Origin: Lutjanus erythropterus
Taxonomy: Eukaryota; Chordata; Actinopteri; Lutjaniformes; Lutjanidae
Direction: 5' to 3'
NCBI GenBank assembly: GCA_020091685.1
Contig: CM034613.1
Coordinates: forward strand, 8,727,474 to 8,791,473
Length of the DNA stretch: 64,000 nucleotides
Under the pieces are notes generated by a model. It saw only the letters and a program-made list of their open reading frames with translations, ran no database searches and was not told where the DNA came from. Shown here in pieces: positions 1-64,000 of the stretch. The stretch's first letter is position 1; each line of letters starts with the position of its first letter. The position numbers were made by a program, and so were the translations under genes.

Positions 1-140
1 AAGGTCAAAGGGTAATGTTACTGTGACCTCACGTCCATCCCATTCTCATGAAACATGATAACCCAGGAATGCCCTGAGCGTATTCCTTCAAATTTTCTAA
101 ATACCTTTTATTCAATTCCTCAAACATCTTCACTACACGT
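1..140 (-). repeat. Dispersed repeat, copy related to 37575-37850
   Basis: Read on the minus strand this contains a GGGATGGACGTGAGGTCAC-like block. It is preceded by a TTCCTGGGTTATCATGTTTCATGAGAAT-type segment that matches the tandem units at 37575-37850. The copy is cut by the window edge. The family is a common teleost interspersed repeat as I remember it; the element class is not known to me. Confidence 0.6.
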
Positions 141-1994
141 GTTTATATGAGTCTGGACAGACATGGATGTAAGCTGCAACTTGACTGGTTGGCCGTAGTT
201 TACAGCCACCAGATATTCATTCTAGTTCTTTTTTTTTTTTGTTTTAAATTAATGTTCCACCACGTTGTAAACATAAAACACGTGTTGACCTATTTAAGAT
301 GAGTGGCTGCCCCAAACATGGTAGTTCTTAAGCTGAATTGATCAGCATGTTCATGAACAAACTCATATTTTTATGAAGCTACAACTGGCTCCAGTTTGTG
401 TCATGTTCTAGATACATAATCCCATCATGTTGTGCTGCTGCACTGAAGACACACTCTCTATGTTTTGTGATGTTTCAGTCACATCAGTTGAACCGCAGTG
501 ACATTTAGTGTCAGAGCTGCTGTTTCGGTGACAAATGACGTAGAGAATCGTGCTAAGGAGCCATTTGAGGGTGATAGAGAAATATGAGTGGAACTCCTAT
601 TTGCCTGCCATTATACAGACGCACACAGACACACACACAAACGCAGAGCAAACACACACTCACAGCAACTACACACAAGGATGTACGCAGAGTGTACTTG
701 GCTGGCACATTGATGACCACAGTTGATTTCTGTTGTATGTGGGCACAGTTAGTCAGCACTGTCACTCACTTACATAAGGACATATTGTGTGTGTGTTTTG
801 TGTGTGTGTGTGTTTGTTCCTTAACAGTGTCCAGAGCGTGTTTGGTGGTTCAGTACGTGCATACCTGTGGCTTCCTGGCTCTGTGCACTCTAACCTCTTG
901 CTGTTTTCGCTGCTGACTTGTCTTTTTTTTTTTTATTATTGTCATTGTTATTGCTCTTTGTGTATTTTTAGGAAATACCTTTGAATGTCTCCATCCATTC
1001 CTCACTGTGCTGCTGTAAACATGCCTGCACTGAAGGCATTTGGCTTCCCTTTGACAGCACCGACCACCGCGCATTTATTGTGACTGATGGCAGCATAAAT
1101 ATAATGAAATTCAATCCAACTCCTGCAGTGTGTCTATATTTGTGTGTGTGAGTTCACTAGCAAACATTGACTTTTTGCCACTCACGCACACACACACACA
1201 CCATTTTTGTCCACTCGGCACTTCTGCTGCTCCAGGAATTTTTCCCCCCTCCTCCAAATTGTCGGAACGTTTTTAGGATTCCTCCACTTCTTTGGAAGCT
1301 GAATGAGTTTGGAATTCCAGCTCTCGTTCCCCCTCAGGCGACACGGTGTGTGTGTGCGTGAGTGTGTGTGTTTAGGTTGAATTCCAGGCACAGATAATTT
1401 ACTGATTTGGTTGGAATGTGTTTGTTACCCACAGGGCGCTGGAATTGAAGACACAAAAAAATACACATGTATTAAAACACACTGAACACATTCTTCTTCT
1501 TCTTCATCCCGCAGAAGGAGAAAGTGGATGCTTTTGTTTCTGCTGATTATTATTGTGTTTGACCTCTTCTGGCCTAAAAACACAAAGTGCACAACCCTCA
1601 TGGGTTTATAAGACAAAAATACAGTTGCAGTGTTCAAACATTTAACTCTGAATACAAAATTAAAGTCCATTCTATAATTCTGACTTAAACAGAATATTCT
1701 GCCTTCACTTCCAAGCTTGGCAAATAAAATCTGCTACGAAAAAGGTTTCCTTTCTAAAGCACAACTCAAGCTTGTCATACTCATTCAGCCAAAAAAGTCA
1801 CCATAAATAAAAGACATTTTAGCAAAAAGTACATCCCTTAAGTCCTCAGAGGCAGGACAGCAAAACAAAAAAAATGAACCTCACTCTCAATTTCACTGAG
1901 CTCACACAATATACGGACTCTGTTCTCCTCTGGAGTGGCATTAAACCTGCCAGTCTCAAGGGCCAATGATAATATTCCTGGATGAACGTAACCG

Positions 1995-2485
1995 TACACG
2001 TAACAATCTTTGTCTTTTCTTCAAGTTATACCTCAGGAAAGGTGATAAACTTAATTGATTTTTGTATATATACATTATGAATTTCATCCCTGCAATGTGT
2101 GATACGTCACCTTTTCTTTTAACAACACTGAGAAAGTGTTCGGTTCGGAAGTTTTGAAATTGTAATTCTTGACCATTTTTCATTGATGTAAAACTTCAGG
2201 TGCTCAACAGTCCACGGTCGCTGTTGTCATTTTTTGTGCTTCATAATGCACCACACGTTGTCAGTGGGAGACAGGTCTGGACTGCAGGCAGGTCAGTGTA
2301 GTACCTGAACTTTGTAGAAGCATTTGTAGATGCAGCAACAATGGTTTTCCAAAGTGTTCCTGAGTCCTTGTAGTATCCTTTATACAATTATGTTGGTTTT
2401 TAATGCATGCAAGGTCACAGGCATTCAGTGTTTGAAAAGGATTTGCAAATCATTACATTTGGTTTTTATTTACATTTTACACAGC
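1995..2485 (-). mobile_element. Tc1/mariner-like remnant, internally deleted
   Basis: On the minus strand the element starts near 2485 with a TGTAAATAAAAACC / ATGATTTGCAAATCC end. It then jumps to the C-terminal part of a Tc1-type transposase: a GCCTGCAGTCCAGACCTGTC block, then a frame with SVVKRKGDV near 2100. The 5' part matches the copy at 34850-35640. The catalytic core is missing, so this is a non-autonomous deletion derivative. Confidence 0.7.
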
Positions 2486-2999
2486 TGTAACACAGTTATA
2501 TAAAATGTTTTCTTTTTTTTTGTTTTGCATTTTTCCCCTTTCGACTTTGTGTGTTTCTTCTTACCTTCTCTGTTTTTTATTCAGTTTCCCAACATTCTTC
2601 TATCTCTGTGTTTAACCTTACGTTGGAGTCAAACAGCATCTGGACTCAAACAGGCCTCAGTTCATCTTTTTGTGCGGCTTCCAGGAGCCAGTTATTAACC
2701 AGGGGAGAGAAAGAAATGCACACTGCCATGAAAAACCTCACTAGACTCCCAAAATTGTGCAGAAATTTGTCTGGGTTTCTTCACCAAACATCACCCACAT
2801 TTCAAACATAACAAAATCGATAGTATGTCAGAGATTTTGTAAGTGGGTCTGATTAGCGCCATCAAACATTTGTTTTAACTGGAAATTTGAGCTCATTTCA
2901 GACCTAAAAGCCTGCTGGCTTTCTTTAAGCCTTGTTGGCTGTGCAGAGGTGGTAATTTTACGACCATTTAAAGTCTGCTGAGGACAGGGGTTGGTAATA

Positions 3000-3850
3000 T
3001 TAGAGGTCATTGTTTTGCAAGTCCCAACTTAGTAGTAGTTTCTGGTATCAGCTCTGTAATGTAGCATTAGTTTTTCCTCGTTCTCTCCTGCAACTTGATT
3101 GGATGCTGTTAAATTGGTTCAAAGTTGATCCAGGGAATTAAGTGTTTGACTCGTCGAGACTGAATAACATTAAGATGAGTTGATTCAGGAAATTAACTGA
3201 GATTGTGGAGATCTTGACCATAGAGATCTCTGTCTTTTCTCCAAGATAATGGAACTAAATGGCGCTTAACTTGAAAAAAAAGAAGAAAGTTGCAAAACCA
3301 GTGTCCCTTTACAGAAATCACAACCCAGGTACTCGGGATTATTCACAACCCTTGATGTGAGCAGTTGCATGTAGGAACTATTTTCTTTCTGCTGGGGAAA
3401 AAAAATAGTTCTGGTGGATTCTACTGCAGAAAGAAACTGTTGACATGAAAGACAGTGGATTATTTTGAGCAACCAGGTCATGATTTTTGGAAAGAGACAC
3501 TGGTGTAAAATTTTTAAAATGGACTTTTGGTGCTTGGAGCAACACAGGGCTTGTGCCATACAGTCCAGTTATATTAGAGAGAAGGCAGGCGCCTCTATGG
3601 CTGATATCTCCAAAACTCTGAAACTCACACTGAAACGGTATAGATGAATAAATAGCTCTACAGTCCAGTGGAATCATGTATTTTTGATTTTCAGGTGAGC
3701 TTTCCCTGTAAAGTCTAAGTTGAGTTGCAACAAGTCTTTTTTGATTTTGCCACAAACTAAAATCATCAATGAGCAAAGCCTCTGTACGCCTGAGGATCGA
3801 CATGTGACAATGTTTTGTGACTTGAGTCTGACTCAAGTTCACACCTCTGG
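3000..3850. repeat. Dispersed repeat interrupted by a second repeat
   Basis: The left part (about 3080-3260) aligns by eye with 44510-44700, for example TCTCCTGCAACTTGATTGGATG against TCTCCTAACTTGATTGGCTG. The right part (about 3810-3850) matches the other end of that copy (44725-44780, ...CACACCTCTG). The intervening ~500 bp contains a different repeat (3300-3500) shared with 18965-19115. This indicates a nested insertion. Confidence 0.55.
3300..3500. repeat. Dispersed repeat, paired with 18965-19115
   Basis: Shared blocks include CCCAGGTACTCGGGATTATTC / CCCAGTTACTCAAGATAATC, then GGAACTATTTTCTTTCTGCT / GGAACTAATTTCTTTCTACT, then TCATGATTTTTGGAAAG / TCATGATTTCTGGAAAG, in the same order. Element class unknown. 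Confidence 0.6.
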
Positions 3851-4211
3851 TGAGAAATAGGTCTAAAAAAAAGTCTGTGATTAAGGTATTGTATTGATTA
3901 TGGTGTCATTTTTTGGATCTGTTCAGTATGAATTTGCCTTTTTTGTGATTTTAGGTTAATTATTTTCAAGCTGCAGTTTTATCAGGATCTCTATGCCAAT
4001 ATTAGACTTTTAACGAGCCTGACAGCTCATAACATGGTAATGCATTCATTTGAATTGGCCGACATTTAGACTTTTTCCAAATGGAGAGATTCACAGTCTG
4101 AGAAATTCACTTAAACTGTTTGTCCTGGCTGTCAGACGCAGCAGCCCTCTGCAAGGAATGGAAGAAATCTTTTCTGCACAGTCACTGATTCTCCGCTGTT
4201 CTCTTTTTTTG

Positions 4212-4230
4212 CGTGTGTGTCTGTGTGTGT
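4212..4230 (+). promoter_or_regulatory. UG-rich tract in the 3' splice site of the first exon
   Basis: A GTGTGTGTCTGTGTGTGT run sits between a short T-run and the CCTCAG acceptor at 4231-4236. UG repeats at 3' splice sites are established TDP-43 / CELF binding sites (the CFTR exon 9 arrangement). A splicing role here is inference. Confidence 0.4.
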
Positions 4231-4236
4231 CCTCAG

Positions 4237-4348
4237 TTCCACGGAGGTAGATGATATGATCCGCAAGTCGACAAATCTCTTGTTGACCAGAACCCTCAGC
4301 CACTGTCTGCAGTACGCCATTAAGAAGAAGAATGTCGGGCTGGCAGAG
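4237..4348 (+). CDS. exoc6b: Sec15 exon (STEVDD...NVGLAE)
   Basis: This exon encodes 37 residues after one base that completes a split codon from the upstream exon. It starts STEVDDMIRKSTNLLLTRTL, a strongly conserved helical segment at the start of the Sec15 C-terminal region, and ends GLAE on a complete codon (phase 0). The acceptor is CCTCAG and the donor is GTACTG, the weaker of the donors seen here. Both splice sites are flanked by TG repeats, which may make this exon sensitive to UG-binding splicing factors. Lys-rich KKKN near the end matches the basic segment found in mammalian homologues. The preceding coding exon is not in the window. Confidence 0.93.
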
Positions 4349-4352
4349 GTAC

Positions 4353-4376
4353 TGTGTGTGTGTGGGTGTGTGTAAT
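4353..4376 (+). repeat. (TG)n immediately after the first exon's donor
   Basis: TGTGTGTGTGTGGGTGTGTGT begins four bases after the GT donor at 4349, mirroring the UG tract on the other side of the exon. Confidence 0.8.
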
Positions 4377-5204
4377 GTGTAAAGAAAAGAAAAAAAAAAA
4401 AACCTCCTGATAATCTCTCTCAGAGGGAACGAGCTAACGTTGTTTGCAAAACTTCAGTGTGACTCCGTTGCTCAAAATGGTCATTCTCAACCGTTTCCAG
4501 CTCATTTACTCTGACAAAAACAGACATTTCCCCTCTTCAACCTGTTGTTGTTGTTATTGTTGTCATAACTGTGCAGAACGATGAACTGTGATACCAAGTG
4601 GTGATTTTTACTTTCCACTTCCACATGCTGTTTGTTTCCATGCTCGATGATCAGCCTGGAGACCAAACGTCATTAATTCCCAAAAACAGGATGCAACGAT
4701 ATGAGAGGGTGTTATGGAAAATTTAACATGCCTGCAGACTTTATTAAACACGTTCAATTTATAGTCAGAAACTGTGCTGAATTTCAACATAATGAGCAGA
4801 ATACCGAGACAAATGTTGAAGTGGAAGCTTATGATGCAAAAACCAGTTAAACCATCTATGATTAGTTTCTTGACACTTGTTTATGTCACACATATTTGCT
4901 CTATTAAGTTCTTTTGTTTCATTTTATTATCTTTTTCAGAACTAAAACGTCAGGTATCATAATACCTCATAATTGCTTTTCACTCACTGAGTTTTTTTTT
5001 TTTCAAACATCATACTGACAAGATAAATAGATGGAGTATATTTATTGATGTAATGTTAATTGACTATGTGTCATTTCTAAATGTGTTTGCTGTTTGATTT
5101 ATCAATACCTTTTTCCATCACTGAGAAACACAGGCAGAGTCAGGTTTGGGGTTAATTCATTTGTGAATGTCATTGCTTCTCTTAAAGCACTCAGCGACAC
5201 CCTA

Positions 5205-5455
5205 GAGTAACTTGTCACCACATTATAATACATTATAACAGTAATTATCAAGCTTTCTAATTATAATACACAATGATCCTCGCCAAAAAAGTAACTGACC
5301 AGCACTAACGAGATATTAATGATACTTGACCATATAAGCAATTCTAAAATATTTTACAATGTGTTACAATTATTGTCATTACACATGATGAATATTTGAG
5401 TCATTGAAACTGTAATTATGCAGTGTCATAAGCCAATTATAACACATTCTAAGTA
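5205..5455. repeat. AT-rich probable decayed repeat
   Basis: TTATAATACATTATAAC recurs in degenerate form, with a partly inverted-looking copy near 5430. It resembles AT-rich fish MITE debris, but no clear ends were found. Confidence 0.3.
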
Positions 5456-5779
5456 TGTTAAGCGTGCACTCTAGACTTTGGCTTCATAGAACGTGTTGCC
5501 AAAAGTCAAATAAACATCAAATAAAATCACAGATTCTCCTACATTTTTTCAAGAAGATGACAGAAAAATTAACAGCAGCACAAATAAAACGTAATACACA
5601 TATTATTCCACACAGTCACACCTTTGTAGGAGAGGTGATACTTTTATATTCAGTGACATGTTAGATTTTCTTCTCTTTGGTAAGCTCATCATGAGGCAGT
5701 GTGCAGCAGCTGTTTCGCCGCAGGGAACTGTTGAAATTAAATAAACTGGTTCATTTTTATGTCCTTTGTTTACATCCAG

Positions 5780-5914
5780 TTGGTGCAGGTGATCATAAAC
5801 ACCACGCACCTGGAGCAGAGCTGCCACTTTCTGGAGGAGTTCATATCAAACATCACAAATGTTCCACCTGACACAGTAAACGCTACCAAGCTGTACGGGA
5901 CCTCAACTTTCAAG
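5780..5914 (+). CDS. exoc6b: Sec15 exon (LVQVII...GTSTFK)
   Basis: Exactly 45 codons in phase 0 to phase 0, with acceptor CATCCAG and donor GTACAC. The peptide LVQVIINTTHLEQSCHFLEE, then ITNVPPDTV and TKLYGTSTFK, follows the order of mammalian Sec15 with only conservative changes. This part forms helices of the C-terminal domain. It joins directly in frame to the previous exon's GLAE and to the next exon's DARHAAEAE. No irregularities are seen. Confidence 0.95.
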
Positions 5915-6238
5915 GTACACCCAAGAAACTCCTTCTCTTCTTCTGTCCTTTCTATATTTTCTTTTTTCCCCGTATTAGTTTCTCTTTCCTTTCTCCTAAT
6001 TTTTTTGCCCTCACATTTTTCTGTCTTTTTTTTATCCTGGCATGTAAAACAAACACCCCACACACCTTTTTTTGTGATTTGTTTTGTTTTACACTTACAC
6101 CTTCCTTTATTTCTTCTTTCATTTGTTCTTCTCTCATATCATTAACACTAGTAAAACCCAGGTAAAGCAATGAATATGACAGATACATACAATGATTAAT
6201 AAAAAAAAAAACACAAACTGATTTCTGTCCTCTTGCAG
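5915..6238 (+). other. Short intron, 324 bp
   Basis: Pyrimidine-rich on the + strand (CTTCTCTTCTTCTG...), with an A-run at 6200-6212 and TCTTGCAG acceptor. It is the smallest intron in the window, and nothing else is seen. Confidence 0.9.
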
Positions 6239-6427
6239 GACGCTCGTCACGCAGCCGAGGCGGAGATCTACACCAGCTTGAACGCCAAAATCGACCAGTT
6301 CCTGCAGCTGGCTGACTACGATTGGATGGCCGGGGTCCAGGGAGGAGGGACCCTGGACCCAAGCGACTACCTGATTGACCTGATTGCTTTTCTGAAGAGC
6401 ACCTTCAGTGTCTTCACCAACCTGCCT
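6239..6427 (+). CDS. exoc6b: Sec15 exon (DARHAAEAE...FTNLP)
   Basis: Sixty-three codons, phase 0 to phase 0. It includes the invariant IDQFLQLADYDWM motif and a SDYLIDLIAFLKSTFSVF segment that resembles EXOC6B more than EXOC6 as I remember them. Between them is a loop, AGVQGGGTLDP, which appears a few residues longer than the mammalian EXOC6B loop. The acceptor is TCTTGCAG. The donor is GTTAGT, followed ten bases later by a CA repeat. The exon joins in frame to GKVAQTACMS of the next exon, 13.3 kb away. Confidence 0.95.
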
Positions 6428-6436
6428 GTTAGTACT

Positions 6437-6440
6437 CACA

Positions 6441-6474
<34 letters not shown>
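6437..6474 (+). repeat. (CA)n next to the 5' splice site
   Basis: CACACACACATACACAC...CACA begins 10 bp inside the intron. Intronic CA repeats near donors are known hnRNP L sites; an effect on this exon is inference. Confidence 0.85.
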
Positions 6475-6478
<4 letters not shown>

Positions 6479-6510
6479 GAGGCAATACATAATAATAACA
6501 ATAATAACAA

Positions 6511-6560
6511 TTAAAATTTGATTTATACAGCACTTTTCAAAACAGTTACAAAGTGCTTTA
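6511..6560 (+). repeat. Short interspersed-repeat fragment
   Basis: TTTGATTTATACAGCACTTTTCAAAACAG...AAAGTGCTTT resembles the end of a widespread fish repeat with a TTTATTTATATAGCACTTTTC motif. Only a fragment is present. Confidence 0.4.
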
Positions 6561-6807
6561 TGTGGGAAGATTAAGATAAATACAAAGAATGATACAGAAT
6601 AAAATAACCAATAAGAGAATGAGGTTAAAAAAGGTTAAATAGAAAAATAGAATATAACATAGAACTAAAGTAAAGCAAAGTTACAGTAATATGTAAGCCA
6701 GCTGAAAAAAAAAAAGATAAGATTTTTATAGACAATTATATTTTTGTGTTATATCTTGTCGTTCTTATGGTGGAAACTATAATAACTCTACACCATATAC
6801 ATACTTG

Positions 6808-6835
<28 letters not shown>
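6808..6835 (+). repeat. (TG)n microsatellite
   Basis: Uninterrupted TG run. Confidence 0.95.
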
Positions 6836-6838
<3 letters not shown>

Positions 6839-8174
6839 ATAAGCTCACTCACCAGTCTCTCTGCATGTTAGCGTGAGACATCACAGGGCAGGACAATCTG
6901 CTTTAGTTCGTTAGAGTATCAGCTTGTTACGGGTTAGATCGTTAACATGGGGCCCGTTAAGCTCATTAAAGGGTGAGCCGGTCGGGTCGGCAGCACCAGA
7001 TTAGACAGCGGCTCAGGCTATTGACTCTACAGCCCGTCTGTAATGACATTATAGACTCCATCATGATGTTATAATGCACCACGAACAGTATAGGATGGAT
7101 TTTAGAGCGTAGACAAGTAATGATCAAAATTTTTCATAGTTATGATTCAAAAACAAAAACATCAACTCTCTGACAGCACATTAAGCATGTTAAGTAGTTC
7201 CAATTATAATAACCATTATAAATGAAACGTATTTCCTTTGTATTAGGCCACAATGGTAATATTCAAGATTATGAATTATGGAATTTGCATTTGATAAAAT
7301 TTGATACATTTTAAAATAAACATATTTTAAGAAAGTGTAGTCGTTTTCTACAAATTTATTGAGCAACAGACTATCCAGAGCTTAAAGTTCCAGATATGTT
7401 TCTAAATTTGCATTTTAAAGTTATTTTTTATAGTGAGGTTAATGTTATAAAGACAGGGATGAAAACTTATGAATCCCAGCATTACTGTACTGTTCGGTGG
7501 TTTATCAGTAAAGCATGAACTACACTGCAGACTGGGGTTTGTGTTAACTGTAACAAACAGACAGGTCATGCATTATGCATTATTATAAACTACGATGAAC
7601 TATCAAGGCGCTGTCTCTCTCTCTCTTCATCTCCTTGGTTTATGTTGGTGTTCAGTTTACTGTCCTGTGAGTATCTGGCTGCCCAATGCAAAAAAACATG
7701 AATATTGTACACCATTTAGTCATTATAGACTTCTATGTCTGCATATGACAGTTGGCCATCATAATAAGAGTAGGCATAATAATATGTTAATTTCACTACA
7801 GAGGAGACTTCATGTTCTCTTCTTTTAGATGGGAAAAAGTGCATATATTGGTATCTGCAGTTGGCCAAAATTACAAAGGATCAGCATATTGTGTATCAGC
7901 CACAATTCAAGATCATGCATCTCTAGTAACTGCAAAACAAACATCTAACTCCTACATCCAGAATTAATCCAGAATTTAAAAGTGCATTATTTCAAGCTAT
8001 TCAATATTCTCAACAAAGCTCAACCTCTGATCTCAACCCCCCAAAAAAGATATTTCATTGGTGAACTATGGAGCATTTCTTTCCTTAAGATTTTATGTAC
8101 ACAATCACATTTGATCCATGTTCCCACTCCAGTGTAAGATGATTTTAAGCACATGGACAGCTCTCATGAAACTT

Positions 8175-8178
<4 letters not shown>

Positions 8179-8210
<32 letters not shown>
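8179..8210 (+). repeat. (CA)n microsatellite
   Basis: Uninterrupted CA run of about 16 units. Confidence 0.95.
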
Positions 8211-8216
<6 letters not shown>

Positions 8217-9279
8217 AGTTTTAAGATGATTGGCGCACAGATTTGGCCAAAGCGGGTCACAAGGCCACAAGGCCACACACACAAGGTGGTCGAGCTAAGT
8301 GTTTTCCAGCACTTCTAAGAGGCTTTTCGTGCACCCCCACGAGCCCCGGACATGACCCCGTCACACAAACTTAAACACACACACACACACTCGCTCACAG
8401 TGCGGGGCCTCCTAAGTAGATCAGATGCTATGGATCTAAAAAGCTGGGTGGTATGACCCTCTGAAGTAAGAGGTGATCATATAAAAGAGTTGAGTTACAC
8501 AGAAATGAATCAGATACTATTGAAGAGAGTAGACTAGACGGCGGTCAATAAAGGCAAGAATAGAAAACTACTTTAACTCCTGCTACTACTATTAGTACTA
8601 CTGCTTGTACGTCTTTAAATTTGGACCTGATTCAAAACTGACCTGTGGAAAACCTGCATAAACACCAAATTCATTCATTTATTCTCATAAACAGAAAGAG
8701 AAACTTAATTTGAATCAAAGAAAATATAATTAGACTTGATCCAAACTACCCCTAAAAGAACCAAACATAGACAGGAAGCAAAGTAAGTTTTCACCCCATG
8801 TCATTTACTCAGATTTGACTGCTAGATTGTATGTCGACTGTAGAAATGTCAGCTGTAGCTAGTAGTAGTTGCAAGTATTGGTAGTGACATCACTTGAGGC
8901 AGTTGATCAGATTTCACACAGATCCTCCTGGAGTCACAAAAGACTTAATACAACTATTTTCACACATGCAGTAGCACTCCTCAAGACCTGTAAACAGACT
9001 CTGATGTCTAAAATCTGTGGAAATCACAGTCAGGCTGACTGACTGCTTGTGGCCTTAATCAGACTCGACTCTTGTCCTTGAAACACCTCCAACTTGCACA
9101 TCTTCACACATCTTCACCTCAATTTGCATCAGTTCATTTCTTTGATTTTAGATGTGCTGAGCCTAAAATTGCTTCACACCTTTAAATGTATTGACAGCAA
9201 TTCATCTGGACCCTATTAACTTGAATGTAATTCAGACTTATTTCTTGCATTGGATCTTGGTACCAGGAGTCGAGCTTTA

Positions 9280-9626
9280 TAGGGCTGCAACTAATAATTT
9301 TTTTTGACTCACAGTCAATTCACCAATTATTTTCTTGATTCATAGTTTGTTCAATCTGAAAGATGTCAGGAGATTATGGGAAATGTCTGTCCCAATTTCC
9401 TAAAGCCCGATGATGCTTGCAAATTGGTAATTTCGTCCAGCCAACAGTCCAAAACTCCAAAATATGCAATTAAGTGTCACATGAAGAAAAGAAAAAGCAA
9501 AAAATCTTACAGTTTGGAAGTCTGTGCCAAAAGAATATTTGGAATGTTTCCTCTAACAAACCCTCAAACAATTGAAATTTTCTGTCAGTTGCTTTATTGA
9601 ACAGTTGACCAATTGTTACAGCTTTA
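9280..9626 (+). mobile_element. MITE-like element (TAGGGCTGCAACTAA family)
   Basis: The left end TAGGGCTGCAACTAATAATT and right end near TTGTTACAGCTTTAG are imperfect inverted copies of each other. The same family occurs at 20380-20708 and, in part, at 42490-42655. It is one of the commonest fish MITEs as I recall. An open frame inside it (9376-9600) is not a gene. Confidence 0.65.
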
Positions 9627-10218
9627 GAGATTCGGTTACTGATAATGATAAAAGGCTCAGGTTGTATTTTGTCTGCTTCTACAAACTTAACCTTATCATT
9701 AATATAATTGCATTAAATTGTGAGTAGCTTTTGATCTGTGAACAGCTAATAAATAGACAATAAACAACTTAGTAGTAAAACTGCTGGTATAACTGCTTCA
9801 ACTTCAACAACTGCAAAATATACAAATTATATGAAATACATTTAATTTGTAAAACTACACTCAAAGAAGTTACAGTTAAAGGTAAAAAGGGGTAAATATA
9901 AGAGAGTAGAATACAGTATGTTTCAATAGAACTCCAGTCAAAGAAAATAAAGCAAACTGTGGGTATTCTCTAACACACTGAGGGGGGTGAGGTCAGAGAA
10001 GATTTGAGGTGGAGGATAGACATGGGAGAGAGACCAAGAATCCAGGAGTAAGTGATTGTTTTGCATTTCTATGACTGTAAAAAAATAAAATCTGAGATGT
10101 TATGCAGCTAACAGTAAACACAGTGAAACCCAACACGCACAGATCGCTGACCTGTCATTGGTATTTGTTAAATGAAGGCTCACCGTGACACAGCAACATT
10201 CTTGCAGCAGTCTGGCGC

Positions 10219-10222
<4 letters not shown>

Positions 10223-10290
<68 letters not shown>
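10223..10290 (+). repeat. (TG)34 microsatellite
   Basis: Sixty-eight uninterrupted bases, the longest pure dinucleotide run in the window. Long alternating purine-pyrimidine DNA can adopt Z-form. Confidence 0.97.
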
Positions 10291-10291
<1 letters not shown>

Positions 10292-11559
10292 TTGTTTTAA
10301 CAGCTCTAAATGTAAGCAGTTGGAAGCAGACGTGTTCTGAGAAAGCTGTGCAGACTCACATTTCTTCAACAACTTTTGAGAGTTGTGTGCACACAGGTTC
10401 ATCGCCCCAGTTCTCACCAGAGAGGAAAATGTTGCCCCATCCAAGAGCTAATAATACCACTCAGAGTGTAGTGCTAGCTAAATACGCATAATCGAATTGA
10501 GCTCAAATTTAAAGATGGAACGGAGAAGGCATGAGAGGGCCTCTGGAGTGAAAATAATCATGTGAAAATTAGAAAGACTCTCCTCTGACCATAGTGCTCC
10601 AATTTTATGCCTTTACAAGCTCCTTGATCAGCTTTCTGCCGTGCACAGAGAAGGTTTGGCGGCCGCTTCTCCTCTGTGTGCCGAGGACTCACGGACTTCT
10701 CTGTGGTGCTTCAGCACGTCGCAACAAATTGCCAGATAAAGCCAGATTAGCATCACCTCAAGGACCTTTGTGCAATGAATTCTTTGCACACAGAAGTGGA
10801 AAAAGCTGCCAATGTCCCCGCAGTGATTTGATTGACGGCTTTTATTTCCGTGCAGCCGTTACACTCCTCCACTTTCCTTCAACTTTTCATGTCTCCCATT
10901 AATAACACAGGAGTTTTACTGTTTTGCCATTCGCTAAATTTCCCGGTTTATGTTTCTTACCGTAGGGAACGCCCATAGAACATGCAACCTTACCGGTGAG
11001 TATCTGGGTTGTTATAGTAACGGAGTGATGTGTACCAAACCCTGACTGACCTTTGTTAACCCTTCAACTTTGACCCACATGAGAGTTCACCAAACCAGCA
11101 TGTGAGATGAAAAAGGGAGTGATGCACGTTTGCCTGAATCTGTGTTCGTGTGCCCAAATCTGTCCCAACCAGGGAGGGAAATAGTATCCAGCACGAAACA
11201 GTTATGTTTGTGTTTAAGCTATTGTAGCAGAAAGTTTGGCAGCAGCTTACAACATCTTTTGGAGGTCCTACTCCAGCCTAAAACTTTAGGGGCTGCATCC
11301 ACCAAAATATAAATCCCAGGTAAAAACACCAGACATTCCTCCTAAAAACTTTGTAACTTTGGAGGTGCAGCGTTCCAATTGAAAAGCTTTGCTATTATGT
11401 GGAACATCTGCTGAATTAATGGATAATCTATGTGTTGCAAGTACTTCATTTCATAAATAATGAATGTAAAAAATGTTAGCACAAAGTAGATTACTTGCTC
11501 TGGCCCTTGCTCTGTGGGGAGGGCTCAAGCACATAGGGTGAGAGTACCTGCTGGTCTAT

Positions 11560-11900
11560 GTGCCTTCATGCCTGGGGCAAATGAAATGCCACTTTGGGTG
11601 AGTAAATTTAGCAACTGGCTTGCCCAGTTGGGCATATGGTAAAAATAAGAATTAAACACATCGTCTTTTTCCAGAGCAGGTGATGGAAGTAGCTAAGGAG
11701 TGAACTTCCTTTTCATCTCTGTTGTGAGTTGCACATGTGCAATCCTGGTCAGGCACTCATCAGATAATGGCGGTGGGCAAAGACAAAGCTTACTGAAACT
11801 GAAGCTCAAGTGCGAATTTCAATTGTCCTGTAAAACAGAAGTTAAGTTTGGTGGTGTTACAGGATGTGGAAGAAACTCCAATTATGTATTGTGCAGTATG
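11560..11900 (+). mobile_element. Decayed repeat, possibly from a hAT-type transposase
   Basis: Aligns in order with 53250-53500: AATGCCACTTTGGG / AATACCACTTCGGG, then CTGTTGTGAGTTGCACA / CTGTTGAGAATTGCACA, then AATTTCAATTGTCCTG / CATTTCAGTTATCCTG, then GGATGTGGA. Translation gives FQLSC...VLCSM here and FQLSW..EF in the other copy. This is reminiscent of a TTF-type zinc-finger start of hAT-like proteins; the class is tentative. Confidence 0.45.
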
Positions 11901-14900
11901 AAAATAGATATCTGACCCATTTGCCCAACCAGGCAGGTGGAAAAAAAAACATGATTGTTGAACTCTGTGGGTTCATGAAATTTTGTGGGTGAGGAAACAA
12001 GTTGGCGAGCACATTCATTTGGTTGAAGAGCTGAAGCTGGACAGAGCGCGGTTCAAGGAGTTTGAGCAGGACACAATTTGTAGTAGCTTATTTGTCTTGC
12101 CCCTCCTCCACTATGATTGGGCTTGGTAAAAAGTGATTGTGACAAGTGCAGCGTTTTATCCAAAGTTGAACATTTTTCAGCTCTTAGTAACCAGAAAGAA
12201 TCACCAAACATGCATGCTTTATCACACTGCTAAGATTCGTGGTATCGTGTGAGTACGTTGCGCTTCCATGGCAAACGATTCAAAAAATACACTGCCCTCA
12301 GAAAAAAAAAACGATTTGGTGGACACAGCCCCTTATTTATATGTCGAAATGTTGACACATAAGACTTTTATTTGACAAAATTACTCAGTCTTGGCCAGAG
12401 ATTAGAGAGAAAAACTCTATTTACCACTTGTTGCACTAAACAAGAAGAGATTTCCAGCCCTGGTATCTGTCAGATCAAATGTGGTTTTAATTCCCTGAAG
12501 TGAAGTTGTTTGCACTGGCTCTTTGTGTGTGCGTCAAGGTTACATTCGACGAGAAAACAGTCACAAAAATGCACCAGAGATCTAAATCCAGACTTCATTT
12601 TTGTGGTGTTTCTTGAGTGACGTGAACAAATACCTGCCATAATGCAGCAATCTGTGCTTGTTCCACAAGACTAAACCTGGATCTGCTCCTTTTACGGTGA
12701 TTTGGAGGTTGACTGTGTGAATCCAAGTCTAAAACACATAAGTAGATTCCCATTTTCAGTCGTTTTCCAAGTCATAATTCATAATAGAGACCTGTTTAAC
12801 CCCTCAGATTCATGCTGAAACTCATTTCTATCATATTCTCTGTCACAGATGTAGTCGAGGCAGCACTGAATTCTGGGTTGTCGCACGTCAGTATCATATT
12901 TTTTGCTGTGATCCCACCTCTTGACTTTTGGCTGCCCTAACCTGCTGTTCACTTGACTGACAGGTTTCTGGATGGACAGAGAGCATATTATACACCGTGT
13001 CGAATCCTTTCCAGGAGTTGTGAATCAGTGCGTTATGAAGCAGTGACTTACCGCGCCGCTGTGTTTCTAACGCAACCTGCTTCTAGCATTATGAGGCTGA
13101 AGTTGAATTCAGCTGGGAGTGCTTAAAAAACTGTGTCCAAAATGGGAGGTGCATAGTTTGGTGGAGATGCACATCAGTCTGTTACTACACTGAGCTCTTT
13201 CACATATGAGGTTCTGGTTGTTCTAACAAATTTTATATGAGGTTCTTTATTAAATTTAGTACAAACATGATCTTAGAAAGCTTCAGATGTGGAGATGTCG
13301 CCCACAAAGTATGTTAAACTGAACACTCTTTGTGGTTATTCGTGATCCTGGGTTCAGCTAACTGAACAAGACTGCTGGAGTTGTGTGTTTGACCACACAC
13401 AGACAGATTAATTTATCCCAGTGTGTGTGAACGTGAGACCACGGACACACGTAAACACTTTTATTTTGTTGTATTAAGTTAGCTGCGTGGGAACAAGATC
13501 ATCAGGATCAGGTGGAAGCTTCATTAAATTTGTTAAGGCGCCTGAAAACTTTGCTTCAATTCTTAAAGCTGAACTAATCAATACTTTTATACTAACAATG
13601 GATCAGATAACTATGTGTCTTGTGAAAATGTTCACTCATAGAGGCAAAACCACAGATAATTCTCATCTGCCACTATTGTACCTTTCAGCTCTACAGAGCC
13701 TTGGTGCGGCTTTAAGTTTATTGTTTGGTTTTTTTCCTGACCTGCAGCTTTTGGCTCACTCACTGCTGTCATAGATTTGCTTTTAGCCTCAGCAGGTTGC
13801 TGCTTTCAATAAAAAAAAGATGGCAATTTGTTGGAGAACATGAATAGAGCTAGTAGAGAGTTAATATTTGACTTTGTTGGCCGTAGACGCGGCTGCAAAT
13901 TAATGATAATGTTGCTCAGTGATGCACCAGTTTTGCCATATCAACTGTATAATCTGAAATTATGTCATCTTGTTAATTACAGTTCGATTCTGCTGCCCCA
14001 GAGTGACCCTAAAAATCAATTATTACAGATTCTCTGAAAAATATTTTATTGTATTGCATATTCATAATTAAGTCAAGTTTAGGTATTATTTATTATTAAG
14101 AGTTTAACTGTACAAACCTGTTTAATCAGCCTGGTAAATCTTTATTGGGGCGTGGAAGTAGGTGACCGTCACCTCTCTCCAGGAAAGCCCTGCCCCAACG
14201 TTGGCAAAAAAACAGCCAGTAGAGGGCAGAAAACCCAAATATTGCTGCATACAGACCTGACCTATTGTTCCCTTATAACATATTTAAGGCTAAGCAAAAA
14301 GCTTCACAAAAAGTCCAAAATAATCTCATTATTAGGCTTTTAAATGTCTTAAAAATTATTTGGACGGGTTTTAAAAATTGGATTAAGTTAATGTTACTGT
14401 CATAAAGTTGGATTTAACTTTAACTTATGGGGGAAAGATTGTATTGATCATGCTTTAACAACTACAAAATAAACCAACTTTGAACTAATAAACATTTGCT
14501 TGCTTTTTGGCCTTAGATTACATTAATTCATTATGGTTGTTTAGAAGGCTTAAACTTAACTTGTTGAAACCTGAAGAAACCCTGTTATATTTATCTTTTT
14601 TTAGCTCTGGTTTGGTCTCCACCAATTGCTGAGAAAAAAATGTCTTTAATTGTGGGAATTTCCAATTTCCTCATCAGCTAGCTAGCTTTGCCTTAATGAT
14701 ACTGTAAAAAACAAAACAATCAAGTTAAAAAAAGAAGTTTAAAAGTTATGTTGTATTTTATTTAGGCATTCAGTTCAGTAATATAAAATGTTGATTGATG
14801 TAGTTTTAAATGTCCAAACTGTCAATTTCCAGCTCCTAAACGTTGAGACAGATGAGGAAGGAAATGTACTTGTTTATTAGCATATTTGACTGTCATTCTC

Positions 14901-15189
14901 ATCTGTCTGCATTCCTGTCATTACTCCTCCTTTTCCTTCCTCTTCCCTCGTCCGTTCCCATTTCTTGATTGTGCACCACCTTCATCTCCAGCAGTCTCGT
15001 CCCCATCCTTTCCCTTCTCCTTTTTCCCCTCCACTACGCCTGCTTTCTTTCGTCTCTTGTCTATTTGTTCAGCCGTTAGGAGCTAAGTAGCTTTTAATGA
15101 GCTCTTTGATGAACGTCTCTCGTTAGCCGGGAGGAGGGATGGAGGGGTGGTGAGTTTGAGGTTAGGAAGGATTTAGGAATAGAGGGAGA

Positions 15190-16030
15190 GAGGATGGAGA
15201 GGAAGCATCTCTTTCTTCCATCATCTTCTTCCTTTTCCTTTCCCCATACTTCCTTGACTTTCAGCTTTCATTTCTTCTCTTTTCCTTTATCCCATTCCTT
15301 TTCCTTTGCTCACCTTTCCTTTACTTTATTTAACTTCATTCAACTTTTTCTTTACCCATCTTCCCTTTCCTTTCCTCACATTTCCTTTTTTCCTTTTAAC
15401 TTTCTACATCTTTTTTTTTACTCAATTTCCCTCTCATTTCCTTTCCTCATTCCTCCTTTCCTTAGTTTACTTTTCTTTTTCCATTACTTGTCCTCACCTT
15501 TTCTCTTCCTTTTCTTTACTTCCCTTCTCTCTTTCCCTTTCTTTCCTTTCCTCATCTCTCCCTTTCTCATCCATCCTTCCTATTCCTTTCCTCACCATTC
15601 CATTGCTTTCTTTTTTCACCACTTTGCCTTCCTGTCCTCTCTTTCCTTTTCCCCTTCCCTTTTCTTTTCTTCTTTCCTTTCCTGTCTTTACTTTCCTTAA
15701 CTTACTTCACCTTTTCTTCACCAAATTTCTCTATTTTCTTTTTCTTTCCATTCCTTTCCTCACTTTAGTTTTCCTTCCCTTTTCCTTTTGATTTCCTCAC
15801 CATCTCCTTATCTTCACTCTCCATCTTTCTTTCCTTTCCTCCCCTCTTTTCCTGCACCTTTCTTTTCCTTTTCTCATCCATCCTTCCCATTCCTTTCCTC
15901 ACCTTTTCTCACCTTTCTTTTCTTCATCTGTCTTTTCTTTTCCTACCCCCCCCCCCTCCTTTCTTTCCTCACCCTTCTTCAACCTTTCCTTTCCATTCAT
16001 CTCCTATCTTCCTCCCTCCTTCCCTCCACT
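15190..16030 (+). repeat. Pyrimidine-rich tract, ~840 bp
   Basis: On the + strand almost every base is C or T, built from TTTCCTTTCCTCACC-like units with recurrent CATCCATCCTTCCCATTCCTTTCCTCACC (near 15560 and 15870). The long frames across it (Ser/Phe/Leu/Pro only) are composition artefacts. Mirror-symmetric pyrimidine DNA can form triplexes. Confidence 0.85.
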
Positions 16031-16102
16031 GTGCCTCGGGCTAATGGTTCCCAGTTGTCTGTATTGAACTCTGAGACAACACCGTTTCTGTCAGACAGAC
16101 CT

Positions 16103-16105
<3 letters not shown>

Positions 16106-16138
<33 letters not shown>
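16106..16138 (+). repeat. (TG)n microsatellite
   Basis: Pure TG run, followed by more TG-rich DNA to about 16350. Confidence 0.95.
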
Positions 16139-16139
<1 letters not shown>

Positions 16140-16886
16140 AGTCAGTCGGGTTCAGGACATGTAAATAGAATTAGCCTATTTCACGCTCAATCTCACCCTA
16201 TGATAACTGACCCTTGGGGTTGTATGGAGTGTGTGTGTGAGTGTGTGTGTGCGCACACGGACCTCAGAAGCCAGCATCATACTGGAGGATATCCGGCCAG
16301 TCGTAGGTGTGTGTTTCTCGAACATATGTGTTCGCACGTGTGCACCGTGTGTGTAATTTGATTTCCCTTTGAGGTGAGGGCTGCCTCTTCAATGAACTGC
16401 ACTCCAGACTCTTTCCTGAGGTGGACCTCTGTTCACTCACAACTACAATGGGATCTTTCTGCTGCTGTTGGGTTTGTTATATAAGATAAGATGAATTTTA
16501 TGGATCTCTGAGGGGAAACCAGTTTATTACTGCAGCAGCGAGTTGAGCGGCTGCCTGGAGAACAAACAGAGGAAATTGTATTATTTAAGTGTCACTTAAA
16601 TAAAAAAAAATACTTGATTAAATTGTTTCTTAATGAAAGTCAATAATTTTAACTAATGTGTCAAATAACATGTTTTTAAAACCCGTTCTTACTGATTAAA
16701 TTCATATTATTACAGTCCAGGAGACTGGAAAACAAACTTTGATCATTTTCCAGAATCTTTTCAAATTGATTAGTCCACAGGAATATCAATATAAGACTTA
16801 TTGCAGTCATTGATTTCTTTGCCTAAGCTGGTGGTTTTCATCCCACCTGTTCTTGAAACCAGACTGTTGACCTCTGTAGGAAAACC

Positions 16887-17190
16887 GTGTGTAGGATTTA
16901 GTGGCATCTAGTAGCGAACGCTTTCATCCTACCCTTCCAAGCATGCAGGAGAACCCCATCGTGGCTATGAAACCGACACAAAAAGTGAAGTGCTGTCACT
17001 AGAGACAGTGTTTGATCTGTCTGTTCTGGGCTACTTACATGGTGGCCTCCATGTAAGAGGACCCCACCCCTCTGTAGATATAAAGGGCTCGTTCTAAGGA
17101 AACAAAAACATAATTCTTATATTCAGGCGATTATACACTAATGAAAACAATAGATCCAGTGCCAATAGATAGCCGTAAATCTCATACACT
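16887..17190 (+). mobile_element. MITE-like element with GTGTGTAGGATTTAG ends
   Basis: The left end GTGTGTAGGATTTAGTGGC and right end TAAATCTCATACACT are inverted relatives. The interior (GTAGATATAAAGGGCTCGTTCTAAGG, GATTATACACTAATGAAAAC) matches a very common fish MITE as I remember it. It is close to full length at ~304 bp. Confidence 0.7.
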
Positions 17191-18964
17191 TCAACTTTAG
17201 ATGCAAAAAAGAGTAAAAAAAGAACACAATTCAAGTCATAGCACACAGTGCATAGATTTGTGTGAGGATCAAGTCGACAATATTTTCTCTGTGAATGATG
17301 GCGACATTTACAAACATAACCAAATAACGCTGATGTGCGATTAGAGCTGTATAAACACAGTGTAATTATATGATTATAATAGATTCACGCCAACACTTAA
17401 AGCTAAACATTAAGCACAATTACGCACGTATTTGTCTGATTGTGTGTATATTTGTACATGGTGGGTGTATATACGTGTGTGTCCAGTCTCATTGTGTGAT
17501 TAATGAAGGTACTTCAATATTCAGGGCCCGAACAGAAGGTCTGGTGTTTGGTAATCACCCGAAGGTGTGTTTGTGTGTATGTGTTGTGTTTGTATCAGCC
17601 AGACACATCAAAGTCCCGTCAGGACTAATTTAGATAATCATGCCCTGCAGTAGAACATACACTTCCTTTACTTCTTTTACTCCTTATTTATTTCATACAG
17701 AGGGACAGAAATATACAGAGGCGTTAATTTGTGATCTTGACATAACATGAGCATAAGACTGTTAATAGAGTCTAGAAGAAGGAAATGAAATAATAACAGA
17801 AGTGAAATTGAGTTACTTCATGACTGGGACAAACAAAAAAGTGGATTTCTTTGATTTCACCCTGTGCTTTCTTGTTTCTTTCCCTCCAGCACGACTACGG
17901 TGAACTTTTACGAGCTTTACCTCATTTTCAGTTGTTTCCCTCGTCTCCTTTTCATCTCTTTGTTTCATTCTGCTGGAATGCAGACGCCGAGGTCAAGATC
18001 AGGGCCACGGCTAGTCACTGAGACTGCACACATGTCTGCTCGCACACACAAACTCACACACATACAGTACACACTGACACACACACTCAATCAAACCCAC
18101 ACAAACACATGTTTTGGTTTCTGTATTAATGCGTTGTCATGTACTTCCTCATCCGCTGCTTTTATTCTTATTATTCTACTTCATCATTCTGACTGCACCT
18201 GAACACAGCACACACATTAACTCTCACTCTGTGTGTGTGTTTGTGTGGTTTTGTATGAATGTGTGTGTTCATACACTGAAAAACCCTTATGATTAAGTAA
18301 ACATGAACCTATTCTGATTACCACTGTGTGCGTGCATCTATGAATGTTTGTGTGTATTGCAGTGTATCTGGGCTAGCAGGCATCTGACTGTGCTCCTTGG
18401 CTACATTCATTGTGTGTGCACGTATTGCTTGTCCAGTGTGTAAAATTTAGGGAGAATATGACAGAAATTTGAATATAATAATCATAAGAAGGTATGTGAC
18501 AATACCACAAGTTTAGTAGTTGATATCAAAACTAGTGAATTCCCACGATTCTCGATACCACAGTAAAAGACAAGAACAAGAATAAAACTTAGCCGTCACT
18601 GTCAGGAGAGCATGTTTCCATGACTGAAAAATAATACAAAAGTGATTGCTACTCGGATATTAAATCTGTTGCTTTTTCTGTCTCATTCTCTCCCTCTTTT
18701 TCCCTGAGAAACTGAGATCAAAATGAAACTAATACCACAGACATATTTTTCAACTGTCAGCCTTAACTTTTACCCGTTAACTTGAGTGTAAAAGAAAAAA
18801 AAGGAAGGAAGCACACCTTAAAAAACAAAAACAATTCATCCCCAAATCAAAAGTACGTATTTGTCCCCTGATCCGTGCTTCTATTTATCCATCAAGGTAG
18901 TTTTTGGTTGGTAGTTGTGGTGCTCAATATGCCTAAAAAACAAAATATGAAAAATTCAACACCA

Positions 18965-19115
18965 GGGTCTTTTTCCAGACATCATGTCCCAGTTACTCAA
19001 GATAATCGGGTAGATTAAACAGTAGAATCTACCGGAACTAATTTCTTTCTACTAAAAAGATCATAATTAACTGCATCATGATTTCTGGAAAGCTACATTG
19101 TTGTTGAGTTTTTCA
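18965..19115. repeat. Dispersed repeat, paired with 3300-3500
   Basis: Same ordered blocks as the copy at 3300-3500 (TACTCAAGATAATC, GGAACTAATTTCTTTCTACT, TCATGATTTCTGGAAAG). Confidence 0.6.
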
Positions 19116-19744
19116 ATTTCTTTGAAAATATGAACAATCCACACTAGTCTAAAACAAAGAAGACACACCAGCTTGTCTCTATTAAGCATAAAAATGTATT
19201 CACTTTCCCAGCTCATTAAATTGCCTTCCCTCTCAACTTTTCTTTTCTTGGACATGTAGCTTGGCTGTGTATCAACGTCACCAACTACAAACGGCTGGAA
19301 ACAACTATGTAATATTGAGACGGTACCTAGTGTGTACTGACATACTGCACAGCAAGACGCCTTCAGTGCACAATCAGAACAAAGTTAGGATGTCTTCTGG
19401 GACAAGGAATTTATGAACACTGTGCTTTCAGAAAGCAGCATTGATTTGAATTATTTTGTGCAAAATTTTATTCTTTGCAAGGTCTTGCAGGCCAGAGTTT
19501 GATACATGTGGTCTAAACAGTCAAACTATCTGTAAAGAACTTTATATTCCTGGTTTGAACGAAGAGAAGAAGAAGAGGTGTGCAGCTTGCAAGGAAATGG
19601 AAAAGAGAGTCGTAATGAAACAGTGTCTTTCAGGAAGAAGCCCCATATCCACTGGTTAATGGTCACAGATAAACAACATACAGAGACCTCACACTCTTTC
19701 TGTCTCTCTTCCCTTCTCTTTGTGTCTCTTTGTCTCTTTCTCAG

Positions 19745-19886
19745 GGCAAAGTGGCGCAGACAGCCTGCATGTCAGCCTGTAAACACATCTCCACCTCCCT
19801 GATGCAGCTCCTGCTCGACCCGGAGGTCAGACAGATCTCCATGGGAGCTCTGCACCAGCTCCACACCGACATCAAGGAGTGCGAGA
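19745..19886 (+). CDS. exoc6b: Sec15 exon (GKVAQTACMS...DIKECE)
   Basis: Forty-seven codons plus one base (phase 0 to phase 1), with acceptor TTTCTCAG and donor GTGAGT. The near-invariant GKVAQTACMSACKH is followed by STSLMQLLLDPEVRQISMGAL and HQLHTDIKECE. In mammalian Sec15 proteins the corresponding stretch reads QQFNLDV, and its Asn is, as I recall, the residue needed for Rab11 binding in rat Sec15. Here the aligned codon at 19862-19864 is CAC (His). The split codon A|GT encodes Ser with the next exon. Confidence 0.95.
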
Positions 19887-20379
19887 GTGAGTGTCGACAT
19901 TTAGTTTTTAAATTAACATGCTTGCCTTTTGCTTTTATTCCCTCCCTTTGTCCTTATTGTCATACCCATCAGTGTTACATTTACTGAATCTTCACCATTT
20001 TCCCTCGTCCTTGAGTTCCTCTTTCACTTCTTCCTCCCTCCCTCCCTCAGTTCTTCTTTTATCTTCATTGTCTCAATTCAGCCCCATACCTTCAAATTTT
20101 TTTTTTTTTTTATTGTTGCACAAGGTCAAGGGATTACATACACACACAGGGATATGATGTCTTTGTTTATTTCCTTCTTTTGTCCTATTTTGATCCTATC
20201 CCTCTTTACTTCTTTAATTTGTCCACTTCTCCTTACTTTCCTCACATATTTTTGCCTAAGCTTCAGCTTTTCCGAACACACACTCTCACACATTTATACT
20301 CCCAAAAATGTTGCTGGAAAGTCACAAATGAAAAGTGCCTGAATTACATAGCTCCTCAAGTATATTTGAACATATGGAG

Positions 20380-20708
20380 TAGGGCTGCAACTAACAATTA
20401 TTTTCATTACCAACTAGTCTGTATATTATTTTTGGTCTATAAAATGTCAAAAAATGGCGGAAAATGTTGATCAGTGTTTACCAAAGCACAAGGTGTGACA
20501 TCCTCAAATGTCTTGTTTTGTCCACAACCCAAAGATATTTAGTTTACTGTCACTGAGGACTAAGGAAACTAAAAAATATTCACATATGAGAAGCTGAAAT
20601 CAGGGAATTTTGACATTTTTTTAAATTAAAAATGGAAAGGTAGTTGGCCAAGGTAGATGGCAATTAACTTAATAGTTGATTAATAATCAATTGATAATTT
20701 CAGCTCTA
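20380..20708 (+). mobile_element. MITE-like element (TAGGGCTGCAACTAA family), near full length
   Basis: Left end TAGGGCTGCAACTAACAATTATTTTCATTACC; right end TTGATAATTTCAGCTCTA. The interior carries AAATGTCAAAAAATGGCGGAAAATGTTGATCAGTG and TCTTGTTTTGTCCACAACCCAAAGATATT, typical of this fish family. Confidence 0.75.
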
Positions 20709-21339
20709 GTTTGGATCCATATTCAATAATATGGACTTATATAGTCTTTTTTTCAGTTTCAAGTGGCCCCTCTCTCTATAAAAACTGACATACAAGTTAA
20801 ACAATTTGGAATTAGGACATTCAACAACATTCAAAATAAACCTTGAAAGTGTCATGTGTGCAGTTTGCAGTTGAAAGCACAGGGGGCGCTATGGATCAAC
20901 CAGTTACATAGAGAGGGGAGAGCATCTTTGATCTTCTGAAAGTCTTTACATGTTTTTTCTTCTCATCTCTCTTTCCATTTTCTCCTCTCCCACCCTTCTC
21001 CCACTCTTGCCTCCCTCTTTTATTCTCTCTTCCCATCCTTTCCTCACTGCTCTTTCCTCTTCCTCCCCATCCATCCCTTCAAAATCTCCCTCTTCCTCCC
21101 CCTTCGCCTCATTTTCTGAGACTTAGAGATGCAGAGGAGAACTTGCAGATAAAGGAGGGGGAGGAATGAATGAATGCGGGGCGTCGTTGGCTCAGTTTTT
21201 ACATGATCAAGGTTCTTAGAGTCACAGAGCGGGTCACACAGTGTGTGTGTGTTGTGTATGTGTGTTTGTGACGTGATGTGCAGTGACATGCGTGCAGTGC
21301 TGCAGAGGGGTTAGGAGGTTACAGAGTTACTTATTCAGG

Positions 21340-23080
21340 GCAGACGGAGGGCTCAGAAGAAGAAAAGACTGGGAAGGATGGAAGGAAAGGGGGAAGATGG
21401 GGGGGTGAGGATACAGTAGGGGGACGGATGAAATGGAAAAGAAGCAGAAGAGGCGAAAAATTTGAGGGATGTGAAGAATTCAAAAGGGGAAAGGGTGGAG
21501 AGAGACAGAAGGAAACCACAAGACAGTGGTGGGGGTGGGAAAGAAGGATTAAATTTAAAAGGGAAAAGGATGAATGAAAGATGGAAGAAGCCTGAAAGAG
21601 AAAGCAGAACAAGCGTTTAATAAAAGGGTTGAAATGAAAAGTGCAAGGTGGATGGATAAATTAATGGAAGGATGGAGTGGAGGGATTAAAATAAAGGAAA
21701 AAATCTCTCTCTCTCTCATACTGTTAAACCATAACCTTTAAAGGTGAAAAGGGCGGGGGTGAATAAGAGCAATGGATTCAATTTAAAGGAATAGTTCAGA
21801 ACATTTGAAGGGTGGTTGTATGAGGTGCTTAGTCCATAGACAGTCTATTACCGAGAGTAGATGGATGTCAGCACAACCCCAGTTGAGAAGCAAACAATCA
21901 ATTATGAAATTGTGTCTTGTCACCCTGATAACCCAGAAGATGGAGGAAAAGCTTGTTCTCTCAGTGTCTGCGTCTTAACCGAGACAAAAAAGTTTATTTG
22001 TGGAAGTAGTTTGGCCGAAAACAACAGACATTTCCCTCAGAAAAGGCTGTCTGATCACAAAATAAAGCACTGTGAAGACAGCATACACTTAAACTGATAG
22101 TGATTTTTTTTTAGGTGGCTAAAATATGTTTTGATGCTGACCCTGTTGACAGCAGTTTAGCGGTTAGCTTCCATGCTGGTGCCCCTCTCTGCTTCTCCAA
22201 ACCAGGGGCGTGTCGTCTGCCATCTGCTGGAGGTAAAATCTTACATAACCCCACTTCAAAAAGTCAGTACTATCCCTTTAAAGGCTGAAAGGGGAGAGTG
22301 GGTGAGTAAGAGCAAAGGATTCAATTTAAAGAGGAGTGAAATGAAAAATGGAAGGTAAGAGGAAGAGAGAGAACGGAGCGAAAGAGGGAATATTTGACAC
22401 AGAAAGATAAATGGTAAAAGTGCAGTGGGTTCATGAACAAGAACGATGTAAGTAACAATGAAAAATGGATGGAGAGAACGAATATGAAAGAGGAAAAAGG
22501 GTCACTGTGAAAGAAGGAATAAACAAAGGAACAGGCGAAATGGAAAAGTAATAGAAAAAGTTATGGAAAGCTAAGAGAAAGAAAAAAGGCAACATGTCTA
22601 AGAAAAAGTCAAAAGAAAGTAGGGATTAAAAATTATTAAATGAATGAGAAGTAAAATACTCACTCCTGGAGAGTGTTAAAAGAAAATGAACTGAGAAGGG
22701 ATTAAATGAAAAAAGACGGTATACAGCAGGAAAGAGCAGAATGGGATGAAAGAGCTCGAGGAACAAGAGGGCAGAGAAAATGGGATTAAACGAAAGAGGT
22801 GTGAAATGTAAAAAAAAAAAAATGAACGTACACAAGAAAGAAAGAGGGCAGAGAAGAGAGCGAAATACATGGATGAGAGGGAGGATTAAAGGAAAATTAA
22901 TGGTTAGTCTGAAAGGAGGAGGAAGCGAGGGAGAGTGCAAGAAAGAGGAATTAGAGATTAAATAAAAGGAGGAATTTCAGGATTGTGACAGATAAAAAGA
23001 AAAGGAGGTGCAGATGAAATGAACATGATCATGAGAAAGGAGTAAGCACGATGAAAATAGGTGTATGAATGACTTAATGA
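21340..23080 (+). repeat. Purine-rich degenerate minisatellite array
   Basis: The + strand is dominated by A and G. A GGGATTAAA(T)GAAA core recurs near 21545, 21682, 22622, 22697, 22780, 22881 and 22949, with about 70-100 bp between the later copies. A 500-bp MITE interrupts it at 21782-22282. Frames on the minus strand are low-complexity artefacts. Confidence 0.7.
21782..22282 (+). mobile_element. MITE-like element with TTTAAAGGGATAGT ends
   Basis: Left end TTTAAAGGAATAGTTCAGAACATTTGAAG and right end CTTCAAAAAGTCAGTACTATCCCTTTAAA are inverted repeats. Shared interior motifs (GTCTATTACCGAGAGTAGATG; CTGACCCTGTTGACAGCA) link it to 46487-47186 and 63035-63345. Confidence 0.75.
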
Positions 23081-23819
23081 ATAATTTATTTTTGTGTATG
23101 TTTACATGACCCATCCCTCATGGGATTATTCTTTCAACCATGATCTAACGGCACATTAACATCATCCAAACATAAACCTGACAAATAGCACTCCATGAGA
23201 TATTCCACAATGGAAATAATAACAACAGATTCATCGATAGGACTGGGTGTTAAAACCCCTGAAGATTCAGCACCACACTTACCTGGGTGGAGGTGACCAG
23301 TATGTAAAACTACCAATATGACACATCATCAGCTGTGGACCTAGGCATCACTGGGTGTTTTTTTGGTTTCTTCGCTCCTCAATTAATGTAAACTTAATAT
23401 CTTTGGGTTATGGGCTAAACAGGACAACTGATAAGGTCATCTTGGGCTTTGGCAGACACTCCTCAATAGTTTTCACTATTTTCTGACACTTTATATAGCA
23501 TCAAACTGTACATTATTATTAACAAACAGGTCAAGAGAAGACGAGGAAAGCAAAAAATGGAGCAAGAAAATGTGATAAAGGTAGGCTGAAGGGGCAAAAC
23601 GGAAAGAGTGATGAAAACGGAAGAAAAACTAATTTGGGAAAAAAAAACAAGTTGTACAGAGGAGCTAAGACACAAAAATGAGGAAAAAATGAAAACCTGA
23701 CAGGTGAAGGGAAATAAAGAGTAGACTCAAAACCAGGCGTGTTGGAAATATGAAGGAAAAAGAGGGAAGGTGGCTGAGCACCGAAGTTCAATGACACCGA
23801 TCAAAGTGCTTAAATATGA

Positions 23820-24062
23820 TCAAATATTAAAAGATGCCTTGTCATTTTAACCAAGTTTTGTACCTCAGGAGTTTATATGTTTTTATCTAGTCCAATACTG
23901 TACAGATATTCTGCTGGTTTTGTTTCATTTTAGTCCAGTTTGTAGTTTTCTTTTTGTTAAAATGGATTTGGTATAAAAAAAAAAAAGTGTCATTCAGGAA
24001 CCGGTATCAAAGCCAAGGTAGCGGTACCAGTACTGAACATTTTCGATGGATACCCTGCCCTA
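23820..24062. repeat. Interspersed repeat remnant ending ...GATACCCTGCCCTA
   Basis: The end ACCAGTACTGAACATTTTCGATGGATACCCTGCCCTA recalls a fish repeat of GGTATCGGTACC type. Similar wording (accggtcagtaccc...) occurs near 30440-30480. Boundaries are uncertain. Confidence 0.35.
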
Positions 24063-24448
24063 AAAACTTAATATTATGTTTGAATCTCTAAAGAACCTCA
24101 GAAAGAAGAGTTTCGGGTGGACGGTTGCACCACTTTCCTTCCAGCAGTCTGCTTTGTCTTCTTTTAGCCGTCACCACAACCTTTGTCTAACCATATCCAA
24201 GTCGTTTTTGCACCGAAACTTAACTAATCCTGTGACAGATCAAAAGATGTTCATATGGATCATTTTTGTAAAGTTTAAATGGCCTGTTTTGTAATTAAAA
24301 TTGGTAGAAAGTGAGTGAAAAATGAGAAAATGAGTAGGAGGTCAAGGAATAAAGAGTGAAGTAAAAGTGAGTAGGTAGAATACGTAGGTTTAGTGCGGCG
24401 ATAAAAGGTTCGTTTAGCCGATAGCTTCACAGCTTATGAGGGCGGCCC

Positions 24449-24480
<32 letters not shown>

Positions 24481-24487
24481 TGTGTGT
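24449..24487 (+). repeat. (TG)n microsatellite
   Basis: TG run with one GG interruption. Confidence 0.93.
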
Positions 24488-24858
24488 CTCACGGGGGTCA
24501 GTGAAGATGGCAGGCGTGTAATCAGTGCTGTGGTGTGTATGGCCTTGTGTGTCTGTGTGTGTGTATGTGTCCTGAGGTGAAAGAGATTAGCTACAGGCTT
24601 GCTCTCTCCCTCCTCGCGGCACTCCTCTTTTCTCTCGTTCCCTCGCTCAGAATACCAGTCGGCTTGTTTACGGGGGCCAACTGACGCCAAGACCCCAGCT
24701 CACACTCCGTACGACCCCGACACACACACTGGGACTCACTGACACACACACACACACACAGGCGTCACCCTGGGTTCAAAATCCAACAGTCCTCAACTGT
24801 TCTCAAACATGCAGGAGAAGCCCTGTACAAACAACAAATAAACACACACACACTATAG

Positions 24859-25290
24859 AGCCTGACCAATATGGGATTTTTGAGACCGATATGGATTTTA
24901 GAGGGGAAAACTTACTGATATGGTGGCTGATACAGTGAATTATTTAGCTGGAATGAAAATAGACCTCTTCTATATGGACTGTGCACAGAATAAAGATAAG
25001 TAGAATCTATTTTTAGAACCCCCTAAAAATTGAATTTGATGTGCAAGTGAAAGATGGTTAGTTTAATATTTTAATGTCTAACAATTTAATATTAAAGCAC
25101 CCAAATAAGACAAATCAAGTTCAAAGCTCACTGTGAACAGTTTTTGAAATATAGTTGTTGGGATTTCTGAAAAATTGTCAACCAATTGTAGAAATTAATG
25201 TTCATGCTCAGTCAGTTGCTAAACATTTTAATACGGAAATACTGACGTATCTGTGATAGGCACATATCAGTCTGATATATCGGTCAAGCT
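24859..25290 (+). mobile_element. MITE-like element inserted in CA-rich DNA
   Basis: Left end AGCCTGACCAATATGGG and right end ATATATCGGTCAAGCT form an inverted repeat (AGCYTGACCRATAT). The element is flanked on both sides by CA repeats, which suggests insertion into one CA tract. Confidence 0.65.
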
Positions 25291-25385
25291 GTAACACACA
25301 CACACACTTCACAAGGCGACTAACTTTCACACACACCCTTAGACACTCAGATCGAGCAAGACAAATGCTAGAAAATCTCCATCGT

Positions 25386-25412
25386 CCACACACACACACA
25401 CACACACACACA
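25386..25412 (+). repeat. (CA)n microsatellite
   Basis: Pure CA run; a second CA/poly-A run lies at 25473-25521. Confidence 0.93.
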
Positions 25413-25599
25413 TTCAGCACAACCTGAATTTTAACACACTACAAAACCTTTCTCTTTCACACCCACTAGGATGTGCGCACACACACACACACACACACAA
25501 AAAAAAAACACACACACACACTCTTTCTCTTTTTCAACAAGACCCGGCGACATGACTCTAACACCCTGCCCTCCCCTTCCTCCCTCCTCCTCCCCCTCC

Positions 25600-25635
25600 T
25601 TCTCCTCCTCCTCCTCCTCCTCCTCCTCCTCCTCT
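25600..25635 (+). repeat. (TCC)n trinucleotide repeat
   Basis: About twelve TCC units inside a pyrimidine-rich block, ~155 bp upstream of the next exon. Confidence 0.93.
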
Positions 25636-25750
25636 CCAGGCTGTCATTTGTCTGCCAATCTATCCCGATGCATAGCGAATCCGACCAGGTCTTTTATTAT
25701 TCCGTTTTTCACCCTTTTTTTTTCCTCCTCCTCCTCTCTTCCCTCTCTCC

Positions 25751-25773
25751 GGGGGTGGACTGGGGGGGGCGGG
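25751..25773 (+). promoter_or_regulatory. G-rich run beside a 3' splice site, possible G-quadruplex
   Basis: GGGGGTGGACTGGGGGGGGCGGG ends 17 bases before the exon at 25791 and breaks its pyrimidine tract. G4 formation is inferred only from the G runs. Confidence 0.4.
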
Positions 25774-25790
25774 TTTGTATTTTCCCACAG

Positions 25791-25864
25791 GTTTTGCCAG
25801 AGCCGGCCCGGTCGCAGGCTTCCAGGGTGACACGTTGCTTCTGGCCTTCAGTGACTTGAGACAA
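25791..25864 (+). CDS. exoc6b: Sec15 exon (FARAGPVAGFQ...FSDLRQ)
   Basis: Two bases completing the split Ser codon plus 24 codons (phase 1 to phase 0). It encodes FARAGPVAGFQGDTLLLAF then SDLRQ, matching the short linker between helices in Sec15 that reads ...PVPGFQ.DTLQLAFIDLRQ in mammals. The acceptor is TTTCCCACAG, with a G-run upstream in place of a long pyrimidine tract. The donor is GTAGGT. This is the smallest standard exon in the window. It lies between a 5.9-kb and a 30-kb intron, where recognition may rely on flanking signals. Confidence 0.93.
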
Positions 25865-26260
25865 GTAGGTCTTTGTCTCCCTCGTGGTCCTCTCCTCTCC
25901 TTCGTTTTCTCTTTCTCTGTTTTTTTTTCTCCTCTCTACTATCTTTTTTCTACCTCCTCCCCCTCCTCGTCCTTTTCATCCTTCCTCCCATCCTCCCTCC
26001 CAGTCCTCCTCCTCCTCCTCCAAAGCTTTCTCCTCCTCGTCTTCCTCCTTCATTTGGATTTTTTTTGTTTTGTTTTTTACCCTTTTTTATTCTTCAGCAA
26101 TTCCTTCTTATTTGTGTTTGCTGACCTCCATCTGTCTCCTTTTTTCTCTTCTGCTTGTTACATTTTTTAAAGTTCCAACATTTCCACAGAATTTCTTCCT
26201 TTTCTTTATTATTCACCATCCACTGAACCATCTCTGTAGTTGTCTTTTTTTCTTGTCAAA
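25865..26260 (+). repeat. Pyrimidine-rich tract after the exon donor
   Basis: C/T-rich DNA with TCCTCC units starts right after the donor. Such sequence can bind PTB-type proteins; no regulatory role is shown. Confidence 0.7.
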
Positions 26261-27318
26261 TTCTTCAGTTGATTGTATTTGCTGATTAAGTAATCACGTT
26301 AATCTACCTTTGAAGCATCAAAACTACACCTTTATTAAGAAAGTCATGATTTAATGTATTTAGGTGAAGCTTCTTATCTGCTAATCTGATGCAGTAGCTC
26401 TGACAGATCAAATCAAATGGTTGCAGATGTGTCAAACATGTGTCATCTTTTCTTTTGTTTCACCAGGTCACTGTCTCATTGTGATTAATAGCCTATTGTT
26501 ATTATGAGTCCTGTCTTTCCCTCTCCCATTGACTTTTTTCCCCTGTCCCGTCCCAATCACGTGATGGGTAGTGAAATTGACTCCTATCCCGTGGGAATCC
26601 CACTGGAATCCCATGACCAGCAGGATTCCCCAAAAAATGTCAGCCTCTGATTACCATATACTGTGCAGTCAAATATGATGGACAACTAGAAAGGATTCTT
26701 CATACAGTTCCTAGTTTGTGACAAGCCTTCGTTGGTGAAATGAAATGTAGCTTCTACTTGACATGTGCCCCTTTGCAAGTGAAACAACTTGCAACTACAC
26801 GACCTTCAAGTATGATGCTACTTTTATACAACAGTTAAACTAGCACCATTTATTATTTAAAAGTAATAAGCAACAAGAAATTATTATTTTTTTTTATTTA
26901 CTCATTTATTTGACTCCGCCAAAATAAAGTTCCACAACTGAACTTTGACTTGGCTGTTGCGTAGCAACACATAAACTAGTTCCTGGAAAATAACGTTAGT
27001 TTGCCTACTACTTTTTGTAGGTTGACAAAGTGCCACAGTAGAGCTCTCCTTCAGTTGTCCGGATGGATCCAACTGCATCAAGACTGTATTCAGTCTGTAT
27101 TCTTTTTAATGGACTGAATGTTTATTTTTGAGACACGGACCAAGACCGCTTGAGAAAGTTGGATTTGTGAGTTGATCTGTGAGCATGATTTCAAAGCTGA
27201 ACTAGTAATAAATCCATCCTCTGATTGTGAAATTTGTTCAGTAAGCAATTGTATAATTGATCTGTATAAGCCATGTATACATATATGCAAATCATTTCGT
27301 AACAGTGGTCACACGTAC

Positions 27319-27366
27319 ATCATTCTAGTATTACAAGCACATACATGCTTGTAATACTAGAATGAT
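27319..27366. repeat. Perfect 21-bp inverted repeat with 6-nt loop
   Basis: The left arm 27319-27339 (ATCATTCTAGTATTACAAGC...) is exactly complementary to the right arm 27346-27366, around the spacer CATACA. No mismatch is present, unlike the old decayed repeats nearby. Confidence 0.95.
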
Positions 27367-27934
27367 ATACTTCTGCTATGTTTGATCAGTCCGAGTCTTG
27401 TACCATGTAATGTTTACTCAGGTAAACTCTGGCTTTATGGTTCCCTAAATGTGACTGAAGGGATTAGAACGTATATGCAACTGAGATGTTTTATGAAACA
27501 CTTGTCCTCAATCATTGAACAGGTGAAATGCCACCACCAGTTCAGAACCTCTTTACTGCCCCCCCCCCAGGGGCCACCCTGAGTCCTCGGACGAAGCACT
27601 TTAGTGCAGGAAGTGGGCCCGGCTGTGTGCTGGGGGTGCGTCTTGTTTCGGGGTCCTGGGAAAAACGGAGCAGAACCAGCCGGAGGAGGGACAGAACTGG
27701 ACGTCTCCACTGTGTTCTGCAGAATACAGGATGTTGGGCGGAGTGTGTGTGTCTGTTAGTGTGTGTGTGTGCGCGCACGCACGCTGTATTTCAACTTTAT
27801 GGAAAAAAAGAGTGTTTGGCAAGAAAGTGCGTACGTGCGTGACAGCGCGTATGAGCAAACTTGTGTTTGCCATCGCCGTTTTTCGAGTGTTTTCTTTCTG
27901 ACAGACTTTGGTGTGTGTTAGTGTGTGTTTCATC

Positions 27935-28290
27935 GTGTGAAACTAAGCGGAGTGTGTGTGTTTGTGTGTGTCATCGTTGTGAATGTGTGAAACAGGGCGG
28001 AGAGCCCAAGTGAAAGTTTGTGTGGCTTTCTGGCTGCAGTGTGTGTGTGTGTGTTTGTCATCGTTGCTGTGAAAGTGGATAGAAAGTGTGTGTGTGTGTG
28101 TTTGAGTGTGTGAAACTAAGCGTAGAGTGTGTGTTCATTTGTGTGTCATCGCAGTGAATGTGTGAAACAGGGCGGAGAGCGAGTCAAAGTTTGTGTGTCT
28201 GCCCGTCTTTGATGCATGTGTGAGTGTGTGTTTGTCGTAGTTGTTGTTGAGTGTGTGAAAGTGGGTGTAGAGTGTGTGTCTTTATTTTTG
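27935..28290 (+). repeat. 175-bp tandem duplication, about two copies
   Basis: GTGTGAAACAGGGCGGAGAGC appears with its flanks (TGTGAAACTAAGCG upstream; AAAGTTTGTGTG downstream) first around 27990 and again 175 bp later around 28165. The unit is itself TG-rich. Confidence 0.85.
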
Positions 28291-28318
28291 TGTGTGTGTG
28301 TGTGTGTATGTGTGTGTG
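28289..28318 (+). repeat. (TG)n microsatellite
   Basis: TG run with one TA interruption. Another pure run is at 28961-28983. Confidence 0.9.
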
Positions 28319-28947
28319 ACAGCGGATGACGGATGGGCCGGCAGGACGGAGCAGGGGACGATGAATGAGGTGACAGACAGAGACGGATAGCCCTTTATCC
28401 CTCCGTCACAATCCCTCTTTCTCTCTCCTCTCTTCTCTTTCTCCGCCTGTCGGGATGATGCAGTGCCTCTTGTTCTCTTGCTCGGAGGAGGAGAAGGAAG
28501 GGGGGAAGATGGGGAGAAGGAGAAAAGAAAAAAATTGCATTCATCCGGCATCGATGTTTACTTCAACCCCTCCTCTCTCCTCCACTCATTTCCCTCCTTT
28601 GGTCCCACTCTTCCTCCATTTCCATCCCCTCTTTTCTCCTCCCCCTCCTTCTTTTGCCGATCAGAATCAGTTGACTTCATCCCTCCTTTTAGAGTTATTC
28701 AGCGTCCTTCTCTCCTTTATTTCTTTCTCTGTCTGCCATTGTTTTTTGCCTCCATTCTTATCATATCAAAAGAATTCCTCCAGCCCCCATATGCGCTTCC
28801 ATACCTAATTTCTGTGTGTACACATCTGCCAGAGTGCATCTTTTTGTGTGCACATTCTTTCAGGTAAATTTGTCATCTTCGCGTGTCAACATTTGCGCTT
28901 TCATATATGCTCATATGTGATGCTTTTGGAGCGGGTGTGTGCGTCTT

Positions 28948-28983
<36 letters not shown>

Positions 28984-29299
28984 ACCTGGTGGTGAATGGT
29001 CGATAAATCACGCTGACGGGGCTGTTTGTTGTGTGGTCGGGTCCCGGTGTTCTGGAAGGTTCCGGGGTCCTGGGACAGGGCCGAGACAGGAGTTCCCCCA
29101 GGACACACACATTCATACACTCTCACACACACACGCACACACTTAGATAGCAAGACGGACACACACAGCGCGTGCAGATTGAGTTGAAAACATGGTTTGT
29201 CTTTAAGCAGTTTGAAAAACGCAGCATGTGAAAAATTGAGAGCCATGATGTTGTCAAATTGTATACATTTTTTTTCATATTTTGCGGCCTAAATGACTA

Positions 29300-29420
29300 A
29301 TAGGTAGTGTTGTAGTACGCGAGCTCGGTCTTGGTTTCAAACAATTTTTGAAGGTCTCTGTCTCATCTCAGAAGTGACCACATTTTTACTTGGTCTCGTC
29401 TCTGTTTCAGACAAGAAAAC
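29300..29420 (+). repeat. Dispersed repeat fragment (TAGTGTTGTAGTACGCGAG)
   Basis: GTGTTGTAGTACGCGAGCTCGGTCTTGG and the following GGTCTC-rich text match a common fish interspersed repeat as I recall. No ends are defined. Confidence 0.4.
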
Positions 29421-32400
29421 TCAACTGCAGGGATATTTCTGATTTGAAATGTTTGTTACCGTTACCCTTTGTCATCCCCCTTCACATGCACCCCAAGAAA
29501 CTAGAAAATTTGGCAGCCTTAACTACAAAGAGTTCATCTGCAGAACGGCATCTAAAAGAGGCATAAAGAAAGGTAACACTAGGTGTAACCTCTTGTCTAG
29601 ACTGCAGACCGCAACAGTGTTCATGCCACATAGGATCTGTCTTGTCTGTGCTTTTCAAAGCATCAACAGGAAATAAGCAGCCAGACTCTCTGTGCCGTGT
29701 GCAATTTTCGTTTGATATGTGTGAATATTCCTCAATATGATGCACGGTGGTGTGTGTGTAGTGAGTTTTGCAGGAGAGAGAAAAGAAACAAAGTGTTGCT
29801 GACTGCACTCAAAGCAGACATGAGTTGGCAATCAGAGCAGAGGGATTTAAGGTCAGCACTGACATTGTTTAGTGGCAGTAAATGTACAGTGAAGGTTACA
29901 CTTTGTCCATGAATAAACACTAAAGAAGCTCAAGTAGTTCCTGTGTCTTGCTTGCTCAGAAAACAATCCAAGCTTGCCAGTGGCAAAAAAGCATTAGCCT
30001 TCAAGGATTATGTTGCAGCTGCCGACAGAGGCCATGTATAATTCCAATCAATTCCAAAATTTTCCATACCTTGTTATTTTATGCCATATTAGTGATTTAG
30101 ATTCCAAAATATTTAGGGGTTTAAAAATACCAGTATTATCCCTAAATGCTTGGTGTTGTTTTAAAAATTCTAAAAGTACCTTGGTTTCAACACCAAAGCA
30201 ATACTTTACTTCAATACCTTACTTACTTTTGAAAAACATGTTTATATTCCACATGATGAACATCTCAGACACATCAGTGTTTGATGTTTATCTCAGCACT
30301 CGGCAGCCAAACCAGATCTTCACCTGAAAATAATATACATAAACATCGGATCTGATCAACAAATCAGAAAAAAGGATCAAGGATCAACATCAACTTTTGG
30401 TACTCTGACAGTTTTCGGTGCTCTGCTGGTGCTGCAGACACATACCGGTCAGTACCCACAATTTAGGTTCCATACCCAGCTATGAATATCATACTGTTTC
30501 TCCTTTAGCAGAGTCTAAAGTTCTTTCCATTTGGCCAGAAAAACAACACTGCCTTTCCTTGCTTTAACAGATGGGAAAGTTCTCAAGTTCCTATTGCATG
30601 AGATAAACATAGCAGGCTCCCAATTCCATACCAGTACTATGAAGTATACACCGTTTATCAATCTGCAGAAGAGCTCTTTAATACTTTACTATTTTGTACA
30701 AAAGGAAAATGAAACAAGAACAAAGCTTGAGTTTCAAATGCTGCTGTCAGTGTAAAAGTTGGATCATTCACAACTTTGTCTTAATTTTGTAGCTTGCTTC
30801 TGTAAAAGGACTACAGACTGCAAACCAGGTTATACCCGATTGGCCCAAATATTAAGACAACAATTTTCAGTCTGGGTCATGTTATATTCAAGGACTAGAT
30901 ATCTACATATTCACAACAGATGACTTTTTTAATGCAGAGTGCAGTCGCATTATTGGTTGTTTAGTGTTTTGTAGCTTCAGTCCTCTTACAAAGAAAAGGG
31001 GTTTTCTTATAATGAAAGTTGTCTAATTTTTGGTCCAGTACAGAGTCGAGCAACACAATCAATGAGTTGCCAAAGTCCATTTGTTGCCAGTGAAACTTTG
31101 CAGAGCAGACAATCAGCAAACTTGCCAGCATGTTTGGCAATTTCTTGCATCCTTAACAAGTTCCCAAAAAAACTTACATGGAGAAGCAGTTTCAGATTCA
31201 AATGTCTACAAGTTTTGTCAGAGTGACTACATGAATCAACATAGCAGAAATCAGTGCTTTAAAAGGCACTGTGCCTTGTGTCCAATTTCATTGGATCAGT
31301 CCCTCTCTCAGAGCTGTCTGGATCTGTACTCAGTCTATGCTGCTTGGAAACTTTACTACAGATTTGATCCCCTGTTTATGTTGGACTGCAACATGAGAGA
31401 GCTGTTTGGGCTCACAATATTTGTTCACGGCTAAGTATTAGTTAAATGGACAATTATTCTTTAATGAATCAATTAAAGTTTAGTCTACAAAGTTTGTAAA
31501 TTCCCAGAACATCTTCCAATGATGTGTGTCGTCTACCCTGAAGTTCAAAGCACAAAGATATTCAATTTACAGTATAAAATGGAAAAAGTAATTTATTTAG
31601 GATTGTAGGTGTTGAGTAATTTTCTGTCAGTTGGTCATGTCACCACTGAACTAAAGACATACTAACATACTAACCTTTAATGTTACAACAGGACTACCTG
31701 CTTGAAGGTGTATCCTTCAACTGATGACACATTCTTCATAATAACAGTCCACCGTTGTTTTGTTTTTAAAAGCTTTTCTTATGAAGCAGCAAAATCACGA
31801 AATGTTGGGTTTTCATAATTTCAAACGACCCCAAATACAGCTGAAAGCAAACATAAAACGGTAAAATAAAACAGATTCCCGAAAGTACAAACACCTACGA
31901 CATGGACACATTTAAAACTTTTTTGTTGCAATTGCATTTGTGAGTTAGTCTGTCTTTGCTAAATTCATCAACAGAAATTCTGCTAAAAATATACAACAGT
32001 TCTAATGAACTTTCTGAAAAGTTGAGTTGTAGTGATGTGAGGTACCTGCAGGACACATACTCTCCAGGTTTAACTAGATGGATCTATTGAATATAATATT
32101 TTTTTTTTCCTAAATTACACTAAAAAGCAGCAGAACACAGCCCTGATTCTTTCACTTTTATGACCAACTGCTTCAGACTGTCCAGAAAAGGCTGATTCAC
32201 TGTTACAAGCTTATCTTAGCTGTCATCAGCTTTCTCCTGTTCTCTGCAATTGCTAAATAATTTGGTGAGCGGAGGAGGCTGATTGTGTTGGTGTGTGTGG
32301 GTGTGTGTGTGCACACTCCCCAGGCTGCCCTTCTCCACAGATCCTATCAATCCTCCTATATTTAGAACATTCAGAAGTCTGTGGTTACTTCAAACCTTTG

Positions 32401-32541
32401 GCTGGCCCCCGTGTGAGTTGGTGTGTGTGTGTGTGTTGCGGTGTGGCGTCCCCCCAGAAAAACGCTTGCAACAGTAGAGTTCCACTCATCCCCTTCTTGA
32501 CTCGTTCCTATGCCAGGCATTCTTCCACCTTCGGCCCAGTT

Positions 32542-32543
<2 letters not shown>

Positions 32544-32581
<38 letters not shown>
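32544..32581 (+). repeat. (TG)n microsatellite
   Basis: Pure TG run of 19 units. Confidence 0.95.
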
Positions 32582-32582
<1 letters not shown>

Positions 32583-33037
32583 TTTTGTCATTGATTGGTC
32601 CCGGGTTCATTCCTTTGGTTGACCACAGACAGTCAAATTCCATCCATTCATCATGTCATCTCTTTTCCCCTCCGCCCCCTTTTCTCTTTCTTACGTCTTT
32701 TTATTTTCTCAGTCTCCAGTTTATTGAACTTTTAACTCTTTTCTTTTTTCTCCCCATCTTTCCTCTACTCAGTTTCATCCTCTCCTCGTCTCTCTAGACT
32801 TTACTTTGTATGTCCTCACTTTGTTCCACTTCTAACTTCCTTTTTTCTCTTCTTGGTCAATCTTCTAATTTCTTCTTCTAATTCCAGTATTTTCTCCATT
32901 TGTCATCTTTCTTTTTTCTTTTATCTTCCCACTATGTATCTCCCTTTTCCTCCCTAAGTTAATCTATCTCTCTATCTCCCATTCACTCACTTGTGTCTGT
33001 CCTACACTAACTGGATTTCATTGGTCCAACTTTGCAG

Positions 33038-33070
33038 CACACACACACACACACACACTCACACACACAC
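33038..33070 (+). repeat. (CA)n microsatellite
   Basis: CA run with one TC interruption. Confidence 0.93.
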
Positions 33071-33181
33071 GTTTGCTTTGAGGACTGACGTTGTGTGTAT
33101 CTAGACCATTACCTCACGAGGCTTCCCTCTTGCTCTCCAAAAGCAACATGTCACAGCATGACAACTGCTCCCCTTATCCTG

Positions 33182-33183
<2 letters not shown>

Positions 33184-33246
<63 letters not shown>
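33184..33246 (+). repeat. (TG)31 microsatellite
   Basis: Sixty-three bases of pure TG. Confidence 0.97.
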
Positions 33247-33250
<4 letters not shown>

Positions 33251-34849
33251 TGACTGGCGTAGCCAGTAGCGATTATCCAGTGACAGGATAGCAGATTCTC
33301 CCTCTCTCTTGTGTGTGTTTGTGTGTGTGTGGATGTAATAGACAGGCTAAGGGATGAGATGAGGCCCAGTGGGAGAGGAAACCTCCATCTCACCTCCACG
33401 TAACCCAGACTAACGAGGCAGTGAGAGGGAGGGAGGAAATATGGTTGGAAAAAAGAGAAGGAAGGGTGGAAGGTACAGAGCTGTATTTTAGGGAAGCACA
33501 GAGTAAATACTTATGAAATGTCCATCTTAATCATTTTTCTGAACATTATATTTTTGCTTTCTCTCAGGAACACTAGTGAGCTTGATTATCAAACAAATAA
33601 GAGGAGAGAGAACCACAAACTCAAAACTCCAATACAGTTCTTTTAGTTTTAATTCAATAAAATAACTTTGTGATGACTATATTATAGTGTGTGGATTTCA
33701 AAACAACTACATCACCAAACTCAATTAGCATAGATAAAGGCCTCATTAAATTAAGCCTTTATCTCTTTAAATTTTCTATTTTCATTTCGGGTCTCATATC
33801 TAGATAAAATTTAGTGTAATAGATTTTTATTTACACTAATCAGTGTCAGCCCTACTCCAACTCACAGGGTGGTGGTAATGCACCTGAAGATGTTGGGTAA
33901 CAGACAAAAACGGCCAAAGTAAGAAAGCTGCTTTATTTTTGCAGATTAGTTACAACTATAACAATGTAGTGGTTAGCTTACCCGAAACCAGAAACAAACA
34001 CAGCTTCATCATCTTTACTCATGCCTCTCAGCCACCCATGTAATAGGACTCAAGAAACATTTCCAGTTGAGAACAGGTTCCAAACTGTCCAATCCACCAG
34101 AACCGGCAGTATGCTGAAATATCTTTCGGCACTACATGGGCTTAAATTTCAGCAATTCTATGTATATGACATTCAACGCAGCAGTGTGTCTGTTACAGAA
34201 GGTAATAATAACATTAGTGCCATGCAGCCAGGCTACAACAGTGGAGGTTTTGCACAGTTAAGTCACATTGATGCCCTTTTTTCTACTCTGTTTCTACACC
34301 GTCCTCAGAGATAATGAAACTCTTTAGAAATCAATTTCCATCTCTTATCACCCATACAGATCACTTAGTGGTAGCAGTGATCAGAGATCAACAGCACATT
34401 ATGCTGCCAATACGCGTTGAAATCTTTAAAGTGACAGAACGATGGCTAGTTTGACTTCAGCTGCTGTTATCACACGGGACAGTGGTGACTACTCCCACAG
34501 ATCAGTGTGGATTGAACAATAAGTTTTCAATCTGTCCTGAATGCTTCTTGAATGAAATTTCACTTTGCTTCGATGATATCTGATAGCTATACGATCCTCC
34601 CAAAACATAAATGCGTCAATGTGTCCATAAAGAGGTCCTTCGTAGCCAGGAAAAGCCCCCAGTATCCATACAGTGGGGGGAAAAAAAGTAGAAAACCAGC
34701 TGTTCACATTCAAATTGAGCAGCAGGTGTACCAAAGTCTGTATTGTCATTGTCTGTGTTTAAATAAGAAAACACTTACCTTCCTTTGGAAGATAAGACTG
34801 AGTGATATTAACAAAATAATACATAATATCTTTGAGTCAGTACCTCAAT

Positions 34850-35640
34850 GATTTGATCATTTTTGGAATGCAATGATTTGCAAAATTATTACGACCCATA
34901 TTCAGTTGAATACAGTACAAAGACAAGACATGGGACAGGATCAACAAAAGACTGGGAAAGTGTTCACAAGTGCTCACAAAGCACCTGTTTGTAATAAATA
35001 ATAAATAAATCTCTGCAGGGTCGAGGCTGAAAACCAAAATTGAATGCCTGTGACCTTTGAGGCCTCAGGTGGCACTGCATTAAAAATTGACATGGTTATA
35101 TAAAAGATATTGCTGCAGGGGTCTGGAGCACTTCAGAAAACCCTCTGTAAACACAGTTTGCTGCTGCGTCTACAAACACAACATCCAGAAATACTGCAGT
35201 ACTCTCTGGGCCAAAACTCATCAGAGGTTGACTGATGCAAAGTAGAAAAGTGTGCTGTGGTCTGACGAGTCCACAGTTCAGATAAGATTTTTGAAAATCA
35301 TGGACGTCATGTCCTCTGGGCTAAATGGGAAAAGGACCACCAAGGTTGTTATCGGATCAAAGGTCAAAAGCCAGCATCTCTGATGTCATGGGGTTGTGTT
35401 AGTGGGCATGGCATAGCAAACTGTCACATCTGTGAAGGCCCCATTAATGCTGAAAGGTACACACAGGATTTAGAGCAACTTATGCTGTCATCTAGACCTC
35501 GTCTTTCTCAGAGACATCCCTGCCTTTTTTAGCAAGACAAGGCCAAGACGCACTCTGCATTCATTACAGCAGTGTGGCTTTGCAGGAAAAGAGTTCAGGT
35601 AGTAGACTGACCTGCCTGCAGTCCAAGTTAGAAGCATTAA
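34850..35640 (+). mobile_element. Tc1/mariner-like element, decayed and 3'-truncated
   Basis: The 5' end contains AATGCAATGATTTGCAAA, the inverse of the terminal motif. Transposase-like text follows: TGGTCTGACGAGTCCACAGTTCAG (translating to a WSDES motif at the first catalytic Asp), ATCATGGACGTCATGTCCTC, CACATCTGTGAAGGCCCCATTAATGCTGAAAGGTACA, and TTTTTTAGCAAGACAAGGCCAAG (the second Asp region; a stop replaces an expected Gln). Several stops and frameshifts make it inactive. Homology is lost after GCCTGCAGTCCAAG. Confidence 0.8.
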
Positions 35641-36179
35641 AAGATTAGAAACCTCTACAAAATAAGGCAACTAAAGATGCAAAACAAGGGCATGTTTCCT
35701 CCTGCAAAGAGCTGTTTGCTTGTTTTTATTCTTGTACAGTGTGAAAAACAGCATGTACAGAGCAAAATCATCCATCACTGTCACAGGAAGCCTTCACTTG
35801 ATTCAGTCAGAGTTTGTTTGTCTCTTCATTGTTCCCGACTTGAGTGCACATGCTACTTAATGTGCCTCATTTCCTTTCACTTGTTCAGCTCTCAGTGAAA
35901 CAAATGATGCACTCCTCCATGAAATAATCCCTCAAAATCATATTGTCGCACAAACTTTACTGTTAGAGCAGTTAAACTAAAGTAAGCCTTGATGATATCT
36001 AGTTTGCATTTTCACTGTAACTCTCTTCAGTTTTGCGTACTTGCCAGAGTTTTGTTTCTGTCTTGAAATGAGGATAAATAGTCTAATTAAATCAAGACTT
36101 TGTCTTAAGCCAAGTTGACCCGAAATCGGCACTTGTACATGGATATGAGGAAGGTTTGAAAGTGGCGCTATTGCAAACA

Positions 36180-37085
36180 CAGAAAAGAAGTGATGCAGAG
36201 GAGAGAAGAAAGTGAATCAGAGTCAGAAGAAGGGTACTCAGAGAGGTGAGAATGAGGACAGGAAGAGAGAGAGGTCAGAGACATGGAAGGAGACAGAAAA
36301 ATCTGCTACTGTTACATTCCTGAGGACTGTGGTCACACTGGGACAGCTGTAGCATGTGAGTGTGTTTGTTGGACTGCGTGAGTGTGTGTGACATGTCAGG
36401 TTCAGGAAAGGGACTGCTGACAAGACGGGGGTGAACTGTACGTATGTGTGTCAGGGTTGAACGGCAGGCTGGCACACGTGCTGGGGTCAACCTTTGACCT
36501 TTCATCTCCTCGCCAGACATCAGATATATGGGGAAAGAGGAGAGGTCGAGAAAGAAAGCAGATAAATGCAGGAAATGAAAAGCGGAGATGGGCTGAAGTG
36601 CAAAATCTAGACATAAAGGCGTAAATGAAGGAGAAAGTTAACACGCAAGACTAAATCTAAAGGAAGATGACGAGAGGAGATGGAAGCGAAGAAGAGAAAG
36701 AGCGTTCTGTCCAGATTCTGAACTCACCAAGAGCAAAAACAAGACATGAATGCGTGAAAATGTTGCTGGAGTGGAGCAAAAAGCGAGGGATATCAAGTGA
36801 AAGAGTGCAGTCAGGTGAAAGTGATACGGCGGGTGAAACGGACGTACAGGGTGGTCTCCCTCTCTCCCCCTGTCTCTCCCTCCGTCTCTCTCCCTCGCTC
36901 CTCGGGAGGCTGACACTTCCCTTCAGCCGTTTGACCGCTCACAGAAGGGGGGATGAATAGAGGGGTGGAGAGGGGTGAAAGAGCGGGATGAGCGGAGAAG
37001 AAAGAGGGGCGAAGGGAGGATGAGCAGCAGACGGACATCTAAATGCTCGCCCGCCGATCTATTGGAAGAGCAGGAGAGAGACACA
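36180..37085 (+). repeat. Purine-rich tract
   Basis: Mostly A/G on the + strand (GAGAGGAGAGAAGAAAG-type), interrupted at 36850-36930 by a pyrimidine block. It has low complexity and no gene. Confidence 0.6.
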
Positions 37086-37247
37086 CACAAACAGCAACTG
37101 GACACACAAACACACACATAAACATGGATGCAAACAGTTGGAGTTGGTGCAAAATGCCACACATTTGCTTTTAATGGATAAGGTAGAAACACAAAACTGC
37201 TCTAAAACATTACTTTCCGCAAAGATACAACATAAAGGTGTTGGTGC

Positions 37248-37400
37248 GTGAGGCGTCCTGGTGGCTGAGCAGTCTGAGAGACGTACCATTTAACTATGCA
37301 ACTGTGACGTCCTGGTCTCAGATGCGGCCAAAGGGCTCTTACTGTGTCCCATCTGCTGATCTCTCTGTTCTCATGTTTCCTGCGTGCTTTCTCTAGTTTA
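37248..37400 (+). mobile_element. Possible tRNA-derived SINE remnant
   Basis: GGCGTCCTGGTGGCTGAGCAGTCTGAGAGACG resembles a SINE head with a tRNA-like A box (TGGCTGAGCAGT). The B box near 37313 (GGTCTCAGATGC) is degenerate. The downstream TCCCATCTGCTGATCTCTCTGTTCTCATG fits the body of such fish SINEs. Confidence 0.45.
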
Positions 37401-37574
37401 TCTGATACAGTTAAAGCTCTATTTGATGAATCTTTTCCTTGTAAAATAGTAACTGCTGTAGTCCTACTCGATGAACTGTCCTGGTAATCTTAAATCATTT
37501 ATCTTAAGTTTAAGGTCCAAATTGGAAGTTATCACTATATTGACATGTATAATTCCAGTGAGAAACATGCTGTT

Positions 37575-37850
37575 TTTATACATTATTATGTCAAAGTGAC
37601 CTCTGACCACCAAATTTTAATGAGTTCATCCTTGAGTCCAAATGAACATTTGTGCAAGATGTAATGAAATTCCTTCCAGGCATTTCTAAAATATTGTGTT
37701 CAAGAAATTGGGATGGATGTGAGGTCACCATGACCGTGACCACTGACCTTTGTGGACCAAAATGCAGTCAGTTCATCCAAGTGCAAAGTATGAAGAAATT
37801 CCTTCCAAGTGTTCTTGATATATCACGTTCATAAGCATGAGATAAATTGA
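37575..37850 (+). repeat. Dispersed repeat with two 147-bp tandem subunits
   Basis: GACCTCTGACCACCAAATTTTAATGAGTTCATCC (37598) recurs as GACCTTTGTGGACCAAAATGCAGTCAGTTCATCC (37745), each followed by an AAATTCCTTCCA block. Related to the minus-strand fragment at 1-140. Confidence 0.7.
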
Positions 37851-39146
37851 CATACAACCCAAAATGATAGAAACAAACACATACAAAGCTAGAGTGAAAG
37901 ATTGAAAGGATGAGAAAATGCATCTGGTTTTCCTCCATGAGACAATAAAAAGTGGGTGGGTGGGTTAAAAAACAGATTTTCACCTGGATTCATGTCTCCA
38001 TGCCCACAAAAGTTGCTGTTCATCCTGCTGTTAAGAGCAGAGCTCAGAAAATCTTCTGCAAATACAACCTGGAGAAAAAATGGTGAGAAAATGCAAAAGA
38101 GCTGTTGATTCCCTTTACTATAATCATTATTTTAGAACAACAATGTATGAATGACAACCTAAAAAACAATGTGATAGTGTTCAAGTGCTCACTCACAGTG
38201 ATTAATCCACAAAGGATTATCACCTGAATCAAAAGCTTTCCTCTGCTTTGTGATACTGAGTTTGAATTCATTGTTTAGCTGTCCAACCCACAACTTTACT
38301 GTTTCGGTTCACCCTCATAGCATCATTTTTAGACATAGCTGACGGAGGATTTTAGCAAAAAAGCTGTAAAAACCCACTGCACACTACCTTTTCAGCACCA
38401 AACAGACAAAGTTTTATTATAGCGACTAGTTGGTGAACATAGTGGAGCATTTAGCAGCTATGTTTTCCTCAGGAGGTGGTGGAGACCAAAAACAGAGCTA
38501 AAAGAGAGTGATTATTGGACTTGCATTCATCAGATAGACACAAACATGACTCCGGATAAATGATAATATTTCTCTGTAACTGCCGGATGTGTTTATAAGC
38601 TACTGTTTGCCACCAAGTTCACCATACAGAAGATGATATGTCAGTGTTGTTTTTGCAACTTGTTCAGCTGCCCTCTGCCTTTTCATCCTCCACTGCAATC
38701 AGTGCAATAAACTCTCTGTTCTATCTTGAATTGCACTCTCTATCTAAGCCTCATTCTTCCCTCTTACTCCTCCTCTACCTCTCCTATATTCTCATCTCAT
38801 ACAGTAGCTCTCTTCTTCCTCCACTTTCTCTCAATTTCCACTTCTTCCTCTTCCCTTTAAAGTGCGATTACTAGGCGTCATGGAGGCTGATGTGTCTGTC
38901 AAACACACCGAGTCTCACACACACACACACGGACGCACAACTCCAAATGGGTGCAGTATAAGGTCAGTGGGATAAGTATCGGTGCCAGGGAGGGGTGAGA
39001 ACTAACAGTCAAACCCCCAAAACACCCTTATCTGATCACACACTCTTCCACAAATGCAACCTACACAGCCACATATACACACACCTGTCCCTCCATTTTC
39101 CTCTATATATATATGTGTGTACGTGTGTATATATATTAAAGCTGAC

Positions 39147-39182
<36 letters not shown>
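39147..39182 (+). repeat. (CA)n microsatellite
   Basis: Pure CA run, preceded by a TATATATATGTGTGTACGTGTGTATATATA block at 39105-39136. Confidence 0.95.
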
Positions 39183-39183
<1 letters not shown>

Positions 39184-40599
39184 CAGGGTCTGAGTGTAAT
39201 AAAGCAGTCAGTGATCCTGCTGCGTTCAAGATAACACAGCAAAAAAAAACAGCTGCTACTCGAAATGTGTGCGTCCATATCTGCAGATTTATGAGTTAAA
39301 GCTATTATTTGTGTGGGAGAGGTCAGTGTGTGTGTTGTGTGTTGTGTGTTGTGTGTGTGTTTCTCGGCCCCTGTCTCAACTTCCTGTCCCGTCTGTGGCC
39401 AGCCTTATCGGTGTGACAACAGGTCAGGCAGTGGTCACAGCAACAGAGCTATTCAGCGACCTGATTGGACGGGGTGGGGAGCAGCAGTTCAGCACTTCCG
39501 ATTGATGGTCAAGTAGTGGTCAGGATTAGGGGGGTCAAGGTGGTTCAAACTCACTGTAAGATACACAGACACATAAACTGATCTCTCACATACATTATTA
39601 AATATCTTTGAGTCGCATAATCACAGACGTTGATGCACACACCTACATGTCTTCCTCTCTCAGACATGCATCACATCTTCTGTCACACTGAATAATGACC
39701 GTCAGTCATACTTATTTTTTTACACATACACACACACACGTACGGTGACCGTGTGGTGACCGAGTCAGGTCATTGTTCTGCGTTATCAGTCTTGACCTCT
39801 CCGTCAGTCTCCCCGATACGACCTGCATCTACACCCCTTCCTGTGTATGTGTGTGTATTTGTGTGTGTGTGTCAGACTCTGCGGTCACTCTGTGGTCAAA
39901 CCAAAAAGTTGAGACTCTGAAACGGCTCTCACCTTTCAACTGTTTCCTGTTTTGGGGTTGTGGAGGAGACAGAGGGAGAGAGTGAGAGATGTGTTTCATT
40001 TCAGGCTGCAGTGTAATGTTGTGAAACACTTCACTTCTCTTTTTTTTCTCGATCTGCAAATTAGATTTTTTTGCCTGCAGTTGAATAATTGTTTGAAGAG
40101 CTGTTTGGGGCCACAGATGTATTTGAAATTAGTGGTCCACTGATAGGGGTGATCAATATTCAGAGTGCAGGGAAGCCAATATGTAATGCCAATACCAAAG
40201 CAAAGTCATGTATAATTACATTATTTTATGCACATAGTCCAATATACATTACATACTTTATCTTAGCCAGTAGCATGTTATTAGAATGAACTTTTATTAA
40301 ATGAAATACAAAAATACAGTGAGTTATGGTGTAGACGTCAGAATGTTACTGGTGTGGCTTAAAACTTTAAAGTTAAAAAAATAAAGTCCAAATAAATACA
40401 CAAATATTTTTCATTTCAAAAGCTAAAATCTCCAGTGTTACTTTATGTACTGGAGTTTTCAGATTTCCACACCACACTTGTGTAGGCTGCATGCTGGATC
40501 ATGATTGGCTTCCAAACTGGCGCTCATACATCTTTCTTCACAATAAAGGTCAAACTTCTAAGCAAATCCAGTTTGACAAAGTGATTAAGTCTTTATTGA

Positions 40600-40875
40600 C
40601 AATTAAAAAGTGCCAGAGCTCAGGTAGACCTTGAAAACACTGACCTAAATTAACTTAAAAAGTAATTGAATCCACAGAAAAATGTTGTTTAACTCAAAAC
40701 AGTAGTGGTTAAAGCTTTACCAAAATGGAGTCTGAAAAGTGGACGAACCCAAAATGAACTCCCGGCCCAGAATTAACCTCTAAAAAGTGTCTGGAGCCAA
40801 ATTGACTTTAAAAAAGTGGCTGAGGCCAAATTGACCTTTTTAAAAAGTGCTCGGGTCTAAATTGAGCTCAGAGCG
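40600..40875 (+). repeat. Degenerate ~31-bp minisatellite
   Basis: TAAAAAGTGNCTGGAGCCAAATTGACC-like units are spaced about 31 bp at 40783-40870, with more decayed copies upstream (40605, 40735). Confidence 0.65.
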
Positions 40876-42489
40876 GAGCTAAAAGCCGCTGTTTTTCTAG
40901 GCCTGTTTGTTTTGGAGTATTCTGTCTTTATTTGCTTTATCAGCGCACAGAGCAGCTCCCAGCAGGCCCCTCTGACTTCAGCCTGCACTCGTTTATCGTC
41001 TCCCCGTTTCTCACTCACTCCTTCTTCCTCCTCCGTAACATCTAGTTACCCTCCGTCTGACCTCCTTCGCTCTCTCCTTTCCCTTTCTCCTGCAGTCCTG
41101 TAATATTTCCCCAATCATTCTTTTTGAGTTTTCTCTCTTCCTTCTCATTTACCTCCTCTCCGTCTACGTCCCTCACTCAGCCTCTCTCCATCTGCGTAGT
41201 GTCTAATTGACAGCAGAGACCCCTGGTTGAACCACCAGCACTCTTCTCTCGTTTTTTTGTTTTTTCTTTCTTTCTTTCTTTCCGCGCTCGTTCCATTTCA
41301 GCCCTGTCACTTTTTTTTTTTTAAGGGGTCGCACAACTTCTCTGTCACTGCTGACGAGGAGAGAGAGAGAGGACGGGGAAGGGGAGGAGGTGAGAGACGG
41401 AGTAAGTGAGACAAAGATGGGGGAGCAGAGAGAGAGAGAGGAGACAAGAGAGGAGAGACAAAGCAGAAGAAGGAGAACATAAGTTAGTTATGTAAGGAAG
41501 GTAGCTTAGAGTTCAGAGAAGATGTAAATAACAAGTCATTTAGGAGCCATGTTCTCAGTCACTCTTCCCAAAAAGCATCTGGACACTTTTTTATACAGTC
41601 TACAGACACTTTGTGGTGTCCCTGAATGGTGTGAAAGTAAGTAGAGATGCAAAAATCTCACTTTATCTTTTTCTGCTACAGATTCTGATACCTAAACTCA
41701 CAATATTGTCTGGTACCATGTACAGCAGTCTTTTTCAATGTGCAACTGAGGTCAAGTGTAAGGTCACATATTTGAAAATGATCTGGGCTTTTGAAAACTT
41801 TTATTTCATTGATTTCGACTTAAAAAATGGCATCATTTTGTTATTTTTTTACCACAGCGATTGAAAAAGGGTATGTAATGTGGATTGGTAATATCCCATT
41901 CATTTATAGAGGTTAGTGCTGGCACTGATACAGACCTACTGTATCAGATTATGTCCATGACTAAACATACTAGTTTGAAAGTTCATCCCTGATCTTGGAA
42001 AGAGTAAACTAATGCCTTTAACTCAAGGTCTGTTTACTAGCTTAGTGTATTCAACTGCACCTTGTGCAGAAAAGCAAAAATAGAAAAATATTTTTTGCAT
42101 CAGTTTCCATCTGGCATCACTTTTCCATGATCAGTAAACTACTTAGATACAACAGTATATATATAAAAATAGGAAGTATTATCAATGCTTAAGTGATAAA
42201 ATGGAAATAGGTCCAAACAATTGTCTTTATATAATACAAATCATTAAGCACATAAAAGTAAGACTCTTTCCATACTTTCTAGTGACTTTAAATCATTCTC
42301 AAAACTTACCCTACTCTTGAGTTTGAAAACACACATTATAGATTTTGTTAATTTTCTAGGAGTTCCAGTTTTCTTGGGAAAAACTTTTTCATTTAAATTA
42401 ATAATTTACTATTTATTTACATCAGGGCAAATGTCAGAATTTCATCTTCAGATTGGTTCTTTTGTTCAACCAACAATTCAAAACTCTCT

Positions 42490-42655
42490 TCATTTACTGT
42501 CATAAATGGCAAAGAAAATCAGCTACAACTAGCAAATGTGTTACATTTTTGCATGAAAATGATTGAAACCATTAATTGATTATCAGAATAGTTGGCAACT
42601 AAACTTCCATTTGACTAATTAATTAAACAACTAATTGCTGCAGGTCAAATTAGCA
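42490..42655 (+). mobile_element. Partial MITE of the GCTGCAACTA family
   Basis: AACCATTAATTGATTATCAGAATAGTTGGCAACTAAACTTCC and AACAACTAATTGCTGCAGG are the right-end portion of the family seen at 20380-20708. Confidence 0.6.
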
Positions 42656-42964
42656 TTAAGGGGCGTTTGACATACATGAAAACACTAGTACCTACTTTTT
42701 TTTTTTTTTTTAACCTACTTCTTACTTACTGTACCTTGACCATTTCTGTCCATGCAGTACATATGGATATCTAATGACTAGATCATTCTTAATCTCTCTG
42801 CTGGTGACTGCAAAGTTAATTTGAATATCCCAGATGATTTTGAAAGATTTAACTAGTATTTCTCTACTCTCCCTAAACACATTTTTACTGGCCAAGTAAA
42901 GAAAAGAGTTACCAACCATATCATTGCCTAAAATTTACCAGCTTGTAGTCTGTTACTGAATGTA

Positions 42965-43330
42965 GTTTATCTTCTTCTTTCTTTGGCTGCTTCCCAAAGG
43001 GTCGCCACAAACATCTGGCTACAGCAGATGTCTCCCTGGCAAACTGGGCTCTGCCCAACCTGGCATGAGAATCTAATCCACATATTTGCTTTGGCATAGG
43101 CTTTTTATGCCAGATCCCCTTCCTGACACAACCCTGACCAATTTATCCTGGCTGGGGACCACCAGTTAGGACTGCGCTGGTTTATGCAAGTTGGAGTTCA
43201 GTGTCTTTCTCAGGAACCCTTCAACATGTGGATAGGAGATCGAACAGCCAACCACGTGATCAGTAGACAACCCGCTCTACCTGCATCCTTGAATCTAGTT
43301 TGTATACTCTTTGACAAAAGTATCTGTCTC
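42965..43330 (+). repeat. Dispersed fish repeat (GGGTCGCCAC...ATGCCAGATCCCCTTCCTGAC)
   Basis: The blocks GGGTCGCCACAAACATCTGGC, GGCTTTTTATGCCAGATCCCCTTCCTGACACAACCCTGACCAATTTATC and GGAGATCGAACAGCCAACCACGTGATCAG are recognisable from a widespread fish repeat. Its class is not certain to me. Confidence 0.6.
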
Positions 43331-44084
43331 CTGTATGGCATCCAGCCTGCTGAAGTGCCCCTGATCAAGCTGCAGTGGTGCCGTTCTGTATCCGACCTGT
43401 GACCTCTCCGTGTGGGGGAACAACGCAAAAGCTAACTTCCCTACAGGGAGCGATAAAGCATCATGATTATATCTTTTCTTTGCTGTATTTTATTACCGCG
43501 CACATGACGAGCAGTCGACCCACTGTGGATTAATAAAGTACAGTATGTACATTGAAGCAGTATCACAGTGGAGGTTGTGCTGTATTGTGGTTTCTGGCAG
43601 CTGTGTGCTGCGGTTGTAGAAACGAGGCTGCAGGCAGATGTACAAAGATATAAGCTTTTGGTTTTAATTTAATTTCTGGCCCTCCACTAAGAAAGAAAAA
43701 TTAGTTCCCTGTTGCGAAGCGATAACATCCAAGCTTACTTCATTCCATTCATAGTTCAAGATGGAGTGATACTGTCCAAGCTGCAGGGCACAAGTTTGTG
43801 TTTTGTAGTTCTATGAACTAATGGAGGCATGGACTAATGGCCTCTCATACTCATAATGTGAAGTTAAAAACAAACGGTACTACGTACTAAAGAAACTGAA
43901 GATAAAGAAGACAGTGTGTGGAAGTTAGTGCTGTTTGTCTGTCAGAGCTTCAGTAAAAGTGGACGACAGCATTCGCCTGATAACCACTGAATGTGACCTT
44001 TGACCTCTTGCTTTCAGAGGTCAAGAGCTGACTTTAGGGTTAAGTGTAAAAAACTTTTTTTCAGTCCAATCTGTTGCAGCTGAG

Positions 44085-44320
44085 ATGTACCACTCTTGCA
44101 TCTAACTGTAATTTATTAAGAAAAAAATTCAAACATTCTCTGGTTCGTTTTTCAAATGTGAGAATTTTCTGTTTTTCTCCATTTTACGTCACTGCAAAAG
44201 GAACAGTTTTGATTTTGGACTGTAAATAAGGACAAAAGAACCTATTGGATGACATCACTTTCACAAACAAAGGCCTGACAGATTCATTGATAATGAAAAA
44301 ACCTGTAAGTTGCAGCCCTA
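44085..44320 (+). mobile_element. Partial MITE with TTGCAGCCCTAG right end
   Basis: CATTCTCTGGTTCG...CAAATGTGAGAATTTTCTG and TTTTGGACTGTAAATAAGGAC precede the end GATAATGAAAAAACCTGTAAGTTGCAGCCCTA. Related pieces: 44384-44445, 44880-45060 and 56110-56290. Confidence 0.6.
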
Positions 44321-44449
44321 GCAAATACAATGTATAACAAGATATTGTGTGTATCTTTATTGATACTTTGCTCCAATATAGTACTGCAACAATTAGTTGA
44401 TAAACCAATTACTGGGTTGACAGAAAATCTGTCTACTTTGCAAAGGTGG

Positions 44450-44780
44450 AAGCAAGTCATTGTTTTTCAGTCACAAGTCTTTGCTCAGTAACGTGACGAG
44501 TTCTCCGTGGTTCTCTCCTAACTTGATTGGCTGTTGTTGGATTGGTTAAAACAAACTGATTCTTGGAAATGAAGTGTCAGCTTGCTGAGTGATGAATAGC
44601 ATTCATCTTAGTTGATTCAGGAAATGAATCATGGATTCAGACGTTTTAAATAACATATTTTGTAATCTTTGGGTTTGGGGGAACTAAGTATTTCTAGTCT
44701 AAAGTCTCAAGTCACCGGTGTTGAAGTCCAGGTTGAGTCTTAAGTCATTAAATGTGACATGAATCCACACCTCTGCTCTT
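44450..44780. repeat. Dispersed repeat, uninterrupted copy of the 3000-3850 family
   Basis: Contains the same ordered blocks as the interrupted copy at the left of the window: TTCTCTCCTAACTTGATTGG, GATTCAGGAAATGAATC and GACATGAATCCACACCTCTG. Confidence 0.55.
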
Positions 44781-44879
44781 TCAATCACTGATAGATGATA
44801 AAAGTGATATTTCAAATGCAAATGTCGAACATAAGGTGGTTCCACCTTCTTCTGTATGAGAATTTGCTTCTTTTCAGCT

Positions 44880-45060
44880 TCTTAAAATCATAGTGAACTG
44901 AATATCTTTGAGCTTTAAAATGTTGGTTGGCCAAAACAAGCAATTTTATGACATCATCTTGGGCTCAGAAAAGATGATATGGTATTTTAATTGAATTCTA
45001 AAGTTATATGTGTCAAACAAATCACTGACACATAGTGCTTTTAGCTGCAGCCCAACTTAA
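44880..45060 (+). mobile_element. Partial MITE, right part
   Basis: GTGAACTGAATATCTTTGAGC, GGCCAAAACAAGCAATTTTATGACATCATCTTGGGCTC and the end TAGCTGCAGCCCAA identify the same family as 44085-44320. Confidence 0.55.
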
Positions 45061-45399
45061 ATGTCTGCTAAATTTTAATGCTGAAATGCTGAGTTTGCAT
45101 TTAATTACTTTTTTATAAATATATCAAACTCAAATTGTCTCAAAGTCCAGAAAATGTATTAAAATATCTAAAATCATTAATTGATAGCACCTACAACATA
45201 TGAATCTTATTTAAGTTCCTGGTTGGAAAATTCTCTAAATCAGGCCATACCATTTATAATTTATTTCTTGTGGAGACATTAATCATACATATTTACTCTG
45301 GTAATAAGAAGTTTCAACTTAATGAACATTTCTTGTTTTTCCTTGCTATCCTCCTCTCTGAGACCTTTGTCCTAAAAACCTTTGGCAGGCCACCATGAC

Positions 45400-46450
45400 A
45401 CTGATGGGCAGGTGTCAAAAGAATCTTTTCTTTTTGTTTTTTCGGGCCATAAGAAAACTCTCTTTAGTGACCTTTCAACCCTGAAAGATGTCACAAACTG
45501 AAAGAGATGTCAGCAAAGAGAAACAGAGAAATGGACTGAAGGGAGGGAGGAGTTGGGAGATGACAGACGAGTGTTGCTGTTTTTCCTGATAAAGGTGAAA
45601 ACCACTTTCTCTGCGCTTTTAGTGAAATCGTACCTCGTTGGAAGAACGGCAGTGACCACTGTGATGGACAGCTGACAGGTGCTCCATCCTTTTTTTCCTC
45701 CACAAAGACATTTTCTTCTCTTTTTCGTTTCTCTCCGACCTTAAACATAGTCCAGGTGGACAGCAAGAAAGGCTTGATTGACAGGTGTCTGTGCAGCCTT
45801 TGTGTGCAGGTGGTGACCTTTGAACTCTGATGATCGCAAATGTGGATTTAGTGTTGAGAGTTCAGGAGAGATGACTGACAGTAGACAGGTGTCAAAGCAA
45901 ACTGGCAGTGGCGACAGTCAGAAGCACTTTCTGTTCTTGATGACCTTTTGAAGGTCTTGTGTCTGGTCTGGAAGCAGCTGATTAAGACAAAATCATCATG
46001 GATTCCCAATTTTGTGCCATGTTTAAATTGAAAAACGGCCTAAAGTCTCATATTTTAAGAGAGAAAATGTTGATTTTGCAGTGATTCAAGTCGACACAAA
46101 AGCTTTTACATTTGCCATCAGGGTGGTCTTCCTTTGCTTTTTGCTGTTCCATGCTTCAGCAGGTTTTTGTTCGGAACAAAGAAATGGTCACAAGCGTGAC
46201 TGGACAATGTAAAGAGTGATCTCTGGAAAGTGAGGTAGATAAATGGATGGATGATTGAGAATGGAGGAGGGCAGATTCAGGAAAGGATGGATTGCAGAGA
46301 TGGACAGGTGCCAAAATGGCTGCTTCACTTGATAAAAGTCAAATCCACTTTGCCTGCTTTTAGTGACCTTTGACCCTCTTGCCTGTCAAATGTAGGAGGA
46401 GATGGACAGCTAAGAGAGCTGTGAGGGGAATGGATATAGGGAGGGAGGGA
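45400..46450 (+). repeat. Degenerate segmental repeats, GACAGGTG...TTTTAGTGACCTTTGACC units
   Basis: CTGATAAAGGTGAAAACCACTTTCTCTGCGCTTTTAGTG (45588) and TTGATAAAAGTCAAATCCACTTTGCCTGCTTTTAGTG (46330) are clear relatives. Weaker copies near 45450, 45778 and 45890 share GACAGGTGTC and GACCTTTGAAC. Confidence 0.5.
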
Positions 46451-46486
46451 GGGAGGGATGATAACGGAGTATATGAAAAATGAATG

Positions 46487-47186
46487 AAAGGGATAGTTTA
46501 GATTATTTGAAATTGGGTTGTTTGAGTTACTTGTCCGTAGTCAGTGTATTACCTACAGTAGAGGGTGATCAGGTTGCCCCCAGTTTGGAGAAGCAGCAGG
46601 AGTACTGGTGAAGCAATGTACTGCTGTGTACAGGGTCAGTAGGAAAACATATTGTAGTCACAAAAAAAATCACTATCAGTTTAAGTGTTGATTATATTTT
46701 GAATTTTGTCACCACTTTACCGCTGCCATCAGACAACCTTTCCCAAAGGGAAAACTCTTATCACTCCCTCCAAAGCAACCAAACTCCTTAAAGAAACACG
46801 GGAGTTGCTGTTCTACCTTTACCTTGATTGGTTACTTTGTTTGTGTTGTCGTGCAACTTTGGTGAATCTCACTAACCCTTAACACCACAGTTACATAATA
46901 ACACAAACAAACAAAGTGATTGGTACAGGCATTGGTACACCAGCAACTGCTGTGTTCTGTTTTGTAAAATTGCTGATTTTTCATAAGGAGTTCTTCAGGA
47001 ATTTATTTGGCTGGACCTTTTTTAAGTGGGTAAAATGTGTTTTTCTGCTGACCCTGTCCACAGCATTACATTGCTTAGTTTTCGTGCTGTTACTCCCCTC
47101 TGCTTCTCTAAACTGGGTAGCATGTCAGCTAATACATCGACTATCTCAGAAAAACCCACATAAAAAACTCCAAACTATCCCTTTAA
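46487..47186 (+). mobile_element. MITE-like element with AAAGGGATAGTTT ends
   Basis: Left AAAGGGATAGTTTAGATTATTTGAAATTGGGTTG; right CTCCAAACTATCCCTTTAAA, inverted. The interior shares GTCAGTGTATTACCTACAGTAGAGG and CTGACCCTGTCCACAGCATTAC with 21782-22282. About 700 bp. Confidence 0.75.
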
Positions 47187-47489
47187 ACTAGGCAGGTGAA
47201 GTAGAAGGGTTTAAAATTTTTTAAATTTTCTCCTCTCCTAGAAATATAAATGATCTGTGGTACACAGTGTTAGCCCACAAATTTCTTTGCTTCATAGCTG
47301 AAACATTACATAATCACATTATGTGTGTCTGTGTCTGTGTGTGTGTGAGAGCGCACAGGGTGTAAACATGATGAATTCTGGGTGACCCTGACGTTTGGCC
47401 ATTAGGAATGGGAACATTGCAATTCCCCGACGGCCCCAAACAAATAAATCTTGCACACAGCCGGAATAACTATTAACAAGTCTGCTAAA

Positions 47490-49330
47490 CACTGAGAGTT
47501 AGGAGAGGGAGGATGAGAGGGACGCAAGAAGTACGGGCAGACGGGGAAAGAAAGGAGGGATGGAAAGATGAAGAGCGATGCTGACTTGAAGAGGAGGAGG
47601 AAGGCGAGGTAAAAAGAGGTGGAGGGGGAGGGAGCAGGAGGTATGGATAGAGGGAAAAGAAGGAGTAAAGATGATATGGAGAGGATGTGGAAAGTATAAA
47701 GGAGGAGAATAAGGGGGGAGATAAGAAGACAAGGAGGAGAGTGTGGGGAAGGAGACTTTGGATAAAGAGAAAGATGGAAATAAGGAATTAAGTTGACATG
47801 GAGGAGGTGAGGAGAGAAGAAAGAAAGAAATGAGGAGAAGGAATGAGAGGTGAGAGGTAAAGGGGTGAGGAAACTGAGAAAGGGAGGAGATGGGAGAGGC
47901 GACAAGAGCAAGAGATGGAAAGGAGGGATAGAAAGGTAAAAGAAGTTGATAGAGAGAAGGAAGAAAGGGGTCAGGGAAGAGGAGATAAGAAAGGAAGGAG
48001 ATGAAGGAAAGGATGAAGAAAGAATAGGAGGAGGAAAGGGAATGATGGAGGGATGGAAAGTAAATAAAAGAGGTAAAGTTGACTTCTATTGAATTGTGGT
48101 AGAAAGAAAGGTGAGTGAAAACGGATGAGACGAAGAGGATGAGACGTTTGGGAGCACGGATAAGGAAAGAATGGAGGATGAGTGAAATTAACATGGAGAG
48201 AAAAGGCAAGAAGGGATGGAAGACAGAGAAGAGAGAAACGGACAAGTACGGAAAGCTGAAGGGTGGATGATAAAAATAAGTAAAGGTAGCGTAAAGACTG
48301 GAAAGTAGAGGAAAAGGGTTAGGAAGGAGAAGAGGACAAGCAGGCAAGGAGGGTGATGAGAGTGGGAGGATGAAGGTCAGATAGAGGGAAAGAAAGGAGG
48401 ATGGAAAGATAGAAAGATAATACGAGGAATAAAGTTAAAAGGAGAGAATGAGGAGAAAGGAGAGGAAGGGGTATTAAAAGGATGAAGAGAGAAAGAATAG
48501 AAGGAACATATGGAGGGATGGAAAAAGCAGTAAATGTGGGTGGACTCAATGAGGAGAGTAGAAAGAAAAAAGGGAAAGCAGATAAAGGAGGAAGAGAAAG
48601 AAGTTAGGGGTGGAGAGTTGGGAAGATGGAAAGATAAGAGAAGGAATGAAGTGAAGGATGAAAGATTAGTTGAAAGGAGAATGAGGAAAGAGGATAAAGA
48701 AGTATAAAGAGGATATGAGATTGAGATGGGGGATGAATGGACAGAAAGGAAGAGTAGAGGGATGGGAAAAGTAGATAAAGAGGAAGAGAAGGTAAAACGG
48801 GAGAAGAGTGAGAGGTACAGTAGAGGGAGAAGAGATAGGGAGGAAAAGAAAAAGGGGGATGGAGAGGTGACAAGAAGGAGTTGAGAAAGAAAGAAGAAAA
48901 AGAGGAGAGAGAAGGAAGGGGGGATGAGGGTTGGGAAGAAGAAATGGAGGGATGGAAAGAAAAGAATAAATGCACTTGAAATACAGAAATGAAGAGAGGT
49001 GGAGGAGGAAGAGGAGAAGAAGAGCAAGAGGTATGGGGAGGACAGAGAAAGATAAAGGAGTCAAGTTGGCACAGAAAGGATGAGAAAAAAGAAAATAAAA
49101 AGAGAATGAAAGAAAAGAGGAGAACAGGGGAGGAAAACAAGAAAAGATGGAAGAAAGTGGAAGGCAAATGGAGGAAGTAACGAAAGGAGTGACTGATTGG
49201 CTGCTAAGAAGTGAGGGGGAGAAAAGCGAGGAAGTGAAGAAACAAAAAGAGAAAAGGGGGGAGAAGGAGGGAGGGAGTGAACCCCATTAGTGGAGGAGAA
49301 ATGAGAGAAAACAAACAAGAAAAGTGAGGG
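47490..49330 (+). repeat. Purine-rich degenerate array, ~1.8 kb
   Basis: The + strand is overwhelmingly A and G. A GGAGGGATGGAAAG core recurs near 47552, 48048, 48211, 48394, 48512, 48756 and 48947, about 100-190 bp apart, often with TAAAGTTGAC-like text. The long minus-strand frames (up to 282 codons) encode only Ser/Phe/Leu/Pro-rich peptides and are artefacts. Confidence 0.85.
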
Positions 49331-49528
49331 TAACACGTCACTTTGTTTTTCTGCTCGTCCCCCGTAGAAGAATAAGAGGAAGCAATAATCAGTGTGTGTG
49401 TGTGTATGTGTGTGTGAGGAGACAGGAGCGATAGCGCGGGGGAGGTCATGGCGAGGTGAGAGAGGGGGAGCGAGACGGAGAGAGAAGTTCAGCGAGAGGT
49501 GAAGAGAGAGACCTGCCGTTTTCTCCCT

Positions 49529-49573
49529 GTGTATGTGTGTGTGTGTGTGTGTGTTTAGGGTGAATCGGGGGTC

Positions 49574-49612
<39 letters not shown>
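49529..49612 (+). repeat. Two adjacent (TG)n microsatellites
   Basis: TG runs at 49529-49554 and 49576-49612, separated by TTTAGGGTGAATCGGGGGTCAG. Confidence 0.95.
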
Positions 49613-49617
<5 letters not shown>

Positions 49618-49659
49618 CAGGAGGACCTGCTGGCTCGCGTGTGGCTCGTTTTTTTGGAA

Positions 49660-50065
49660 GGCCCGCAGTCTCCCTTTTCTTTTTTTCTTCTTCTCTTTTC
49701 CATTTTCATCGGTCTTATCTGCCTCTCCTCCTCCTCCCTCCTATCCTCCCTTCTTGTTGCACTTCTCCTACTGCTTTTACCCTCCATTGCTCCTCCAACC
49801 AAACTTACCTACTGACCTCAAGTTCACCCAAAACTCCCTGTGCTCCTCCTCTACTTGTCCGTCTCTTCTGTTTTCCTTTCTCCTCCTATTCTTTTCTCTT
49901 ATCCTCTCATTTTGTCATTCTCTTTCTCTTTTCTTTCCTCCTCTTCCCTGTCCATTTCTCTCATTTTTCTCTCCTTTATCACTCTTCTCTTCTCCTTGTT
50001 TCCTCTCCTTTCATCCCTCCCTCCTTTCTCTTAGCCTGTCTCCTCTCCTCGCCCCTCCTCATTAG
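49660..50065 (+). repeat. Pyrimidine-rich tract
   Basis: C/T-dominated low-complexity DNA following the purine array and TG repeats. The strand bias switches from purine to pyrimidine across ~330 bp. Confidence 0.75.
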
Positions 50066-50939
50066 TCTACTGGAAATTTCTTGGACCCAGTAATGGTGTT
50101 TCCTATAAACTTTCATGATTGAAATATCATCTACAGGCCTAGTGGATAAAAGAGTTGGGCAATTTGTGTAATTAGAATAATTACCCCATTATGAAATAAA
50201 ATAAAGAAAAATCCAAAATCATTTAAGACTTCCTAGAGTAAGTTTATTTTCATGTTAAAGAACTGTATCGTGCATACAAAATATAAGAAAATGTTTCTGG
50301 CCCATTGTCATGCCATTATATGCCCATTTGTGATGCTCTGTGCTTTATTGCTTTAGTAGCAGTAACATAATAAAACTAATAAAACTAATCATTGAAAGAA
50401 AAACAAGCAAAAAAAACATCCTTGCATCAATCCTAACAAATTACAAAAAAGAAACAAACTTGCTCTGAAAAATGTATGAGGTAGCCAACATTAGCTAAGT
50501 GATAATTAAGATATCTAACATACAGTTTCACAACAGTCACACTGCACATCATTGCTCTTTTTTTCTGCATGTTATAAAACATTCAGGGAGTCACAGAGAT
50601 GGACTCTTAGATCATCCTTCTAAGTTGGGACTGAAAGCAAAATTATAGCCATTTCCAGTTTTTGGCAAATATTACTTAAATTGCCCAACATGCAGCTCTT
50701 AGCAGCTTCGCCTAATCGCATCTGCTAAGCCTATAGATGACATTTTAATCATAAAAGTTCAAAGGAAATGGCATTTCTGGGTTTCATGTAGGTCATAAAG
50801 GGGTTTCCAGTAGACATATCTTCTCTCCCCTTCCTAATTTCTTCTTCTTACCTCTAGTGGTGCAGGTCTTGAATCAACCTGAAGGGGTTTCTTTTGCCAT
50901 AATCACCTGCTCTCTGTACATTATCCCACATGTTACATG

Positions 50940-51310
50940 GCTACTTACTTTTAAGAAAATCAGTAATTTGACACAAAATATTATGGAGGACACTAATTGC
51001 TGAAGGGTCTCTGCTGTTGTATTGTGTTTCATAATGTATGATACCTTTGACCATTAATGGGGCCTTCACAGATGTGTTACCCACGATGCCATGGGTACAA
51101 CACTCCCCCATACCATCACAGATGCTGCTTTTGAAGTTAGTGCTGGTAACAATCTGGATGGTCTTTTTCCTCTTAAGCCCGGAGGACACAATCAGTCCAT
51201 GATTTTGGAAAAGATGTGAAATTTGGATGCAGTTTTCCACTTTGCGTCAGTTCATCTCAGATGAACTCAGGTCCCAGAGAAGGCTGTGGCATATCTGGAT
51301 GATGTTCATC
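50940..51310 (-). mobile_element. Tc1/mariner-like remnant, minus strand, internally deleted
   Basis: Read on the minus strand: TCATCTGAGATGAACTGACGCAAAGTGGAAAAC, AATCATGGACTGATTGTGTCCTCCGGGC, CACATCTGTGAAGGCCCCATTAATG, then a jump to TTCAGCAATTAGTGTCCTCC near the transposase C-terminus. Same family as 34850-35640; not functional. Confidence 0.75.
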
Positions 51311-53249
51311 GTGCAGTAGTTAGCATTACCATGGTAACCTGCAATCCTTTGATTACAGCTTGGGACTCAGCTGATTTGCACACAGGTGGAGGACGTGTGG
51401 CAAAGACAGAGGGAAGAGCGGTAGAAACTTTCCCAGAACTTTTCAAATGTTTACTTTTCTTTTTGTTTTCAAAATTTTGCTAAAACCTTCCTAAACTTTC
51501 CCAAAACATTTGCAAAAAGTCCTTACTTGTCAAAATGTACTTTCCGAAGGTGAAAGTGATACCTACCTCGTACTGGAATTATTAGTTTGGGGATACACAC
51601 CAAGCATCTGGCTTCTTTACTCTCTTCTTTTTACTTCATTTTCTTTCTCATCCTCTCTTCTTTCAGTTATCACTCATCACCGTTCCTCTTCTTGTTCCCT
51701 TCTTTTACTTCTCTTCTCTTTTTACTCTCCCTTCCTTTCCTTTCAGTTTTCTCCCTCTCCTCTTCATCTCTTCTCTTAACTTCCTTCTGTTTTTCTCCTC
51801 CTCTTTCACTCTCACTCCTTATAAGAATATTTTATTCTCTGTTATCTTTGACACAAGAATGAGAGAGGGGGTGAAAAGAAAAAAGAGAAAGAGATGTACC
51901 GAGCGTGATTCCAAAGTAAAGATAGCGATCCGCCCTCAGATAACATGAAAATCTCATGGACCTCAGTCGCCAGCTTATCTGTGCATGCGTGTGTGTGTGT
52001 GTGTGCACGTTTGTGTGTGTGTGTGAGATTGAATACTGTCTTCCTGCTGACTACATCTTCTTTGCGTGCATAAAAATAAAAGTGTGTTAATACGGCTTTT
52101 CAGGGTTACTTCCTCTAAACACACAGAGTACAGCATCTATCTTTATCTGGCATGCCTTCACCTTGTCCTTACCTCACACACACACATACACACCCACACC
52201 CACAGACATACACACAGTGAGGTGCATGTACACAAATAAGTGTGCACACAAGCAGATGGTGACATTCTGACAAACACCATCAAAAACAGCTTGTGTGTGT
52301 TTGCTATGCTAACACACACACACACAATATCTCATGTATCTGTACCTAATTAACTGACAGATTTGTTCACATAACCTCACAGCTGGATGGTATTTGTGCT
52401 TTATGTGTGTATACCTGTTTACATGTGCACATGTAGCCCGTTTTCGTGCTGCGTGCGTGTGTGTGATTTGTACTTGTTTATATGGGAAGATTAGCAGGTC
52501 AAACCTCGGCCGTGCGCAGGGTGAACTCGGGGACAGGCTGGAGAGAGACCGAGATGAATACAGAAGTGAAAGGACCAGAGGGAGGAAGGGAAGTGTGGGA
52601 AGAAGGAGGGAGGAAAAGATCAGGAAGTCCAAATCAGTCATTCATCTTGTAGTCTCAGTCTAAAGCCAGATTAAGAGGAAACATCAGCTATAATAAGTCT
52701 ACAGTGAATGTAGAAAATATTTAGGACACGTCCTGTTTTCATGAATAGCTCTGATGAGGTGAATTCAGGTAAAAGCCCTGACCTCTTTACCAATTAAATC
52801 TGTGTGCATGTACATGATCCACATCATTAATTTAGCCCTCAGCTTTTAGTTAAAATTAAATAAACATTAACGCCACATAACAACAACATCAAAAGGACTG
52901 ATTCAGGGTTTGATGTTGTTAAGGGACCTTCTAGGACTTGATGTCTGCGCTCCTCTGTCTGGTTTCATTAAATAAAATGCACGTTTATGTTCTTAAAGTA
53001 CATAAATTATTAGTCATTATCTCCACCATGCTGATTTATAGCTTGCCTGTTATCTAGCTGGATGTCTTTAAAGTGAAAGACATCCTGTAATATATTATTT
53101 TTGGACAAAAGAAAGCTTGTTTAAACTCTGAGGATCCAGAGCACTCATGTCTTTTCTTATAATAACCAAGGTAAACATCCGATTATGTGTTTAAAAAATC
53201 TTGGTGAAAAGTTAGACTGATCTTCTTCTCTAATAAAGATTGCGTAGAC

Positions 53250-53500
53250 CAAGTAAAATACCACTTCGGGCTGGTAAATCTTGCAACTCACTTGCACAAT
53301 CGGGCAAGTGGTGAAAATAGCTAGGGAGTGAGCCATCTCACTTCCTCTAGTCTCTGTTGAGAATTGCACAGTGCAAATTGGGAATTCACAAGAAAATGTC
53401 AGCAGGTAAAGATGTTTATGGGAGGCACAAGCAAGCATTTCAGTTATCCTGGAGACAGGAGTTTAGTCGGATGGCATCAGAGGATGTGGACAAAACAAGT
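53250..53500 (+). mobile_element. Decayed repeat, pair of 11560-11900
   Basis: Shares the ordered blocks with the copy near 11560. A short frame (53399-53500) reads KQAFQLSWRQEFSRM, which suggests a remnant of a hAT-type or zinc-finger transposase N-terminus; tentative. Confidence 0.45.
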
Positions 53501-54169
53501 ATCACCAGCATGTCACTTACGTGGCAGCTAAGTGGGCTACTGACTAACCCTCCTTTGGGGCTGCACTGTTGCTTGCACAAAACATGAACCTGAGTCGTGA
53601 GTGTTAATGCACACTGAAGCAACCAGGATGCTGACTGCCTTCATTTCACTGTCATTCTCAGAAAATTCTACATAGTACCTTTAAAACACAACAAATGTGA
53701 ATGGTGAACAAGAAAAATGTTTGCATGAATGCACAGAAGAAGAAACAAGGAGTGCATCTGCTAGGAAGAGATGTACCGACATTCAAACCAAGACTTAAGT
53801 AGTATTAGTAGTATCAATAATCTAGGTATCGATCTGCCCAATTAAAATCAAGTCCATCAACTTTATATTTTAACTGCTGTTGGTCAAAATGTTACCTGTC
53901 GATAAAAGCCGACATGAAAGATTTTATACATGACTTTGATTTCCAAGATCAAGTCCCACAAATCCTGCATCCCAATTGTTCAAGTAAATTGACCTCATTC
54001 TATTTCCTGTTAAAGAAATGAATGTCCTGCAGGTTGGGTTGGAGTTGGACAGACGAAAATGAGGCATCATGCTGTTAGCTGAGCAGTTGTACAATCCAGC
54101 AACGACATAATTTGAGGCTAAAAGCCACGAAAAACCCACAGAATTCAACCTTCTCTTCCTCTTTCACCC

Positions 54170-54500
54170 TCCTGAATCCCACCATTCCTTCACTCCTCTC
54201 CAAACTTCAAAAGTGTGTCACCCATCCTCTGTCCTCTTTTTGCTCCTTCCTGTTTGCCTGATGGCACACCTCCATCGCCCAACACTCTATCTACTCTATC
54301 TATCCATCCATCTTCATCTGCCCTTCCTTTACCCCTTCTCTCTCTCTGTTTCTGCGCTGTGATCCATTTCTCTCCATCTGTGTCTCTTTCCATCTTTACT
54401 CTCTCTCATTTTCTCTTATTTTCTCCCCCACATGTGGTTTTGCTCTCCATCCCTCTGTACTCCTTCCCTCCCTCTCCTCCTCTTCTCTCATCCCTCGCTC
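54170..54500 (+). repeat. Pyrimidine-rich tract
   Basis: C/T-rich low-complexity DNA with TCTATCTACTCTATCTATCCATCC and CTCTCTCTG runs. No gene. Confidence 0.65.
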
Positions 54501-54667
54501 ACATATGGTTTCTCTCTCTGGGTCTGTGTGTGTTTGGTGTTACCCAGAGTTCACTGGGGCTCCCTGCTCATATGTGTGTGTGTATGTGTGTGTGCGTTTT
54601 ACAGACAGAGATAGACAGACAGAGTGTGTGTATGTCTGCAGGCTTATGAGTTGCCTGCCTGGGCTTG

Positions 54668-54671
<4 letters not shown>

Positions 54672-54704
<33 letters not shown>
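54672..54704 (+). repeat. (TG)n microsatellite
   Basis: Pure TG run. Confidence 0.95.
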
Positions 54705-54706
<2 letters not shown>

Positions 54707-55544
54707 GGTAGAGTTCAGCAGGGCAGCAGCAGGTTATGCAACAGTTTCAGATGTGGGTCATTTAGAGGAGGACTTCACCCCACCTCTTCTTCAATCTTAG
54801 TCACTTCTTCTCCTTCCATCTGTCCTTAAACTCTCAGCTCTTCTCTTTCTCTCTTCTGTTGATTTTTGTTTATTTAATGTGAATGTGTCTGGTGGAGTTA
54901 CCAGAGTTTTAAACTTCAATACAATGCTCACAAAAAATTTTCTTTTTTTTTCCCAAATTAAAATACTGCACACAGTATTAGTAAAGAAAATGTCACTGAG
55001 CACTGCCTGATTTTGTTGCAAACCAAATTTAATGCAGGACAGTAAGGACTGAACTGAACTGAGGTCTGGATGAGCCTTTTTTTATAGCTTGTTTTAAATG
55101 TGGTATCAAAAAAGTACAATACTTTTGACAAATGTGATGTCTGTTTCAAACAATGCCAGAAATTTAGCAGTTCAGTAGATTGCTCTTCATAAAGGTCAGG
55201 TGTTTGTAAATCCATTTCTAAGTTGTGTGTGAAGTCTGTCCTAAATTCTAGTGTCGCTTAGCTAGTTCAAACAAGTGATTTTCTAAATTCGGTTGCAATA
55301 TTAAAACATAAGAAATGTCTTGGCAAGGAAAGATTTTAATCTGCATCACAAGCTGTAGCATAACTGCCAAAAAGAACAGTTTAAGAGGGGTAAACTGGTC
55401 ATTAAGCTGAACTGAAATTGTGCAAATATTGAGAAATGTGTGTTTCTGAGTTAATAATAATTGATAATAATAATTGGATGATCTAATGGAAATTATTCAG
55501 ACATTATTAGCATAAGGTTTTGTAATTTCAGGTATGTTAAAGTC

Positions 55545-55590
55545 AAGTTAATTTTATTTGTATAGTGCCAAATCATAACAGCAGTTAAGT
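55545..55590 (+). repeat. Short interspersed-repeat fragment (TTTATTTGTATAGTGCCAAATCA)
   Basis: GTTAATTTTATTTGTATAGTGCCAAATCATAACAGCAGTT matches the end of a very common teleost repeat; only ~45 bp remain. Confidence 0.5.
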
Positions 55591-55883
55591 CATGTCACTT
55601 TTCATATAGAGTACTATCATAAATTTGACTTATCTCATTCACAAAACCAGATTCGGTCACAGTACTTAAGATTTCCCAACATAAGCATATTCTACTTTCC
55701 CATTTTGAACTGGTTACCAAATATTACTCAACATGTTGGCGTGTTAGTGTGGGCTGTCGGATGTTGTTGATCTTTATCTGCTCACTTCCTTGATGGATGA
55801 ACGAATCTCCCCAAAAACTGAGGGTGTTGCTGTGAGTCAACGGGTTTTCATTAACGCCTCTCTCCCCATCTGTCTTCCTCTAG

Positions 55884-55996
55884 TTACTGGACCTGTTCAC
55901 GCAGTGGGATTGGTCGACCTACCTGGCTGACTATGGCAAACCCACCTGCAAATACCTGAGAGTTAACCCGCACACTGCACTGGCCCTGCTGGAGAA
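55884..55996 (+). CDS. exoc6b: Sec15 exon (LLDLFTQWDW...TALALLE)
   Basis: Thirty-seven codons plus two bases (phase 0 to phase 2), with acceptor TTCCTCTAG and donor GTGAGC. It encodes LLDLFTQWDWSTYLADYG then KYLRVNPHTALALLE, the most conserved block of Sec15 proteins. The final AA joins the first G of either the candidate microexon or the terminal exon, so the Lys codon is kept in both cases. It is isolated from the previous exon by 30 kb. Codons are intact and match the family length. Confidence 0.96.
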
Positions 55997-56109
55997 GTGA
56001 GCAATCCTTCATTCATCCTCACAAATACTGTTTTCATACTCTGTCCTCATTCTGACTCATCTCTCCTTCTGTTCCCTGATTCGTCATTACCTTCTCTTAA
56101 TCCATCCAT

Positions 56110-56290
56110 TTAGTGCTGAAACAGTTAATTGGCTCTTTAACCAACAGGATATTTGACAATTGATTAAAATTGACAAAAATTCTCTGGTTGCAACATCTCA
56201 GATTTGAGGAATTTGCTGCTTTTCTCTGTTTTATATCTTCATGAAGTGAATATCTTTTAAGTTTTGGACAGTTGTTCACACAAAGCAAGG
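56110..56290 (+). mobile_element. Partial MITE, left part (TAGTGCTGAAACAGTTAATTGG)
   Basis: Contains AAAAATTCTCTGGTTGCAACATCTCAGATTTGAGGAATTTGCTGC and GAAGTGAATATCTTTTAAGTTTTGGACAG; same family as 44085-44320. Confidence 0.6.
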
Positions 56291-56389
56291 ATATAAAAAT
56301 AAATTGTTATGTATATTTATAGATAAGGCAAGGTGAGGGAATTTTATCAATATCTTATATTTCAATATAGATAAACTGTGCTTAACTTC

Positions 56390-57190
56390 AACGGATTAGG
56401 TCAACATTTTGCTTATTAGCTTTCTGTCTGAGAGTTAAATGACAAAATTGATATCACTGCCGCGTCTGCATCAAGTTAGAGCCAGAACGTGGTATTAGCT
56501 TAGCTGAGCATAAAGACTGTAAACCAGAGGAAATAACTCGATGGCTCTGTCCATTTGTTGCTGTCAAAAAGTTGTCTAAACTTCCCTTATAAAAACATTG
56601 TATCTTGTGTGTTTAACCAGCACATAAACAAAGAAATGGGAAGAAGAAATATTTTTTTGAGGAACTATAGGCTGTAACTGTTTCTTCACAAAGAAGAAGT
56701 CTTGCTGTTACAATGAGGCGCTCCTGTTGTGTAAAATGGCCAAAACGTAGTCCATCCATAGATCCATAGTGCCAATTAGTCTGCTTTCTGCTGGCTTCAC
56801 ACTTCACTGGGGTGTTTCTGATTCCAGACTGGTCTGAACAGATTATCTGCACAAATGATCCTGTAGTGTGTTTGGGTTACACACAAATCAAACATGTTTG
56901 ACAATTACAACTTTAAATCCTGTAGTGTGAAAGAAACAGAGACGGAATATTGAGCTGAAACCCACAATAGGCAATAAGCATGCCATAATCTGTTTTTTTT
57001 TTTTTTTAACCGGGTAAGATTTAAATATCCTCTCGTGCGCACCAGCCTTTATGCTAAGCTAAGCTAACTACCTGCTGACTCCAGTGTCACACCTAACACA
57101 CAACCGTGAGATCAAAATTTATCTTTCCAACTCTTTGCTGGAAAGGACGCAAATAAGTGGATGTCCCAAATTGTTGAGCTATTCCTTTAA
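56390..57190 (+). mobile_element. MITE-like element with GGAATAGCTCAACA-type ends
   Basis: Left end ACGGATTAGGTCAACATTTTG and right end CAAATTGTTGAGCTATTCCTTTAA are inverted relatives. Internal GCTTAGCTGAGCATAAAGACTG and TTTATGCTAAGCTAAGCTAAC are also inverted copies, typical of a fish MITE. It ends ~125 bp before the candidate microexon. Confidence 0.7.
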
Positions 57191-57316
57191 TGTAAATAAA
57201 CACATACATCTGTTATTTGCTTTAAAGCACTAGATAACTTTTTCAAACTGCATCCATCTCTTCTTCTGTCTCAACTTCTCTTCTGTCCGTCTGTCCTCTC
57301 TGTCATGTTTTGACAG

Positions 57317-57328
57317 GTTATTTAAGCC
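57317..57328 (+). CDS. exoc6b: Candidate 12-nt microexon (adds Leu-Phe-Lys-Pro)
   Basis: GTTATTTAAGCC lies between a TTTTGACAG acceptor, backed by ~60 bases of pyrimidine-rich sequence, and a consensus GTGAGT donor. Joined to the upstream exon (ending AA) and the downstream exon (starting G ATG), it reads AAG-TTA-TTT-AAG-CCG-ATG. It therefore inserts LFKP between Lys and Met and keeps the frame; skipping it also keeps the frame. Twelve bases is typical of neural microexons, and several CUCUCU/UCUU motifs upstream would suit PTB repression. No transcript evidence is available. Chance occurrence of a good splice-site pair in a 2.9-kb intron cannot be excluded. Confidence 0.5.
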
Positions 57329-57708
57329 GTGAGTACTCAGTGTTATGTGTGTGAGTGATGTTGGATATGCATGTAAAGAGACAACTAAAGTGTGTGTATA
57401 CAAGCAAGTATTAGGTTAATGTGTGTGTGAATAATGCAACTTCAGAGAATAACATGGTTTGACGTGCACACGTCCTCATCACAACAGAAAGAATAAACTT
57501 GTGTCATAACTACACTGATGTTTATTGTTGTGGCCGTTGAACAACACCCACACCATGTATCTGTGTACCATCAGTTTATCAGTGTAGAGCCTTTGATGCT
57601 GTGCAGATACACATACACATACACAACCCGCACTCACACAGAATGTCCTCATCTGAGATTTTGGTTTCTTCCTGAGAAAGTTCAAGTACCAGTTTTCTTC
57701 AGGCAAGA

Positions 57709-57716
57709 CACATACA

Positions 57717-57761
<45 letters not shown>
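57709..57761 (+). repeat. (CA)n microsatellite
   Basis: CA run with two TA interruptions near its start. Confidence 0.95.
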
Positions 57762-57763
<2 letters not shown>

Positions 57764-58200
57764 TCGTATGATCCAATCCATTGTTTGGTCTGGTCCAGTC
57801 GACCTTCCCTAATCAGGGTCAGCATTTACTCTCCAGAGCTCCACAGGGCCCAGGCCCGGTGGTCCCTCTGTGCCCAGGGGGAAGCACCCTGCTGGGGCTT
57901 GTCTGGTCTGCTGGACCCCTGAACTTCCTGGAGGTCCATAACAGTCCAGTGTTCTGCAACCAAACCCACACTGAGACACGCTGTCTCATGTGACACTGAG
58001 CACACACATACAAAACCTTAAAGCCGAAACATCATTTTCTTCTCTAACAGGTGACTTTAACAGAGATCTGTGTGTCTGCTCTGTACTGAGTATGCTCGTA
58101 CAATCATGCACGTGTGTTTTCCTGAATGCATCAGATAAACTACTGAGTATTTTTGTACTTACAGCATTTGAATACCGAGAATTTAAAAATAAACATGATG

Positions 58201-58806
58201 ACACTTATTATAATATTAAGGTAACTGTAATAAGCTTTAGTTAATAGGTAATAAGGCTCTTATAGGATGCTTATTTCATCAGTATTGTTAATAAGTGTTA
58301 ATAATGGCATCATAAACACACTGCGTTTAACCAGTTTACCTTTAATGTTTTTGTTAAACCTTTACTAAACGCTTGTTGTTTTATTGAGATTTCTCCATAA
58401 ATTATTTTACACTTAAGTACAGTTAACTCTACTTTTTGGGATTTTTAGGCTTTTTAAGGTTAATAACTCTTTTATAATGCATTTATGCTTCTCTCTTACT
58501 TCCCTCTTACTTTCTTAACTGTTAATAACCACATAATAAAGGATTCATTAACCTGAATAAGCATTAAGCTCTGGTATCCTAAAAAAGTTAAGAAAGTTAT
58601 ATTTGGTAAATATGTTTTTAATACTCTTATAAACTATTCTAAGAAACAAAGTTTAAAAATTATTAGTGCTAATAAGTTTCTCATAATACAATAACAATAA
58701 TAAACGTGTATACAGTCTTAACACATATTAATGTTAATAGCCATCTTATGAGTACTGTATTATCTATTAAATAAAGCTTATTACAAGCACATTAATATAA
58801 AGTGTT
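58201..58806 (+). mobile_element. Long-TIR MITE-like element
   Basis: The left arm ACACTTATTATAATATTAAGG..GTAATAAGCTTTAGTTAATAGGTAATA is matched by the inverse of the right arm (58740-58806): ACACTTTATATTAATG..GTAATAAGCTTTATTTAATAGATAATA. The inverted repeats are ~65 bp or longer. The interior is rich in TAATAAG words. Confidence 0.75.
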
Positions 58807-58947
58807 ACCAATGTAAAATACTAAAACAGATAATTAACCTCATTTAATTTCTGCTCATTTTTTCTCTTAATTTCTTTTCTCCCTCATCCTATATGTTTCT
58901 TTCACCTCCTCTTTTTCCATCTGTTCCTTCTTACTCTCCGTATCCAG

Positions 58948-59074
58948 GATGAGGGAGACGAGCCGGAAGAACAACATGTTCGCCCAGTTCAGGAAGACGG
59001 ACAGAGACAGACAGAAGCTCATCGACACCGTCATCAAACAGCTACGCAACCTCATTGCTCAGCACCACACCTAG
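58948..59074 (+). CDS. exoc6b: Sec15 terminal coding exon (MRETSRKNN...IAQHHT stop)
   Basis: The first G completes the Lys codon; 41 codons and a TAG stop (59072-59074) follow. It encodes MRETSRKNNMFAQFRKTDRD then RQKLIDTVIKQLRNLIAQHHT, the basic, helical C-terminus of Sec15. NNMFAQFRK and the short ...HHT end favour EXOC6B over EXOC6, whose mammalian C-terminus as I remember ends in a Gly-Met-Ser type sequence. The acceptor is TATCCAG. The stop position gives the usual family C-terminal length, with no truncation. Confidence 0.96.
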
Positions 59075-61088
59075 AGTGAGTCACCTGACTGGCCGGCAGG
59101 CCTGACGCCACCATCCGATTGGCTGATTTCAACTCTGTAACCACTGGCTGATCTATGCACCTTAATTTCACTGGACAACCAAAACCAGCTCCTATTGGTC
59201 ATCTTTAACACCCAAAACAAACGCATCTAAACGTGCAACAAGCTCATCGGATAACCATTTCTTACTCTTCGATTTTATTGATTAATGTAAGCAGCTGTTC
59301 CCTGAATAACTAACATAGTTGCTTGAGCTACAACAAGTATTTGACAGCTCTAATTTCACTTTATCCATATGCTATCTGACTGAAACACTACTTGTTATCA
59401 GGACTCAACTACACGATCCTATTGGTTACTTCATGACTGAAGACAAGGATGAGAAATTCTTAAATCTGGTTGGTTGTTTCAAACATCTCCATGCAAATGA
59501 ACTGAACTTCAATCTTTTAAAACAAGCAGTAGCTATCCTGTCCAAAAACATGCCCCTTGATCTTAACTGAGAAGTCTAATTAGCTGAAGAAAGGAAGGAA
59601 GAAGCTCTCTGTTATGTGATTGGTTCCTCCAAAATAAGTTGTAGTTTCTTTGAACAAAGCTGAAGAGGGAAGGTAACCAAGTCTTCCTTCCAGCTGCCAT
59701 TAAAGAATAACTCTACTGATATTTTGACTGTCCCATACATATTGTTCTCCTGCTGTAAAAAGCTTAGAGTACCCAATGTGTATTCAACCGCAGCAGAAAA
59801 TAGTCCCAAACAAATAAAACAAACTATTACTCCTCCTTACTATTTGCTAAAAGCGACAGTCAGACCTGGGAGTGTAGAAGTGTCAGACAGACTAATAATA
59901 CAATGTTGTACATTGTTTCTGGTCTTTTTGTGGGATTTTTTCACAAACAGATCAACAGCTGCGTTTGCATCAACATATTTTTATGCAAATTTTCAAGTAT
60001 CGCATTAGAAAGGGTTGATGGAAACTCAAAAATTTTGAAAAAGGCAAACTTAACATTATGACTGATTAACTGTTTCTGCTCCGACAGTCTCCAGATGGCT
60101 CCCATGATCGCTCCACACTCATGAAACAAACAGAAATGTCATATTTCCATCTTATTTTCTGCTTAGTTTTTCACTGTTTGAGGTTCGACTGGCATCTTGT
60201 TATAATGGTAATCTGGATGAACCAACTTAATAATCGCATAATTGTAGTGGATAGAAACAAGCATCAATTCATTTTCTTTTGCTTTCTCTGATTCAGGTTA
60301 ACATTTGTGATTGGATGGAAACAGGGCCATAGGATAATGCCAACCTCATACTTGACCTTGTACTTAAATCTTAATCTGATTAGGGAGATTTCTGACCTGT
60401 GGAGAACGAGAAAGCTAAAATTATCGGCTAAAGATGACATTAAAGAAATAAACATCAATATTGAGGTGGCATGTGTCAATGAAAATGTCATTATCTCAGT
60501 GCAAAACAAGGAAGAACAGTGAAGAAAAGTAGTTAAAACTATAATAGAAATAAACAGAAATACGCAGTGTTCCCAACCAGCTGCTTTTGTTCATCCTTCA
60601 AGTGTGAAAGAATCTTCAAGCTTCCAGTTGTGATGTTGCTTCACTTACTGGATGCTGTCAGGCCTCGACATATTTGTAGGTCAGCAGGATGTAAACGTGT
60701 TAATTTTGGTTGTGAGTAACAGTAGATACCTTTGAGAATTGTGTGTGAGAATCCATGTGGGTTTTTTCATGAGAGATTTTATTCTTTGTACCACGGGCTT
60801 CCTCATTTTCTAAAATCCAGCTGACTTGTTAAACAGTCTGTCCTCATCCTGTTGCACACAACCTTTAATGTCTTCCACATTGCCCCCCCACCCTCCATTG
60901 TGGCACAATAACAAATCATACTGAATGTACATCAGAGAGGGTCTTCCGTGGCAGCATATCATTTTAGGTTGTGATGTTTTGATATTGCAGCCAGAAAAGC
61001 ACTGAAATCAAGATCAGGTCTGGAAAAAAAAGCATAGATATTGGTGGCAAATTAAGAGAATGTTACTGCAGTCTCCCTTATCGTCTCA

Positions 61089-61283
61089 TAAAGGGGGATG
61101 TTCACGCAAAATGGCAACCCTTACCGCCTCTTAATATACAACCTGCAAACACTTGAATAGGCGACACTGCTCAGATCTGGCAACTAACTTTATTCCCTCC
61201 TTGTGATTCCTGAAAGCACAGTGAGTGTTTGGAATTTAAAGAGGGGGATGTTGTCCAAACATGGCAACCCATTCCTCCTCTTT
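61089..61283 (+). repeat. Duplicated ~45-bp module in the 3' UTR
   Basis: AAAGGGGGATGTTCACGCAAAATGGCAACCCTTACCGCCTCTT (61089-61131) and AAAGAGGGGGATGTTGTCCAAACATGGCAACCCATTCCTCCTCTT (61237-61283) align closely over their length. A weaker third relative, GGGATAATGCCCCAATATGGCAACTG, is at 62144. Confidence 0.8.
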
Positions 61284-61544
61284 TTGTAAAACTAGATCAT
61301 ATTTGAAAGACGCGGAGGTTGACTGAGCATTTTTACAGAAGCGTATTGCATTCACTTGAGGAAAAAAAAAAAAAGACTGACTTTCTGAATTTGCAAGATA
61401 ATCATCTCAAAATTGTTGCTAAAATGTTTTTTGTTTGTTTGTTTTCGTTTGGTTTTTCCTTTTGATCTACAAATTATTATTTAATTATTGTATTTGAAGC
61501 CGGCCGTAGGCATGGAGAGCCTGCTTAATGTATCTCTACTAATT

Positions 61545-62045
61545 AATTTAAAAAAGAGAGACTTTTTTTAAATACGACAACTTAGATTGTTAGGAAAAAC
61601 AGCTGTATTTTTTGCGTGGAAAAATCTTCTCATTAATTAGAAAAAGACAGCAATTCTTCTTTTTTAACACTAAATCTTACCTCATTAATTTAGAAAAACA
61701 CGACAAACATTTTTCATGAAACCTAATCTTAGTAATTCAGAAAAACAAAGCTGACTTTTAATTTTACATGAAAAATGATCTCGTTAGTTCTGAAAAAGAG
61801 AGATGGAATATTTTTTTACATTAAAGATTATCTTGTTTAGTCAGAAAAGAGACAATATTGACAATTCTCATTAATGAAAACTTGCCTAGTTAATTCAGAA
61901 AACAGCCCTTTTTTTACATGAAAACTCAAACATACATGAACAATATGAAAACTTTTTTTTTTATGTGAAAACTTATGATGTCAAATTATTTATTTCTACA
62001 TTAAAAAAATATCTTGTTAATTCAGAAAAACAGTGGAAAATAGTT
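61545..62045 (+). repeat. Degenerate ~50-bp tandem array in the 3' UTR
   Basis: A core of GTTAATTCAGAAAAACAG preceded by TTTTACATGAAAACTTATCTT recurs about every 50 bp: near 61634, 61686, 61736, 61786, 61838, 61893 and 62018, with decayed copies at the left end. Confidence 0.8.
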
Positions 62046-62455
62046 TTTTTTCCTCAGGTGACTAAAATACACTTCTGAACATTTTCTAATCTTCATGTAT
62101 AAAAAAAAAACAACAAAAAAAAAACAACTGGGTCTTAAAGATTGGGATAATGCCCCAATATGGCAACTGCTATAAAGTGTATAGTGTTTTGTTGATTAGA
62201 AAGGAACTAATTTGTATAGAAACCATTGTACTAATGCCAAGCACACACACTTTTATGTCTTCCATAAACATATGCCAAGCTGTGTGTGTGTTTAGTGTGG
62301 CTACTTGTACACACACAAAGGTTTGTTTAGTTGAAGCACAGCACATAATTACATTTACACTAGATTATTTTTGAACTAACAATGGGTCTCTCTGCTCTTT
62401 TTGTGTTGCTTTTTTCTTGAACTTGGGTGCAATAACAGCATTGGAAACTGCAGCA

Positions 62456-62458
<3 letters not shown>

Positions 62459-62490
<32 letters not shown>

Positions 62491-62494
62491 GTGT
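62459..62494 (+). repeat. (TG)n in the 3' UTR
   Basis: TG run with one GC interruption; it would be a UG-rich element in the mRNA. Confidence 0.93.
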
Positions 62495-62811
62495 TAATCC
62501 TGGCGCTTTATAAAAAGGGATTCAAACCTACGGTGTGTCTCAGAAGGGAATTTAAGTCTTCCGCTTGTTCTCTGTTCCACAAAGGAGAACGTTCGATCAG
62601 TCGCCATGTTGGATTTATCGAGCGACATCGCTTTGTGTGTGTGTTCCTGTGAGTTTGTGTTCACGTGTGCATGCCGGCACTGTGAAATCAAGTGTGTGAG
62701 CGTGTTTTTCCATCCATCCTTAGCTGTGTATCATTTTTAGGTATTAGTAAGGGAATTGAGCAGTTGTTATTTGAATGTGCCTTTGCTGTATTTTGTTGTA
62801 TTTTTCCTGCC

Positions 62812-62817
62812 AATAAA
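62812..62817 (+). promoter_or_regulatory. exoc6b: Poly(A) signal AATAAA
   Basis: CCTGCCAATAAAGCAGCAACACTGCAGTGTTTGGAGTCTGG: a canonical hexamer with a T-rich upstream region (TTTTGTTGTATTTTTCC) and a GT-rich stretch 20-35 bp downstream, so cleavage is expected around 62830-62840. Other AATAAA hexamers in this UTR and beyond (for example 63729) have poorer surroundings. Confidence 0.65.
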
Positions 62818-63034
62818 GCAGCAACACTGCAGTGTTTGGAGTCTGGACAGTTTACTGAACATCCACACTGACAAAAAAAAAAAAAAATCTTACCTCATAT
62901 CTTTTCACTAGTTTTTTTCCAGAGCTTTCAGCTGCTTCTCAGTTCCCTTCAGCTCTATTTTTAGAGTCAAAATGATGACTGATCATAATTTACAACCTAA
63001 GATGTCCTTTTCTTTTTTTTTGTCCCCCGTCAAA

Positions 63035-63345
63035 ATTAGAAGGACAGTTTGAGTCTTTTGGAGTGGGTTGCAGTGTGTTTTCCACAGTAGACGGCAGGAG
63101 AAGCAGAAGTACTGGTGTAGGAAGTTAAGCAATGTGTTGCTGTGCACTGGGTCAGCAACAAACCATATTCCAGCACGTAGAAAAATAAATAGGTATCAAG
63201 TATATGCTATATTTAAAGTGTTTTTCACTGCCTTAGCTTGCCATCAAACAGCCTTTTCTGTCATGAAACCACTGTTTTATCCAAACCAACGTTTTATCCA
63301 AACCAACCAAACCAATACAGTGAAGTACTCGACTATAACTTTATC
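63035..63345 (+). mobile_element. Partial MITE of the 21782-22282 / 46487-47186 family
   Basis: AGGACAGTTTGAGTCTTTTGGAGTGGG, then GCAGAAGTACTGGTGTAGGAAGTTAAGCAATGTGTTGCTGTGCACTGGGTCAGCA, aligns with 46590-46640 (GGAGTACTGGTGAAGCAATGTACTGCTGTGTACAGGGTCAG). The right end is not preserved. Confidence 0.65.
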
Positions 63346-63956
63346 AAACGAGTGAAATCAAAAGTACTTGATCCATTTCAGTTTCTGGAAATAAGTTTTC
63401 TAATCGGTCTAATGCAGACGTCCTCATGCTAGTTTAGTTTTATTTAGCTCAAGCTGCAGGATTTTGCTTCTCCACTTGTTAAATTTCTTGCTCAAGAGCA
63501 CTGAGGCAATAACAAGCAAAGAATTCAAACAGACGACCCTCCAGCCCGCTGAACCCAACTCTAATCTGTTTCACTACAAGTTTGTGTCAAGTGTTCAGAG
63601 TCCTCACACTGCAGATGCTGTTGTTCCTTTTGTTTTGTATTTTGTAAGCAGAAATCTTTGCTGAGAAAGAAGCACTGTACACGCTGTTGTATTAAACCAC
63701 TAATGAATGAAACTAAAGTAAAATACTAATAAAGTTGCAACAAATGCCAACAGACAAATATGAAATAAATGGAAAACTGTTGAGAAAGCTTTGTCTTGAC
63801 TGTTATTTTGTGTGTTGTCTTCTGTTGTTGATAGATATGTTCATGTTTTGATAATGTTATCCAGCTAATTTATCTAAGAATAACATTGATAGATCACTTT
63901 TCAAAACACTGACTGGTATCATTTTATTGCACGATATAAATAATACTATTTTACTT

Positions 63957-64000
63957 ATGTATGTATGGTCATATGAATGTATGCATGGTCATATGTATGT
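63957..64000 (+). repeat. 20-bp tandem duplication at window end
   Basis: ATGTATGGTCATATGAATGT is followed by ATGCATGGTCATATGTATGT. The array may continue past the window. Confidence 0.8.

Follow-up and report, generated by a model that had tools for sequence, protein, structure and literature searches.

Exons of a Sec15 gene lie on the forward strand of the window, by which we mean the whole 64-kb stretch of DNA that was analysed (C23:8727474-8791473). The genome searched, presumably that of a teleost, comprises 938 Mb in 444 contigs. A query of 257 residues, spliced from the exons of the window, matches the Pfam family Sec15_C with an E value of 4e-62, and exon FARAGPVAGFQGDTLLLAFSDLRQ is part of the query that matches. 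When the genome was searched with Sec15_C and the C-terminal exons as queries, only C23 and the minus strand of C20 gave matches among the best candidates scored. We take these two genes to be exoc6b (C23) and exoc6 (C20). The naming relies on the human proteins, with the protein of the last exon, MRETSRKNNMFAQFRKTDRDRQKLIDTVIKQLRNLIAQHHT, presumably more like human EXOC6B than EXOC6. The last intron of exoc6b (55997-58947) has 2951 nt and is of phase 2. An apparent intron of about 30 kb (25865-55883), many times the length of the last, precedes the penultimate exon. The features are collected in the table.

Table. Features of exoc6b in the window and of its paralogue exoc6 (positions are those of the window unless a contig or locus is named; slashes mark exon boundaries)
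Feature	Position	Strand	Remarks
exoc6b exon region, Sec15_C 133-182	5774-5920 (C23:8733247-8733393)	+	match limits; E 9.2e-4, 27 bits, below cut-off
exoc6b exon region, Sec15_C 176-255	6224-6469 (C23:8733697-8733942)	+	match limits
exoc6b exon region, Sec15_C 223-294	19682-19903 (C23:8747155-8747376)	+	match limits, not exon limits
exoc6b exon FARAGPVAGFQGDTLLLAFSDLRQ	25791-25864	+	from ORF list and bases; limits judged by eye
exoc6b penultimate coding exon LLDLFTQWDWSTYLADYGKPTCKYLRVNPHTALALLEK	55884-55996	+	113 nt; ends in phase 2, ...GAGAA/GTGAGC
exoc6b 3′ splice-site region, acceptor TTTTGACAG	57234-57316	+	83-nt AG exclusion zone; rich in UCUU/CUUCUC/CUCUCU, PTBP1-like
exoc6b candidate 12-nt microexon GTTATTTAAGCC	57317-57328	+	bases read directly
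exoc6b candidate donor GTGAGT	57329-57334	+	exon side GCC; moderate overall
UGCAUG, RBFOX-type	57368-57373	+	+40 from the donor; sole copy in the 2951-nt intron
ACUAAA, with QKI core ACUAA	57384-57389	+	+56 from the donor
exoc6b last coding segment (G)MRETSRKNNMFAQFRKTDRDRQKLIDTVIKQLRNLIAQHHT	58948-59074	+	starts CAG/GATGAGG; stop TAG 59072-59074
exoc6 exon matches	C20 31267226-31267342, 31264806-31264922	minus	from the genome searches
exoc6 candidate microexon AGTCTACAGGGG	L011 4478-4467 (C20)	minus	12 nt, phase 2, open frame, K-VYRG-M

The last intron of exoc6b contains the 12-nt candidate GTTATTTAAGCC, which is flanked by ...CCTCTCTGTCATGTTTTGACAG on the 5′ side and by GTGAGTACT on the 3′ side. 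Inclusion gives E-K-LFKP-M-R and skipping gives E-K-M-R, so that the frame is kept both ways, and the inclusion junctions would read AA/GTTATTTAAGCC/GATGAGG. In length (within 3-27 nt and a multiple of 3), in the lack of a stop codon and in its AG and GT flanks, the candidate has the sequence characters of a microexon. The preliminary description had proposed that a Sec15 gene holds an in-frame microexon of 12 nt, within a phase-2 intron and with K-LFKP-M and K-M both in frame. The bases and the exon limits bear this out; the gene is exoc6b, and exoc6 holds a homologous candidate, described below. Splice sites were scored with frequency tables. The acceptor, which had been called good, is good by this measure also, its score of 5.86 being comparable to those of the two neighbouring real acceptors (5.20 and 6.63). 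AG exclusion zones of at least 83 nt precede 5 of the 148 AGs in this intron and 0.96% of 10146 AGs at random loci. The donor had been described as consensus. This holds for its intron side, GTGAGT, but not for its exon side, where GCC is poor. The CC at the end of the exon brings the overall donor score down to a modest 0.92; the donor of the upstream exon scores 2.85, and 272 of the 4103 GTs on the plus strand of the window reach at least 0.92.

Pairs of sites this good are found by chance. In the 64-kb window, pairs 3-27 nt apart with both sites scoring at least as high as those of the candidate number six on the plus strand, the candidate included, and two on the minus strand; when they must also be in frame, one is left on each strand, that on the plus strand being the candidate itself. 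Dinucleotide shuffles of the exoc6b intron gave an equally good in-frame pair in 27 cases out of 1000. Eight other 10-kb loci, taken on both strands, held six in-frame pairs in 160 kb, a rate that corresponds to about 0.11 expected in the exoc6b intron and 2.4 per 64-kb strand. By chance, each 64-kb strand should thus hold about one or two in-frame candidates of this quality, and the evidence from exoc6b alone does not decide the matter. Splice-site scoring was accordingly rejected as sufficient proof, since decoys score equally well. An origin from a repeat or a mobile element was also rejected. This is because the exact 19-base pattern around the exoc6b candidate has one match in the genome, and allowing up to two mismatches brings the number to 13 with the exact one counted, against 11 for a reversed control pattern. 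A degenerate pattern also had one exact match in viral_contigs (L001), which we took as chance; by eye, the 401 bases inspected there suggest an ordinary coding-like stretch. No relatives of the 79-residue C-terminal query were found in genome_contigs or viral_contigs.

The last intron of exoc6 (2315 nt, phase 2) is homologous to that of exoc6b, and it contains a matching candidate, AGTCTACAGGGG. Its context is CTGCTGCTGCTAACTGCTGCTCAG/AGTCTACAGGGG/GTAGGT, 751 nt from the donor of the intron, and the inclusion junctions would read AA/AGTCTACAGGGG/GATGAAGG. The two candidates share the intron, the insertion point, the length and the phase. The exoc6 candidate was spotted by eye rather than by the scoring scan, from which it is absent because its UGC-rich acceptor scores only -0.16, a poor value, by the ordinary matrix; its donor scores 2.70. 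There are seven UGC in the 60 nt upstream of its 3′ splice site. A count of at least seven occurs at 3 of 13687 AGs on both strands of the window and of four 10-kb exoc6 stretches, the exoc6 site being one of the three, and at none of the 10146 AGs at eight random loci. When the exoc6 intron was shuffled, an in-frame pair matching both its UGC count and its donor arose in 0 of 1000 trials. The AG exclusion zone is 127 nt long, and zones of at least this length precede 0.12% of AGs at random loci. A 25-base pattern from the exoc6 site has a single match in the genome at up to three mismatches. Of the two putative exons, the one in exoc6 is the better textbook case, given its UGC-rich 3′ splice site of the SRRM4 type. 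A nested 3-nt alternative, CTACAG/GGG/GTAGGT (L011 4469-4467, minus strand), uses the same donor.

At the level of DNA there is little identity between GTTATTTAAGCC and AGTCTACAGGGG, and the likeness of the flanks consists mainly of CU-rich tracts and two downstream motifs. The residue pattern L/V, F/Y, K/R, P/G is common to the two inserts, and LFKP against VYRG gives +4 by BLOSUM62, a value equalled by 14 of 456 decoy 12-mers against LFKP. Chance often yields candidates of equal length with similar peptides: 87 of 1000 random intron-sized pairs showed this. The paralogue also bears on whether the exoc6b site could be a recursive splice site, that is, AG/GT with no retained exon. The exoc6b exon does begin with GT directly after AG, but GTTATT is a poor donor by inspection, the exoc6 counterpart begins with AG and not GT, and neither the kept frame nor the peptide pattern would be needed at such a site; we find this reading scarcely credible.

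The two introns also share downstream motifs. In exoc6, UGCAUG stands at +42 from the donor and is one of two copies in the intron, and the same ACUAAA hexamer found in exoc6b follows at +63. At random loci, TGCATG occurs within 60 nt downstream of 10 of 356 donor-like sites and at +38 to +44 of 1 of 356; on the plus strand of the window it lies within 60 nt of 6 of 131 such sites; ACTAAA is present in the 104 nt tested at 14 of the 356 random sites. We enumerated same-length in-frame candidates in both introns and counted a UGCAUG offset as matching when it agreed within 5 nt. Depending on the donor threshold there are 7, 70 or 533 same-length pairs, and in each set the exoc6b/exoc6 pair alone has a matching UGCAUG. 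Among 1000 random intron-sized pairs the UGCAUG coincidence arose 1, 16 and 123 times at donor thresholds of 0.5, -3 and none. In a version that also required a pyrimidine before the AG, the introns held three and two candidates with one same-length pair, and a UGCAUG match arose in 0 of 1000 random pairs. As many downstream 6-mers as the two sites share were found in common in 1.2% of 20000 random pairs; of 356 random segments, 23 had that many in common with exoc6b and 2 with exoc6. All of these rates are guides and not strict probabilities, because the motifs and thresholds were picked after the sequences had been viewed. With the paralogue considered, the signal for a candidate exon is well above chance.

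We favor the reading that GTTATTTAAGCC is a genuine, regulated and alternatively spliced microexon of exoc6b, and we put its probability at about 0.88, because exoc6 has a matching candidate in the same position, accompanied by the same control signals. It is also likely that the two exons are of common descent. If both candidates were chance pseudo-exons, in-frame AG...GT pairs in the two introns that are never spliced in, the background rate given above, the modest exoc6b donor and the weak ordinary acceptor of exoc6 would all be accounted for. Chance would however also have to supply the same intron, length and phase and a similar peptide in both paralogues, together with the UGC-rich exoc6 acceptor and UGCAUG and ACUAAA at matching offsets in both, and we consider this very improbable. 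A different possibility is that the exoc6 exon is a real SRRM3/4-type microexon and the exoc6b sequence a remnant that is decaying or no longer used. The UGC-rich 3′ splice site of exoc6 is in keeping with this, as are the weaker donor of exoc6b and its lack of UGC in 60 nt. Yet exoc6b has kept its open frame, both splice sites, the long AG exclusion zone and the CU tract, and the only UGCAUG in the intron stands at the matching offset; we give the remnant reading little weight.

The likely place of the insert in the protein follows from the domain limits. The Sec15_C match ends exactly at the junction lysine (...LLEK), at residue 216 of 257 and at the end of the profile (348/348), and in the 83-residue query it covers residues 1-38, again to 348/348. 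The PDB entry 2a2f aligns with the 257-residue query (E 5e-29) only to residue 183, which is 33 residues upstream of the junction, and 5yfp gives a weak match (E 0.025). No PDB chain was found at E 0.1 with the 79- and 83-residue C-terminal queries. Sec15 reportedly binds Rab11 through its C-terminal domain, to go by the title of a 2005 study by Wu and colleagues. The crystallised fragment, 2a2f, is the C-terminal domain of Drosophila Sec15 (PMC2635961). The preliminary description had placed the insert immediately ahead of the final helix of the Rab-binding domain. This placement is not supported, since Sec15_C ends at the junction and the insert is beyond the crystallised fragment; by these two limits the insert would come after the helical domain and ahead of the basic C-terminal tail. 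It is not demonstrably inside a Rab-binding helix. In the exocyst, Sec15 is placed with Sec10 closest to the vesicle (PMC11555703).

The regulatory signals of the two candidates are partly different. In exoc6b there is a near downstream UGCAUG, and upstream there are CU-rich elements of the kind bound by PTBP1 (UCUU at -38, -55 and -58; CUCUCU at -21), which are the sequence characters of RBFOX/PTBP1-type exons. These motifs suggest control by RBFOX and PTBP1, and possibly by QKI. A neural programme for the candidate is plausible, and for RBFOX control in particular we would put the chances somewhat above even. Of the characters of eMIC exons, the UC-rich tract and the long AG exclusion zone are present in exoc6b (83 nt, against 127 nt in exoc6), but there are 0 UGC within 60 nt of its 3′ splice site, against 7 in exoc6, and we do not file it as a textbook SRRM4 exon because of this. 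The exoc6 candidate looks SRRM3/4-type. The exoc6b intron is UGUGUG-rich at 57329-57430, a possible CELF-type context, and there is a (CA)n tract near 57725-57761. SRRM_C domains occur at two loci of the genome, L026 (C11) and L027 (C9), presumably srrm3/srrm4-like genes, and Fox-1_C has seven matches; the trans-acting families are therefore present. We take SRRM_C to be the eMIC region of SRRM3/4.

Published work on such exons describes the same signals. TGCATG is enriched downstream of alternative micro-exons, which are under RBFOX and PTBP1 control (Li et al. 2015, PMC4317164), and neuronal microexons are described as repressed by PTBP1 and promoted by Rbfox in a review that also notes UGC near the weak 3′ splice sites of mammalian SRRM4 targets (PMC10551640). 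The eMIC-dependent exons of Drosophila are reported to combine a long AG exclusion zone with UGC close to the 3′ splice site, a UCUC tract and CUAAY (PMC8797185). For conserved zebrafish microexons, PMC12626420 reports UGC and UC elements together in 42 of 95 and typically one of them in 44 more. By that division exoc6 would fit the class with UGC and UC, and exoc6b the class with one element. QKI has the motif ACUAA, and its binding in the intron downstream of an exon is associated with inclusion (PMC9122611).

From the sequence we infer the splicing-in of both exons, the tissues in which it would occur, the factors that would direct it and the role of the insert, as follows. The exon would descend from a microexon of the still single Sec15 gene that gave rise to exoc6 and exoc6b, and its counterpart would survive in exoc6. 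Skipping would be the default, as the exon may be too short for ordinary exon definition and is preceded by a CU-rich tract to which PTBP1 can bind. Where RBFOX, and perhaps QKI, is active, proteins bound to UGCAUG (+40) and ACUAAA (+56) would help U1 to define the donor. The exoc6 copy would be governed in addition through features typical of SRRM3/SRRM4 (eMIC) exons, namely a 3′ splice site rich in UGC and a long AG exclusion zone. Inclusion would add four residues in the order aliphatic, aromatic, basic and helix breaker (LFKP, or VYRG in exoc6). Set between the Sec15_C helical domain and the basic tail, they may alter the reach of the tail or its partner binding in the exocyst. A broader and more tentative hypothesis, which we put forward at somewhat less than even chances, is that an ancestral Sec15 microexon predating the early-vertebrate duplication was kept in both copies with its length, phase, residue pattern and UGCAUG/ACUAAA block. 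The 3′ splice sites would then have diverged to UGC and eMIC control in exoc6 and to CU, RBFOX and QKI control in exoc6b, so that exocyst tail variants would be assigned to different neural cell types, for example neurons and oligodendrocytes.

If the exons are real, both Sec15 paralogues carry a switch of four residues under tissue control, kept since their divergence. The switch would also provide a precise handle on the tuning of neural or glial exocytosis, since the 12 bases could be deleted with the protein retained. Moreover, a microexon call for which splice-site scores do not suffice can be rescued by comparing paralogues of the same genome. As for earlier records, "exoc" and "exocyst" do not occur in the main text of PMC4317164, nor does "exoc" in the main texts of PMC4991804 and PMC12626420, the 95-exon list of the latter being in a supplement outside that check. 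We found no description of the 12-nt exoc6b exon in the open-access text consulted; supplementary tables, the usual place for such exons, were outside the search, and we therefore do not claim that the exon is undescribed. In mouse, an exon of Exoc6b is reported as selective for oligodendrocytes that myelinate (Ling et al. 2020, PMC6952364), and the text consulted gives neither a length nor a position by which it could be matched to the 12-nt exon. The two may be the same. In that case the exon already has a record from mouse, and the novelty lies in the pair of paralogues and the control block that they share.

The candidates resemble several known systems. Like the mouse oligodendrocyte exon (PMC6952364), the exoc6b candidate would be a cell-type-specific alternative exon in a gene of the same name, and its ACUAAA holds the QKI motif. 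Like the SRRM3/SRRM4 (eMIC) microexons (PMC8797185, PMC12626420, PMC10551640), both copies are short and in frame and have a long AG exclusion zone and a UC-rich tract. The exoc6b copy differs from those exons in lacking UGC in the 60 nt before its 3′ splice site; the exoc6 copy also shares the eMIC-type UGC-rich 3′ splice site and a CUAAC. In its sequence the exoc6b candidate is like the brain micro-exons controlled by RBFOX and PTBP1 (PMC4317164): it has 12 nt in frame, a CU-rich tract upstream and UGCAUG just downstream.
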